Positions 1 through 41,178 of a DNA stretch of 41,178 bases are shown here, piece by piece. The notes under the pieces were generated by a model. The model did no database searches. It was not told the origin of the DNA and worked only from the letters and a program-made list of their open reading frames with translations. The first letter of the stretch is position 1, and every line of letters starts with the position of its first letter. The stretch spans positions 1 through 41,178 of the forward strand of contig JAAXXK010000021.1 of assembly GCA_013334525.1 (NCBI GenBank). The letters are read 5' to 3'. This DNA is from Chlorobiaceae bacterium (GTDB lineage Bacteria > Bacteroidota > Chlorobiia > Chlorobiales > Chlorobiaceae). The position numbers were made by a program, and so were the translations under genes.

Positions 1-47
1 GTCCTTTACGTCCTTTTGGTCATTAAAGTCCCTTTTCCCCTTGCAAT
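1..47. repeat. degenerate GTCCTTT repeat, second copy
   Basis: Copy of the GTCCTTT-type repeat also found at 31300-31366; it is cut by the window start and lies 3' of the minus-strand DUF4405 gene. Confidence 0.55.
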
Positions 48-89
48 TTTATACAAAAACTGAAACAGCCGTTTTTTTCGTACTGCACC

Positions 90-923
90 CTACCTGCTGA
101 TCAATGTTTCAAGCAACCCCTTAAACTCGCTCATCTCCATATTGTTGTTTTTGGCAATGTTCCTGAGCAGGTCGTCTGTTTTTGCTGAAATCCCTTTTTG
201 TTTGAGTGCAAGTTGCAGGGAAGTTGCCGATACCCCTGCTTCATCGGCGACTTGCTGCAGGGTTTTTCTTCCGAAACCCTCTCCCTGCAGTTTATGCTTT
301 TCCTGCTGGGCAGGCGCGATAAAGGAGTAAACCCGCTCTGCGGTCATGCCGTTTGTACTGGCTATTTCGGCAATGGTCTCGTTCCGGGATGCTACTTTCA
401 GGCCGGCATTTTTCAGTTTCGTGATCAGGGCTTCAGGATCTGAGCCAAGACCAGGCTGTTGCGATAGCTCGGTAAGGTTCATAAGCTCTGCATGGGGTAC
501 CGGAGCGGCCTTGTCCTTGCGTTCCCAGGAGTTTGAAATGGTATTGCCGAACTTGATGATTGCCGAAAAAGGTTGAAAATCGAAATAGGTTCCGAACCCG
601 AAAACGGCTGAGAGAATGAGTATTGCAAGCAGCTCCCCGGGGCTTTTGAGCCCTTCGGTTGTCTTTGATTTCAGGTAGGAGAGGAATGCTTTCCAGTTTA
701 TGAAAAAGAGATGGAACAGGGAGAGGATAACAAAGGCAAAACCGAATATGGTGTGCTGGTTCAGCCACCCTCTTTTTGTAAGACCGAGCATCTGCCAGTC
801 ACTCCAGTTGGCAACCCTGCCCGGAGGGGAGATGTAGAGTATCACTCCGGAAACCAGCATCATGAAAACGGCAATGAACAGACCGAAGCTTACAAATACC
901 CGCCAGCTGAATGACTTTTTCAT
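90..923 (-). CDS. DUF4405-type cytochrome b-like membrane protein
   Basis: A 277-residue membrane protein. Its N-terminal half has hydrophobic segments at about residues 9-31, 57-75 and 96-112 and two histidines, H57 and H71, spaced as in cytochrome b-type bis-histidine haem sites; this fits the DUF4405 family. The C-terminal half is soluble and contains three weak helical repeats starting near ETIAEIAS, KTLQQVAD and DLLRNIAK, each with a similar pattern of hydrophobic residues. It lies 48 bases downstream of a small diheme cytochrome c on the same strand, so the two probably form one operon and may exchange electrons across the membrane. The partner enzyme and quinone link are not visible. 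Membrane location is well supported; haem binding is inferred from the histidine spacing. Confidence 0.75.
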   Translation of the reverse strand: MKKSFSWRVFVSFGLFIAVFMMLVSGVILYISPPGRVANWSDWQMLGLTKRGWLNQHTIFGFAFVILSLFHLFFINWKAFLSYLKSKTTEGLKSPGELLAILILSAVFGFGTYFDFQPFSAIIKFGNTISNSWERKDKAAPVPHAELMNLTELSQQPGLGSDPEALITKLKNAGLKVASRNETIAEIASTNGMTAERVYSFIAPAQQEKHKLQGEGFGRKTLQQVADEAGVSATSLQLALKQKGISAKTDDLLRNIAKNNNMEMSEFKGLLETLISR

Positions 924-971
924 TTGAGTTTTGTTTGGTACATCATTGGACTGTAATAATTGGAGTGCTTT

Positions 972-1223
972 TTATTTCGCGCCCTTTATGGACTCGGTAG
1001 TGGCCGGGCTCCAGCTATCGGTGCTGTGGCATGTCGAGCAATTTGCCTGGGTCCGGCGATGGCGGTCATCATCCGGCTGATCGCGACTGTGGCATCTTAT
1101 GCAATTTGAAGAGGCCGTCAGCCGGCTATGATCAAAAGAGGCGAGTTGAGGGCTTTTCCCGGCGCCGAAAGAGGTTGTGTAGAGCAATGCTCCAATGCTG
1201 ACCACAAGTAACAACTGTTTCAT
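972..1223 (-). CDS. small periplasmic diheme cytochrome c
   Basis: An 83-residue protein with an N-terminal signal peptide (KQLLLVVSIGALLYTTSFGA) and two haem c attachment motifs, CIRCH (C41-H45) and CSTCH (C62-H66). Histidines H32 in FDHSRL and H55 in DRHRR are placed as likely distal ligands, so both haems are probably bis-histidine ligated as in cytochrome c3/c7-type proteins. It precedes the DUF4405 gene in transcription order by 48 bases, suggesting an electron-transfer pair. The redox partner is unknown. The short length is natural: signal, two motifs and a stop are all present. Confidence 0.8.
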   Translation of the reverse strand: MKQLLLVVSIGALLYTTSFGAGKSPQLASFDHSRLTASSNCIRCHSRDQPDDDRHRRTQANCSTCHSTDSWSPATTESIKGAK

Positions 1224-1443
1224 GTCGATATATCCTGTTTATTGACCAAAAGCCATGATTTGCCATGGATGGTGCTCCAATCGAACAGCTCCCTGTACCA
1301 GCGCGCTTTATAGTTCAAAGCATCCTACCTGTTTAGACGAGTTATTCAGGAGAACCATGCTCTCGATACGTGGTCGATGTAATAAATTTGCCAGCTGTGG
1401 CTGGTCAGCAAGGGAAGGGACGAATAACAGGCAGAGGTCGGCC

Positions 1444-1490
1444 TGAAAATGGAGAAGGCACCGTTTTCTGCGGTGCCTTCTTCATTTTCA
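1444..1490 (-). terminator. terminator of the radical SAM gene
   Basis: A 20-base inverted repeat with one mismatch (arms 1444-1463 and 1471-1490, loop 1464-1470). The stop codon of the minus-strand radical SAM gene (1488-1490) forms the base of the hairpin. The minus-strand exit is moderately T-rich. Confidence 0.75.
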
Positions 1491-2936
1491 GAGGTAGAAT
1501 TCGGGCTTGAGCTTCCTGGTGAAGCGGTTCATCATGAAGTTGACGAACCAGACCCAGTTCAGGGGCTTGCCCTGCATGCGCTGCATGATGGCACGACCCT
1601 TGTAAACCTCCCGCTGCAGCTTGACGAAATTTTCAAGCAGCCTTTCGCCGGAGATTTTTCTCGGCTCGAACATGTAGTGGTAGGTATCGTACTTGTCCCA
1701 GTCGAAATGGCGCAGGCGTGGCTTCATCTCCTCATAGTATGGGGTGCCGGGGAAGGGGGTCACCAGGGAGAAGACCGGAAACTCGATGCGGTTCTGCATG
1801 ATGAAGTCGTAGGTGGCCTGGAAGCTCTTGTCGGTATCGTCGTCGAAACCGAACATGAAGTATCCCTGGATGGCGATACCGTTGTTATGCAGGTTGCCGA
1901 CCACGGTCGAGTAGTTCTGGAGGCGGTTGGCCCCTTTGTTGATGGTCTTGAGGATGTCGGGGTTGAGCGACTCGAAGCCGATGCTCATCAGGTCGCATCC
2001 CGAGCGGCCTGCTACTTCTGCCACCTCAGGCTTGTGCAGGAAGTTCATCGAGATGTTCGCGTTCCAGTGCACACCCAGCTTGGCCATCTCTTCGAGCAGT
2101 TCGGTGAAGTATGCAGGCCTGAAGCTGATGTTGTCGTCCATGAAGGAGAAGTTCACCTTCTTTTTGCCCAGCCGCTGCTGGTGGTAGCGCATTTCGTCGA
2201 GCACGAGGTCTATTTCGCGGTACCGGTAACTTTTGCCGTAGACGGTCGGGGTAGTGCAGAAATTGCAACCCACAGGGCATCCTTTCGTGGCAAGGATGGG
2301 AATGAGCGCGCTGTAGCGCTTGGCGTTTTTCGAGTTCAGGGCAAAGCTGAAGTCAGGGCGCTGCATGGCGGTCATCGAACGCAGTTCCTGGGCCCGGTAG
2401 AGACTTTTCATGGTGCCACGGAGGATGTCGTGGGCCAGCTCGTTCCAGACCGATTCGATTTCGCCGTACACGACGCTGGTGCAGTGCTGTGTGGCCTCGT
2501 CGTGCAGCATGGTGGGATGAACCCCGCCGAGCAGCACGATCTTGTTCTGCGCAAGGGCCCTGTCGCCTATCTTGTATGCCTTGCTGGCGTTAAGTGTCCG
2601 GGAGGTGATGGCTACGACGTCGTATCCTGAAAAATTCTCGGGAACCTCGTCTCCGGTACGTTCGTCGATAAAGGTAACGTCGAAAAGGGTGCTGGCGAGT
2701 GTGGCGACCATGATCAGGTTCAGCGGCATGCTGACGCTGCCTGAATCGACCATCATGCTTGTCTGGCTTTTAGGCTGGATCAGAAGCCATTTTTTCCTTG
2801 TTTTCTGTTCTGCAGCGAGTCGTTGGAGGGATTCAGCAGTGACGTCGTTGCGGGGATTCGCCGTTCCGTTGGTTCGAAGTTCGTCTGCCAGCATGCCTTT
2901 CCTGAATAAATGGTAATGATTACAGAATGAAATCAC
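1488..2936 (-). CDS. B12-binding domain radical SAM enzyme
   Basis: A 482-residue protein with an N-terminal cobalamin-binding-like Rossmann region (about residues 50-190, ending in the typical LLGGVHPTMLHDEA segment) and a radical SAM core with the cluster motif GCPVGCNFC (CxxxCxxC) near residue 220. A C-terminal region typical of the large B12/radical SAM class follows. Such enzymes carry out difficult methylations or cyclisations using S-adenosylmethionine and cobalamin. In green sulfur bacteria the class includes BchE and the bacteriochlorophyll side-chain methyltransferases BchQ and BchR, and this gene could be one of these, but I cannot assign the substrate from sequence alone. It is transcribed alone and ends in a strong hairpin. 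Confidence 0.85.
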   Translation of the reverse strand: MISFCNHYHLFRKGMLADELRTNGTANPRNDVTAESLQRLAAEQKTRKKWLLIQPKSQTSMMVDSGSVSMPLNLIMVATLASTLFDVTFIDERTGDEVPENFSGYDVVAITSRTLNASKAYKIGDRALAQNKIVLLGGVHPTMLHDEATQHCTSVVYGEIESVWNELAHDILRGTMKSLYRAQELRSMTAMQRPDFSFALNSKNAKRYSALIPILATKGCPVGCNFCTTPTVYGKSYRYREIDLVLDEMRYHQQRLGKKKVNFSFMDDNISFRPAYFTELLEEMAKLGVHWNANISMNFLHKPEVAEVAGRSGCDLMSIGFESLNPDILKTINKGANRLQNYSTVVGNLHNNGIAIQGYFMFGFDDDTDKSFQATYDFIMQNRIEFPVFSLVTPFPGTPYYEEMKPRLRHFDWDKYDTYHYMFEPRKISGERLLENFVKLQREVYKGRAIMQRMQGKPLNWVWFVNFMMNRFTRKLKPEFYL

Positions 2937-2992
2937 AAGGTATGAAAAGTTTCCCTAATAACGTCCGGAGAGGCCTGAAAAACATGGCAGCC

Positions 2993-3442
2993 TCAGGCAC
3001 GCTTTTCGAGAACCGCAACCGTGAACCGGCTCACGCAGACCAGTTTTCCCGCATCGTTCAATATCCTTATGTCCCATACCTGTGAAGCTTTCCCGAGGTG
3101 GAGCGGCGTGGCGGTGGCATGTACGGAGCCTTCGCCGTTTTTGACCGACCGGATATGATTGGCGTTGATCTCCTGGCCGACGATGAAGAATTTGTCGCGG
3201 TCGACGCAATACGAAGCGGCGATGCTGCCGACGGTTTCAGCAAGGGCAAGGGAAGCGCCGCCGTGCAGGATGCCGATGCGCTGGATGGTACGGTGGTCGA
3301 CCGGCATGCTTGCCGTCATGAAGTCAGCTCCGACGGCCGTTATCTCTATGCCGAGGTGCCGGGCCATCTGCCCGTCGACGATCTGCGATTCGTTGATCTC
3401 TGCGGGAGTGATCGGGACGGTGAAGATCGATGCTTGTGTCAT
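2993..3442 (-). CDS. menI: hotdog-fold acyl-CoA thioesterase, MenI/YdiI-like
   Basis: A 149-residue hotdog-fold thioesterase. The motif ILHGGASLALAETVGS with H60 and E69 matches the active-site helix of E. coli YdiI (MenI), and the stretch VGQEINANHIRS followed by PLHLGKASQVW closely resembles the same enzyme. MenI hydrolyses 1,4-dihydroxy-2-naphthoyl-CoA in menaquinone synthesis; green sulfur bacteria make menaquinone and chlorobiumquinone, so the role fits. The open frame extends upstream to 3523, but those codons lie in the tRNA-Gly gene, so the ATG at 3440-3442 (MTQASIF) is chosen. No strong ribosome site precedes it. A broader acyl-CoA thioesterase role is possible. Confidence 0.82.
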   Translation of the reverse strand: MTQASIFTVPITPAEINESQIVDGQMARHLGIEITAVGADFMTASMPVDHRTIQRIGILHGGASLALAETVGSIAASYCVDRDKFFIVGQEINANHIRSVKNGEGSVHATATPLHLGKASQVWDIRILNDAGKLVCVSRFTVAVLEKRA

Positions 3443-3493
3443 GGATCGGAAAGATTGGTCTGGAGAGGGACGGTGGCAGGCTGGCTGCCGGAG

Positions 3494-3566
3494 AGCGGGT
3501 GACGAGATTCGAACTCGCGACATTTTGCTTGGGAAGCAAACACTCTACCAACTGAGTTACACCCGC
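3494..3566 (-). tRNA. tRNA-Gly (anticodon CCC)
   Basis: A 73-base cloverleaf on the minus strand: acceptor GCGGGTG/CACCCGC, D arm ACTC/GAGT, anticodon stem TTTGC/GCAAA with loop TTCCCAA (anticodon CCC, reads GGG), T arm GCGAG/CTCGT with loop TTCGAAT, and discriminator T. The 3' CCA is not encoded. Confidence 0.95.
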
Positions 3567-3617
3567 TTGCGAAAAGCATCCCGCTCTCCTGAAAGTCAAG
3601 CGGGGTGTTGTAATGAG

Positions 3618-3691
3618 TGGTGAGAGAGGGAGTTGAACCCTCGACCTCAGGGTTATGAATCCTGTGCTCTAACCAACTGAGCTACCTCACC
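3618..3691 (-). tRNA. tRNA-Met (anticodon CAT)
   Basis: A 74-base cloverleaf on the minus strand: acceptor GGTGAGG/CTCTCACC region, D arm GCTC/GAGC, anticodon loop TTCATAA (CAT), T arm with TTCAACT loop, discriminator A. It is probably the elongator methionine tRNA, since the acceptor lacks the initiator-type C1 mismatch; a lysidine-modified tRNA-Ile2 cannot be excluded from sequence. The last pair of the anticodon stem is A-C rather than a Watson-Crick pair. CCA is not encoded. Confidence 0.92.
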
Positions 3692-3746
3692 ATAAGGGCA
3701 AACAATATACGACACCGACCTTCAAATCGCAAGATCCCGAAACGAT

Positions 3747-4490
3747 TTAATTCTTTTCGGATTGAGCTGATTTCAACCTCGCCAGTATGGCTTCGCCGAT
3801 GAAAATATCCTCGGGAGTGGTGATCTTGATGTTGTGGTATCCGGTTTCATAAATACGGATCTCCTGCCCGGGGAAATATCGTTCGACCAGCGCCGCATCG
3901 TCAGTTGCGTACCACTGCTCAAGGGCGGCAAGGCGATGGGCTTCGATCAGTTTTTCCGGGGCGAATCCCTGGGGGGTCTGTACCTGCAGCAGGCGGCTGC
4001 GGTCGAGCGTTTCACCAAACACTTCGGGTGAACTGCCGACATACTTGATGGTATCTTTGGGTCTGTTTGCCGGTACGCAGGCTCCGTAGATTGCTGAAAG
4101 CCTTGAGATGTCGTCGATCTCGTCCGGCTGGATGAAGGGGCGGGCTCCATCGTGCACCAGGATCGCATCGGTCGTTTCGCCTGATGCCATGATCTCCTTT
4201 TCGATGAGGGCCATGCAGTTGGCTATGGAGTCCTGACGCTCCCGGCCACCTTCAATGACAGCCTTCACCTTGCTGAAGCCGTACTTCGCGCAAAGCTCTT
4301 CGATCGATTCAATGCTGTCTGCCTTGGTGGCGATGTAGACCGATTTTATGGTCGAAGCCAGCTCAAAGGCCCTGATCGTGTGCCAGATGACCGGGTGTCC
4401 TCCGATTTCCAGCATCTGCTTGCTCAGGCCGCCTTCGAGTTTCATACGTTTGCCGACTCCGCTGGCGGCTATTATGGCGATCGTCCTCAT
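3747..4490 (-). CDS. ispD: 2-C-methyl-D-erythritol 4-phosphate cytidylyltransferase
   Basis: A 247-residue enzyme of the MEP isoprenoid pathway, which joins CTP and methylerythritol phosphate. Recognisable features are the N-terminal nucleotide loop IIAASGVGKRM, SKQMLEIGGHPV, GGRERQDSI, LVHDGARPF, the PKDTIK segment, and the C-terminal NIKITTPEDI motif that ends almost all IspD proteins. Length is normal. It starts 4 bases after the queA stop (4495), so the two genes are very likely co-transcribed, although their functions (isoprenoids and tRNA queuosine) are unrelated. Confidence 0.95.
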   Translation of the reverse strand: MRTIAIIAASGVGKRMKLEGGLSKQMLEIGGHPVIWHTIRAFELASTIKSVYIATKADSIESIEELCAKYGFSKVKAVIEGGRERQDSIANCMALIEKEIMASGETTDAILVHDGARPFIQPDEIDDISRLSAIYGACVPANRPKDTIKYVGSSPEVFGETLDRSRLLQVQTPQGFAPEKLIEAHRLAALEQWYATDDAALVERYFPGQEIRIYETGYHNIKITTPEDIFIGEAILARLKSAQSEKN

Positions 4491-4494
4491 CGTC

Positions 4495-5535
4495 TTACCA
4501 GATCAGCATTGCGTCCCCGTAGGCGAGGAACCTGTAATTGTTTTTCAGTGCCGACTTGTAGGCTTCCAGGAGCAGACGGTGTTCGGCGAAGGCGCTGACC
4601 ACCATCATCAGGGTTGTTTCAGGCATCTGGAAGTTGGTGATGAGGGCGTCGGTGACCTTGAAGTGGTAGGGCGGATAGATGAACTTGTCGGTCCAGCCCT
4701 GGCCGAACTTTATCTTTCCGTCGACCGTAGCGTTGGCTTCGAGCGCACGGCAGGTCGTCGTACCAACCACGAATACCCGGCCGGACTTGTTGACCTTGGT
4801 TTCGTTGATCTCCATGGCCGTCTGGTAGGGGATGTTGAAGTACTCGGAATCCATCTTGTGCTTCGACACATCCTCAACCTCAATGGCGTTGAAGGTGCTC
4901 AGGCTTGGATGCAGCGTTATCGGCAGGATCTTGACCCCGATCTTCTGGATCTGCTGCAACAGCGGCATCGTGAAGTGCAGGCCGGCCATCGGCGCTACCA
5001 CAGCCCCGGTCTGCTGCGCATAGACGGTCTGGTAGTCGGTGCGGTCGCTCTCCTTGGGCTTGCGTGTGAAGTATGGGGGAAGGGGAACATGCCCGATTTT
5101 GTCGACCATCTTGAACACGTCGATATCCGGGTTGAGGAAACGGATCGTCCGACCCCTTGATGTGGTGTTGTCCACCACTTCAGCCACGACATCGTCCTCG
5201 AAATAGATCTTGTTGCCTACCCTGACCTTGCGGGCCGGGTCGACCAGCACGTCCCACAGCCCAGCCTCCTTGTTCAGCTCCCTGAGCAGGAATACCTCGA
5301 TTTTGGCGTCCGTTTTCTCCTTCTGCCCGAAGATCTTTGCCGGGAATACCATGCTGTTGTTGACGATGAGCAGGTCGCCTTTCTTGAAGTACGAGACTAC
5401 GTCTGTGAATACCTTGTGTTCGATATCCTTCTTGCGACGGTTCAACACCATCATTTTGCAGCCATCGCGGGGAGATTCCGGATGATCGGCGATTCTTGTT
5501 TTGGGAAGTGTATATCGAAAGTTCGAAAGCCGCAT
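4495..5535 (-). CDS. queA: S-adenosylmethionine:tRNA ribosyltransferase-isomerase
   Basis: A 346-residue QueA, which transfers and isomerises the ribosyl group of S-adenosylmethionine onto 7-aminomethyl-deazaguanine in tRNA to form epoxyqueuosine. Family signatures visible include LIVNNSMVFPAKIFG, TVYAQQTGAVVAPMAGLHFT, the VVGTTTCRALE segment, and the C-terminal FQMPETTLMMVVSAFA and YRFLAYGDAMLI. Length is typical. First gene of a two-gene run with ispD. Confidence 0.96.
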   Translation of the reverse strand: MRLSNFRYTLPKTRIADHPESPRDGCKMMVLNRRKKDIEHKVFTDVVSYFKKGDLLIVNNSMVFPAKIFGQKEKTDAKIEVFLLRELNKEAGLWDVLVDPARKVRVGNKIYFEDDVVAEVVDNTTSRGRTIRFLNPDIDVFKMVDKIGHVPLPPYFTRKPKESDRTDYQTVYAQQTGAVVAPMAGLHFTMPLLQQIQKIGVKILPITLHPSLSTFNAIEVEDVSKHKMDSEYFNIPYQTAMEINETKVNKSGRVFVVGTTTCRALEANATVDGKIKFGQGWTDKFIYPPYHFKVTDALITNFQMPETTLMMVVSAFAEHRLLLEAYKSALKNNYRFLAYGDAMLIW

Positions 5536-5602
5536 ATGCTGTAGTGGGTCAATGGGTGGACATCGTTGAGATAACGAACTTAATTATAGGGCGTTTATAC
5601 AT

Positions 5603-5639
5603 AAAATACAAAACAGGAAGGGAGGCGACTCCCTTCCTG
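5603..5639 (-). terminator. rho-independent terminator of the HAD-GH65 gene
   Basis: Perfect 10-bp stem (5614-5623 with 5630-5639), short loop, followed on the minus strand by TTTTGTATTTTA. It sits 10 bases past the stop of the minus-strand HAD-GH65 gene. Confidence 0.88.
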
Positions 5640-5649
5640 CGGTATCGGG

Positions 5650-8600
5650 TCAGTTGAGCTGGACGGTCGATTCCAATCCCTTTTTCAGGTTGACTGCATG
5701 ACCGCATACCATTGCAGCGAGTTCATCGGCGGCAGATTCCGTCAGGGTTATCGATGCGCTATGCTGGCCCAATACGATGCGGTACCAGCTGCCCCTGAAG
5801 GTGATGTTTGTTTCGAACCGTTTCCAGTGCTTGGGAAGGTTGGGATTTACGTTCAGTATCTCGTTGTGAAATGAGATGCCTGTAAAGTAACGGGTGACGG
5901 TGTCGATGGTGCCGGCCATTACGCCGCAGTGGATGCCCTCCTGGGTCGTTCCGCCCTGGGTATCGAGAATATCGCTTTTCATGGCTTCGGAAAACCAGCT
6001 CAATGCTGTTTCGTGACCGTTCTGCAGGTAGCTCGAAATGATCGAGTGGACCACTTTGCTCAGCGTTGAGCCATGGCTGGTTCTCGGTTCGTAATAGGCG
6101 TAGTTCTCTCGGACGAACCTGATGGAATCCTGCACGTTGTAGCCGAGCCTTTCGAGGATTCCGCAGACCTCCGACGGAGTGAGCGTATAGAAGGTCATCA
6201 ACACATCGGCCTGCTTGGCGACCTTGTAGTTGTCGGGCGAATCGTTTTCAGCTTTCAGGATACGGTCCATCCGGTGGATGTTGCCGTACTTGTGCTTGTA
6301 GTGGTCCCAGTCGAGCTCCTTGAGCCCCATGTAACCGTCGAACTGTTCAAGGATGCCATTCGGATCGATGAGCACATTCATTTTGTCCATGATGTCGCGC
6401 CAGTGCAGGAACTCGTCATGACCGATATTGAGGCGCTCCATCAGGCCGTCCATGATTTCGGGATCGATGGTCCGGCTGATCTCAACCGCTTTTTCGAGCA
6501 GCCATACCGTCATGATGTTGGTGTAGGAGTTGTCCTTCACACCATGTTTGCCGGAACCGTGGAGCTCCTCGTGGAATTCGTCGGGGCCCATGACTCCTTC
6601 TATGTGGTAACGACCCGATTCAGGGGAGAATGAGGCGATGCTTGCCCAGAACCGGGCGATCTCGAACATCAGCTCAGCCCCGTAGCCGTTGAGGAATTCG
6701 GTATCTCCGGTATCGTGGATATAGCGCCAGGTGTTGTAGAAAACGGCTATCGAGACGTGTCGCTGGCGGCAGCTCAGATCAGGGTCCCATGCGCCGCTTT
6801 TCGGGTTGTAATGGATGACCGGTGTCTCTTCACGACCGTCGTCAGCTCCCTGCCATGGGAACATGGCGCCCTTGTATCCGTTTTCACGGGCGTAGTCACG
6901 GGCGGCATCGAGCCTGCGGTAGCGGTACATGAGCAGCGCCCTGGAGATTTCAGGGGAGTGCTGGTTGAAGAACGGCAGGATGTAGATCTCGTCCCAGAAA
7001 ATGTGGCCGCGATACCCTTCGCCGTTAAGCCCGCGGGCGGGGATGCCTGCATCGATGGTTTTGTTGTGGGGCGAAGCTGTGGCAATCAGGTGGTAGATGT
7101 GCAGGCGGAGCACTTTCTGGGTGAACCGGTCACCCTGGATAACCATGTCCGCTTTTTTCCAGATAGCCTCCCATGCCCTGACATGCCTCTCGTAGAGCTC
7201 TTCGAAGTTTCCTGCCGATTCGATGGTTTGTCGCCCTGCATTGAGCGGCTCCGTCTGGCTGTAATCGTTGGAGGTGTGTATGGAGACCACTTTCTCGATC
7301 GAGCAGCCCCTGCCGGCAGCAAGCGGAAGCCTGAAGAGTTCGCTGATCGAACGGGGTGAGCTGACGATCCTGCGTTCGGGGTTCATATCCCTGCCGGAGG
7401 CGCATGAGATCGTCGTCCTTGCGTGCGTGACGATGTCGTGTTTCGAATGGCTGGTCCGGACATGGAGGAATATGGCGTCGGAGGTCGTTCCGTGATCCAC
7501 ATGTTCAAGGTGGTCCGAAGAGAGGCTGCTGTATCGGGCGACCCCCTTGTTCTCGACCCGTCCGTCGATGGTGGAGCGGATTTCGATCACCGCAGTGTAG
7601 TTGACCGGTTCAAGGGTGTACCTTATGGCCGCCACATGCGGGTTATCCATGCTGCTGAACCGCTGGCTCTTGATCCTGGTGATCCATCCGAGGGTGTCCT
7701 GAATGACGATCTCCCGCTCCATGAGCGCGTGGCGAAGGTCGAGATTCTGTGTGTAACTCAGCACCTTCTGTTCCAGCGGGTTGATGAAATCGCCGTTTCC
7801 GATGCGGAACTCAATCGGCAGCCAGTTCGGGCAGTTGACCATATCGTTGTTCCAGACGGTCTGGCCGTGCACCTCTGAAGGCAGCTTGTTGAACAGGCCG
7901 GCCAGATAGGTCCCCGGGTAATGGTGCTGTGAGTTCGTGCCGCATTCGATGGCGCCCCTGACGCCCATGTAGCCGTTGCCGGTTGAGGTGAGCGCTTCAC
8001 GAAGCCGCTCTTCCTTGGCGGACCAGGAGGAGTAGTGCAGGTTCCAGCCCTCTTTTTCGAGCCCTTCGCTGAACCAGTGTTCGATCTCTTCGATGGTGAT
8101 TTCGCCCAGGTCGCGAACGACGATGTCGGCGCCCTGCTCCTTGAGCTTGATGCCTTCAATCTCGCGGGCGATGCCGAGCACCAGCCCGAAATTGCCCTTG
8201 GCTCCTGCCTGAACGCCGGAGATGGCATCTTCGACCACGACGCACTCGTGCGGTTCGAGGCCGAGATTGGCCGCTGCGGTCGTGAAAATGTCCGGATTTG
8301 GTTTGCCTTTCAGTTTCAGTTCGATCGAAACCTCTCCGTCGACCCTGGTTTCAAAGAGATATTCCAGGTTGGAGAGTTCGAGTATCAGCTTGCAGTTGCG
8401 GCTTGAAGAGGCGATACCGATGCGGATGTCGCGCGCCTTCAGCGCCTTGATGAAATCGACCGAAGACTGGAATACTTCCGGTCCCTCCTTGATCAGGATT
8501 TCGGTGAAAAGGCTGTTTTTTCTGTTGCCGAGTCCGCAGACAGTCTCCTGTTCCGGGATGTCGTCAAGTTCGCCATATGGAATTTCGATGTCCCTTGATG

Positions 8601-8817
8601 CCAGGAAGCTTTTGACGCCTTCCATCCTTGGCTTGCCGTCAACGTACTTGAGGTAATCATGCGACGGATCGAATGGGACATAAGGCTCATTGTTGATCTC
8701 GGCGTAATTTTTCAGGAAAGAGTTGAACATGGCCTCCCACGCAAGGCTGTGGATTTTGGCCGTACCGGTGATGACCCCGTCGAGATCGAAGATGACGCCT
8801 TTAAAATTCATGCTCAT
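5650..8817 (-). CDS. beta-phosphoglucomutase/GH65 glycoside phosphorylase fusion
   Basis: A 1055-residue two-domain protein. Residues about 5-255 are a HAD phosphomutase: nucleophile motif FDLDGVITG (D11, D13), GIASSSRN, the KGKPNPDIF lysine motif and [12 protein letters not shown]. Residues about 260-1050 are a glycoside hydrolase family 65 phosphorylase: the (alpha/alpha)6 barrel has [12 protein letters not shown], the catalytic acid motif [10 protein letters not shown] and the phosphate-site motif SHGSTLS. GH65 enzymes phosphorolyse trehalose, maltose, kojibiose or nigerose to beta-glucose 1-phosphate, and the mutase domain would convert that to glucose 6-phosphate, so the fusion channels a disaccharide into glycolysis or glycogen turnover. 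A comparable pair occurs as adjacent genes in mycobacteria. Which disaccharide is used cannot be read here. It is 46 bases downstream of an OtsB-like phosphatase. Confidence 0.92.
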
Positions 8818-8863
8818 TCGTTACGATAACAGATAAATTGTTTGCGAAAAATTCAATGAAAAC

Positions 8864-10126
8864 CTAGAGAGAGAGCAGTCCGAGAATGGTCAGGAGGATG
8901 TCGGGATAGGGAACCATGTAGCTTTTCGGACAGATTTTCCTGACCTGCTGCATGAGTTCTTTATCCTTGGTTACGAATATGGTCCAGACGTCGTCGTAAA
9001 TCTCCATGGCCTTGGTCAGCATCGGGATATCCGACGAGGTATCGCCGCAGACCAGGACCGGCTTATTGGTATCCTCGATATCAAGCTTGTGGCAGATGAA
9101 TTCAAGGCCGTCGCCCTTGTCGAAATCCCTGAATTTGCCGGTGGCAGGATCGACGTCGATAGTGAGGATGATCTCGATGTCCAGGCCGGTGTCCTCAATC
9201 CTGAAATTCTTGCCCTCGGGGTCAATATCCTTCACGATTCCCTTGATCTTTTCGAGGAAGGCCGCCGATTCGGCTTCGTTGACCGATCGGGTGATGTCCT
9301 GCCGGGCAATGGTGGTCTGGCCGAACTTGATCTGCAGGGCAGAGCCGATGAAGTTGAACTTCTCGAACGACGGGTCACGCAGGATCAGCTGCATCTTTTC
9401 GTTGAGCAGCTGGATCAGCTCCTGTTTGCTCTGCTCGATGGGAAAGGAGTTGAAGTTGCCGTCGATATCGATGAATTCACGCCCTTTCGATCCGGCATAG
9501 ACGAAGATCTTTTCAGGGTTGATCGAAACGTTCAGGATTCCGAAATCCTTGAGGGGTGCCGAGGTAATGATCAACGGATAGGCGCAGCAGTTCTTGGCGA
9601 AGCGCGACAGGAAAACCGAGTTGTAGATCGGTTGGATCGATGAGCGGTATCGGCCGCAATAGTTGTTTGTGGTTCCGTCGCGGTCGGTGATAAAGGCGCC
9701 GAACGATTTTCCCCTGAGCATCTCCATTCCCTCGTTGACATAGTCGGTGAAGCCGGGGATGAACTTTGCCAGATACTCGATGAACCGGTCCTCGCCATAC
9801 TCAAGGTAATAGATGTCTTTCTGCAGTTCGCGGATTTCGTAGGTCAGGTCGACCTCGATCTGTTTCATGCCGTCGAGACGCAGGAGTCGCTGGCCGGTAT
9901 AGTCGTCGATATAGATAGTCTCAAGAGAGTAAAGGGCGTTCTTCAGGGATTCGAGGCATCCTTTTCCGACGACCCTCTGCTTCATGATGTTCTTGACAAT
10001 AGGCTCCCTTAGATCCCTTGTTTCAGCCTTTAGACGATAGAGCTCCTTGAGCGTTCTGATATCCTGCAGGGTGATGGGAAAGTTGCAGGTACGGAGACTT
10101 CTTTCATTGACGATGGTTGTATGCAT
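8864..10126 (-). CDS. HAD hydrolase resembling trehalose-phosphatase
   Basis: A 420-residue protein. The first 140 residues are a helical region with no family I recognise. A HAD hydrolase core follows: nucleophile motif [11 protein letters not shown] (D148, D150), [11 protein letters not shown] as motif II, and [13 protein letters not shown] near residue 370 as the metal-binding motif IV. The layout with a large cap after motif I resembles trehalose-6-phosphate phosphatase (OtsB) and Cof-type enzymes. It lies directly upstream of the GH65 fusion on the same strand, supporting a role in disaccharide phosphate metabolism. No trehalose-phosphate synthase is in the window. The exact substrate is unknown. 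Confidence 0.8.
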
Positions 10127-10259
10127 GCGAAGCCAACAGAAGGAAAATGGTAGATTAGATTGAGCGTAAATTTACAAAATAAAGTGCTGAGGCGTTCAGT
10201 CAAATGACATTTTATCAATCTAATAAGGAGAATTAATCTTCTAAGGCTTAAAAGGTATC

Positions 10260-10916
10260 TCAAGAGCTGTTTTTTCCTGAGTCGCAAATAGTGTTTTCAA
10301 GGCTCCTGACGATCAATTGGTGAATCTCGGCAGGCGTTTTCATCGCGTCGATCATGACGATACGGTCGGGCTGCCCTGAGCCGATAAGGTGGTAGCCTTC
10401 GCGGACCCGTCGGTAGAATTCCAGCCCGGAACTTTCCATGCGGTCCAGCTCTTCGGAATCGAATGCCAATGGCAGCGATTTCTCGGAGAACTTTCTCATC
10501 AGGGAGTCTTCCGGGGTGATGTCGAGATAGAAGGTGATGTCGGGACAGAGGCCGAATGTCGCTATCCGGTTTACTTCGGCGAGCAGTTCAAGGTTCAGCC
10601 CGCGTCCGTAACCCTGGTATGCCGTCGTCGAATCGAAAAACCGGTCGAGAATGACATCGCTTCCCTTGTCGAGTGCCGGCCGTATGACCTTCTGCACCAG
10701 CTCCGCCCGGCTGGCCGCAAAAAGCAGCAGCTCACCCACAGGCGTGATCTCATGTTTGCTTTCCAGCAGCAGCTCCCTGATCTGTTCGGCGACAGCCGTG
10801 CCGCCAGGCTCCCGGAGCGTGAGCACTTCGCGACCCGATTCCTGGAGACGTTTTTTCAGCATCGTGACCTGGGTCGATTTACCGGCCCCGTCGATTCCTT
10901 CGAAAGTTATGAGCAT
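10260..10916 (-). CDS. tmk: thymidylate kinase
   Basis: A 218-residue dTMP kinase that makes dTDP for DNA synthesis. It has the P-loop [11 protein letters not shown] (residues 5-15), the substrate motif [14 protein letters not shown] and the [17 protein letters not shown] segment. The frame is open further upstream to 11009, but homologues begin at [10 protein letters not shown], so the ATG at 10914-10916 is chosen. This start overlaps the last 10 bases of the upstream alpha/beta hydrolase gene, suggesting translational coupling. Confidence 0.95.
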
Positions 10917-11773
10917 ATGCCGTCTGCCGATGGGGTTTCCTGAAAGATGAACTCGGTTATTGCTGCGCTGAACTGCGCCGGATATTCGAGCATTGGAGAG
11001 TGTCCGCACTCACTGAAGATAAGAAGCTTTGCACAGGGAAGCTCCTGTTTGACGATATGGGCGAATTTCGGTGACATGTAACGGTCGCGGTCTCCCCAGA
11101 TCACGAGCACGGGCATTTTCAGCTCATGCAGCCGCGAGCGGAGCCCGGTGCGTTTCAGGTCGAGGTTCATGAGGTTTCTGTTCAGTCCCATGACCGTATC
11201 GAATGCATCGTGGTCTATGGCCACATCAAGGATTTTTCGACGGGTCTCCTGATCGATGGCCGAAGTGTTGTGAAATGCCGAAGCAAACATTTTTTTTGCG
11301 ATATCCTCTCTGGTGACGACCGACTTGAGGATGCGGCGAACGCCGGGCAGGCTCAGCACCCGGGCAAACGATGGCAGGGTAATGAACCCGTCCGTGTTGC
11401 TGAGCACCAGCTTGTCGAATGTCCCCGGCCAGGTCAGGGCCGTGGCCAGCAGATATTTTCCCCCCATCGAATGGCCTGTGCCGTAGACAGGTCCATTACC
11501 GGATGCGTCTGTTTTTTCGAGGAACTCATGGATGAGGTCGGCGTAGAGCTGCAGGGAGTAGGCTTTTCCCCTGGGCTTGTCGGACTGGCCGAAGCCAAGC
11601 AGATCGAGAGCCAGCACCCTGAAGGAGCGGGCAAGCAGGGGAGTGCTCAGCCTGTAGAAATCAAGCGATGAAGAGATCCCGTGCAAAAGCAGCATGACGG
11701 GGCCATGACCCCCGGTGTCGATATATCGGTGTCGGTGGCCGCCGATGGTAATATACCTGCTCTGAACTGTCAT
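10907..11773 (-). CDS. alpha/beta hydrolase
   Basis: A 288-residue alpha/beta hydrolase fold protein. It has the oxyanion segment LLLHGISSS, the nucleophile elbow GTGHSMGG (S102), the aspartate segment VIWGDRDRY and the histidine segment [11 protein letters not shown], a complete Ser-Asp-His triad. The frame can be read upstream to a TTG at 11842, but the ATG at 11771-11773 (MTVQSRY) gives a normal family start; neither has a strong ribosome site. It overlaps tmk by 10 bases. Substrate unknown; ester hydrolases, haloperoxidase-like enzymes and BchO-like proteins share this pattern. Confidence 0.85.
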
Positions 11774-12018
11774 GATGGGAAGGCTTGGTGCCGTGATTGG
11801 TAACCTGCGCAGCCTTTGCAAAATCAGGTGAAAAATACGCAATGATCGGTGAAAACGAATGAACCAGTTTCCAATCGGTAATAATTCTGAAAAAACCGGG
11901 ACAAAGGGTATTCCGATACCAAAAAAAAATGTATGTTCTCGCGAATTATACAGTCGAAAAACAGATTATATCATTGTAAAGGTTATATGCGTCTCACTCC
12001 GGTCAACAGGAACCATCC

Positions 12019-12450
12019 ATGAACAGAACGGGAGCTTCAGCTTTGGCTGTCGTAATTTGCTGCGGGCTCAACGGTTGCGTACGTCAGCCAGATGAGCGCG
12101 CTGCGGCTCGTCAGGATCGTGCAGGCGGGAGTGCTGTCGGTTCTGCCGGAAATGCCCTCGGTAGCGCCATCCGCGATATGCCGCCATGGCTTGACATATA
12201 CCGGAAAAAAAACCTGGTAGGCGTTTCAACCGTGGATCACGTCGTGATTGTGACTTTCGAGACGCTCGGCACCCGCGACGAGGTGTATCGTTACTACTCC
12301 GGTAAATTCGGCGAGGAGGACAGTTTCTCCTCTTTCAGGCAAAATCGTGACATCATCAGTTTTATCAGGGAGGGGATCGGCGTGAAGATCACCCTGGTTG
12401 ACCAGTCCAAAAAACTCTGGACCCTTGAATACCACCGGCAGACGATCTGA
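12019..12450 (+). CDS. hypothetical lipoprotein
   Basis: A 143-residue protein with an N-terminal signal and a lipobox (GLNGC, cysteine at about residue 20), so it is probably an outer- or inner-membrane-anchored lipoprotein. A glycine- and alanine-rich linker follows. The C-terminal 90 residues form a small domain containing VVIVTFETLGTRDEVYRYY and KLWTLEYHR, alternating strands that I do not match to a named family. It is transcribed divergently from the alpha/beta hydrolase and stands alone. No function can be assigned. Confidence 0.7.
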   Translation: MNRTGASALAVVICCGLNGCVRQPDERAAARQDRAGGSAVGSAGNALGSAIRDMPPWLDIYRKKNLVGVSTVDHVVIVTFETLGTRDEVYRYYSGKFGEEDSFSSFRQNRDIISFIREGIGVKITLVDQSKKLWTLEYHRQTI

Positions 12451-13015
12451 GTCTTTTTCGTATTGCGCTTTTCTTGTTCCCCCCCGAATTTCAATTGCAT
12501 ACACGGTCCCGACCTGTCGGGATCATAAGCCGCAATAAAGCAGTCTCAAAGGCCAGAATGAGCCGCTATTTTTAGAGCACCAGAAGCGATACCCTCCAGA
12601 TCGACTCATAATCTGCCATTAAAAAGCACAACACGTTAGGGTCCCTCTATTGTCTTTTGTAGGGGCGGTTCGCGAACCGCCATTGCCTGCTGACGAAGCA
12701 CAGAACTTGCCTGGCGCTCCCGGGGCTTGTCGGCAGCTCTGTTGAGACAGCAGTCACACCTTTCCCTTCGTCTATTTTTATTCCTCCTCGTGCATCCCCG
12801 ATACACAGGGATTCACGTCAACACACACAGAGCCTCTTAATCCTCCCTGATTATTTTCTTCAGGTGTTTCCGGGTTTTCTGTCGGCCGGCGCGAAAATAA
12901 TGCCACTGCCTGCCGCTGGAATCTTTCCTCTTCCAGCGTCCTATCCAATGAAACGGATGCGGTTGATGGCATTCGGAAACAGCAGTTGAAGTAATGATTA
13001 ACAAACGGAAAAACG
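12451..13015 (+). other. 565-bp intergenic region with a palindrome
   Basis: No convincing gene in either strand. The region holds a perfect 18-base palindrome (12664-12681) belonging to the small dispersed hairpins described separately. The remainder is low in recognisable signals; it must contain the promoter of the Spy-like gene at 13016, but I cannot place it with confidence. Confidence 0.5.
12664..12681. repeat. GGCGGTTCG palindrome, REP-like
   Basis: Perfect 18-base palindrome (GGCGGTTCGCGAACCGCC). A shorter relative with the same arms and a similar right flank occurs at 29479-29495. Confidence 0.6.
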
Positions 13016-13507
13016 ATGAACAAGATTCTTTTGACAGCTCTCTTGGCAGGCTTTATCGGAACCGCAGGCACGACTTATGCCGCGGATAACGTGCAGCCGT
13101 CGCCTTGCGTGCAGCCGGGCGCTGCAGGACCGGGTGATTGCCGTGGTTATGGCACGGGTCCGGGCGCCAGGCATGCAAGGCCTTTCATGAAGAAGGCCCT
13201 TGGCCTGAGTGAAAGCCAGGAGGTGAAGATGACCGAAATGAGGAAGAGCTTTTTTCAGGAGAGCAGCCAGGTAAGGCAGGAACTTAAGACACTGAGGCAC
13301 GATCTTGCCGATGAGTCGGTCCGGAACAAACCGGATGAACGCAAGATCGCCGATCTGAGCGATCGCATCGGTCGACAGCATACCAAACTTGCCAGGCTCC
13401 AGAGCAGCCACCTTCGCGGGCTCTCAACGGTGCTCGATCACAAGCAGATGGAAACTCTGCTTCAGATGAGGGATAATATGGGCCACAGGGGCTGGAAGCG
13501 CGGATAA
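13016..13507 (+). CDS. Spy/CpxP-like periplasmic protein
   Basis: A 163-residue periplasmic protein with a signal peptide cleaved near TTYAADN. The mature part is mostly helical, begins with a proline- and glycine-rich stretch, and contains a LGLSESQEVKMTEMRKSFFQ segment and a second helical hairpin, the pattern of the LTxxQ/Spy/CpxP and heavy-metal-sensor family. These proteins bind unfolded proteins or metal ions in the periplasm. No sensor kinase or metal efflux gene is adjacent, so the stimulus is unknown. The gene ends at a strong bidirectional terminator. Confidence 0.75.
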   Translation: MNKILLTALLAGFIGTAGTTYAADNVQPSPCVQPGAAGPGDCRGYGTGPGARHARPFMKKALGLSESQEVKMTEMRKSFFQESSQVRQELKTLRHDLADESVRNKPDERKIADLSDRIGRQHTKLARLQSSHLRGLSTVLDHKQMETLLQMRDNMGHRGWKRG

Positions 13508-13527
13508 ACAGTGTACGGTTGTATCGA

Positions 13528-13569
13528 AAAACAGCATGGCCGGGAGGAAAATCCCGGCCATGCTGTTTT
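13528..13569. terminator. bidirectional terminator
   Basis: Perfect 18-bp stem (13528-13545 with 13552-13569) and six-base loop. The arms end in AAAA/TTTT, so it can terminate both the plus-strand Spy-like gene and the minus-strand SDR gene, which converge here. Confidence 0.93.
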
Positions 13570-13577
13570 CAGGAGGT

Positions 13578-14288
13578 TCAGTTCTGCTGGCCGGTCGGAC
13601 GGATGAGGATTTCGTTGACATCCACATGCGGCGGCTGGCTGACGGCGAAGATCACTGCGCGGGCAATGTCGTCCGGCTCCAGTTCGGCTGCCGAAGGTTT
13701 CTGCAGATGATCCCAGAAGGGAGTGTCGACGATGCCCGGTTCGACGAGTGTGACACGGATGCCTGTGCCTGACATCTCGTTGCGAATGGCCTGGGCCATG
13801 CCGGTAACGGCCCATTTGGTCGCCGAATAGAGGTTGCGTATCGAGGTTATTCGACCTACGACCGAACCGGTTACGAGGAAGTGCCCTCGACTCTTTACCA
13901 GTTCCGGCAGCACAAGCCTGGCCGTGACCGCCGCACCAAAGACATTGGTGAGCACCATGTCCCGCCACTCTTCCGGCTTGTCTTCCCCGCCGTAGAAGGT
14001 CGAGCCTTTTGAAAATCCCGCATTGGCGAAGGCGGCGTCGATCCTGCCGAACCGTTCAATGGTTTTGCGTATCATCTCCTGCTGCTGTGCCCAGTCAGAG
14101 ACATCGCATTCGACAGCAAAGGCCTGTTCATGGCCAAGCTCGGCTTCAAGCGCTTCGAGTTTTCTTTTCGATCGCGCCGCCAGGACGACTTTCCAGCCAG
14201 CCTCGACGGCTCGTCTTGCGGTTGCTTCCCCGATGCCGGTTGAGGCTCCGGTAATGAGAAAAACCCTGTTGCTGTCGATGGTGCCCAT
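13578..14288 (-). CDS. short-chain dehydrogenase/reductase
   Basis: A 236-residue classical SDR. The nucleotide-binding motif TGASTGIG (residues 13-20), the NAG motif (89-91), catalytic S142, Y154 and K158 (YSATK) are all present. The arginine in AARSKRK after strand 2 suggests NADP(H) preference. Such enzymes reduce or oxidise hydroxyl or keto groups; the substrate cannot be predicted. It is a single gene facing the Spy-like gene across a shared terminator. Confidence 0.88.
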   Translation of the reverse strand: MGTIDSNRVFLITGASTGIGEATARRAVEAGWKVVLAARSKRKLEALEAELGHEQAFAVECDVSDWAQQQEMIRKTIERFGRIDAAFANAGFSKGSTFYGGEDKPEEWRDMVLTNVFGAAVTARLVLPELVKSRGHFLVTGSVVGRITSIRNLYSATKWAVTGMAQAIRNEMSGTGIRVTLVEPGIVDTPFWDHLQKPSAAELEPDDIARAVIFAVSQPPHVDVNEILIRPTGQQN

Positions 14289-14585
14289 GATGTTCGAGTT
14301 TCTTTGGATTGCTGTTTATAGCCTCTGGTTCACCGGAACCCGGATGGTGTGAATATAATCCATAAAATGTTTCGCCCAGCTACCTCTCTATGCCTCTGAA
14401 GCCACCGGCCCAGCTTCCTGCTAATTTTTCAGGCCGCAATGAACAATCGCGCAATCAAGAGCTTCTCCGAACCACCTGGCCGAAAAATTGGCCGGGCTAA
14501 AGGATGAGTCTGTTTATGGATTTTTGGCTGTTTTTTTAGATTATGACAACGAATCATTTGTAAACCCATTAAAACATTGTGTTCC

Positions 14586-14789
14586 ATGGCCATGATGGAT
14601 TTATCGAGCTGGATATTCATACTTGTCATGAGTGTCATATGCGGGCTCGCATGTTTGATTATCTCAATGAAAAAGGGATATGTCGGAAGCCAGGCTGTCG
14701 GTTGGTTGGCTATGGGTTTCTTTTTCAGCGTCTTTGCGTTGATAGCCATTATCCTGGCTCCCCACAAGGATGAGCAGGAGTTCGAATAG
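14586..14789 (+). CDS. small two-helix membrane protein
   Basis: A 67-residue protein with two hydrophobic helices (about residues 8-28 and 38-59) separated by a basic loop (SMKKGYVGSQ) and an acidic C-terminal tail (KDEQEFE), so both ends are probably exposed on the same side. I chose the ATG at 14586; the frame also offers TTG at 14577. No clear ribosome site. It stands alone and is followed by a strong terminator hairpin. No known family recognised. The composition looks real, but coding is less certain than for larger genes. Confidence 0.55.
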   Translation: MAMMDLSSWIFILVMSVICGLACLIISMKKGYVGSQAVGWLAMGFFFSVFALIAIILAPHKDEQEFE

Positions 14790-14867
14790 TCGTCGACTGC
14801 ACGGCAGGCTTAAGGATAGATGTCGGATTGATGCAGGCGACGCCTGGTTTCATTCTGGTTGAAATGC

Positions 14868-14914
14868 ACAAAAACAAACAGGGAGCCGATACGAGGCTCC
14901 CTGTTTGTTTTTGT
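14868..14914. terminator. bidirectional terminator, 20-bp stem
   Basis: Perfect 20-bp inverted repeat (14868-14887 with 14895-14914), seven-base loop, with A-rich and T-rich ends. It lies between the small membrane protein gene (plus) and the secreted repeat protein gene (minus), which converge. Confidence 0.92.
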
Positions 14915-14943
14915 CCGGACTGGCGGTGTTTTACCGCTCCTGG

Positions 14944-15963
14944 TCAGCGTATCGGTGGTTGGCCGTCAGGTGCGTTCCTCTCCTTGTCGCCCTTGTTTTT
15001 ATCATCACCTCTTCTTCTCTGGTCAGGCTGACCCTTGCCTGGAGTCGCTTGCGGCTGGGGCCTTACCTCAGGAACCCTGTTGGGAGCCGGCTGAGGCTGA
15101 GGCTGTACCTGAGGCTGGTGCCTGACATCCGGAGCCCTGTTCGGCGTCGGTGCAGGTGCACCCTGGTTCCATTTGTCCGGAACCGGTGCAGGCTGTGGTC
15201 GAGGCTGCGGTTGTGGCTGAGGCTGAGGCCTCACATCGGGCTGCCTGTTCTGGTCGGGTCGGGGGCCGCCGTCAGGCCTTCTGTTCTGGTCAAACTGTGG
15301 CCTCACATCGGGTTGCCTGTTCTGGTCGGGCCGGGGGCCGCCGTCGGGCCTTCTGTTCTGGTCAAACTGGGGCCTGCCGTCGGGCTGCCTGTTCTGGTCG
15401 GGTCGGGGGCCGCCGTCGGGTCTTCTGTTCTGGTCAAACTGCGGCCTGCCGTCGGGCAGCCTGTTCTGGTCGGGCCGGGGGCCGCCGTCAGGCCTTCTGT
15501 CCCGGTCAAAATCGGGTCTGCCGTCAGGTTGCCTGTCGCGGTCGTTTCCGCGATTCCGGTCATCCCGGTGGTTGAACTTCGAATCCCAGTAGCTGCGGTC
15601 ATGCCTGCGGTATTCGTAATCGCGGCGCTCCCTGATCTGATCCCAGCCACGTCTTCTTATGGGGGCTGGGAGATAGCGGTACCTGACATATTCCCATGGG
15701 CCGCGATAGTTTCTGCTGCTATACCATTCGCCATCACGGTAAATGAAGAACAGGTCACCGTACTGGATGATGTCGTATTCCCAGCCATAGGAAACGGCAA
15801 AGCCGTAGTCGTCCAGATAGATGAAGTCAGGACGATTGTCCACGACGACAAGAGGCCCTCCCCCAAGATTGAGATGAAGATTGAGTTCCGCACGGGCGTC
15901 ACTCTGTGGAGTGCAGAGCAGCATACCGGCAAAACCGGTCGCCAGTAAAATGGTCTTTCTCAT
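14944..15963 (-). CDS. secreted protein with four 24-residue repeats
   Basis: A 339-residue secreted protein. The ATG at 15961-15963 gives a good signal peptide (MRKTILLATGFAGMLLCT); the frame extends 13 codons upstream without support. Residues about 30-105 are an aromatic-rich beta domain (FIYRDGEWYSSRNYRGPWEY). A charged linker follows, then four tandem 24-residue repeats at 149-244, unit RPQFDQNRRPDGGPRPDQNR plus QPDG, then a proline- and glutamine-rich tail ending with basic residues. The extreme Pro/Arg/Asp/Gln composition points to a disordered, extended surface or wall-spanning segment. No named function. The repeats are near-identical at DNA level, so copy number may vary between strains. 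Confidence 0.8.
   Translation of the reverse strand: MRKTILLATGFAGMLLCTPQSDARAELNLHLNLGGGPLVVVDNRPDFIYLDDYGFAVSYGWEYDIIQYGDLFFIYRDGEWYSSRNYRGPWEYVRYRYLPAPIRRRGWDQIRERRDYEYRRHDRSYWDSKFNHRDDRNRGNDRDRQPDGRPDFDRDRRPDGGPRPDQNRLPDGRPQFDQNRRPDGGPRPDQNRQPDGRPQFDQNRRPDGGPRPDQNRQPDVRPQFDQNRRPDGGPRPDQNRQPDVRPQPQPQPQPRPQPAPVPDKWNQGAPAPTPNRAPDVRHQPQVQPQPQPAPNRVPEVRPQPQATPGKGQPDQRRRGDDKNKGDKERNAPDGQPPIR
15232..15519 (-). repeat. 72-bp coding tandem repeats, 4 copies
   Basis: Four in-frame 72-base units encode the 24-residue repeats of the secreted protein; the first (N-terminal) copy is the most diverged, the other three differ at one or two residues. Each unit is itself two related half-units of about 12 residues. 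Confidence 0.88.
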
Positions 15964-16329
15964 AGGTAATTCCCTGGTTGACAGATGTAATAAATGGAAC
16001 ATTCAGCGTAACGAATTGATATGAAATATAGTGCCCGGGCGATTATGCTGCCAGCTCTGTTGTTTACGCCGACTGCTTATTTTACTCATATGACGACGAA
16101 CAGACGCTATTTCTTGCTCTTTTTTTGTTCAGCCTGTTTTTCTGTTCCATATCCGTTTCGGCCAGGGTTTGACGGCTCCGGGCCATCTGCCTGAACGTTC
16201 AGGAACCAGGCGCGTTTTATTACTGTTGCTTATTGACTATGTTTAAACTATAACCGGTAATGTGCTGCCGTTTGTGTTCAGGCGTTTGACAGTACATCCA
16301 ACTTTATCAAGATTCACGACTTTTCCCCA
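15964..16329 (+). other. divergent intergenic region, no gene seen
   Basis: 366 bases between the divergent secreted-repeat-protein and PsiE-like genes. I see no open frame with coding character, tRNA or strong hairpin; promoters for both genes should lie here but I cannot place them reliably. Confidence 0.5.
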
Positions 16330-16785
16330 ATGAAAGAGTTGTTCGAAGATCGACTGGTAAGGGCGCTGAGGGCGTTCAACCATTTTCTGCATGTACTTCT
16401 CGCTATCGCCCTTGTCATGGCGAGCATGATGGTTCTGTGGGAGTTCGTCATGGCTGTCGTTCATGCCGTCCAGTTGAACCAGCTGGCGCACGGATTCCTC
16501 CAGGCGCTTGGTACCCTGTTTATTGTCTGGACGCTGTCGAGCCTTATTTCAGCCGAAATCAACTACGTCCAGAACGGCGTGTTCCATCTGGTGGTGTTCA
16601 TCGAGGTGGCCATGATCACCCTCTTGCGGCAGCTGATCGTCGAGCCGGTCAAGGTGGCCACGGCGCTCCAGACTCCCGAGCAGATTTTCAATGCCTGGCA
16701 CTACGGCCTGCTTCTTGCATCGTTGCTCATTATCGGCATCCTGCACAAGCTGGTCTCAAGTTCTGAAAAGCGCGAACTGGAGTAG
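16330..16785 (+). CDS. PsiE-like membrane protein
   Basis: A 151-residue membrane protein with four hydrophobic helices (about residues 17-42, 54-72, 79-98 and 125-142). The pattern, including AEINYVQNGVFHLVVFIEVAMITLLRQLIVEP and the late histidine, fits the phosphate-starvation-inducible PsiE family, whose molecular role is not known. The gene stands alone; no phosphate-regulon genes are nearby, so phosphate control is not implied by context. Confidence 0.78.
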   Translation: MKELFEDRLVRALRAFNHFLHVLLAIALVMASMMVLWEFVMAVVHAVQLNQLAHGFLQALGTLFIVWTLSSLISAEINYVQNGVFHLVVFIEVAMITLLRQLIVEPVKVATALQTPEQIFNAWHYGLLLASLLIIGILHKLVSSSEKRELE

Positions 16786-16810
16786 GGGGCCTTTCCGGAA
16801 ATCAGAAAGA

Positions 16811-16831
16811 GGGCGGACGCAAGGTCTGCCC
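16811..16831. repeat. GGGCGGAC hairpin, REP-like
   Basis: Arms GGGCGGAC and GTCTGCCC (one G-T wobble) around a five-base loop, followed by CTA. Nearly the same element is at 24091-24112. Confidence 0.6.
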
Positions 16832-16886
16832 CTATCAGTCCGTCGTGCAGACAAACCCTGGACAGGTCGGGCACCAGATGCCGGAC

Positions 16887-17444
16887 TCATACCAGGGCGC
16901 GCATTCTTTCGATGACGTTGCAATGCTTGTGCAGGGTGGCCTGGCACTCCGGGTGCTGGGCGAAGTCGATGTTTTTTGCGACAAATTCCAGCAGGCGCTG
17001 TTCGAAGTGTCCGGCGATGTCGAGCATGTGGTGCTGGTTGTTCAGCAGTTCGAACTTGATGACCTTTTCCGCATGGTGCCTTTTCATCTTTTCGAGGATG
17101 CGGGCCATCATCTCGTCGTCGATATGGCGTGAAACCTGGCTGAAATATTCGACAGGAAGGTCGTTGGCGTAGTTCACGGCCTGGTCTACCCCCATTTTTT
17201 TGCAGACACCGGCAGAGATCTGCGGGCGGATATTATCGACCATGAGCGGGATGACGATGAAGTGCGGAATGAACTTCACGATCGCACTGATGGCCTCGAA
17301 GAGCTCGTCGAGGCCGTCCGTTTTCAGCGTGACCACGGTTTGAATGTAGCCGACGAGCGCATCCTGCTGCTCCTGTCCAAGGTTTTGAAGGGCATCAGGC
17401 AGGGGAGTTCCGGTCCAGGAGAGCGATTCTTCAAGAGAGGCCAT
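16887..17444 (-). CDS. hypothetical helical protein
   Basis: A 185-residue soluble, mainly helical protein without signal peptide. It includes a mildly hydrophobic segment (AIVKFIPHFIVIPLMVDNIRP) and a C-terminal histidine-rich half (RHIDDEMM, KRHHAEK, NNQHHMLDIAGHFEQ, FAQHPECQATLHKHC) that could bind metal or a cofactor, although no defined motif is present. I do not recognise the family. It is a single minus-strand gene between PsiE-like and uup. The composition and intact long frame support a real gene. Confidence 0.7.
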   Translation of the reverse strand: MASLEESLSWTGTPLPDALQNLGQEQQDALVGYIQTVVTLKTDGLDELFEAISAIVKFIPHFIVIPLMVDNIRPQISAGVCKKMGVDQAVNYANDLPVEYFSQVSRHIDDEMMARILEKMKRHHAEKVIKFELLNNQHHMLDIAGHFEQRLLEFVAKNIDFAQHPECQATLHKHCNVIERMRALV

Positions 17445-17632
17445 ATCGGTGCGGGGTTGTCCGGCATCGGGTCACCGGGGGTGATGCCGGCACTGCCGGC
17501 CGGTTGTGTTTACCTTATTTTATCCAAAATAATGATGATATGGAAACGGAACGCACCCCGGAGAAGGGAATATGCGTGACTTGACTATATTGATAACTTT
17601 TCAAGGGCATAACAAGGTTTGGCAGGATATAT

Positions 17633-19537
17633 ATGATTCTTCTGACGGTAGAGGGTATAGGAAAGACTTACGGTCTGAAACGGCTGTTCGGGGATGTTTC
17701 GTTCGGCATCGACGACCGCGACAAGATAGGCATCATCGGCGCCAACGGCAGCGGCAAGAGTACGCTGATGAAAATCCTTGCAGGCGTCGAGACGACAGAT
17801 ACCGGCAAGGTGATGGTTTCCCGCGAAAAGCGGATCGCCTACCTGCCGCAGGACTCTCCCTACGATCCCGAGGACAACGTGCTCGAGGCGGTGCTCAAGT
17901 CGAACGACAGGGTGATGCGGCTGATCTGCGAGTACGAACTTGCCCTCACGGAGCTCGAACATGAGCATGGCGACAATTCGGCGCTCATCGACAAGGTCAC
18001 CAACCTGTCGCACGAGCTTGACGCAAGCGGCGCGTGGGACGTGGAGTCCAACGCCAAGGCGGTGCTCAGCAAGCTCGGGCTCGATGACCTGACGGCCCTG
18101 ATGGGCAACCTGTCGGGCGGACAGCGCAAGCGGGTGGCCCTGGCCCACGCCCTGGTGGTGCCGAGCGATGCGCTGATCCTCGACGAGCCGACCAACCACC
18201 TCGATGCCGACAGCGTCGAGTGGCTCGAAAACTACATCCGGCGATATTCCGGCGCGGTGATCCTCATCACGCACGACCGGTATTTCCTCGACCGGGTGGC
18301 CAACCGGATGATCGAACTCGATGGAAAAACGGCCCTGACCTACAGCGGCGGTTATTCGAGCTACCTGGTGCAGAAAGCCGAGGAGGAGGTGCAGGCGATC
18401 CGCGACGAACGCAAGCGCAACGCCCTTGCAAAGCAGGAGCTGGAGTGGATGCGCACCGGAGCCAAGGCCCGCACCACCAAACAGAAGGCCCGTATGCAGC
18501 GTGCCGAAGTGCTTGTGCACGCACCCGGCAGGGAGAAGAAACAGGAGGTCGAGATCGGTTTCGGCGCCGACAGGCTCGGCGACAAGATTATCGAGTTCTA
18601 CGACGTCTCGAAGTCCTTCGGCGAAAAACTGCTTCTCCAGTCGTTCGACTACATGCTTGAGAAAGGGGATCGCATCGGCATCATCGGCCCGAACGGATCG
18701 GGCAAGACCACCCTGCTCGAGATGATCGCCGGACGGGTCAAGCCCGACAGCGGGCGCATCGAGATCGGTTCGACGGTCAAGATCGGTTATTACGACCAGG
18801 AGAGCCGCGACCTGGACGAATCCAAACGGGTCATCGAGTATATCAAGGATGTGGCCGAGCATATGAAGATCAAGGACGGCACCCTGGTGTCGGCGGGCAA
18901 GATGCTTGAACGCTTCCTTTTCTCCCCTGCGGCTCAGTACAACTACATCGGGACCCTTTCGGGCGGCGAGCGCCGGCGCCTCTACCTGCTCCGCCAGCTC
19001 ATAGCATCGCCCAACGTCCTGTTGCTCGACGAGCCGACCAACGACCTCGACATTCCCACCCTTCGGGTGCTTGAGGACTATCTCGACACCTTCCCCGGCT
19101 GCCTTGTCGTGGTGAGCCACGACCGCTACTTCCTTGACCGTACCGTGGAGCATATCTTCGCGTTTGAGGAGAACGGCCTGGTCAGGCGCTACCCCGGCAA
19201 CTACAGCGTCTATCTCGAAATGAAAGCCAGCGTAGCTGCTGAGGCGAAGAGCCAATCGCAGAAGAAGGCCCCTCAGCAGCCCCAGCCGCAGCCTAAACCT
19301 GCGACAACGCCCTCTCCCAATCTGAGAAAGCTCAGCGGCAAGGAGAAGAAAGAGCTTGAACAGCTTGAAAAGGCGATCGCCGAAGCCGAGGCACGACAGG
19401 TGGAGATCGGCAAAAAGCTGAACTCTGCGGGCTCGGATTTCCAGGCCGTCCAGCGTCTCGGCGACGAACTGCACGAAATCCAGGCGAAGCTCGATCGCGA
19501 TATGGCCCGTTGGACCGTACTGGCCGAGTTTATCTGA
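17633..19537 (+). CDS. uup: ABC-F family ATPase, Uup type
   Basis: A 634-residue soluble protein with two ABC ATPase domains and no membrane segments. Domain 1 has Walker A GANGSGKS (residues 36-43), signature LSGGQRKR and Walker B LILDEPTNHLD; domain 2 has GPNGSGKT, LSGGERRR and LLLDEPTNDLD. The linker between them is basic and the last 90 residues form a charged coiled coil (KEKKELEQLEKAIAEAEARQ), which distinguishes Uup from the shorter EttA. ABC-F proteins act on the ribosome; Uup also affects transposon excision precision. A ribosome site AGGA lies 7 bases before the ATG. alkD follows by 18 bases and is probably co-transcribed. Confidence 0.93.
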   Translation: MILLTVEGIGKTYGLKRLFGDVSFGIDDRDKIGIIGANGSGKSTLMKILAGVETTDTGKVMVSREKRIAYLPQDSPYDPEDNVLEAVLKSNDRVMRLICEYELALTELEHEHGDNSALIDKVTNLSHELDASGAWDVESNAKAVLSKLGLDDLTALMGNLSGGQRKRVALAHALVVPSDALILDEPTNHLDADSVEWLENYIRRYSGAVILITHDRYFLDRVANRMIELDGKTALTYSGGYSSYLVQKAEEEVQAIRDERKRNALAKQELEWMRTGAKARTTKQKARMQRAEVLVHAPGREKKQEVEIGFGADRLGDKIIEFYDVSKSFGEKLLLQSFDYMLEKGDRIGIIGPNGSGKTTLLEMIAGRVKPDSGRIEIGSTVKIGYYDQESRDLDESKRVIEYIKDVAEHMKIKDGTLVSAGKMLERFLFSPAAQYNYIGTLSGGERRRLYLLRQLIASPNVLLLDEPTNDLDIPTLRVLEDYLDTFPGCLVVVSHDRYFLDRTVEHIFAFEENGLVRRYPGNYSVYLEMKASVAAEAKSQSQKKAPQQPQPQPKPATTPSPNLRKLSGKEKKELEQLEKAIAEAEARQVEIGKKLNSAGSDFQAVQRLGDELHEIQAKLDRDMARWTVLAEFI

Positions 19538-19555
19538 CTCAACCTGATCTGAAGC

Positions 19556-20272
19556 ATGATTATGATTGACGTTCTAAGCACACGGCTTGAAGCCTTGTCG
19601 GACGAAACGTATGCCGGCAACCTGCAGTGGTTTTTCAAGACCGGTCCCGGACAGTACGGGGAAGGGGACCTGTTCCGCGGGATTCGTGTGCCTGTTCTCC
19701 GCAAACTCTGTCGGGAGTTTCCCCAGGCCGGGCTGGAAGACGTCGTCAGTCTGCTCGCCTCTCCCTGGCATGAAGACCGCCTTTTCGGCCTACTCCTGCT
19801 CGTCGAACGCTACCGCAAATCGGACGATGTTGGGCGGGAGGAGATCTATGAAACCTACTGCTCCCAGACATCGAGGATCAACAACTGGGACCTGGTAGAC
19901 CTCTCGGCTCCGCAGATCGTCGGATGCCACCTGCAGGCCCGGGACAGGTCGCCGCTTTACCGCTTCGTTGCATCTGACAGCCTCTGGGAGCGGCGTATTG
20001 CGATTGTTTCAACGTTCCACTTCATCAGGCAGGGCGAGTTCATCGATACGCTTGCCATCGCCGACCGCCTGCTCGAAGATCCCGAAGAGCTGATCCACAA
20101 GGCCACAGGCTGGATGCTGCGCGAAGTCGCCAAAAGGGACCAGCCTGCAGTTGAAGCCTTCCTGCAGGAGCACGGCTCCCGGATGCCGCGCGTCATGCTG
20201 CGCTACACCATCGAACGTTTCCCTGAAGGGCTTCGCCAGCACTATCTCAAGTCAACGGCCAACCGCCACTGA
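19556..20272 (+). CDS. alkD: AlkD-like DNA glycosylase
   Basis: A 238-residue HEAT-like repeat protein of the DNA alkylation repair family, which removes positively charged alkylpurines such as 7-methylguanine. Catalytic residues of the Bacillus AlkD enzyme are conserved: W111 and D115 in NNWDLVDLSA, R148 in WERRIAI and W186 in HKATGWMLREV. Length is normal. It begins 18 bases after uup, suggesting an operon of a ribosome-associated ATPase and a repair enzyme. Confidence 0.93.
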   Translation: MIMIDVLSTRLEALSDETYAGNLQWFFKTGPGQYGEGDLFRGIRVPVLRKLCREFPQAGLEDVVSLLASPWHEDRLFGLLLLVERYRKSDDVGREEIYETYCSQTSRINNWDLVDLSAPQIVGCHLQARDRSPLYRFVASDSLWERRIAIVSTFHFIRQGEFIDTLAIADRLLEDPEELIHKATGWMLREVAKRDQPAVEAFLQEHGSRMPRVMLRYTIERFPEGLRQHYLKSTANRH

Positions 20273-20373
20273 GCTTCACTCGCTCGCTCGGGAGCTCCCG
20301 CCGACCGGGACGGCTGGGATTCAAAACATCGTCATTCATCGCGCCAAAAGCTTCAGCCCCAGGGTGAGATGGC

Positions 20374-21969
20374 TCAGAACGATCTCAGCACCGTATCGCA
20401 GAGGTAGTATTTGTCGTCTTTATTGGGGAAGTCGGTCGTGTAATGCAGGCCGCGTGACTCCCTTCGACTGATGGCGCTTTCGATGATCAGGCTCGCCACC
20501 TTGATGATGTTCCGAAGCTCGATGATCTGGGGCGTAACTCTGGTTTTCTTGTAGTAGGCCTCGGTCTCCTCCTTGAGGAACTCGATGCGGCGCCGGGCCC
20601 GGTCAAGGCGCAGGTCGCTCCTGACGATGCCGACATAGTCGTTCATGATCTGCTGGGCCTCGCGCTTGTTGTGCGCGACAAGGATCCACTCCTCCGGGCT
20701 CGTCGTGCCGGAGTCGTCCCAGTCGGGGAACTCGAACTCGTGCTGGATACCGTTCAGGCGCTCCCTGATGTCGATGCTGGCGCGCCAGGCAAAAACGAGC
20801 GCTTCGAGCAGGGAGTTGCTGGCCAGCCGGTTGGCTCCGTGCACCCCCGTGCAGCTGGTTTCCCCACAGGCATACAGGCGGTTTATGGTGCTCCTGCCCT
20901 GGCTGTCGGTCATGATGCCCCCGCAGGAGTAGTGGGCGGCAGGCACGACCGGGATCATCTCCGTGGTCATATCGATACCGTAACCCAGGCAGGTTTCGTT
21001 GATGTGCGGGAAGTGCTCCCTGACCAGCTCCGGATCGATGTGCGTGACGTCGAGGAAAACGCACTCCTCTCCCGTTTTTTTCATCTCCGAGTCGATGGCC
21101 CTGGCCACGATGTCTCTCGGCGCAAGGTTTTCCCGCTGGTCGTACTTGTGCATGAACGCTTCGCCATCCTTCAAGCGCAGGATTCCGCCGAATCCGCGCA
21201 CCGCTTCTGAAATCAGGAACGACTTTGCTTTCGGGTGGAAAAGGGAGGTCGGGTGAAACTGGATGAACTCCATGTCGGCGATACTGGCCCCTGCGCGATA
21301 GGCCATTGCAACGCCGTCCCCTGTGGCTATATCGGGATTGGTCGTGTGCAGGTAAACATGCCCAAGGCCTCCCGAGGCGACCATGGTGACCTTGGCCAGC
21401 ATCTTCATGGGCTTGTGGTTCAGCGTGTCGAGCACGTAGGCACCAAAGCAGGTGATATCGTTGGTCTTGATGTCGAGGTGATGCTCGGTGATGAGCTCAA
21501 GGGCGTAGTGGTGCTCCAGCAGGGTGATGTTCGGGTGGGCATCGATCTTGGCAAGCAGCGCCGTTTCGACCTCCCGTCCCGTCAGGTCGCGGGCATGGAC
21601 GATCCTGCTGTGGGAATGGCCGCCCTCCTTGCCCAGGTCGAGCGAGTTGTCCGCATTGGTGGTGAACTCGACGCCGAGTTCGATGAGGCGCCTGATATGG
21701 GCCGGTCCTTCATGCACCAGTATGCTGACCATCTCCTCGTTGCAGAGGCCGGCGCCGGCGTCGAGCGTGTCGCCGATATGAAGTTCCGCACTGTCGTCGG
21801 CGTCGATCGTCGCGGCAATCCCGCCCTGTGCCCAGTTGGTATTGGAGGTCGAGCTCTCTTTTTTCGTAATGATCGTGACCCTGGCATAGTCTGCCATCTG
21901 AAGGGCGAAATAGAGGCCGCCGATGCCGCTGCCGATAACCAGCACATCGGTTTTCACTTCCTGTGTCAT
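20374..21969 (-). CDS. nadB: L-aspartate oxidase
   Basis: A 531-residue flavoprotein that oxidises L-aspartate to iminoaspartate, the first step of de novo NAD synthesis. The FAD motif [10 protein letters not shown] begins near residue 10; other family marks are [11 protein letters not shown], the active-site [19 protein letters not shown] segment and the [22 protein letters not shown] flavin-closing motif. The frame opens 32 codons further upstream, but [11 protein letters not shown] at 21967-21969 is the natural start. Quinolinate synthase nadA is elsewhere in the window (30069), on the other strand. Confidence 0.96.
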
Positions 21970-22081
21970 ATGGGGCGATTGAAGCTTTGCAGATAGAGGC
22001 CCTCCTGGATCGAACGCGATCAGGGGCGCCGGAACGACAAGGGTTAATATACACCTTGAGGCCAACTTGCCCTAAACGAAG

Positions 22082-22111
22082 CAGGGAATCCGCCATTCGG
22101 CAGATTCCCTG
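22082..22111 (-). terminator. terminator of pdaD
   Basis: 13-bp stem with one mismatch (22082-22094 and 22099-22111) and a four-base loop, in the gap between pdaD and nadB. The minus-strand exit (CTTCGTTT) is only partly T-rich; the plus-strand exit is similar. Confidence 0.7.
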
Positions 22112-22177
22112 TTGTTGCTTTCCGGTTTCCGGCTTTGCAAACGCGGTGCCGGATTCACTTCGTTGCGGCTTCCTGTA

Positions 22178-22723
22178 TCAGGGCAGCAGTACAGCGCAGG
22201 AGATCACCGTCGTCCACATGCCGGTTTCGCCCTCTGCAGACTGGGTGATATTGTACGAATTGATGATTTTGCCGCTCATCTTGTAGATGCCTTCACGTTC
22301 GTCCCAGTCCTTGTTGGGATCGAACTCGATACCGAGCGTCGTGGCCAGCATGGTTGCGGCAAGGTCCTCGGCATACTCGCCGGACTGTTCGGTTGTTTCG
22401 CCGTAGGGATGGTGTTCGGAGAGGTAACCGTACTGGGTGTCGTCAGCAGGGATGGCGACGCCGACCGAAGATGAGATAAGTCGGTTGTTCTCGTTTGTCG
22501 AGTTGCGTGCCAGGACCGCGAAGGTGATCTGGCCGGGGCTAAGATGCTTCACTCCCTCTTCAACGCTGATGCGCTGGCATTTCGGGGGGAAAATACTGGA
22601 AACCGTGACCAGGTTGCATTTTTCGATTTTGGCGTCTCTCAGCGCAAGCTCGAAAGAGGAGAGATACTCTTTATGCCTTCCAACACCTTTGGTGAAGAAT
22701 ACTTTTGTCGGGACAAATGACAA
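22178..22723 (-). CDS. pdaD: pyruvoyl-dependent arginine decarboxylase
   Basis: A 181-residue proenzyme that cuts itself to form a pyruvoyl cofactor and decarboxylates arginine to agmatine for polyamine synthesis. The self-cleavage site is visible as [11 protein letters not shown], with the predicted cut between S42 and S43, and the conserved [10 protein letters not shown] and [11 protein letters not shown] regions follow. The start is a TTG at 22721-22723, supported by AGGAG eight bases upstream; no better ATG exists. No agmatine-processing gene is adjacent. The gene stands alone before its own hairpin. Confidence 0.93.
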
Positions 22724-22793
22724 TGCGGTTTCTCCTGATAATGGTTGTAGAAAATGTCGTCAGTTTGTGCAATTATAGGAAAAAGCGAACTCA

Positions 22794-24014
22794 TTAAAAA
22801 TGTTTTTTTACACCGGCCACTTTAAAAAACTTTCGCTTGCCGGCCTTGATGACCACAGGAGTTTCCGGGAACTCGAAAACAGCGGCGATATCGGTGATTT
22901 TCACCTCCCCGACCTGGACCGCACCCTGCTGTATCATCCGCCTTGCCTCTGTTTTTGAAGGGGCTGCGCCCAGTTCCAGAAGAAGGTCTGCCAGCGGCAT
23001 AGCCGATACTTCGAATTCGATGGTCGGAATATCTGCGGGAGCCTGTTTCTGCACGATCACGCGGTCGAAATGCTCCTGGGCCCTTGCGGCCTCTTCCGGG
23101 CTGTAGTACTGGGCGACAACCTCCCTGGCGAGCAGGCGCTTGGCCTCCCTCGGATCTGCGGCGACCCTCTCCGCGATGGGGTCTGCGACCCCGGCATGAT
23201 GCGGCACGAGCAGGTTCCAGTATGTTTCGATCAGCGTGTCAGGAATCGAGAGCGTACGACCGTACATATCTTCCGGCGGATCGTTGAAGCAGATGGCGTT
23301 GCCCAGCGACTTTGACATCTTGTCGCCTCCGGTGGTGCCGACAAGGAGTGGCATGGTGATGCACACCTGGGGTTCGATGCCATACTCCCTCTGCAGGTCG
23401 CGCCCGACCAGCAGGTTGAACTTCTGGTCGGTGCCGCCGAGTTCTACATCGTTCTTGAGGTGCACTGAATCCATGCCCTGGGCAAGGGGATAGAGGAACT
23501 CGTGGATCGAGATCGGTTCGCCGGAACGGTAACGTTTTTCAAAATCGTCACGTTCGAGCATTCGGGCAACCGTGTAGTGGCCGGCAAGCTTGATGACGTC
23601 GGCGAACTGCATGGCGCCAAGCCAGTCGGAGTTGTAGCAGATAGTCGTCTTTTCGGGATCGAGGATTTTCGACGCCTGTTCGAAATAGCTTTTGCCGTTT
23701 TCCCTGGCCTCTTCGGCCGACAGCTGGGGCCTGGTCTTGCTTTTGCCCGACGGATCGCCGATCATGGCCGTGAAATCCCCGATGATGAGTACGGCTTCAT
23801 GGCCCAGGTCCTGGAAATCGCGCAGCTTCCTGAGCACAACGGAGTGGCCGAGGTGCAGGTCGGGTCTCGAAGGGTCTGCACCAAGCTTGATCCTGAGGGG
23901 TTTGCCGGTTTTGAAGCTTTTCTGGAGCTTTTTTTCAAGTTCGTCCGCACTGAGGACTTCGACTGTATTGTTGACGATGATATCGAGCTGTTCCTTAACA
24001 GAAGGGAAGTTCAT
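22794..24014 (-). CDS. tyrS: tyrosyl-tRNA synthetase
   Basis: A 406-residue class I tyrosyl-tRNA synthetase. The HIGH-type motif is HLGH (residues 54-57, in [10 protein letters not shown]) and the KMSKS motif is at 232-236. A C-terminal S4 RNA-binding domain (about 340-400, [17 protein letters not shown]) is present. The overall pattern ([15 protein letters not shown]) is that of the TyrRS group sometimes called TyrZ rather than the E. coli TyrS group. Full length, single gene. Confidence 0.95.
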
Positions 24015-24090
24015 ATGACGTTAGGCTTTTTTGTGGCACATAAATCTGTTTTGCGATTCGATAGTGGTGTCGGGATGAAAACCCTGAAGA

Positions 24091-24112
24091 GGGCGGACAC
24101 ACAGGTCCGCCC
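24091..24112. repeat. GGGCGGAC hairpin, REP-like
   Basis: Perfect 8-bp arms (GGGCGGAC/GTCCGCCC), six-base loop, followed by CTA; sister copy at 16811-16831. It lies in the short gap between smpB and tyrS and does not have a T tract typical of a terminator. Confidence 0.65.
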
Positions 24113-24176
24113 CTACAGCCTAACGTCCACTCGAACTGCTGACGACGATATATGGTTTTGCCATTTACAGTTGTGA

Positions 24177-24650
24177 TTAATATTGTTTTCTCGCCTGCTG
24201 CAACTGACGTTCCGCGTCGCGATTTTTGATGGTATCCCGCTTGTCGTGGAGCTTCTTGCCTTTGGCGATACCGAGTTCAACCTTGAGCACGCCCCTCGGG
24301 TTGAAGAACGCCTTCAACGGTATAAGGGTCAACCCTTTTTCGTTTATCTGCGACTGCAGGCGCCGGATCTGTTCCTTGTGCAGGAGCAGCTTGCGGCTAC
24401 GCTTCGCTTCGAGCGTGTCGAGCGTGTTGAGTTCGTAGGGGGTGATCTGCATGTTTTCGAGCCAGACCTCACCCTTGTGGATCATCGCATAGCTTTCGTT
24501 CAGGCTTGCCTTGCCCAGCCGCACAGACTTGACCTCGCTGCCGAGCAGTTCGATGCCCGCCACGATCGTATCGAATATTTCAAATTCGAAACGGGCCTTG
24601 CGGTTCTGGATCACCGATACATAGGTCGGTTTGGCTTGCTGTTTGGACAC
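24177..24650 (-). CDS. smpB: SsrA-binding protein SmpB
   Basis: A 157-residue SmpB, the partner of tmRNA in rescue of stalled ribosomes. Family marks: [38 protein letters not shown], and the basic C-terminal tail [17 protein letters not shown] that enters the ribosomal decoding site. It starts 9 bases after the FAD oxidase stop and ends a five-gene run. No tmRNA gene is seen in the window. Confidence 0.96.
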
Positions 24651-24659
24651 AGGGGCTTT

Positions 24660-26144
24660 TCAGGTTTCGGATTCGTAGAAGCTTTCCGGGATCAGGTTCC
24701 CGATATTGAGCACAAGATAAGGGTCGAGCGCTTTTTTTACGCGTACCATTTCACGCATACCACTCTGGCCGTACATCTGCACCAGGTATTCGGATTTCAG
24801 CTTGCCGATGCCGTGCTCTGCCGACAGGGTTCCTCCCATCGATAGCACTTCGGTCACAAGCTGTCGGTAAAGTCTCTTGGCCCTGTCGAACTCAGCGCGG
24901 TCGCGGGGCAGGATGTTCAGGTGCAGGTGGGCGTTGCCGATGTGGCCAAAGATAATATAGGTAAATCCCTCACGATTGCAGCTGTCCCGATAGAGCTCGA
25001 ACAGTTCGCGGAACCTCGCGTCGGCCAGGGCCATATCGGTGCTGACCTTGCTTTCGGCCTGTCGGCTGAGCCACTCGTTGACCAGTACCGGCAGGCGGTG
25101 GCGGAACTCGCGGAGCCTCGACAGCCCTTCGCTGTCAAGGGCGGCCCAGCTCTGTTCGGTCGGGGCGCCGCAGCTCTCCATGAGCTCCAGCCACCCTTCC
25201 ATGCAACGCTCTTCAGCCTCTTCGGTCGTCTCCTCCTCGAAATAGATGGCCCCTGCCGTTTTTTCAGGTACCTGGGGGTAGCTTTGCCTGAGGAACTCCA
25301 GCGATCGGCTGTCGAAGAGCTCTACGGCCCTCGGCCTGACGCCTCCGCTGCCTTTTCGGGCCTCCTCAACGAACAGGAGCAGATCCTCCTCTCTCCTGAA
25401 GAAAACCAGGCAGGCGATCACCTTTTCAGGCATCGGGCGCAGCAGGAGTTCGGCTTCTACAATGATGCCAAGCGTGCCTTCGGAACCGATAAAGAGGTCG
25501 ATGAGCTCCATGCCTGGAGTTGACCAGTAACCGGCATTGTGTTTCGATGTCGCGGGCATGGAGTACTCCGGCCTCAGGAATCGGAGCTTTCCGGCGACAG
25601 GGAGGTCGAGGTGGAAACTTCCGTCAGCACCGGCAATGCAACCTCCCCTCGTAATTTCGAGAAGGTCACCCTGTGGAAGGGCAACCCGGATGGCGCGCAC
25701 ATGAGCCCTGGTCGGTCCATACCTGAAGGAACGTGACCCGGAAGAGTTGTTCGCCACGGTGCTTCCGATGAAGCAGCTTGTTTCTGTCGGGTCGGGGGGG
25801 TAGAACCAGCCTTCGGATGCAGCTTTGGCCTGCACATCCTGCAGCAGTGCGCCGGCCTGTACGCGAATGACCGCCAGGCCGCCCTCCACGGGTTCGACCT
25901 CGCCTATCCGGTCGAGCTTCTGCATCGAAATGACATAATCCCCCAGGGGAATCCGTCCCCCGGTCGTACCGGTGCCGTTTCCGGCCACGGTGTACCGGCG
26001 ACCATCGGCAGCGGCGCTTCGGAGCAGTTGGGCCACCTCCTCACAGCTTTCCGGGAAAAAGACCCCGGGTGTCCGACCCGACTTCAGGTTGCTCGTGTCC
26101 TCAAGAAATCCCGCAATGGCCGATGGATCATCCTTATAAATCAT
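24660..26144 (-). CDS. FAD-linked oxidase, GlcD/D-lactate dehydrogenase family
   Basis: A 494-residue flavoprotein with an N-terminal FAD_binding_4 domain (VAGNGTGTTGGRIPLGDYVIS near residues 55-75 and the GSTVANNSSGSRSFRYG segment) and a C-terminal FAD-oxidase domain (FGHIGNAHLHLNI and LSAEHGIGKLK). Such enzymes oxidise D-lactate, glycolate or other 2-hydroxyacids and pass electrons to quinones or other carriers. The substrate is unclear. The start ATG at 26142-26144 lies inside the last codons of mrdA (11-base overlap) with GGAG just upstream, so translation is probably coupled to mrdA. Confidence 0.9.
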   Translation of the reverse strand: MIYKDDPSAIAGFLEDTSNLKSGRTPGVFFPESCEEVAQLLRSAAADGRRYTVAGNGTGTTGGRIPLGDYVISMQKLDRIGEVEPVEGGLAVIRVQAGALLQDVQAKAASEGWFYPPDPTETSCFIGSTVANNSSGSRSFRYGPTRAHVRAIRVALPQGDLLEITRGGCIAGADGSFHLDLPVAGKLRFLRPEYSMPATSKHNAGYWSTPGMELIDLFIGSEGTLGIIVEAELLLRPMPEKVIACLVFFRREEDLLLFVEEARKGSGGVRPRAVELFDSRSLEFLRQSYPQVPEKTAGAIYFEEETTEEAEERCMEGWLELMESCGAPTEQSWAALDSEGLSRLREFRHRLPVLVNEWLSRQAESKVSTDMALADARFRELFELYRDSCNREGFTYIIFGHIGNAHLHLNILPRDRAEFDRAKRLYRQLVTEVLSMGGTLSAEHGIGKLKSEYLVQMYGQSGMREMVRVKKALDPYLVLNIGNLIPESFYESET

Positions 26145-28035
26145 TCTTGTCTCCTTCGATCGGCTGGCCGGTTCCTGTGCTGTCTTTGGGAACCCCATTT
26201 TCGGATGGTTTTACAGCTTTCAGCGAATCGTTGATCGCCTTTACCGACTCCACGGCTTTCGTTTCGGAGTAAGCCTCCTGGGGATTCTTTTTGCCGTTCA
26301 CATAATAGTTGATCAGCTCACGGGCAATCGGCGCAGAGACGCTTCCTCCGAAACCGGCATTTTCAACCAGTACCGCAATGGCGATAGTCGGTTGTTCGAC
26401 CGGGGCGAAGCAGATGAACCAGGCGTGATCCTGCCCGTGCGGGTTCTGTGCGGTTCCGGTTTTACCGGCGACCGTAACGCCCGGAACCTGTGCAAGGGTA
26501 CCGGTACCCTGCAGTACCACCCCCTTCATACCCTCCTTGATGATCCTGAATGTCTCTTTTGATACCGGAAGCTTGTGTGACTCAATTTTGAGCGGGAAGT
26601 ATGAGCCCGAACGCCCATCGCGGTATCCCCTGACCAGATGCGGTTCGTGCAATGTTCCATCGTTGGCGATGGTTGCCGCGAAATTGGCAAGCTGAATGGG
26701 TGTGGTGTTCATCTCTCCCTGGCCGATGGCAAGGCTGACGATATAGCCTTTTGTCCAGCGCCCCTGGCCGTAACGCTTGTCGTAGTATTCGGTCGAAGGC
26801 AGCGTGCCCCGCCTTTCGCCGGGAAGGTCGATTCCCGCCTGGTCGCCGAATCCGAACATCTCGCCGTACTCGGCCCACTTGTCCAACCCGACATCGAACA
26901 TCAGCTTGTAGAAGTAGATGTTGCAGGACTCGGTAATGGCTTTCTGCATATTGACCGTACCGTGGGCATGGCCTCCGTGGCAGTGGAACTCCCTGCCGCC
27001 GTAGGTGAACGTACCGGTACAGGTGATGGTCCTTTCAGGAGTGACGGCATGCTCTTCGAGCGCTGCGATCGAGAGCAGCAGTTTGTAGGTGGAGCCAGGG
27101 GGATAGGCCGCCTGGATGGCGCGGTTATAGAGTGGTTTCAAGGGCGAGAGGGCGATGTCGGCCCACTCTTTTTTCCGGGTATTGCCGTTGAGGATGTCGA
27201 GGTCGAAATCGGGCTCGCTGCAGATGGCAAGAACCCCTCCATCCGAAGGATCGATGGCTACGACGGCTCCCGATTTGCCGGTCGCGCGCAGAAGTTTTTC
27301 GGCCAGTTGCTGCAGGCCGGCATCGATGGTCAGGTGGAGGTCGTCGCCCCTGATGGATGGGATGTCGTTTCGACCTTCGTTGTATTTGCCGACAAGCATT
27401 CCGAGCGGATTGACCAGCTCGTAGCGGGCTCCTTTCTGCCCTTTGAGGAAATCTTCATAAAAATATTCGATGCCTGTAAAGCCGATCTTGTCGTCCCTGG
27501 TGTAACCTTTTTCGGCAAGTGTGTCGAGCTGTCCTTTCGTAACGCCTCGCAGGTACCCAAAGAGGTGGGTGCCGCGGAACAGCTCGCTGTACTTTCTCTT
27601 GTTCTCGATTTCGATGATCACTCCCGGCAACTGCCAGAGGTTTTCGCTGATTCGTGCGACCGCAATTTCGTTCAGGTCGTGGTAGATCGTCGAAGCGGCA
27701 AACGGACTGAACTCTTTTGCCTCATCGATTTTTTCCTTCAGCTCATCTGCAGGGATTTCAAGAAGATATGCCAGGTATCCAATGCTCGACTCCCGAATTT
27801 CAGAGGGGATGACCTTCAGGGTATAGAGCGCCCTGTTTTCGAGGATGGTCGCGCCGTTGCGGTCGATGAAGTGGCCTCTCGGAGCCTGTACCCAGATTCG
27901 CCTGACGCTTCCGGACTTCGAACCGAGGGAGTCCTGCTCGAAGAGCTGAAGCCAGGCAAGGCGGATGAGGAGAAACAGGAAAATGGCCGCAATGATGACG
28001 GTAATCGTTTTGATTCCGCGCTGAAGCTTGTCCAT
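26134..28035 (-). CDS. mrdA: penicillin-binding protein 2
   Basis: A 633-residue PBP2, the transpeptidase of the elongation (rod) complex. One N-terminal membrane helix (about 8-30), a PBP dimerisation domain, and a transpeptidase domain with active-site S315-K318 (STYK), S370-N372 (SCN) and K525-G527 (KTG). The phrase APRGHFIDRNG is typical of PBP2. It follows mreD by 4 bases. The usual partner rodA is not next to it in this window. Confidence 0.95.
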   Translation of the reverse strand: MDKLQRGIKTITVIIAAIFLFLLIRLAWLQLFEQDSLGSKSGSVRRIWVQAPRGHFIDRNGATILENRALYTLKVIPSEIRESSIGYLAYLLEIPADELKEKIDEAKEFSPFAASTIYHDLNEIAVARISENLWQLPGVIIEIENKRKYSELFRGTHLFGYLRGVTKGQLDTLAEKGYTRDDKIGFTGIEYFYEDFLKGQKGARYELVNPLGMLVGKYNEGRNDIPSIRGDDLHLTIDAGLQQLAEKLLRATGKSGAVVAIDPSDGGVLAICSEPDFDLDILNGNTRKKEWADIALSPLKPLYNRAIQAAYPPGSTYKLLLSIAALEEHAVTPERTITCTGTFTYGGREFHCHGGHAHGTVNMQKAITESCNIYFYKLMFDVGLDKWAEYGEMFGFGDQAGIDLPGERRGTLPSTEYYDKRYGQGRWTKGYIVSLAIGQGEMNTTPIQLANFAATIANDGTLHEPHLVRGYRDGRSGSYFPLKIESHKLPVSKETFRIIKEGMKGVVLQGTGTLAQVPGVTVAGKTGTAQNPHGQDHAWFICFAPVEQPTIAIAVLVENAGFGGSVSAPIARELINYYVNGKKNPQEAYSETKAVESVKAINDSLKAVKPSENGVPKDSTGTGQPIEGDKNDL

Positions 28036-28039
28036 CTAT

Positions 28040-28528
28040 TCAGTCCCTCAGCAGTTTTTGCAGCACAAACCGGTACATCAGCGCGCCCAGTAACATGCTC
28101 ATGATGGTTCCCAGGATGACTATTTCCAGCAGTCTGACATAGAGGGGAAGCGAGAGCGGATTGTTGAGCAATGCCGTCAGCAGATTTCCAGATACAAGGG
28201 CGGTTATGCCGGCGCCGTAGTACATCCGCCTTTTCTTGACCGAAGTGGCGTGACTCTCCTCGGGCACATGAAAGAACCCTGCGACGAAACCTTCGACCGT
28301 GCCGATCAGGGCCGACATACCGATGTTGCCTGAAAGCAGGCCCATGACAAGGCCTGAAACGAAACCATAGGTGGTTCCGGTCCTCTGGCCGATCGACATC
28401 GAAATAAAGGCGATGAATACGACCAGGATGTCAGCGGACGCATGCAGGATTACCAGCCTGGAGATGAAGAAGTGCTGCACCAGGACCAGGATGAACATTG
28501 CAGCCGTATATATGGAATATTTTTTCAA
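28040..28528 (-). CDS. mreD: rod-shape-determining protein MreD
   Basis: A 162-residue membrane protein with about five hydrophobic helices and the pattern SADILVVFIAFISMSIGQRTG, GFVSGLVMGLL, typical of MreD. It acts in the membrane with MreC and PBP2 during cylindrical wall growth. It lies 56 bases after mreC and 4 bases before mrdA. Confidence 0.9.
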   Translation of the reverse strand: MKKYSIYTAAMFILVLVQHFFISRLVILHASADILVVFIAFISMSIGQRTGTTYGFVSGLVMGLLSGNIGMSALIGTVEGFVAGFFHVPEESHATSVKKRRMYYGAGITALVSGNLLTALLNNPLSLPLYVRLLEIVILGTIMSMLLGALMYRFVLQKLLRD

Positions 28529-28584
28529 TACCGAATCTTGTTAGACGTTTGATCCCTGTGAAGCCGTGGTTCCGGCAGCACCGC

Positions 28585-29424
28585 TCACGGTGCCTTGTGC
28601 CCGGTCTCTCCACCCATGATTTCGATTTTTTCCCTCGACGGTTTTGCCGGCGAAACGATCACGTAGGACAATGAGGAGAAATCGACCGCCAGCCGGATGT
28701 CGATGTTGCAGAAAAGCTTGTCTTTCGATATGCGTACCACCCTGCCGATCGGGATGCCCCTTATGGCGAAGGTGCTGTAATCGGAGGTGGTGACCTGTTC
28801 GCCCACCTTCAGGCTGCTGCTGACCGGAACATGCTCCATATGCGCAATGCGTTCGTCACCGTTCTGCCATGAGAGCAGGCCGAGCGTGCGGCTGCTGTCT
28901 GACACTACGCTGACCATGAAATCATTGTTGATCAGCGGAAGGATTCTTGCATAGTTCCGGGAAACATCCGTTACCCTGCCGACCAGACCGTCCGGAGTGA
29001 GCACGGTCATGTCCCTGGTGATTCCCTGGCTGGAGCCGGCATCGATGACGAGCATGTTGTCGGTTGCGCTGAACCTTCGGTCGACGACGCGGGCAATCCT
29101 GAACTGCCTGGCCCATGCAGGAGCACCGGCAGATGCGGCCTGTATCGATCTGGCATCGCCAAGCACCTGCTGCTGGTGCATCAGCTGTGAGAAGAGGCGC
29201 GCATTCTGGAGGAGGAGCTGTTCGTTTTCCTGCCGTAGGCTGATGATTCCGGTGAAACTGGAGATCTGCTCTGCGATGGATGCGTTCATGGACAGACCGC
29301 GCTCCTTTATGGCATCGAGCGTCTCCTTTCGCTGGAGCTGCATGAGCATGATGGAGATGCCGCAATACAGCAGAAAATAGAGGTAAGCGGTATACTTTGC
29401 GATACGCCTGAATAAACTGAGCAC
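28585..29424 (-). CDS. mreC: rod-shape-determining protein MreC
   Basis: A 279-residue protein with one N-terminal membrane helix (about 13-28), a coiled coil (SLRQENEQLLLQNARLFSQL) and the periplasmic two-barrel domain (MLVIDAGSSQGITRDMTVLT, GLVGRVTDVSRNYARI, FAIRGIPIGRVVRI) of MreC. It scaffolds the elongation complex. First gene of the run mreC-mreD-mrdA-FAD oxidase-smpB. mreB is not directly upstream; the next gene is divergent. Confidence 0.94.
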   Translation of the reverse strand: MLSLFRRIAKYTAYLYFLLYCGISIMLMQLQRKETLDAIKERGLSMNASIAEQISSFTGIISLRQENEQLLLQNARLFSQLMHQQQVLGDARSIQAASAGAPAWARQFRIARVVDRRFSATDNMLVIDAGSSQGITRDMTVLTPDGLVGRVTDVSRNYARILPLINNDFMVSVVSDSSRTLGLLSWQNGDERIAHMEHVPVSSSLKVGEQVTTSDYSTFAIRGIPIGRVVRISKDKLFCNIDIRLAVDFSSLSYVIVSPAKPSREKIEIMGGETGHKAP

Positions 29425-29478
29425 GTCCGATGCCTTCTTGTTAACACATTAAGCCGATTTCAGGTCTTTGGAATTCTC

Positions 29479-29495
29479 GGCGGTCGGGAACCGCC
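29479..29495. repeat. GGCGGT hairpin, REP-like
   Basis: Six-base arms GGCGGT/ACCGCC around CGGGA; same arms and a similar right flank as the palindrome at 12664-12681. It lies in the divergent gap between mreC and the GroES-like gene. Confidence 0.5.
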
Positions 29496-29540
29496 AATTT
29501 GCCTGAAGCGTTATTTTTGTTTACTATTTCACCTCAGGAT

Positions 29541-29963
29541 ATGGCACGGCAATTACCGCAAGCTGAAGATAAAATGTCACGAACCGTAAATATAACAGAT
29601 AAATTCATTGTTGTAGGCGATAGAGTGCTGATCAAGCCGAAATCCCTCGACGAACGGACCAAGTCCGGAATCTATCTGCCTCCAGGCTTGCAGGAAAAGG
29701 CCAAAATACAGACCGGATACATCATCAAGACTGGCCCCGGTTACCCGATCGGCCCGCCATCCGAATCCGACGAACCCTGGAAGGAGGGGAGTGCAGGGCC
29801 ACAGTACATTCCATTGCAGGCCAGGATCGGTGACCTTGCCATTTTCATCCAGAACAGCGCCTATGAGATCGAGTACGAGGAGGAGCGCTACCTGATCGTA
29901 CCCAACTCGGCGATTCTGCTCCTGATCAGGGAAGATGATGACCTGGAAGAGTACCTGAGATAA
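29541..29963 (+). CDS. GroES-like (Cpn10 family) protein with insertion
   Basis: A 140-residue Cpn10-fold protein. The start GDRVLIKPKSLDERTKSG-IYLPPG corresponds to the first strand of GroES and the end LIVPNSAILLLIRED to its last strand. In place of the classic mobile loop and roof it has a longer segment (KTGPGYPIGPPSESDEPWKE...YIPLQA). No groEL is adjacent. Homologous extended forms are common in Bacteroidota/Chlorobiota, in my recollection. I chose ATG at 29541; the next ATG at 29574 (MSRTVNI) is also plausible, and neither has a well-placed ribosome site. Whether it works with GroEL is unknown. Confidence 0.75.
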   Translation: MARQLPQAEDKMSRTVNITDKFIVVGDRVLIKPKSLDERTKSGIYLPPGLQEKAKIQTGYIIKTGPGYPIGPPSESDEPWKEGSAGPQYIPLQARIGDLAIFIQNSAYEIEYEEERYLIVPNSAILLLIREDDDLEEYLR

Positions 29964-30009
29964 CGTGCCCGGGAACGCCCTTTTTACAGGTGCTTCCATC
30001 CATTGACAT

Positions 30010-30038
30010 ACTCCTCCTTGATCGGCGAGGAGTTTTTT
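30010..30038 (+). terminator. rho-independent terminator after the GroES-like gene
   Basis: Stem ACTCCTC (30010-30016) with GAGGAGT (30027-30033), ten-base loop, followed by six T. It supports nadA having its own start downstream at 30069 and its own promoter or partial read-through. Confidence 0.8.
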
Positions 30039-30068
30039 GTGTCCATTATTTATTTTATCCGTTTCCAT

Positions 30069-31037
30069 ATGACCACACCATACGATATCCAGGCAGAGGT
30101 CGCCAGCCTCTCGACAGAAGAGCTGCTCTCTAGGGTCCAGGTCCTGAAAAAAGAGATGAACGCCCTCATCCTGGCCCACTACTACACGCTGCCCGAAATC
30201 CAGCAGGTGGCCGACATCGTAGGCGACAGCCTTGCCCTTGCAAGGGCCGCCGAGAAGAACTCCGCCGACGTGATCGTCTTCGCGGGCGTCTACTTCATGG
30301 CCGAAACTGCCAAGATCATCAACCCCGGCAAACTGGTGCTGATGCCCGATCCAGGTGCAGGATGCCCACTTGCCGACAGTTGCCCCGAAGATGAGTTCCG
30401 GGCCTTCAGGGCAGAGCACCCCGATGCCATCGCCATCACCTACATCAACTCGACTGCGGCCATCAAGGCGCTTTCCGACATCACCTGCACATCGTCGAAC
30501 GCAGAGCATATCATCCGGCAGATTCCCCCGGAGCAGAAGATCATTTTCGGCCCGGACCGCAACCTCGGCGGCTGGCTGATGAAAAAGCTCAACCGGGAAA
30601 TGCTTCTCTGGCAGGGGTTCTGTTACGTCCATGACGCCTTTTCCGAGGTCTACATGATCCAGGCGAGCGCCATGTATCCCAGTGCGGAGCTGATCGCCCA
30701 TCCCGAGTGCCGCGAGGAGGTGCTCCGCCACGCATCGTTCGTCGGTTCCACCGCGGCGCTGCTCGACTACACCGTCAAGAGCCCGTCGAAAAGCTTCATC
30801 GTTGCCACCGAACCCGGCATCCTCTACGAAATGGAGCGCCGCTCGCCCGGCAAGCTTTTCATTCCTGCACCGAAAGACCCGGCCAACCCGCGTAGCGTAT
30901 GCAAGCAGATGAAGCAGAACTCCCTCGACAAGCTCTACCTCGCCATGCTGAACCGCTCCCCGGAGATCACCGTCGACGCCAATCTGCGCGAAGAGGCGCT
31001 GAAGCCCATCAGGCGAATGCTCGAAATGTCGGCGTAG
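30069..31037 (+). CDS. nadA: quinolinate synthase
   Basis: A 322-residue iron-sulfur enzyme that condenses iminoaspartate (from NadB) with dihydroxyacetone phosphate to make quinolinate for NAD. The likely [4Fe-4S] ligands are C99 (PGAGCPLAD), C185 (WQGFCYVH) and C278 (SVCKQMKQN). The HYYTLPEIQQVADIVGDS segment is a family mark. The frame opens at 30003, but those codons form the upstream terminator; the ATG at 30069 (MTTPYDIQ) is the natural start. nadB is about 8 kb away on the other strand. Confidence 0.95.
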   Translation: MTTPYDIQAEVASLSTEELLSRVQVLKKEMNALILAHYYTLPEIQQVADIVGDSLALARAAEKNSADVIVFAGVYFMAETAKIINPGKLVLMPDPGAGCPLADSCPEDEFRAFRAEHPDAIAITYINSTAAIKALSDITCTSSNAEHIIRQIPPEQKIIFGPDRNLGGWLMKKLNREMLLWQGFCYVHDAFSEVYMIQASAMYPSAELIAHPECREEVLRHASFVGSTAALLDYTVKSPSKSFIVATEPGILYEMERRSPGKLFIPAPKDPANPRSVCKQMKQNSLDKLYLAMLNRSPEITVDANLREEALKPIRRMLEMSA

Positions 31038-31450
31038 GCTGATTGATCACAACCTGTTGCACGATATTGCCGGCAACCTCAGCTCTCCATCATATCGGGA
31101 TCGAAATTATAAAGTGGTCGACCGCAAGGCTCGCCCCGACGGGGATGGTTGACAAATCTTTTGAGACATCTCATAGCTTATCCCAATAAATAATTCGGAC
31201 TTCAGTCCAGGTTATTGGCATAAAAGATCCCGGATTTTCGTCGTATGGGAATACGGAAGAGATTGGGCTGATACCCTCCTGAATATGAGAGGTTGAAACC
31301 CTTATGTCCCTTGGGTCCTTTATGTCCTTTTGGTCCCTTTTCTCCTTTTTCGGTCCCTGCAATTTGCCTCGACGGGAAACCCCTTTTTTTCTCTTGCCCG
31401 TAATGTGTGTACCTTTAGGGCAGATTACATAATGACCTAAAGGGAGATGT
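31038..31450 (+). other. 413-bp intergenic region with degenerate repeat
   Basis: No convincing gene. It contains, near 31300-31366, a run of imperfect 9-11-base units of the form GTCCCTT/GTCCTTTAT/GTCCTTTTG, one stretch of which (31315-31335) matches positions 1-21 of the window at 20 of 21 bases. The region must also hold the promoter of the gene at 31451. Confidence 0.5.
31300..31366. repeat. degenerate GTCCTTT repeat
   Basis: Imperfect tandem units built on GTCCYTT. 31315-31335 matches 1-21 with one mismatch and both copies are followed by a CCCTTTTC-type stretch and GCAATTT. Confidence 0.6.
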
Positions 31451-32170
31451 ATGCTTTTCAGGATATTCAGGATTGCCACCGTCGCAACGGCACTTGCCAT
31501 CCAGTCGTTCCAGCCCGAAGCGCTTGCCTGGTTCGACAACACCCATCTCGCCATCGCCGAGGCGGCCGGTTTCGAACTCTGGTACAGCGCCGCAGCTCCA
31601 GACGTCGCCAAGTCGAAGAGCGCCTTCAACGCGATCGAGACCCCCAACCACTATTTCAACAACATCGACAACCGCGAGGTCGATGAGGCGATGGTCATGG
31701 GACAGGTGGCGCGTTACGACGTGCCGGGGGATCGTGAAGGCCACCTCTACGGCGCCATCATCGGAGCGGTGAGGGAGTACCGCATCGTGAAGGCTTCGGG
31801 CAAATTCGCACTCTACCCGCTGGTCTTCTGCGCCCATTACGTCGGCGATCTCTCAATGCCGCTGCACAATATGGCCCACGACGATTTCAACAAGGCTCAC
31901 CACAGCTTCAACGATGGCGTGATCGACAAAATAGTCAGGAATAATATCGCCCTGATCAAAAAGAATATGAGCGTGATTGTCGTCAATAATGAATCCGACC
32001 TTGCCCGGGAGATTGCGCTTGTCGCCGAATCTGCCAGAAAGCTCGGCATGGCAATGAGAAAAGAGAACCGGGACATGACGCCCGACGAGGCATGGATGCA
32101 GGTGAGCCGAAGCGCTTCGCTGCTCAGTGCCGCGCTGGCCTATGCGAAGCGGGAGCCTTTCGCCAACTGA
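31451..32170 (+). CDS. secreted zinc phospholipase C/P1 nuclease-like protein
   Basis: A 239-residue secreted protein. The signal peptide is predicted to be cut after PEALA, leaving tryptophan W27 as the first mature residue; in the zinc-dependent phospholipase C and S1/P1 nuclease superfamily the mature N-terminal Trp is itself a zinc ligand. Further ligands are suggested by DNTHLAIAE, the family motif HYVGDLSMPLHN and KAHHSFND. The substrate (lipid head groups, nucleic acid or other phosphodiesters) cannot be told. Ends 35 bases before the pentapeptide protein gene, so the two may be co-transcribed. Confidence 0.8.
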   Translation: MLFRIFRIATVATALAIQSFQPEALAWFDNTHLAIAEAAGFELWYSAAAPDVAKSKSAFNAIETPNHYFNNIDNREVDEAMVMGQVARYDVPGDREGHLYGAIIGAVREYRIVKASGKFALYPLVFCAHYVGDLSMPLHNMAHDDFNKAHHSFNDGVIDKIVRNNIALIKKNMSVIVVNNESDLAREIALVAESARKLGMAMRKENRDMTPDEAWMQVSRSASLLSAALAYAKREPFAN

Positions 32171-32205
32171 GCGGGCCCGGCAGTAATTACAGACATTTAA
32201 ATACT

Positions 32206-33273
32206 ATGGCGAACATCGAACAAATCGAACGAATAAAACAGGGCCCGGAAGCCTGGAACCTCTGGCGTAAGGCCAACGAAGGGCTTCGGCCCGATCTGCG
32301 CAACGCCGTGCTGAAAGAGGCGGAGCTTCAGGGCTTCGACCTCTCCGACGCCAACTTCAACGGCGCGATCCTGGTCAGGGCAAACCTTTCGGGAGCCGAC
32401 CTGAGCGGAGCCGACCTTCGGAGGGCCGACCTTTCGGGAGCCAGCCTCGACGACGTCAACCTGAGCCGGAGCACTATCGATATCGAAACCAGGTACAACG
32501 GCATTACAGGCTGCGATATCGGCGTCAACGGCTTTTACTCACTCTCGACCGATTCTGCGGCCCTGATGCGGCTCGATCCGCCCGGCAACTCGATGCAGGG
32601 CTCCAGCGCCGAAGCCGTTCTCGAGAGCCTGAGGCAAGCCCGAAAGCTGCACACCTTCTCGGTCATGCTCGGCGGCATTGCCCTGCTGTTCATGATCATC
32701 AAACCGAAAACGATCTCCCTGCCCTACCTCGCCGGCTCGTTCAAGTTCGACGACATCAGCTATGCCTTCCTGGCCACCATCCTCTCCACGGCACTGCTGA
32801 GCCAGGTCGCCTCGTTCATCGATTCAGCCATCCAGGGTGCGCACTACCTGAACGACCGGCGTTCAGCCATGCTGGTCGGCCATTTTCCCTGGGTGCTCTC
32901 AAAGTTTGAAAGCGAGCCGAAAAACCGGCGTCGTTCCAGGATCATGCGCATGTTCCTCGTCTATCATCCGGTCATCTACCTCTACTTCTTCGTCAAGTGG
33001 GATTCGCTTCTCGTCGGCGACTGGGAGGGGGTGGTGCTCCACTACCAGGGATTGCCTGTTGTCCTCGGGGAGTACCTGCTGCCGGTTATTTTTGTCGTCC
33101 TCATGATGCTCTGCCGGCATATTTTCATGCAGGCGGAGAGGTTCCAGAAGCCGATTCTCTTCGATTCAGAGACGGAGCGGCTCCGCCGCAGCGACATGGA
33201 GCGTCTTGCTGAAGCCGTCGAAAAGCAGTCTGTTGAAATCGGTAAACTAATCGATCAGAAGCGAAGCAGTTGA
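32206..33273 (+). CDS. pentapeptide-repeat membrane protein
   Basis: A 355-residue protein. Residues about 42-85 form pentapeptide repeats (LSDANFNGAILVRANLSGAD, then LSGADLRRADLSGASLDDVN), a right-handed beta-helix. The remainder has about four hydrophobic segments (near 150-165, 185-205, 255-270 and 285-305) and a charged cytoplasmic C-terminal tail. The frame opens at 32092 but overlaps the previous gene; the ATG at 32206 (MANIEQIER) is preferred. The stop TGA (33271-33273) is supplied by the first unit of the following heptamer array. Function unknown. Confidence 0.8.
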   Translation: MANIEQIERIKQGPEAWNLWRKANEGLRPDLRNAVLKEAELQGFDLSDANFNGAILVRANLSGADLSGADLRRADLSGASLDDVNLSRSTIDIETRYNGITGCDIGVNGFYSLSTDSAALMRLDPPGNSMQGSSAEAVLESLRQARKLHTFSVMLGGIALLFMIIKPKTISLPYLAGSFKFDDISYAFLATILSTALLSQVASFIDSAIQGAHYLNDRRSAMLVGHFPWVLSKFESEPKNRRRSRIMRMFLVYHPVIYLYFFVKWDSLLVGDWEGVVLHYQGLPVVLGEYLLPVIFVVLMMLCRHIFMQAERFQKPILFDSETERLRRSDMERLAEAVEKQSVEIGKLIDQKRSS

Positions 33274-33387
33274 TAGTTGATAGTTGATAGTTGATAGTTG
33301 ATAGTTGATAGTTGATAGTTGATAGTTGATAGTTGATAGTTGATAGTTGATAGTTGATAGTTGATAGTGGATAGTGGATAGTTGGTT
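33269..33387. repeat. heptanucleotide tandem array (GTTGATA)n
   Basis: Fourteen perfect GTTGATA units (33269-33366), then two GTGGATA units and one GTTGGTT-like unit. On the other strand the unit reads TATCAAC. It begins inside the last codons of the pentapeptide protein gene and fills the gap between that gene and the convergent ABC ATPase gene. Such short heptamer arrays are familiar from cyanobacteria as STRR sequences; here the copy number is probably variable. Confidence 0.95.
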
Positions 33388-33423
33388 GTTGAGGGGGTGG
33401 GGCAGATGTTGGCGCGCTCATTG

Positions 33424-34167
33424 TCAGTTCAGGCCGGAGCGGTGGAGGAACTCGCGGGTGCGTGGGTCACTCGGGTTTTCGAGCAGCTCTTTCGTGTCGT
33501 TCATCTCGATGATCTCGGAGCGGCCCATGAAGGCGAGCTGATCGGCGAATCCGCTCAGGAAGCGCACGGAGTGTGAGACGATGACCACGGTGTGCCCGGT
33601 TGCGGCAAACTCCTTCAGGAGGTGGCGCACATCGTCGCTCCTCATGGGGTCGAGGGCGCTGGTCGGCTCGTCGAGCAGGAGCACTTCAGGGTTCATGGCG
33701 AGGGCCCGCAGGATGGCGACCCGCTGCTGCTCGCCTCCCGAAAGCTCTTCAGGGAACTTGTTCCGGTGCTGGTCGATGCCGAGCTTTTCGAGTAGCGCGC
33801 GGGCTTCGCGTTCGGCTTCGGCTTTGGGCGTGCCGTTGACCTGCACAGGTGCTTCGGTGATATTGCCGAGCACGGTCAGGTGGGGGAAGAGGTGCAGGTG
33901 CTGGAACACGATACCCGACTTTTTCCTGAACATCCAGAGCGTTTCGGAGCGGGCTTCGCTCTGTTCCGCCCGGAGGGTACGGTCACCCACGGTAATGCTC
34001 CCTTTTTCGAAGGGCAACAGGCCGCACAGGCACATGAGCAAGGTCGTCTTGCCGTTGCCCGAAGGCCCGATCACCCCGAGTATCCTGCCGGGGGCAAGCT
34101 CAAGGTTGACGTTGTTGAGGAGCGTCGTGCTCTCTATCGTTTTGGTCAGACCCTTTATGGTGATCAT
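33424..34167 (-). CDS. polar amino acid ABC transporter ATPase
   Basis: A 247-residue ABC ATPase of the GlnQ/HisP type. Walker A GPSGNGKT (34-41), Q-loop VFQHLHLFPH, signature LSGGEQQR, Walker B VLLLDEPTSALDP and H-loop VSHS are all intact. The frame continues far upstream, but that part is the other reading of the permease gene; the start ATG at 34165-34167 overlaps the permease stop by four bases (ATGA), a classic coupled arrangement. With the fused binding protein-permease upstream it makes a complete importer. Confidence 0.94.
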   Translation of the reverse strand: MITIKGLTKTIESTTLLNNVNLELAPGRILGVIGPSGNGKTTLLMCLCGLLPFEKGSITVGDRTLRAEQSEARSETLWMFRKKSGIVFQHLHLFPHLTVLGNITEAPVQVNGTPKAEAEREARALLEKLGIDQHRNKFPEELSGGEQQRVAILRALAMNPEVLLLDEPTSALDPMRSDDVRHLLKEFAATGHTVVIVSHSVRFLSGFADQLAFMGRSEIIEMNDTKELLENPSDPRTREFLHRSGLN

Positions 34168-35756
34168 TTGTCGGCTCCTGAAGAGATGATGCCGGTCGAT
34201 TTCCTCTGAAGCTTTCGCTCCAGCCTGTGGGCGTAGTGCGCAAGCGGCAGGCTCATGGCCAGGTAGTAGCAGCAGACGACGAGGCCGATGCCGAGATAGC
34301 TCTGCGTGGCGTTGGCCAGCTCCCGGTATGCGGTGGCCAGTTCCCATACGGCGATGGCGAACGCGGTCGAGGTGTCCTTGAAGAGCGCCACGAAGTCGTT
34401 GGTCATGGGCGGCAGGGCGACCCTGAAAGCCTGGGGGAAGATGATGCGCCTGAACGCCTGCACCGGGCGCATGCCGAGCGAATAGGCGACGTGCCACTGC
34501 CTTGCCGGCACCGACTGGAACGCGGTGCGGTATATCTGTGATTCGTAGGCCGCGTAGTTCAGCCCGAGCCCGATAACGGCCGTCAGCCATCCCGGCAGCG
34601 TGAGGCCGATGACCGGAAGGCCGAAGTAGAGGAACAGCAGCTGGACCAGTACCGGGGTGCCCCTGAAAAATTCTATATATACGGTGCACAACGCGCTGAT
34701 GATCTTGCCGCCGTTGGACTGGCCGAGCGCAAGCGGAACGCCGAGCACGACGGCTATGGCCATGGCCCCGAAGGCGATGAGGATGGTGACGAGGGCCGCC
34801 TTGCTGAGCTTGATGAGCCCTTCGCTCCAGTTGAGGGTCGTGCCGGTAACCTTGATCTCCGCCGGTTTGCTGGTGCGCAAGCTCAGCTGTTCGTCGTTCC
34901 AGAGCTGCCATTTCCTGAAGATCTTTTCAGTCGTCCCATGGTCGGCGAGTGAATCGATGGCCGTGTTGACTTTGGCCAGGAGCTCTTTGTCCGCTTTCCT
35001 GATCCCGACCACGTAAGCTCCGGTATGGAAGGCCTCCCCGACGGGCTTGAGCTTCGGGTTCTGCCGCGCGTAGAACATCTCACCGGCCACATCCATCAGC
35101 ACTGCGTCCACCCGGCCGAGTTCGAGGTCCTGGTAGGCGCCGACTGGGTCCTGATACCCGACCGACTTGTACCCTTCGCTTTCGAGCAGGCGCGATGCTG
35201 CGCAGTTGACCAGGGTTCCTACCGGAATGCCCAGCTTTTTGCAATCTTCGAGGGACTTGATGCGCGGGTCCGATCTCCTTGTGGTGACTTGCAGCCTGAA
35301 GAGGTAGTATGGCTTGCTGAAGAGCACCTCCCGGGCGCGGTCTTCCGTCGGTTCGAAACCGTCGATGATGACTTCGAACTCCTTTCGTTGCAGGGAAGCG
35401 ACAATGCTCTCCCAGTCGGTCGGTACGAATTTTGCCTCCATGCCCATCTGCTGGGCGAGCGCTTCGGCGAATTCGTAATCGAATCCGGTATATGATTGAG
35501 GATTGGCAGGATCGGCGAAAACGTAGGGTGCGCCGCCGCTTGGGTCGCCGCCCCAGCGCAACACGGGCCGGGCGACTGCTGACAGTGAGTTGATCACCAG
35601 CAGCGAACAGATCAGGAGCAGTTTTTTCGTCGGAGGAGGGGATTTACTATTGACGGAATCTTCGATCGGCGAATTACTGATAATAAAAAAATATACAGCG
35701 TTTTTACAACCAAATAATTGCCCGCGTACCATACATTTTACTGTGGGGTATTTCAT
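34164..35756 (-). CDS. fused amino acid-binding protein and ABC permease
   Basis: A 530-residue fusion. After a basic N-terminus and a signal/anchor helix (KKLLLICSLLVINSLSAVA, about residues 44-62), residues about 65-300 are a family 3 solute-binding domain (YTGFDYEFAEALAQQMG, FEVIIDGFEPTEDRAREV). Residues about 310-515 are a HisM/GlnP-type permease with the ATPase contact loop (SVPARQWHVAYSLGMRP). It imports a polar amino acid or similar compound with the ATPase encoded just downstream. The first 40 residues are not typical of a signal peptide, so the true start may lie further in; ATG codons are at 35754-35756 and 35730-35732. Confidence 0.9.
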   Translation of the reverse strand: MKYPTVKCMVRGQLFGCKNAVYFFIISNSPIEDSVNSKSPPPTKKLLLICSLLVINSLSAVARPVLRWGGDPSGGAPYVFADPANPQSYTGFDYEFAEALAQQMGMEAKFVPTDWESIVASLQRKEFEVIIDGFEPTEDRAREVLFSKPYYLFRLQVTTRRSDPRIKSLEDCKKLGIPVGTLVNCAASRLLESEGYKSVGYQDPVGAYQDLELGRVDAVLMDVAGEMFYARQNPKLKPVGEAFHTGAYVVGIRKADKELLAKVNTAIDSLADHGTTEKIFRKWQLWNDEQLSLRTSKPAEIKVTGTTLNWSEGLIKLSKAALVTILIAFGAMAIAVVLGVPLALGQSNGGKIISALCTVYIEFFRGTPVLVQLLFLYFGLPVIGLTLPGWLTAVIGLGLNYAAYESQIYRTAFQSVPARQWHVAYSLGMRPVQAFRRIIFPQAFRVALPPMTNDFVALFKDTSTAFAIAVWELATAYRELANATQSYLGIGLVVCCYYLAMSLPLAHYAHRLERKLQRKSTGIISSGADK

Positions 35757-35836
35757 TCAGCATTTCACCTGCCGGCCGGGATTTGTCAACGCTCTCCGGA
35801 CATGGTCGCATCAAATAACCAAACGGAGTCAGTTTC

Positions 35837-36844
35837 ATGGATAAAGTAGTACTAGTCACCGGAGCCTCGGGCTTTATCGGATCGCATCTGGTGAAGCGTT
35901 GCCTGCGGGACGGTTATACGGTAAAGGCGCTCGTCAGGAAGGGCAATGCGTGCATCAGCAGCCTGAGGAGCTCGCGCGTCGAGGTCATCGAAGGTGATGT
36001 GCGCGACGCGGCCTCCGTCGACCGCGCCGTGAAAGGGTGCAACATCGTGCTTCACGCTGCTGCGCTCACCTCCGACTGGGGGCCGATGAAGGATTTCCTC
36101 GACATCAACGTCGGCGGAACCAGGAGCGTTTGCGCCTCGTCGCTCAAGCATGGCGTCGAGCGGCTGGTCCATATCAGTTCGTACGAATGTTACGACCACC
36201 ACTCCCTCGAAAGGATCGACGAAAATACCCCCTACGCTCCGCGCAACGCATCCTACGCCGACACGAAGATCGCCAGTACGAACGAGGTCTGGGAGGCCGC
36301 ACAAAAGGGGCTTTCCGTCAGCGTGGTTTATCCGGTCTGGGTCTACGGCCCCAACGACAGGACATTGTTCCCGCTGCTGGCAGACGGCATACGCAAACAC
36401 CAGATGTTCTACTGGTCGCGCAACGCCCGAATGAGCCTCGTCTACATCGACAACCTCGTCGACCTCATCATGCTGGCGGCAAACAGTCCGGCAGCCGCAA
36501 ACAAGGGATTCCTGGCCTGCGACGGAGAGGATATAACCTTCGAGCAGGTGTGCGGTCGAATTGCCGAGGGGATCGGTTCCCGGGCTCCCTCGCTCTACCT
36601 GCCGTTCGGTTTTGTGCGGGCCTTGGCCGGTCTGATGGAAAGAGCCTACACCCTTGCCGGCAGTCCCACGCGTCCCCTTATTACCCGTCAGGCTGTCGAT
36701 GTGCTTGCATCCCGCGCATTTGTCGACTGTTCCAGTGCACGCCAGCTCCTCGGCTGGAAAAGCCTCGTAAAGCAGGATGATGGGATCAGCCGTACCCTGA
36801 AATGGCTGATGAGCGTTCCAACATCGAAGTGGAAAGTAAAGTAG
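35837..36844 (+). CDS. NAD-dependent epimerase/dehydratase (extended SDR)
   Basis: A 335-residue extended SDR. NAD motif TGASGFIGS (residues 8-16), active-site serine in ISSYECYD, YADTK (YxxxK) and the VYPVWVYGPNDRT segment are seen. The family acts on nucleotide sugars, sterols or polyketide-like substrates; the resemblance to 3-beta-hydroxysteroid dehydrogenase/dihydroflavonol reductase-like members is general only. GGAG is 9 bases before the ATG. It is divergent from the amino acid transporter and has its own terminator. Confidence 0.88.
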   Translation: MDKVVLVTGASGFIGSHLVKRCLRDGYTVKALVRKGNACISSLRSSRVEVIEGDVRDAASVDRAVKGCNIVLHAAALTSDWGPMKDFLDINVGGTRSVCASSLKHGVERLVHISSYECYDHHSLERIDENTPYAPRNASYADTKIASTNEVWEAAQKGLSVSVVYPVWVYGPNDRTLFPLLADGIRKHQMFYWSRNARMSLVYIDNLVDLIMLAANSPAAANKGFLACDGEDITFEQVCGRIAEGIGSRAPSLYLPFGFVRALAGLMERAYTLAGSPTRPLITRQAVDVLASRAFVDCSSARQLLGWKSLVKQDDGISRTLKWLMSVPTSKWKVK

Positions 36845-36892
36845 GCGGGCGTAAAAAATATTTACGTCGGGACATTTTGCGTGTTGTCCGGA

Positions 36893-36924
36893 AAGGCCGA
36901 TCCTGAAAGCTTCGGCCTCTTTTT
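36893..36924 (+). terminator. rho-independent terminator
   Basis: Stem AGGCCGA (36894-36900) with TCGGCCT (36912-36918) followed by CTTTTTG, 50 bases after the SDR gene stop. It separates that gene from the riboswitch. Confidence 0.85.
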
Positions 36925-37013
36925 GTGCCTCGAAGCATCTGTCGGGAGGGGCGAAAAATCTTTTCACGGCATTGCCGCGCGCCGAAAAAATCATTACACT
37001 TCAGGAGTTCTTT

Positions 37014-37262
37014 CTGCATTCCGGTGCCGGATGTTTTCATCCGGATAATAGGGAAGTACGTGCAACCCGTACACTGTGCCCGCAACTGTAGAACGGTTTG
37101 TCGTGCGGCTTTCTGGGCAGCTCTGCCCGTATCGCCGATGCGGCTTGATGTGCATGCACTTCGCTGACCTCATGAAAACCACGGGGAACGCGGGGGAAGG
37201 ATGCCTCACAAAGGAGCGTTGGATTGCAACGCAGCCGTTCAAAGTCAGGAAACCTGCCGGAA
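37014..37262 (+). promoter_or_regulatory. cobalamin riboswitch
   Basis: Core elements in order: GGTGCCGG, a small hairpin (CCGGATGTTTTCATCCGG), ATAATAGGGAA, the GTGCAACCC loop (L5), CTGTGCCCGCAACTGTA, then after about 100 bases CATGAAAACCACGGGG and CGGGGGAAGGATG, and finally the B12 box AGTCAGGAAACCTGCCGG (37243-37260). All are in the right order for an adenosylcobalamin riboswitch. The segment between the core and the second half is long, an expanded peripheral arm. No other gene lies between it and nrdJ, 250 bases downstream. Expression mechanism (terminator or ribosome-site control) is not clear: a hairpin at 37269-37300 lacks a T tract. Confidence 0.92.
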
Positions 37263-37372
37263 AAGATAGCGCCATTAGGCTTCGGGAAGAGAGCCTGGCG
37301 ACCTTGTCAACGACCGTTTCCTTATGCCTCATGATTTATTTTCATCTATTTGTTGAAGCTGTTTCCTGAGTA

Positions 37373-37400
37373 TTGCAGGGTGTTTATATTACGTTATAAA
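37373..37400 (+). promoter_or_regulatory. possible promoter between riboswitch and nrdJ
   Basis: TTGCAG (37373-37378), 16 bases, TATAAA (37395-37400). If used, nrdJ could be transcribed independently of the riboswitch. Weak evidence from consensus matching only. Confidence 0.3.
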
Positions 37401-37513
37401 TCTCCTCTGCTTCAGGTGTTTTGATATCCCGGATGAGTTCCGGCAAGGGGTAAGTCATACAAAATATTAGATTTACCTGACCACAACCATTTATCGATTT
37501 CGGAGAGCCCCCA

Positions 37514-40500
37514 ATGAAAATCGCCCGCCTGTTCACTTCGCCCGGTGAAAATGTCTACGATCGTTTCGAGTATACCCAGAGAACCTCTGTGCTTCGCAAT
37601 CCCGACGGATCGAAGGTGTTCGAGATGAACGATGTCGAGGTGCCGGTCACCTGGTCGCAGGTCGCCGCCGACATCCTCGCACAGAAATATTTCCGCAAGA
37701 CAGGCGTACCGCAGCGCGACGAGAACGGCGAAGTGGTTACCGACAGCGAAGGCCGCCCGGTGACCGGCAGCGAACACTCCATCAAGCAGGTGGTGCACCG
37801 CATGGTCGGCTGCTGGCAGGAGTGGGGCAAAAACTATAAATATTTCGATACCGCCGAAGACGCCCAGGCGTTCTACGACGAGGTCGCCTACATGCTGCTC
37901 GCGCAGATGGCCGCACCGAACTCCCCCCAGTGGTTCAACACCGGGCTCAAGTACGCCTACGGCATCAACGGCCCGGCACAGGGGCACTTCTATGTCGACC
38001 AGGAGTCTGGCGAAACCCGGGAGTCCGAAGACGCCTACTCACGCCCGCAGGCCCACGCCTGTTTCATCCAGTCCGTCAATGACGACCTGGTCAACGAAGG
38101 TGGCATTTTCGACCTCGCCATCCGTGAGGCAAGGGTTTTCAAGTTCGGCAGCGGATCGGGCACCAACTACTCCAACCTGAGGGGCTCTGGCGAAAAGCTC
38201 AGCGGCGGCGGAAGCTCCTCCGGCCTGATGAGCTTCCTGAAGATTTTCGACTCCGCGGCAGGTGCGATCAAGTCGGGCGGCACCACGCGGCGTGCGGCCA
38301 AGATGGTGATCATCGACATCGACCATCCCGACGTTGAAAAGTTCATCGAGTGGAAGGCGAAGGAGGAGGACAAGGTTGCCGCCATGGTCACCGGCTCCAA
38401 GATCTGTTCGCGTTTCCTCAAGGCCATCGTCGAAGAGGCGCTGGTCAACGGCACCGACCGCCAGGAGAACGAGGCGCTGAACAAGCTCATCCGCAACGCC
38501 CTGCATCGCGGCGTGCCGATGAACTACATCCTCCGGGTGCTCGCCCTGGTCGAACAGGGTTACACGACCCTCGACCTCGACGAATACGACACCCACTACG
38601 AATCCGAAGCCTACGCGACCGTCGGCGGCCAGAACTCGAACAACAGCGTCCGCGTGACCAACGAGTTCATGAAAGCCGTGCAGAACGACGACGTCTGGAT
38701 GCTGCGCGAACGCACTACCGGCAAGGATGCCAGGGCGGTTCGTGCTCGCGACCTCTGGGAGAAGATCGTCATGAGCGCCTGGAAATGCGCCGATCCAGGC
38801 CTCCAGTTCGATTCGACCATCAACGAGTGGCACACCTGCCCGAAGAGCGGCCGCATCAACGCGAGCAATCCGTGCGTGACGGCCGAGACTTTGGTTGCCA
38901 CCGACCGGGGGCTTGAGCGTATCGGTGAGCTTGTCGGACAGTCGAGAGGCATCAAGAGCATCGACGGCAAGATGCACTGGGTCGAAAAGATTTTCCCGAC
39001 CGGCACGAAACCGGTTTACGAACTTCGTACGAAAAGCGGTTACAGGCTGAAGCTAACCGGTGATCACCAGGTCTTTACTGAAAATCGCGGCGACGTCAAG
39101 GCTTGCGAATTGCGCAAAGATGATGTTGTTCGCCTTGTTGGTGCCGGGTTTGGTAAAGAAACCAGCGGTTCTTCCGAGACTGCCCAGCTCATTGGGTTGC
39201 TTGTCGGTGACGGATGCATTACCAGAACAGCCAACAGGGACGCTGCCGGAGAACAACGCCGGGTTGCGTTTCTTACCGTTGATAAAGCTGAAGTCGAGAT
39301 CGCTGGCTGGGCCAACGCTCATATCAACCAGATGCGTCCCGAACTTGGCGAGCACAATAAACAGGGTTCAGTCACAGAAACCGTGACAACTGCCCGCGTC
39401 GCTGTCGGCAGCCCTCGGATTTTGCACCAGCTCGAGACTTTTGCCGTGCTTGATCATGGAAGTGAAAACAAGGTGTTTACCGATGTTGCCTTTCGTCTTG
39501 AGCGTGCCGAGCAGGCGGCGTTGTTGCGGGGACTGTTCACTGCCGACGGGACGGTTGCGAACTACGGGGAGAAATCGCAGTACGTTGCCCTCGATTCCGT
39601 CTCGCTTGAACTGCTCAGCCAGGTACAGTTGCTGCTCCTGAATTTTGGCATCAAATCGAAAATCTACGAGAACCGCAGAGCCGGAGACCTTGTATCGCTG
39701 CTTCCCGACGGCAACGGCGGCAGGAAAGAGTATCCTGTCATGCAGATGCACACTCTGCGCATCAGCCGCAGTTCCAGGGTGCTCTTCGAAGAGCATATCG
39801 GATTCATGCCGGAGAGCAGGAAGTCGGAAGCGCTTGCTCTCCTGAACCAGACGGTTGGCGTCTATCATGATTCACTGACCGATACCGTGGCATCGCTCAC
39901 CGGTATGGGCGAGGAGCCTGTTTTTGACCTTACCGAGCAGGAGACCAGCCACTTCATTGCCAACGGTATCGGTGTGCACAATTGCAGCGAATACATGTTC
40001 CTCGACGACACGGCCTGCAACCTGGCCAGCGTCAACCTCGCGCACTTCCTTGACGAAGAGAGCGGCAAGATCAAGGTCGCCGAACTGATCCACGCCTCGG
40101 GCCTCTGGACCGTTGTGCTCGAAATCTCGGTGCTCATGGCGCACTTCCCGTCGAAGGAGATCGCCCGCCTGAGCTACGAGTTCAGGACGCTCGGCATCGG
40201 TTTCGCCAACCTCGGCCGCGTGCTGATGGTGCTCGGTATTCCGTACGATTCCCCGAGAGGCCTTGCCATCGCCGGCGGCATCGCTGCCGTCATGACCGGC
40301 CAGGCCTACGTCACCTCCGCCGAAATGGCGCGTGACCTCGGCACCTTCGCCCGCTACCGCGAGAACAGCGACGACATGCTCCGCGTCATCCGCAACCACA
40401 CCCGAGCAGCCCACAACAGCTCCGAAGAGGAGTACGAAGGCTTGGTGGTCAAGCCGCGCGGCATCGATTCCGAATACTGCCCGAAGGAGCTTTTCGAAGC

Positions 40501-41178
40501 TGCCGGAAAGGTATGGGACGAAGCGCTGAAGAAGGGCAAAAAGCACGGCTTCCGCAACGCGCAGGTCAGCGTGATCGCCCCGACCGGCACCATCGGGCTC
40601 GTCATGGATTGCGACACCACGGGCATCGAGCCTGAGTTCGCCATCGTCAAGTTCAAGAAGCTCGCCGGCGGCGGCTACTTCAAGATCGTCAACCAGTCGG
40701 TGCACAAGGCGCTCAACCGCCTCGGCTACAAGGAGTCGCAGGTCGAGGATATCGAGAGGTTCTGCAAAGGACACGGCACCCTCAGGGGGTGCCCCTCCAT
40801 CAACCAGCAGTGGCTCAAGAGCAGGGGATTCACCGACGACAAGATCGAAGCGGTCGAAAAGCAGCTCGAAGGGGTGTTCGACATCCGTTTCGCCTTCAAC
40901 AAGTGGATCATCGGCGAAGAGTTCTGCCACTCGCTCGGATTCAGCGAAGCTGACCTGAACGATCCCGGTTTCGACATGCTCCTGTCGCTCGGCGCCACGG
41001 AGAATGACATCGAAGCAGCCAACGACTACGTCTGCGGCACCATGACCATCGAAGGCGCCCCGCACCTCAAGGACGAGCACCTGCCGGTGTTCGACTGCGC
41101 CAGCACCTGCGGACGCAAAGGCCGCCGCTACATCAACCACATGGCCCACGTGCACATGATGTCGGCCGTGCAGCCCTT
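37514..41178 (+). CDS. nrdJ: adenosylcobalamin-dependent ribonucleotide reductase, with intein, partial
   Basis: Open frame from ATG 37514 (GGAG eight bases upstream) to the window end without a stop; C-terminus missing. Class II reductase, which makes deoxyribonucleotides using adenosylcobalamin to form a thiyl radical. N-extein is 453 residues and includes a typical AHACFIQ cysteine (C183, matching the first redox cysteine) and [16 protein letters not shown]. The catalytic motif [21 protein letters not shown] is split by an intein: NP ends the N-extein and C is the first C-extein residue. The C-extein continues with [20 protein letters not shown] and [11 protein letters not shown] and still lacks its end. 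Codon use in both exteins favours C/G-ending codons. Preceded by a cobalamin riboswitch. Confidence 0.95.
   Translation, partial: [1221 protein letters not shown]
38873..39982 (+). mobile_element. LAGLIDADG intein in NrdJ, 370 residues
   Basis: In-frame insertion of 370 codons. Splicing block A is [13 protein letters not shown] (Cys1), block B is LTGDHQVFT (TxxH), block F is [20 protein letters not shown] and block G ends VHN followed by Cys+1 of the C-extein. Two LAGLIDADG endonuclease motifs remain, LIGLLVGDG near 39190-39213 and [10 protein letters not shown] near 39523-39551, each with its acidic residue. Codon use shifts to T-ending codons (gtt, ctt, ggt) compared with the flanking exteins, suggesting recent transfer. 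It is a class 1 intein and looks able to splice and home. Confidence 0.93.

Follow-up and report, generated by a model that had tools for sequence, protein, structure and literature searches.

In bacteria, cobalamin riboswitches usually repress genes for B12 synthesis, B12 uptake or B12-independent isozymes. In the window analysed here, positions 1 to 41,178 of contig JAAXXK010000021.1 of a Chlorobiaceae bacterium, a conserved switch of this type precedes the gene of an apparently sole, essential and B12-dependent ribonucleotide reductase, nrdJ. The question raised by the locus is what such a switch does there, and in which direction it acts.

The riboswitch and its linkage with nrdJ

The cobalamin riboswitch upstream of nrdJ is genuine. 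A covariance search matched all 189 positions of the RF00174 model with 69.3 bits, above the gathering score of 31.5 bits, and its start falls within about 10 nt of position 37014, where a reading made from the sequence only had placed it; the B12 box claimed by that reading lies inside the alignment (Table 1). No second cobalamin riboswitch was found in this assembly. The C-rich L5 loop and the complementary L13 loop are both kept in all 34 riboswitches linked with nrdJ in the class (see below), and judging from these loops an L5-L13 kissing interaction should be able to form in each of them. In the P13 hairpin, 92.8% of the cells of the comparison are paired, and 17 cells changed on both sides compared with 4.7 in shuffles. 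The ligand is presumably adenosylcobalamin.

Table 1. Features of the nrdJ upstream region in the window (g1, genus of the window's organism; linked and unlinked, nrdJ loci with and without the riboswitch).
Feature	Position	Strand	Basis
P1, promoter-like TTG-N19-TTACACT directly upstream of the aptamer	36972..37000	+	32/34 linked loci
Cobalamin riboswitch aptamer, RF00174	37005..37275	+	69.3 bits, E 3.4e-15, full model
C-rich L5 loop, CCCG, predicted to kiss L13	37079..37082	+	CCCGCNACTG in 34/34 linked loci
B12 box	37244..37258	+	sequence; inside RF00174 alignment
P13 hairpin, L13 loop CGGG (37283-37286) complementary to L5	37270..37300	+	5 or more inner-stem pairs in 34/34 linked loci
P2, conserved -10-like TTATATT behind the riboswitch	37384..37390	+	33/34 linked, 29/44 unlinked loci
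Leader hairpin GGTAAGTC...GATTTACC, conserved, 3' of P2 and 5' of the ribosome binding site	37449..37477	+	consensus fold, 15 g1 sequences
Shine-Dalgarno GGAGA of nrdJ	37502..37506	+	sequence; no conserved masking hairpin seen
nrdJ, adenosylcobalamin-dependent ribonucleotide reductase; runs off the window	37514..41176	+	PF08471, PF02867, PF14890, PF14528; NCBIfam

The identification of the next gene on the strand as an adenosylcobalamin-dependent reductase also held. Its product carries the N domain (PF08471, E 1.9e-41) and the barrel (PF02867, E 2.8e-107) of class II enzymes, is matched by the NCBIfam models of B12-dependent reductases, and is interrupted by an intein at about residues 454-823. 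Class I and class III reductases were not found with PF00268 and PF13597 in this genome (assembly 93.9% complete), and only one of 21 genomes of the organism's genus (g1) has either domain (G014). On this gene content, nrdJ is apparently the sole ribonucleotide reductase of the cell.

Across the class Chlorobiia, the riboswitch lies ahead of nrdJ at 34 of the 78 starts examined, usually 200–250 nt from the start codon. The linkage with nrdJ for which the sequence-only reading had proposed a search in relatives is present, at 18/19 starts in g1, 16/56 in the second genus of the comparison (g2) and 0/3 in other families. Chlorobaculum tepidum (genome G019) presumably has the same arrangement. 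At the other 44 starts, 40 of them in g2 and one with only 351 nt upstream, the riboswitch was not seen, and it is therefore dispensable. The nrdJ-linked aptamers group together, apart from 31 further riboswitches of the Chlorobia (SH-aLRT 86). By these comparisons the linkage is old, and the riboswitch has probably been inherited together with nrdJ in green sulfur bacteria. A relationship between nrdD and the riboswitch was also considered and dropped, because only eight g1 and g2 genomes have both nrdD and an nrdJ start, which is too few to use; the switch is missing in six of them (G021, G028, G029, G038, G042, G076) and present in two (G014, G026).

Promoter-like motifs and natural deletions

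The riboswitch lies between two promoter-like motifs. The P1 pattern, TTG-N17-21-TTA(C/A)NNT, occurs at 32 of the 34 linked loci, compared with 1.15 expected from shuffles. Behind the riboswitch, the region 37373-37400, where a possible promoter had been suggested from the sequence, holds the P2 box, and a [TG]TATATT motif is found at a near-constant distance of 116–132 nt before the start codon in 62/78 loci; elsewhere upstream of nrdJ, no 65-nt bin has the motif at more than one locus. Both motifs are far more frequent than in shuffles, and we infer that P1 and P2 are used as promoters. A generic sigma-70 scan returned no promoter-like site in the region and misses both. A possible -35-like stretch for P2 lies at about 37362-37366. 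Alternatively, the P2 box could in g1 form the T-rich end of a hairpin that resembles a terminator. An NrdR operator at P2 was rejected, as NrdR (TIGR00244) was detected in none of 21 genomes of relatives searched, a set without g2 genomes. By eye, a hairpin like that in the leader downstream of P2 is also seen in loci without the riboswitch.

Two natural deletions, each from a single metagenome assembly, bear on the use of P1. G034 is without P2 and most of the leader and keeps P1 and the riboswitch, which in this genome lies 86 nt upstream of the start codon; since P2 is lost, P1 appears to be the sole nrdJ promoter there. G009 is without the riboswitch and P2 and retains a P1-like promoter at -139. 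Taken together, these deletions are consistent with P1 acting as an nrdJ promoter.

Search for an expression platform

With the riboswitches of the btuB and btuF types, that is, RF00174 members with a P13/L13 platform, the nrdJ riboswitch shares the full aptamer, the B12 box, the C-rich L5 and an L13 CGGG able to kiss. It differs from them in the distance of 213 nt from the end of P13 to the start codon, in that neither masking of the Shine-Dalgarno sequence was seen nor a terminator established, and in the additional promoter-like site, P2, that separates the switch from the gene. P13 is likewise distant from the gene in the riboswitch leaders of Chlorobia TonB receptors (btuB-like); however, in these leaders (six compared) a hairpin covers the Shine-Dalgarno sequence, and the gene is not directly preceded by a TATATT. 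Chlorobi cobalamin riboswitches act mainly on translation, according to the available part of one report (PMC8620254).

Between P13 and P2, no intrinsic terminator stood out, as the hairpin-plus-T-tract mean was -1.17 kcal/mol both in the 34 loci and in their shuffles (12 each); weak T-tract stems of about -5 kcal/mol occur in G019, G015 and G008, and the leader in the window has one weak terminator-like site at 37364-37380. That scan ended at P2, and a hairpin ending at the P2 box was scored separately. In g1, a moderate hairpin does end at the T-rich box, with an average of about -5.6 vs -2.7 in shuffles; 14 of 18 loci are stabler than the shuffle mean and three are better than all 20 shuffles. 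In g2 this hairpin was not seen (2/15 loci better than the shuffle mean).

Several other candidates were rejected. A helix in which the 3' strand of P13 would pair instead with the segment preceding P2 does not score above shuffles (33 loci; G034, which has no P2, was excluded); by eye it is attractive in C. tepidum-like species, and it is best in G004 and G014. The predicted accessibility of the Shine-Dalgarno sequence is 0.32 in P1 RNA and 0.34 in P2 RNA (33 loci), which does not support differential masking. A hairpin around P2 specific to P1 RNA is too weak (mean z -1.2 with the riboswitch, 33 loci; -0.7 without, 29 loci). No conserved start codon that would point to a leader peptide was seen by eye after P13, and the stretch 3' of P13 appeared poorly conserved. 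P13 may be read out through factor-dependent termination, through RNA decay or, in g1, through a weak terminator overlapping P2.

Direction of control

The switch most likely tunes only the P1-derived nrdJ mRNA, with P2 as a floor, and the direction is probably OFF, with this share of the mRNA falling when adenosylcobalamin is plentiful. P1 would serve the riboswitch, with transcription starting at or close to the first base of the aptamer, and P2 would give nrdJ mRNA that has no riboswitch. At low adenosylcobalamin, P1 transcripts would run on into nrdJ and add to its expression, which would give more apoenzyme to catch the scarce cofactor. When it is plentiful, it would bind the aptamer, L5 and L13 would kiss and P13 would be locked; the P1-derived share would then fall, and P2 would maintain basal synthesis of the only reductase. 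To this model as a whole, an adenosylcobalamin-OFF riboswitch driven by P1 plus a basal promoter P2, we give about even chances. A promoter that gives a riboswitch-free transcript has been the subject of speculation for nrdDG, in the available part of a study of Propionibacterium acnes (PMC3848588).

The sequence-only reading had found the pairing of this riboswitch with this enzyme odd, and had stated that repressing an enzyme that needs B12 when B12 is plentiful makes little sense. The oddity stands. The mutA gene of Veillonella parvula, by its name, presumably encodes methylmalonyl-CoA mutase. In the available part of the source, its riboswitch is a precedent for a B12 riboswitch before the gene of a B12-dependent enzyme, and it is among the 38 of 86 cobalamin riboswitch reporters that were repressed with corrinoid, a count that selects for repressors and has activators outside its test (PMC9600662). 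Because of this repressing precedent, 'makes little sense' is too strong. The two cases differ in enzyme and phylum, and a terminator was predicted in 37 of the 38 functional reporters, whereas it is missing from most nrdJ leaders. Overall, the earlier interpretation is partly supported.

Other explanations are less likely. It is unlikely that P1 and the riboswitch form a separate noncoding RNA, or act by transcription through P2, with nrdJ mRNA coming mainly from P2. A cofactor that shortened the P1 RNA on binding could then turn nrdJ on indirectly, by analogy with Rli55 or AspocR in Listeria. The conservation of P2 with and without the riboswitch, the dedicated P1 adjoining the aptamer, the poor conservation 3' of P13 by eye and, in g1, the hairpin whose T-rich tail precedes or overlaps P2 are in line with such a unit, and B12 riboswitches do control B12-dependent pathways via noncoding RNAs, as the available part of the Listeria study describes (PMC8079631). 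There, too, a B12 riboswitch with its own transcription lies beside B12-dependent pathway genes, as predicted here from P1; but Rli55 and AspocR are prematurely terminated RNAs with identified targets, whereas here no target was found, nor a terminator before P2 better than shuffles. In addition, the apparent reliance of G034 on P1 speaks against this reading, and the retention of the unit with nrdJ at 34 loci suggests action in cis.

We consider an ON switch, in which bound adenosylcobalamin would allow P1 transcripts to extend into nrdJ or to express it, with the enzyme being produced in the presence of its cofactor, to be quite improbable, although it has a physiological logic for a cofactor-dependent enzyme. 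Because the P13 3' strand can pair with the segment just before P2 in some g1 species, a locked P13 could remove or permit downstream structure; however, this pairing does not exceed shuffles overall. To our knowledge, no direct cobalamin ON switch has been described. The reporter survey, in its available part, likewise gives repression and no activation (PMC9600662).

That the switch is a relic of a lost gene and now regulates nothing, another suggestion of the sequence-only reading, is disfavoured and very improbable. Its L13 CUUCGGGAA resembles, by eye, that of another Chlorobia riboswitch family, where the loop is located some 20 nt upstream of a start codon, and no conserved start codon was seen at the corresponding place in nrdJ-linked loci; that the switch was not seen at most g2 loci would also fit. 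Nevertheless, the core, L5 and P13/L13 are intact in 34/34 loci and P1 in 32/34, across two genera, with near-constant spacing and compensatory changes in P13.

Repression of a B12-independent reductase, known for nrdAB and nrdDG (P. acnes, PMC3848588; delta-proteobacteria, PMC545781), where in the available parts of these reports the switch stands with B12-independent reductase genes, P. acnes nrdRJ being without one, and matched by coordinates in the class by riboswitches before nrdD in G028 and G029, is on gene content already refuted here unless the gene is misidentified, since the downstream gene is the class II, B12-dependent nrdJ and the genome yielded neither a class I nor a class III reductase, so that isozyme switching cannot explain the riboswitch.

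For the biology of these bacteria, it is possible but rather doubtful that a lineage in which NrdR was not found (0/21 genomes), with a single reductase detected in this cell, couples the synthesis of DNA precursors to cofactor supply through a tandem of riboswitch-gated P1 and constitutive P2, with ON or graded logic. The read-out would then be unusual, and might be a riboswitch-bearing noncoding RNA, an interfering effect on P2, or a terminator with a T-tract that is also the P2 box. The locus poses the testable question of whether a shortage of cofactor raises or lowers the production of an essential enzyme that depends on it. It also poses a second question, namely whether two stacked promoters can combine regulated expression with an assured minimum, as P2 behind the switch could keep nrdJ on whatever the riboswitch does.

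The riboswitch and its target gene

A cobalamin riboswitch before the adenosylcobalamin-dependent class II ribonucleotide reductase gene (nrdJ), proposed in the sequence-only reading, was confirmed by a covariance search in which RF00174 matched over its full model length (69.3 bits, gathering score 31.5, E 3.4e-15). A genome-wide search of the assembly (79 contigs, 93.9% complete) found this nrdJ-linked riboswitch alone, and the assembly gave no match to the class III reductase domain (PF13597) or to the class I small subunit (PF00268). The riboswitch at nrdJ is real and old, and is tied to the sole reductase found in this genome. Because the open frames of nrdJ in relatives are about 1150 or 1530 aa long, they suggest that the intein content of NrdJ differs among them.

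Features of the window around nrdJ, with the tRNA genes
Feature	Position	Strand	Remark
tRNA genes	3494-3691	-	two genes
Cobalamin riboswitch (RF00174)	37005-37275	+	aptamer upstream of nrdJ
Weak terminator site	37364-37380	+	T-rich tail is the P2 box
P2 box	37384-37390		TTATATT, 84 nt after the P13 hairpin
Leader hairpin, GGTAAGTC...GATTTACC	37449-37477		lies after P2 and ahead of the nrdJ ribosome binding site; conserved in the window's genus
nrdJ	37514-41176, on past the window end	+	next gene after the riboswitch; class II ribonucleotide reductase with intein
NrdJ intein	about residues 454-823		splicing domain and LAGLIDADG_3 endonuclease

PF13597 is present in 10 of the 98 class genomes and PF00268 in six, every one of the latter in another family (f4); within the window's genus (g1, 21 genomes), only G014 has either. 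Matches to nrdJ were obtained in 78 of the 98 genomes and were absent at E 1e-20 in 20, including G012 and G013 (both 99% complete), where PF13597 and PF00268 are also without a match. The missing nrdJ matches are likely due to assembly gaps. Further, the usual reductase repressor NrdR (TIGR00244, which matched in 9 of 14 control genomes) was found in none of 21 genomes, comprising the window's and 20 relatives (eight genera, none of them the second genus, g2).

Conservation and origin of the linkage

Cobalamin riboswitches in Chlorobium have been described before btuB, btuF, metE, nrdD and a hypothetical gene, such genes in Chlorobi being mainly regulated in translation, and nrdJ does not appear in the main text of that source (PMC8620254). 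Annotated riboswitches precede nrdAB and nrdDG, and not nrdRJ, in PMC3848588, and nrdDG in PMC545781. No open-access title or abstract found names a riboswitch upstream of nrdJ; older key work lies outside that scope, and priority is not established.

We scanned 77 nrdJ start regions with all Rfam models and added the window; two genomes contributed two starts each, and those with the nrdJ start off the contig contributed none. RF00174 lies upstream on the same strand in 34 of these 78 starts, namely 18/19 in g1 (all except G009), 16/56 in g2 and 0/3 in other families; one unlinked locus (L096) has only 351 nt upstream, too little to judge absence. In 32 of the 34 linked loci the aptamer ends 201-250 nt ahead of the start codon (238 nt in the window); the exceptions are G034 (86 nt) and G041 (377 nt).

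On a tree built from the initial 300 nt of nrdJ for 76 of the 78 rows, with two excluded as short, the pattern of riboswitch presence and absence requires 11 changes, against 25 in shuffles. In a tree of the 34 linked aptamers with 31 other Chlorobia riboswitches (eight of 39 other loci being excluded as short or not placed), the linked aptamers form one group (SH-aLRT 86), with a long-branch warning that includes the join of its side with L002 and neighbours. A single origin with repeated later loss is the simplest reading. Beyond the class, the 60 nrdJ upstream regions examined from this phylum all lack a core-plus-box pattern that recovers all 34 linked and 30/30 other known riboswitches, and that divergent ones could escape. 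In 25 named loci (L186-L210), several with almost no upstream DNA, the pattern flagged four, each a green sulfur bacterium by its title.

The aptamer architecture is also retained. A hairpin (P13) follows the B12 box in all 34 linked loci, and its loop L13 has an invariant CGGG complementary to CCCG in the aptamer loop L5, also in 34/34; a kissing-loop role of L5-L13 is described in PMC9600662. Of all P13 cells in 31 distinct sequences, 92.8% are paired, and 17 have both partners changed (4.7 on average in shuffles), a count in which three shorter-loop sequences are misaligned and scored partly unpaired; the signal is lost when the partner is slid. By eye, four other Chlorobia loci carry a cobalamin riboswitch family in which some 20 nt separate L13 from a start codon. 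In two of them (L275, L023) the following frame encodes a protein of roughly 100 aa (MKNNxA...ARAILQHRRP...DPFGYG) with no Pfam match; in another (L272) a CbiM gene is found farther along, and the fourth is L271.

Promoter-like motifs and possible read-out

Directly 5' of the aptamer, 32 of 34 linked loci have a promoter-like motif, P1 (TTG-N17-21-TTA(C/A)NNT), against 1.15 expected from shuffles. The bypass promoter suspected in the sequence-only reading corresponds to P2, which is conserved to the same degree as the riboswitch: [TG]TATATT is found 116-132 nt ahead of the start codon in 33/34 linked and 29/44 unlinked loci (about 1 and 1.7 in shuffles), and in 0 or 1 of 75-78 loci in each other 65-nt bin further upstream. 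The P1 and P2 counts come from kin sequences that are not independent, and thus describe conservation and are no significance test. A generic sigma-70 scan detected neither motif; we infer that these bacteria may use boxes of this type as promoters. The deletions in two relatives, each a single metagenome assembly, are consistent with P1 acting as a genuine nrdJ promoter: G034 is without P2 and the greater part of its leader and keeps P1 and the riboswitch, and G009 is without the riboswitch and P2, with a P1-like TTG-N19-TTACTCT at -139, before the nrdJ leader. If P2 is used, its transcripts would lack the aptamer, and therefore the riboswitch could govern P1 transcripts only. By eye, loci that lack the riboswitch appear to keep the leader hairpin too.

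TTATATT also persists where the riboswitch is absent, and is therefore read first as a promoter. In g1 only, the predicted folds point to a possible terminator whose tail coincides with P2. The weak site in the window comes from a simple scan giving three sites over both strands against 1.0 expected. A hairpin ending at the P2 box beats the shuffle mean in stability in 14/18 g1 loci but in only 2/15 g2 loci; in three of the g1 loci (G019, G020 and G004) it exceeds each of the 20 shuffles. Between P13 and P2, where the scan ended, hairpin-plus-T-tract scores equalled those of shuffles in 34 loci. In addition, predicted pairing between the P13 3' strand and the segment ahead of P2 was overall no better than in shuffles (33 loci), and Shine-Dalgarno accessibility was equal in predicted P1 and P2 RNAs (0.32 versus 0.34; 33 loci).

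In six btuB-like riboswitch leaders with P13 similarly distant (three genes Pfam-confirmed as TonB-dependent receptors, the rest assigned by sequence), the Shine-Dalgarno lies within a hairpin (unpaired 0.20-0.38), and in two nrdD leaders it is unpaired at 0.40 and 0.01, whereas nrdJ leaders average 0.38, with 13/34 under 0.3; the contrast is modest. These leaders have no TATATT directly ahead of the gene; in L278 one is found 53 nt past the box.

Direction and regulatory logic

The regulatory logic of the nrdJ riboswitch is unproven. By default, established cases would make it an OFF switch. In PMC9600662, 38 of 86 cobalamin riboswitch reporters, V. parvula mutA included, were repressed with corrinoid, a tally that counts repressors and does not exclude activators, and 37 of the 38 have a predicted terminator. 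ON logic for B12-dependent pathways is described in Listeria, via noncoding RNAs (PMC8079631). Where nrdJ is the sole reductase in the cell, an OFF switch would be sensible as compensation: when the cofactor is short, more apoenzyme would be made, and P2 would provide a floor.
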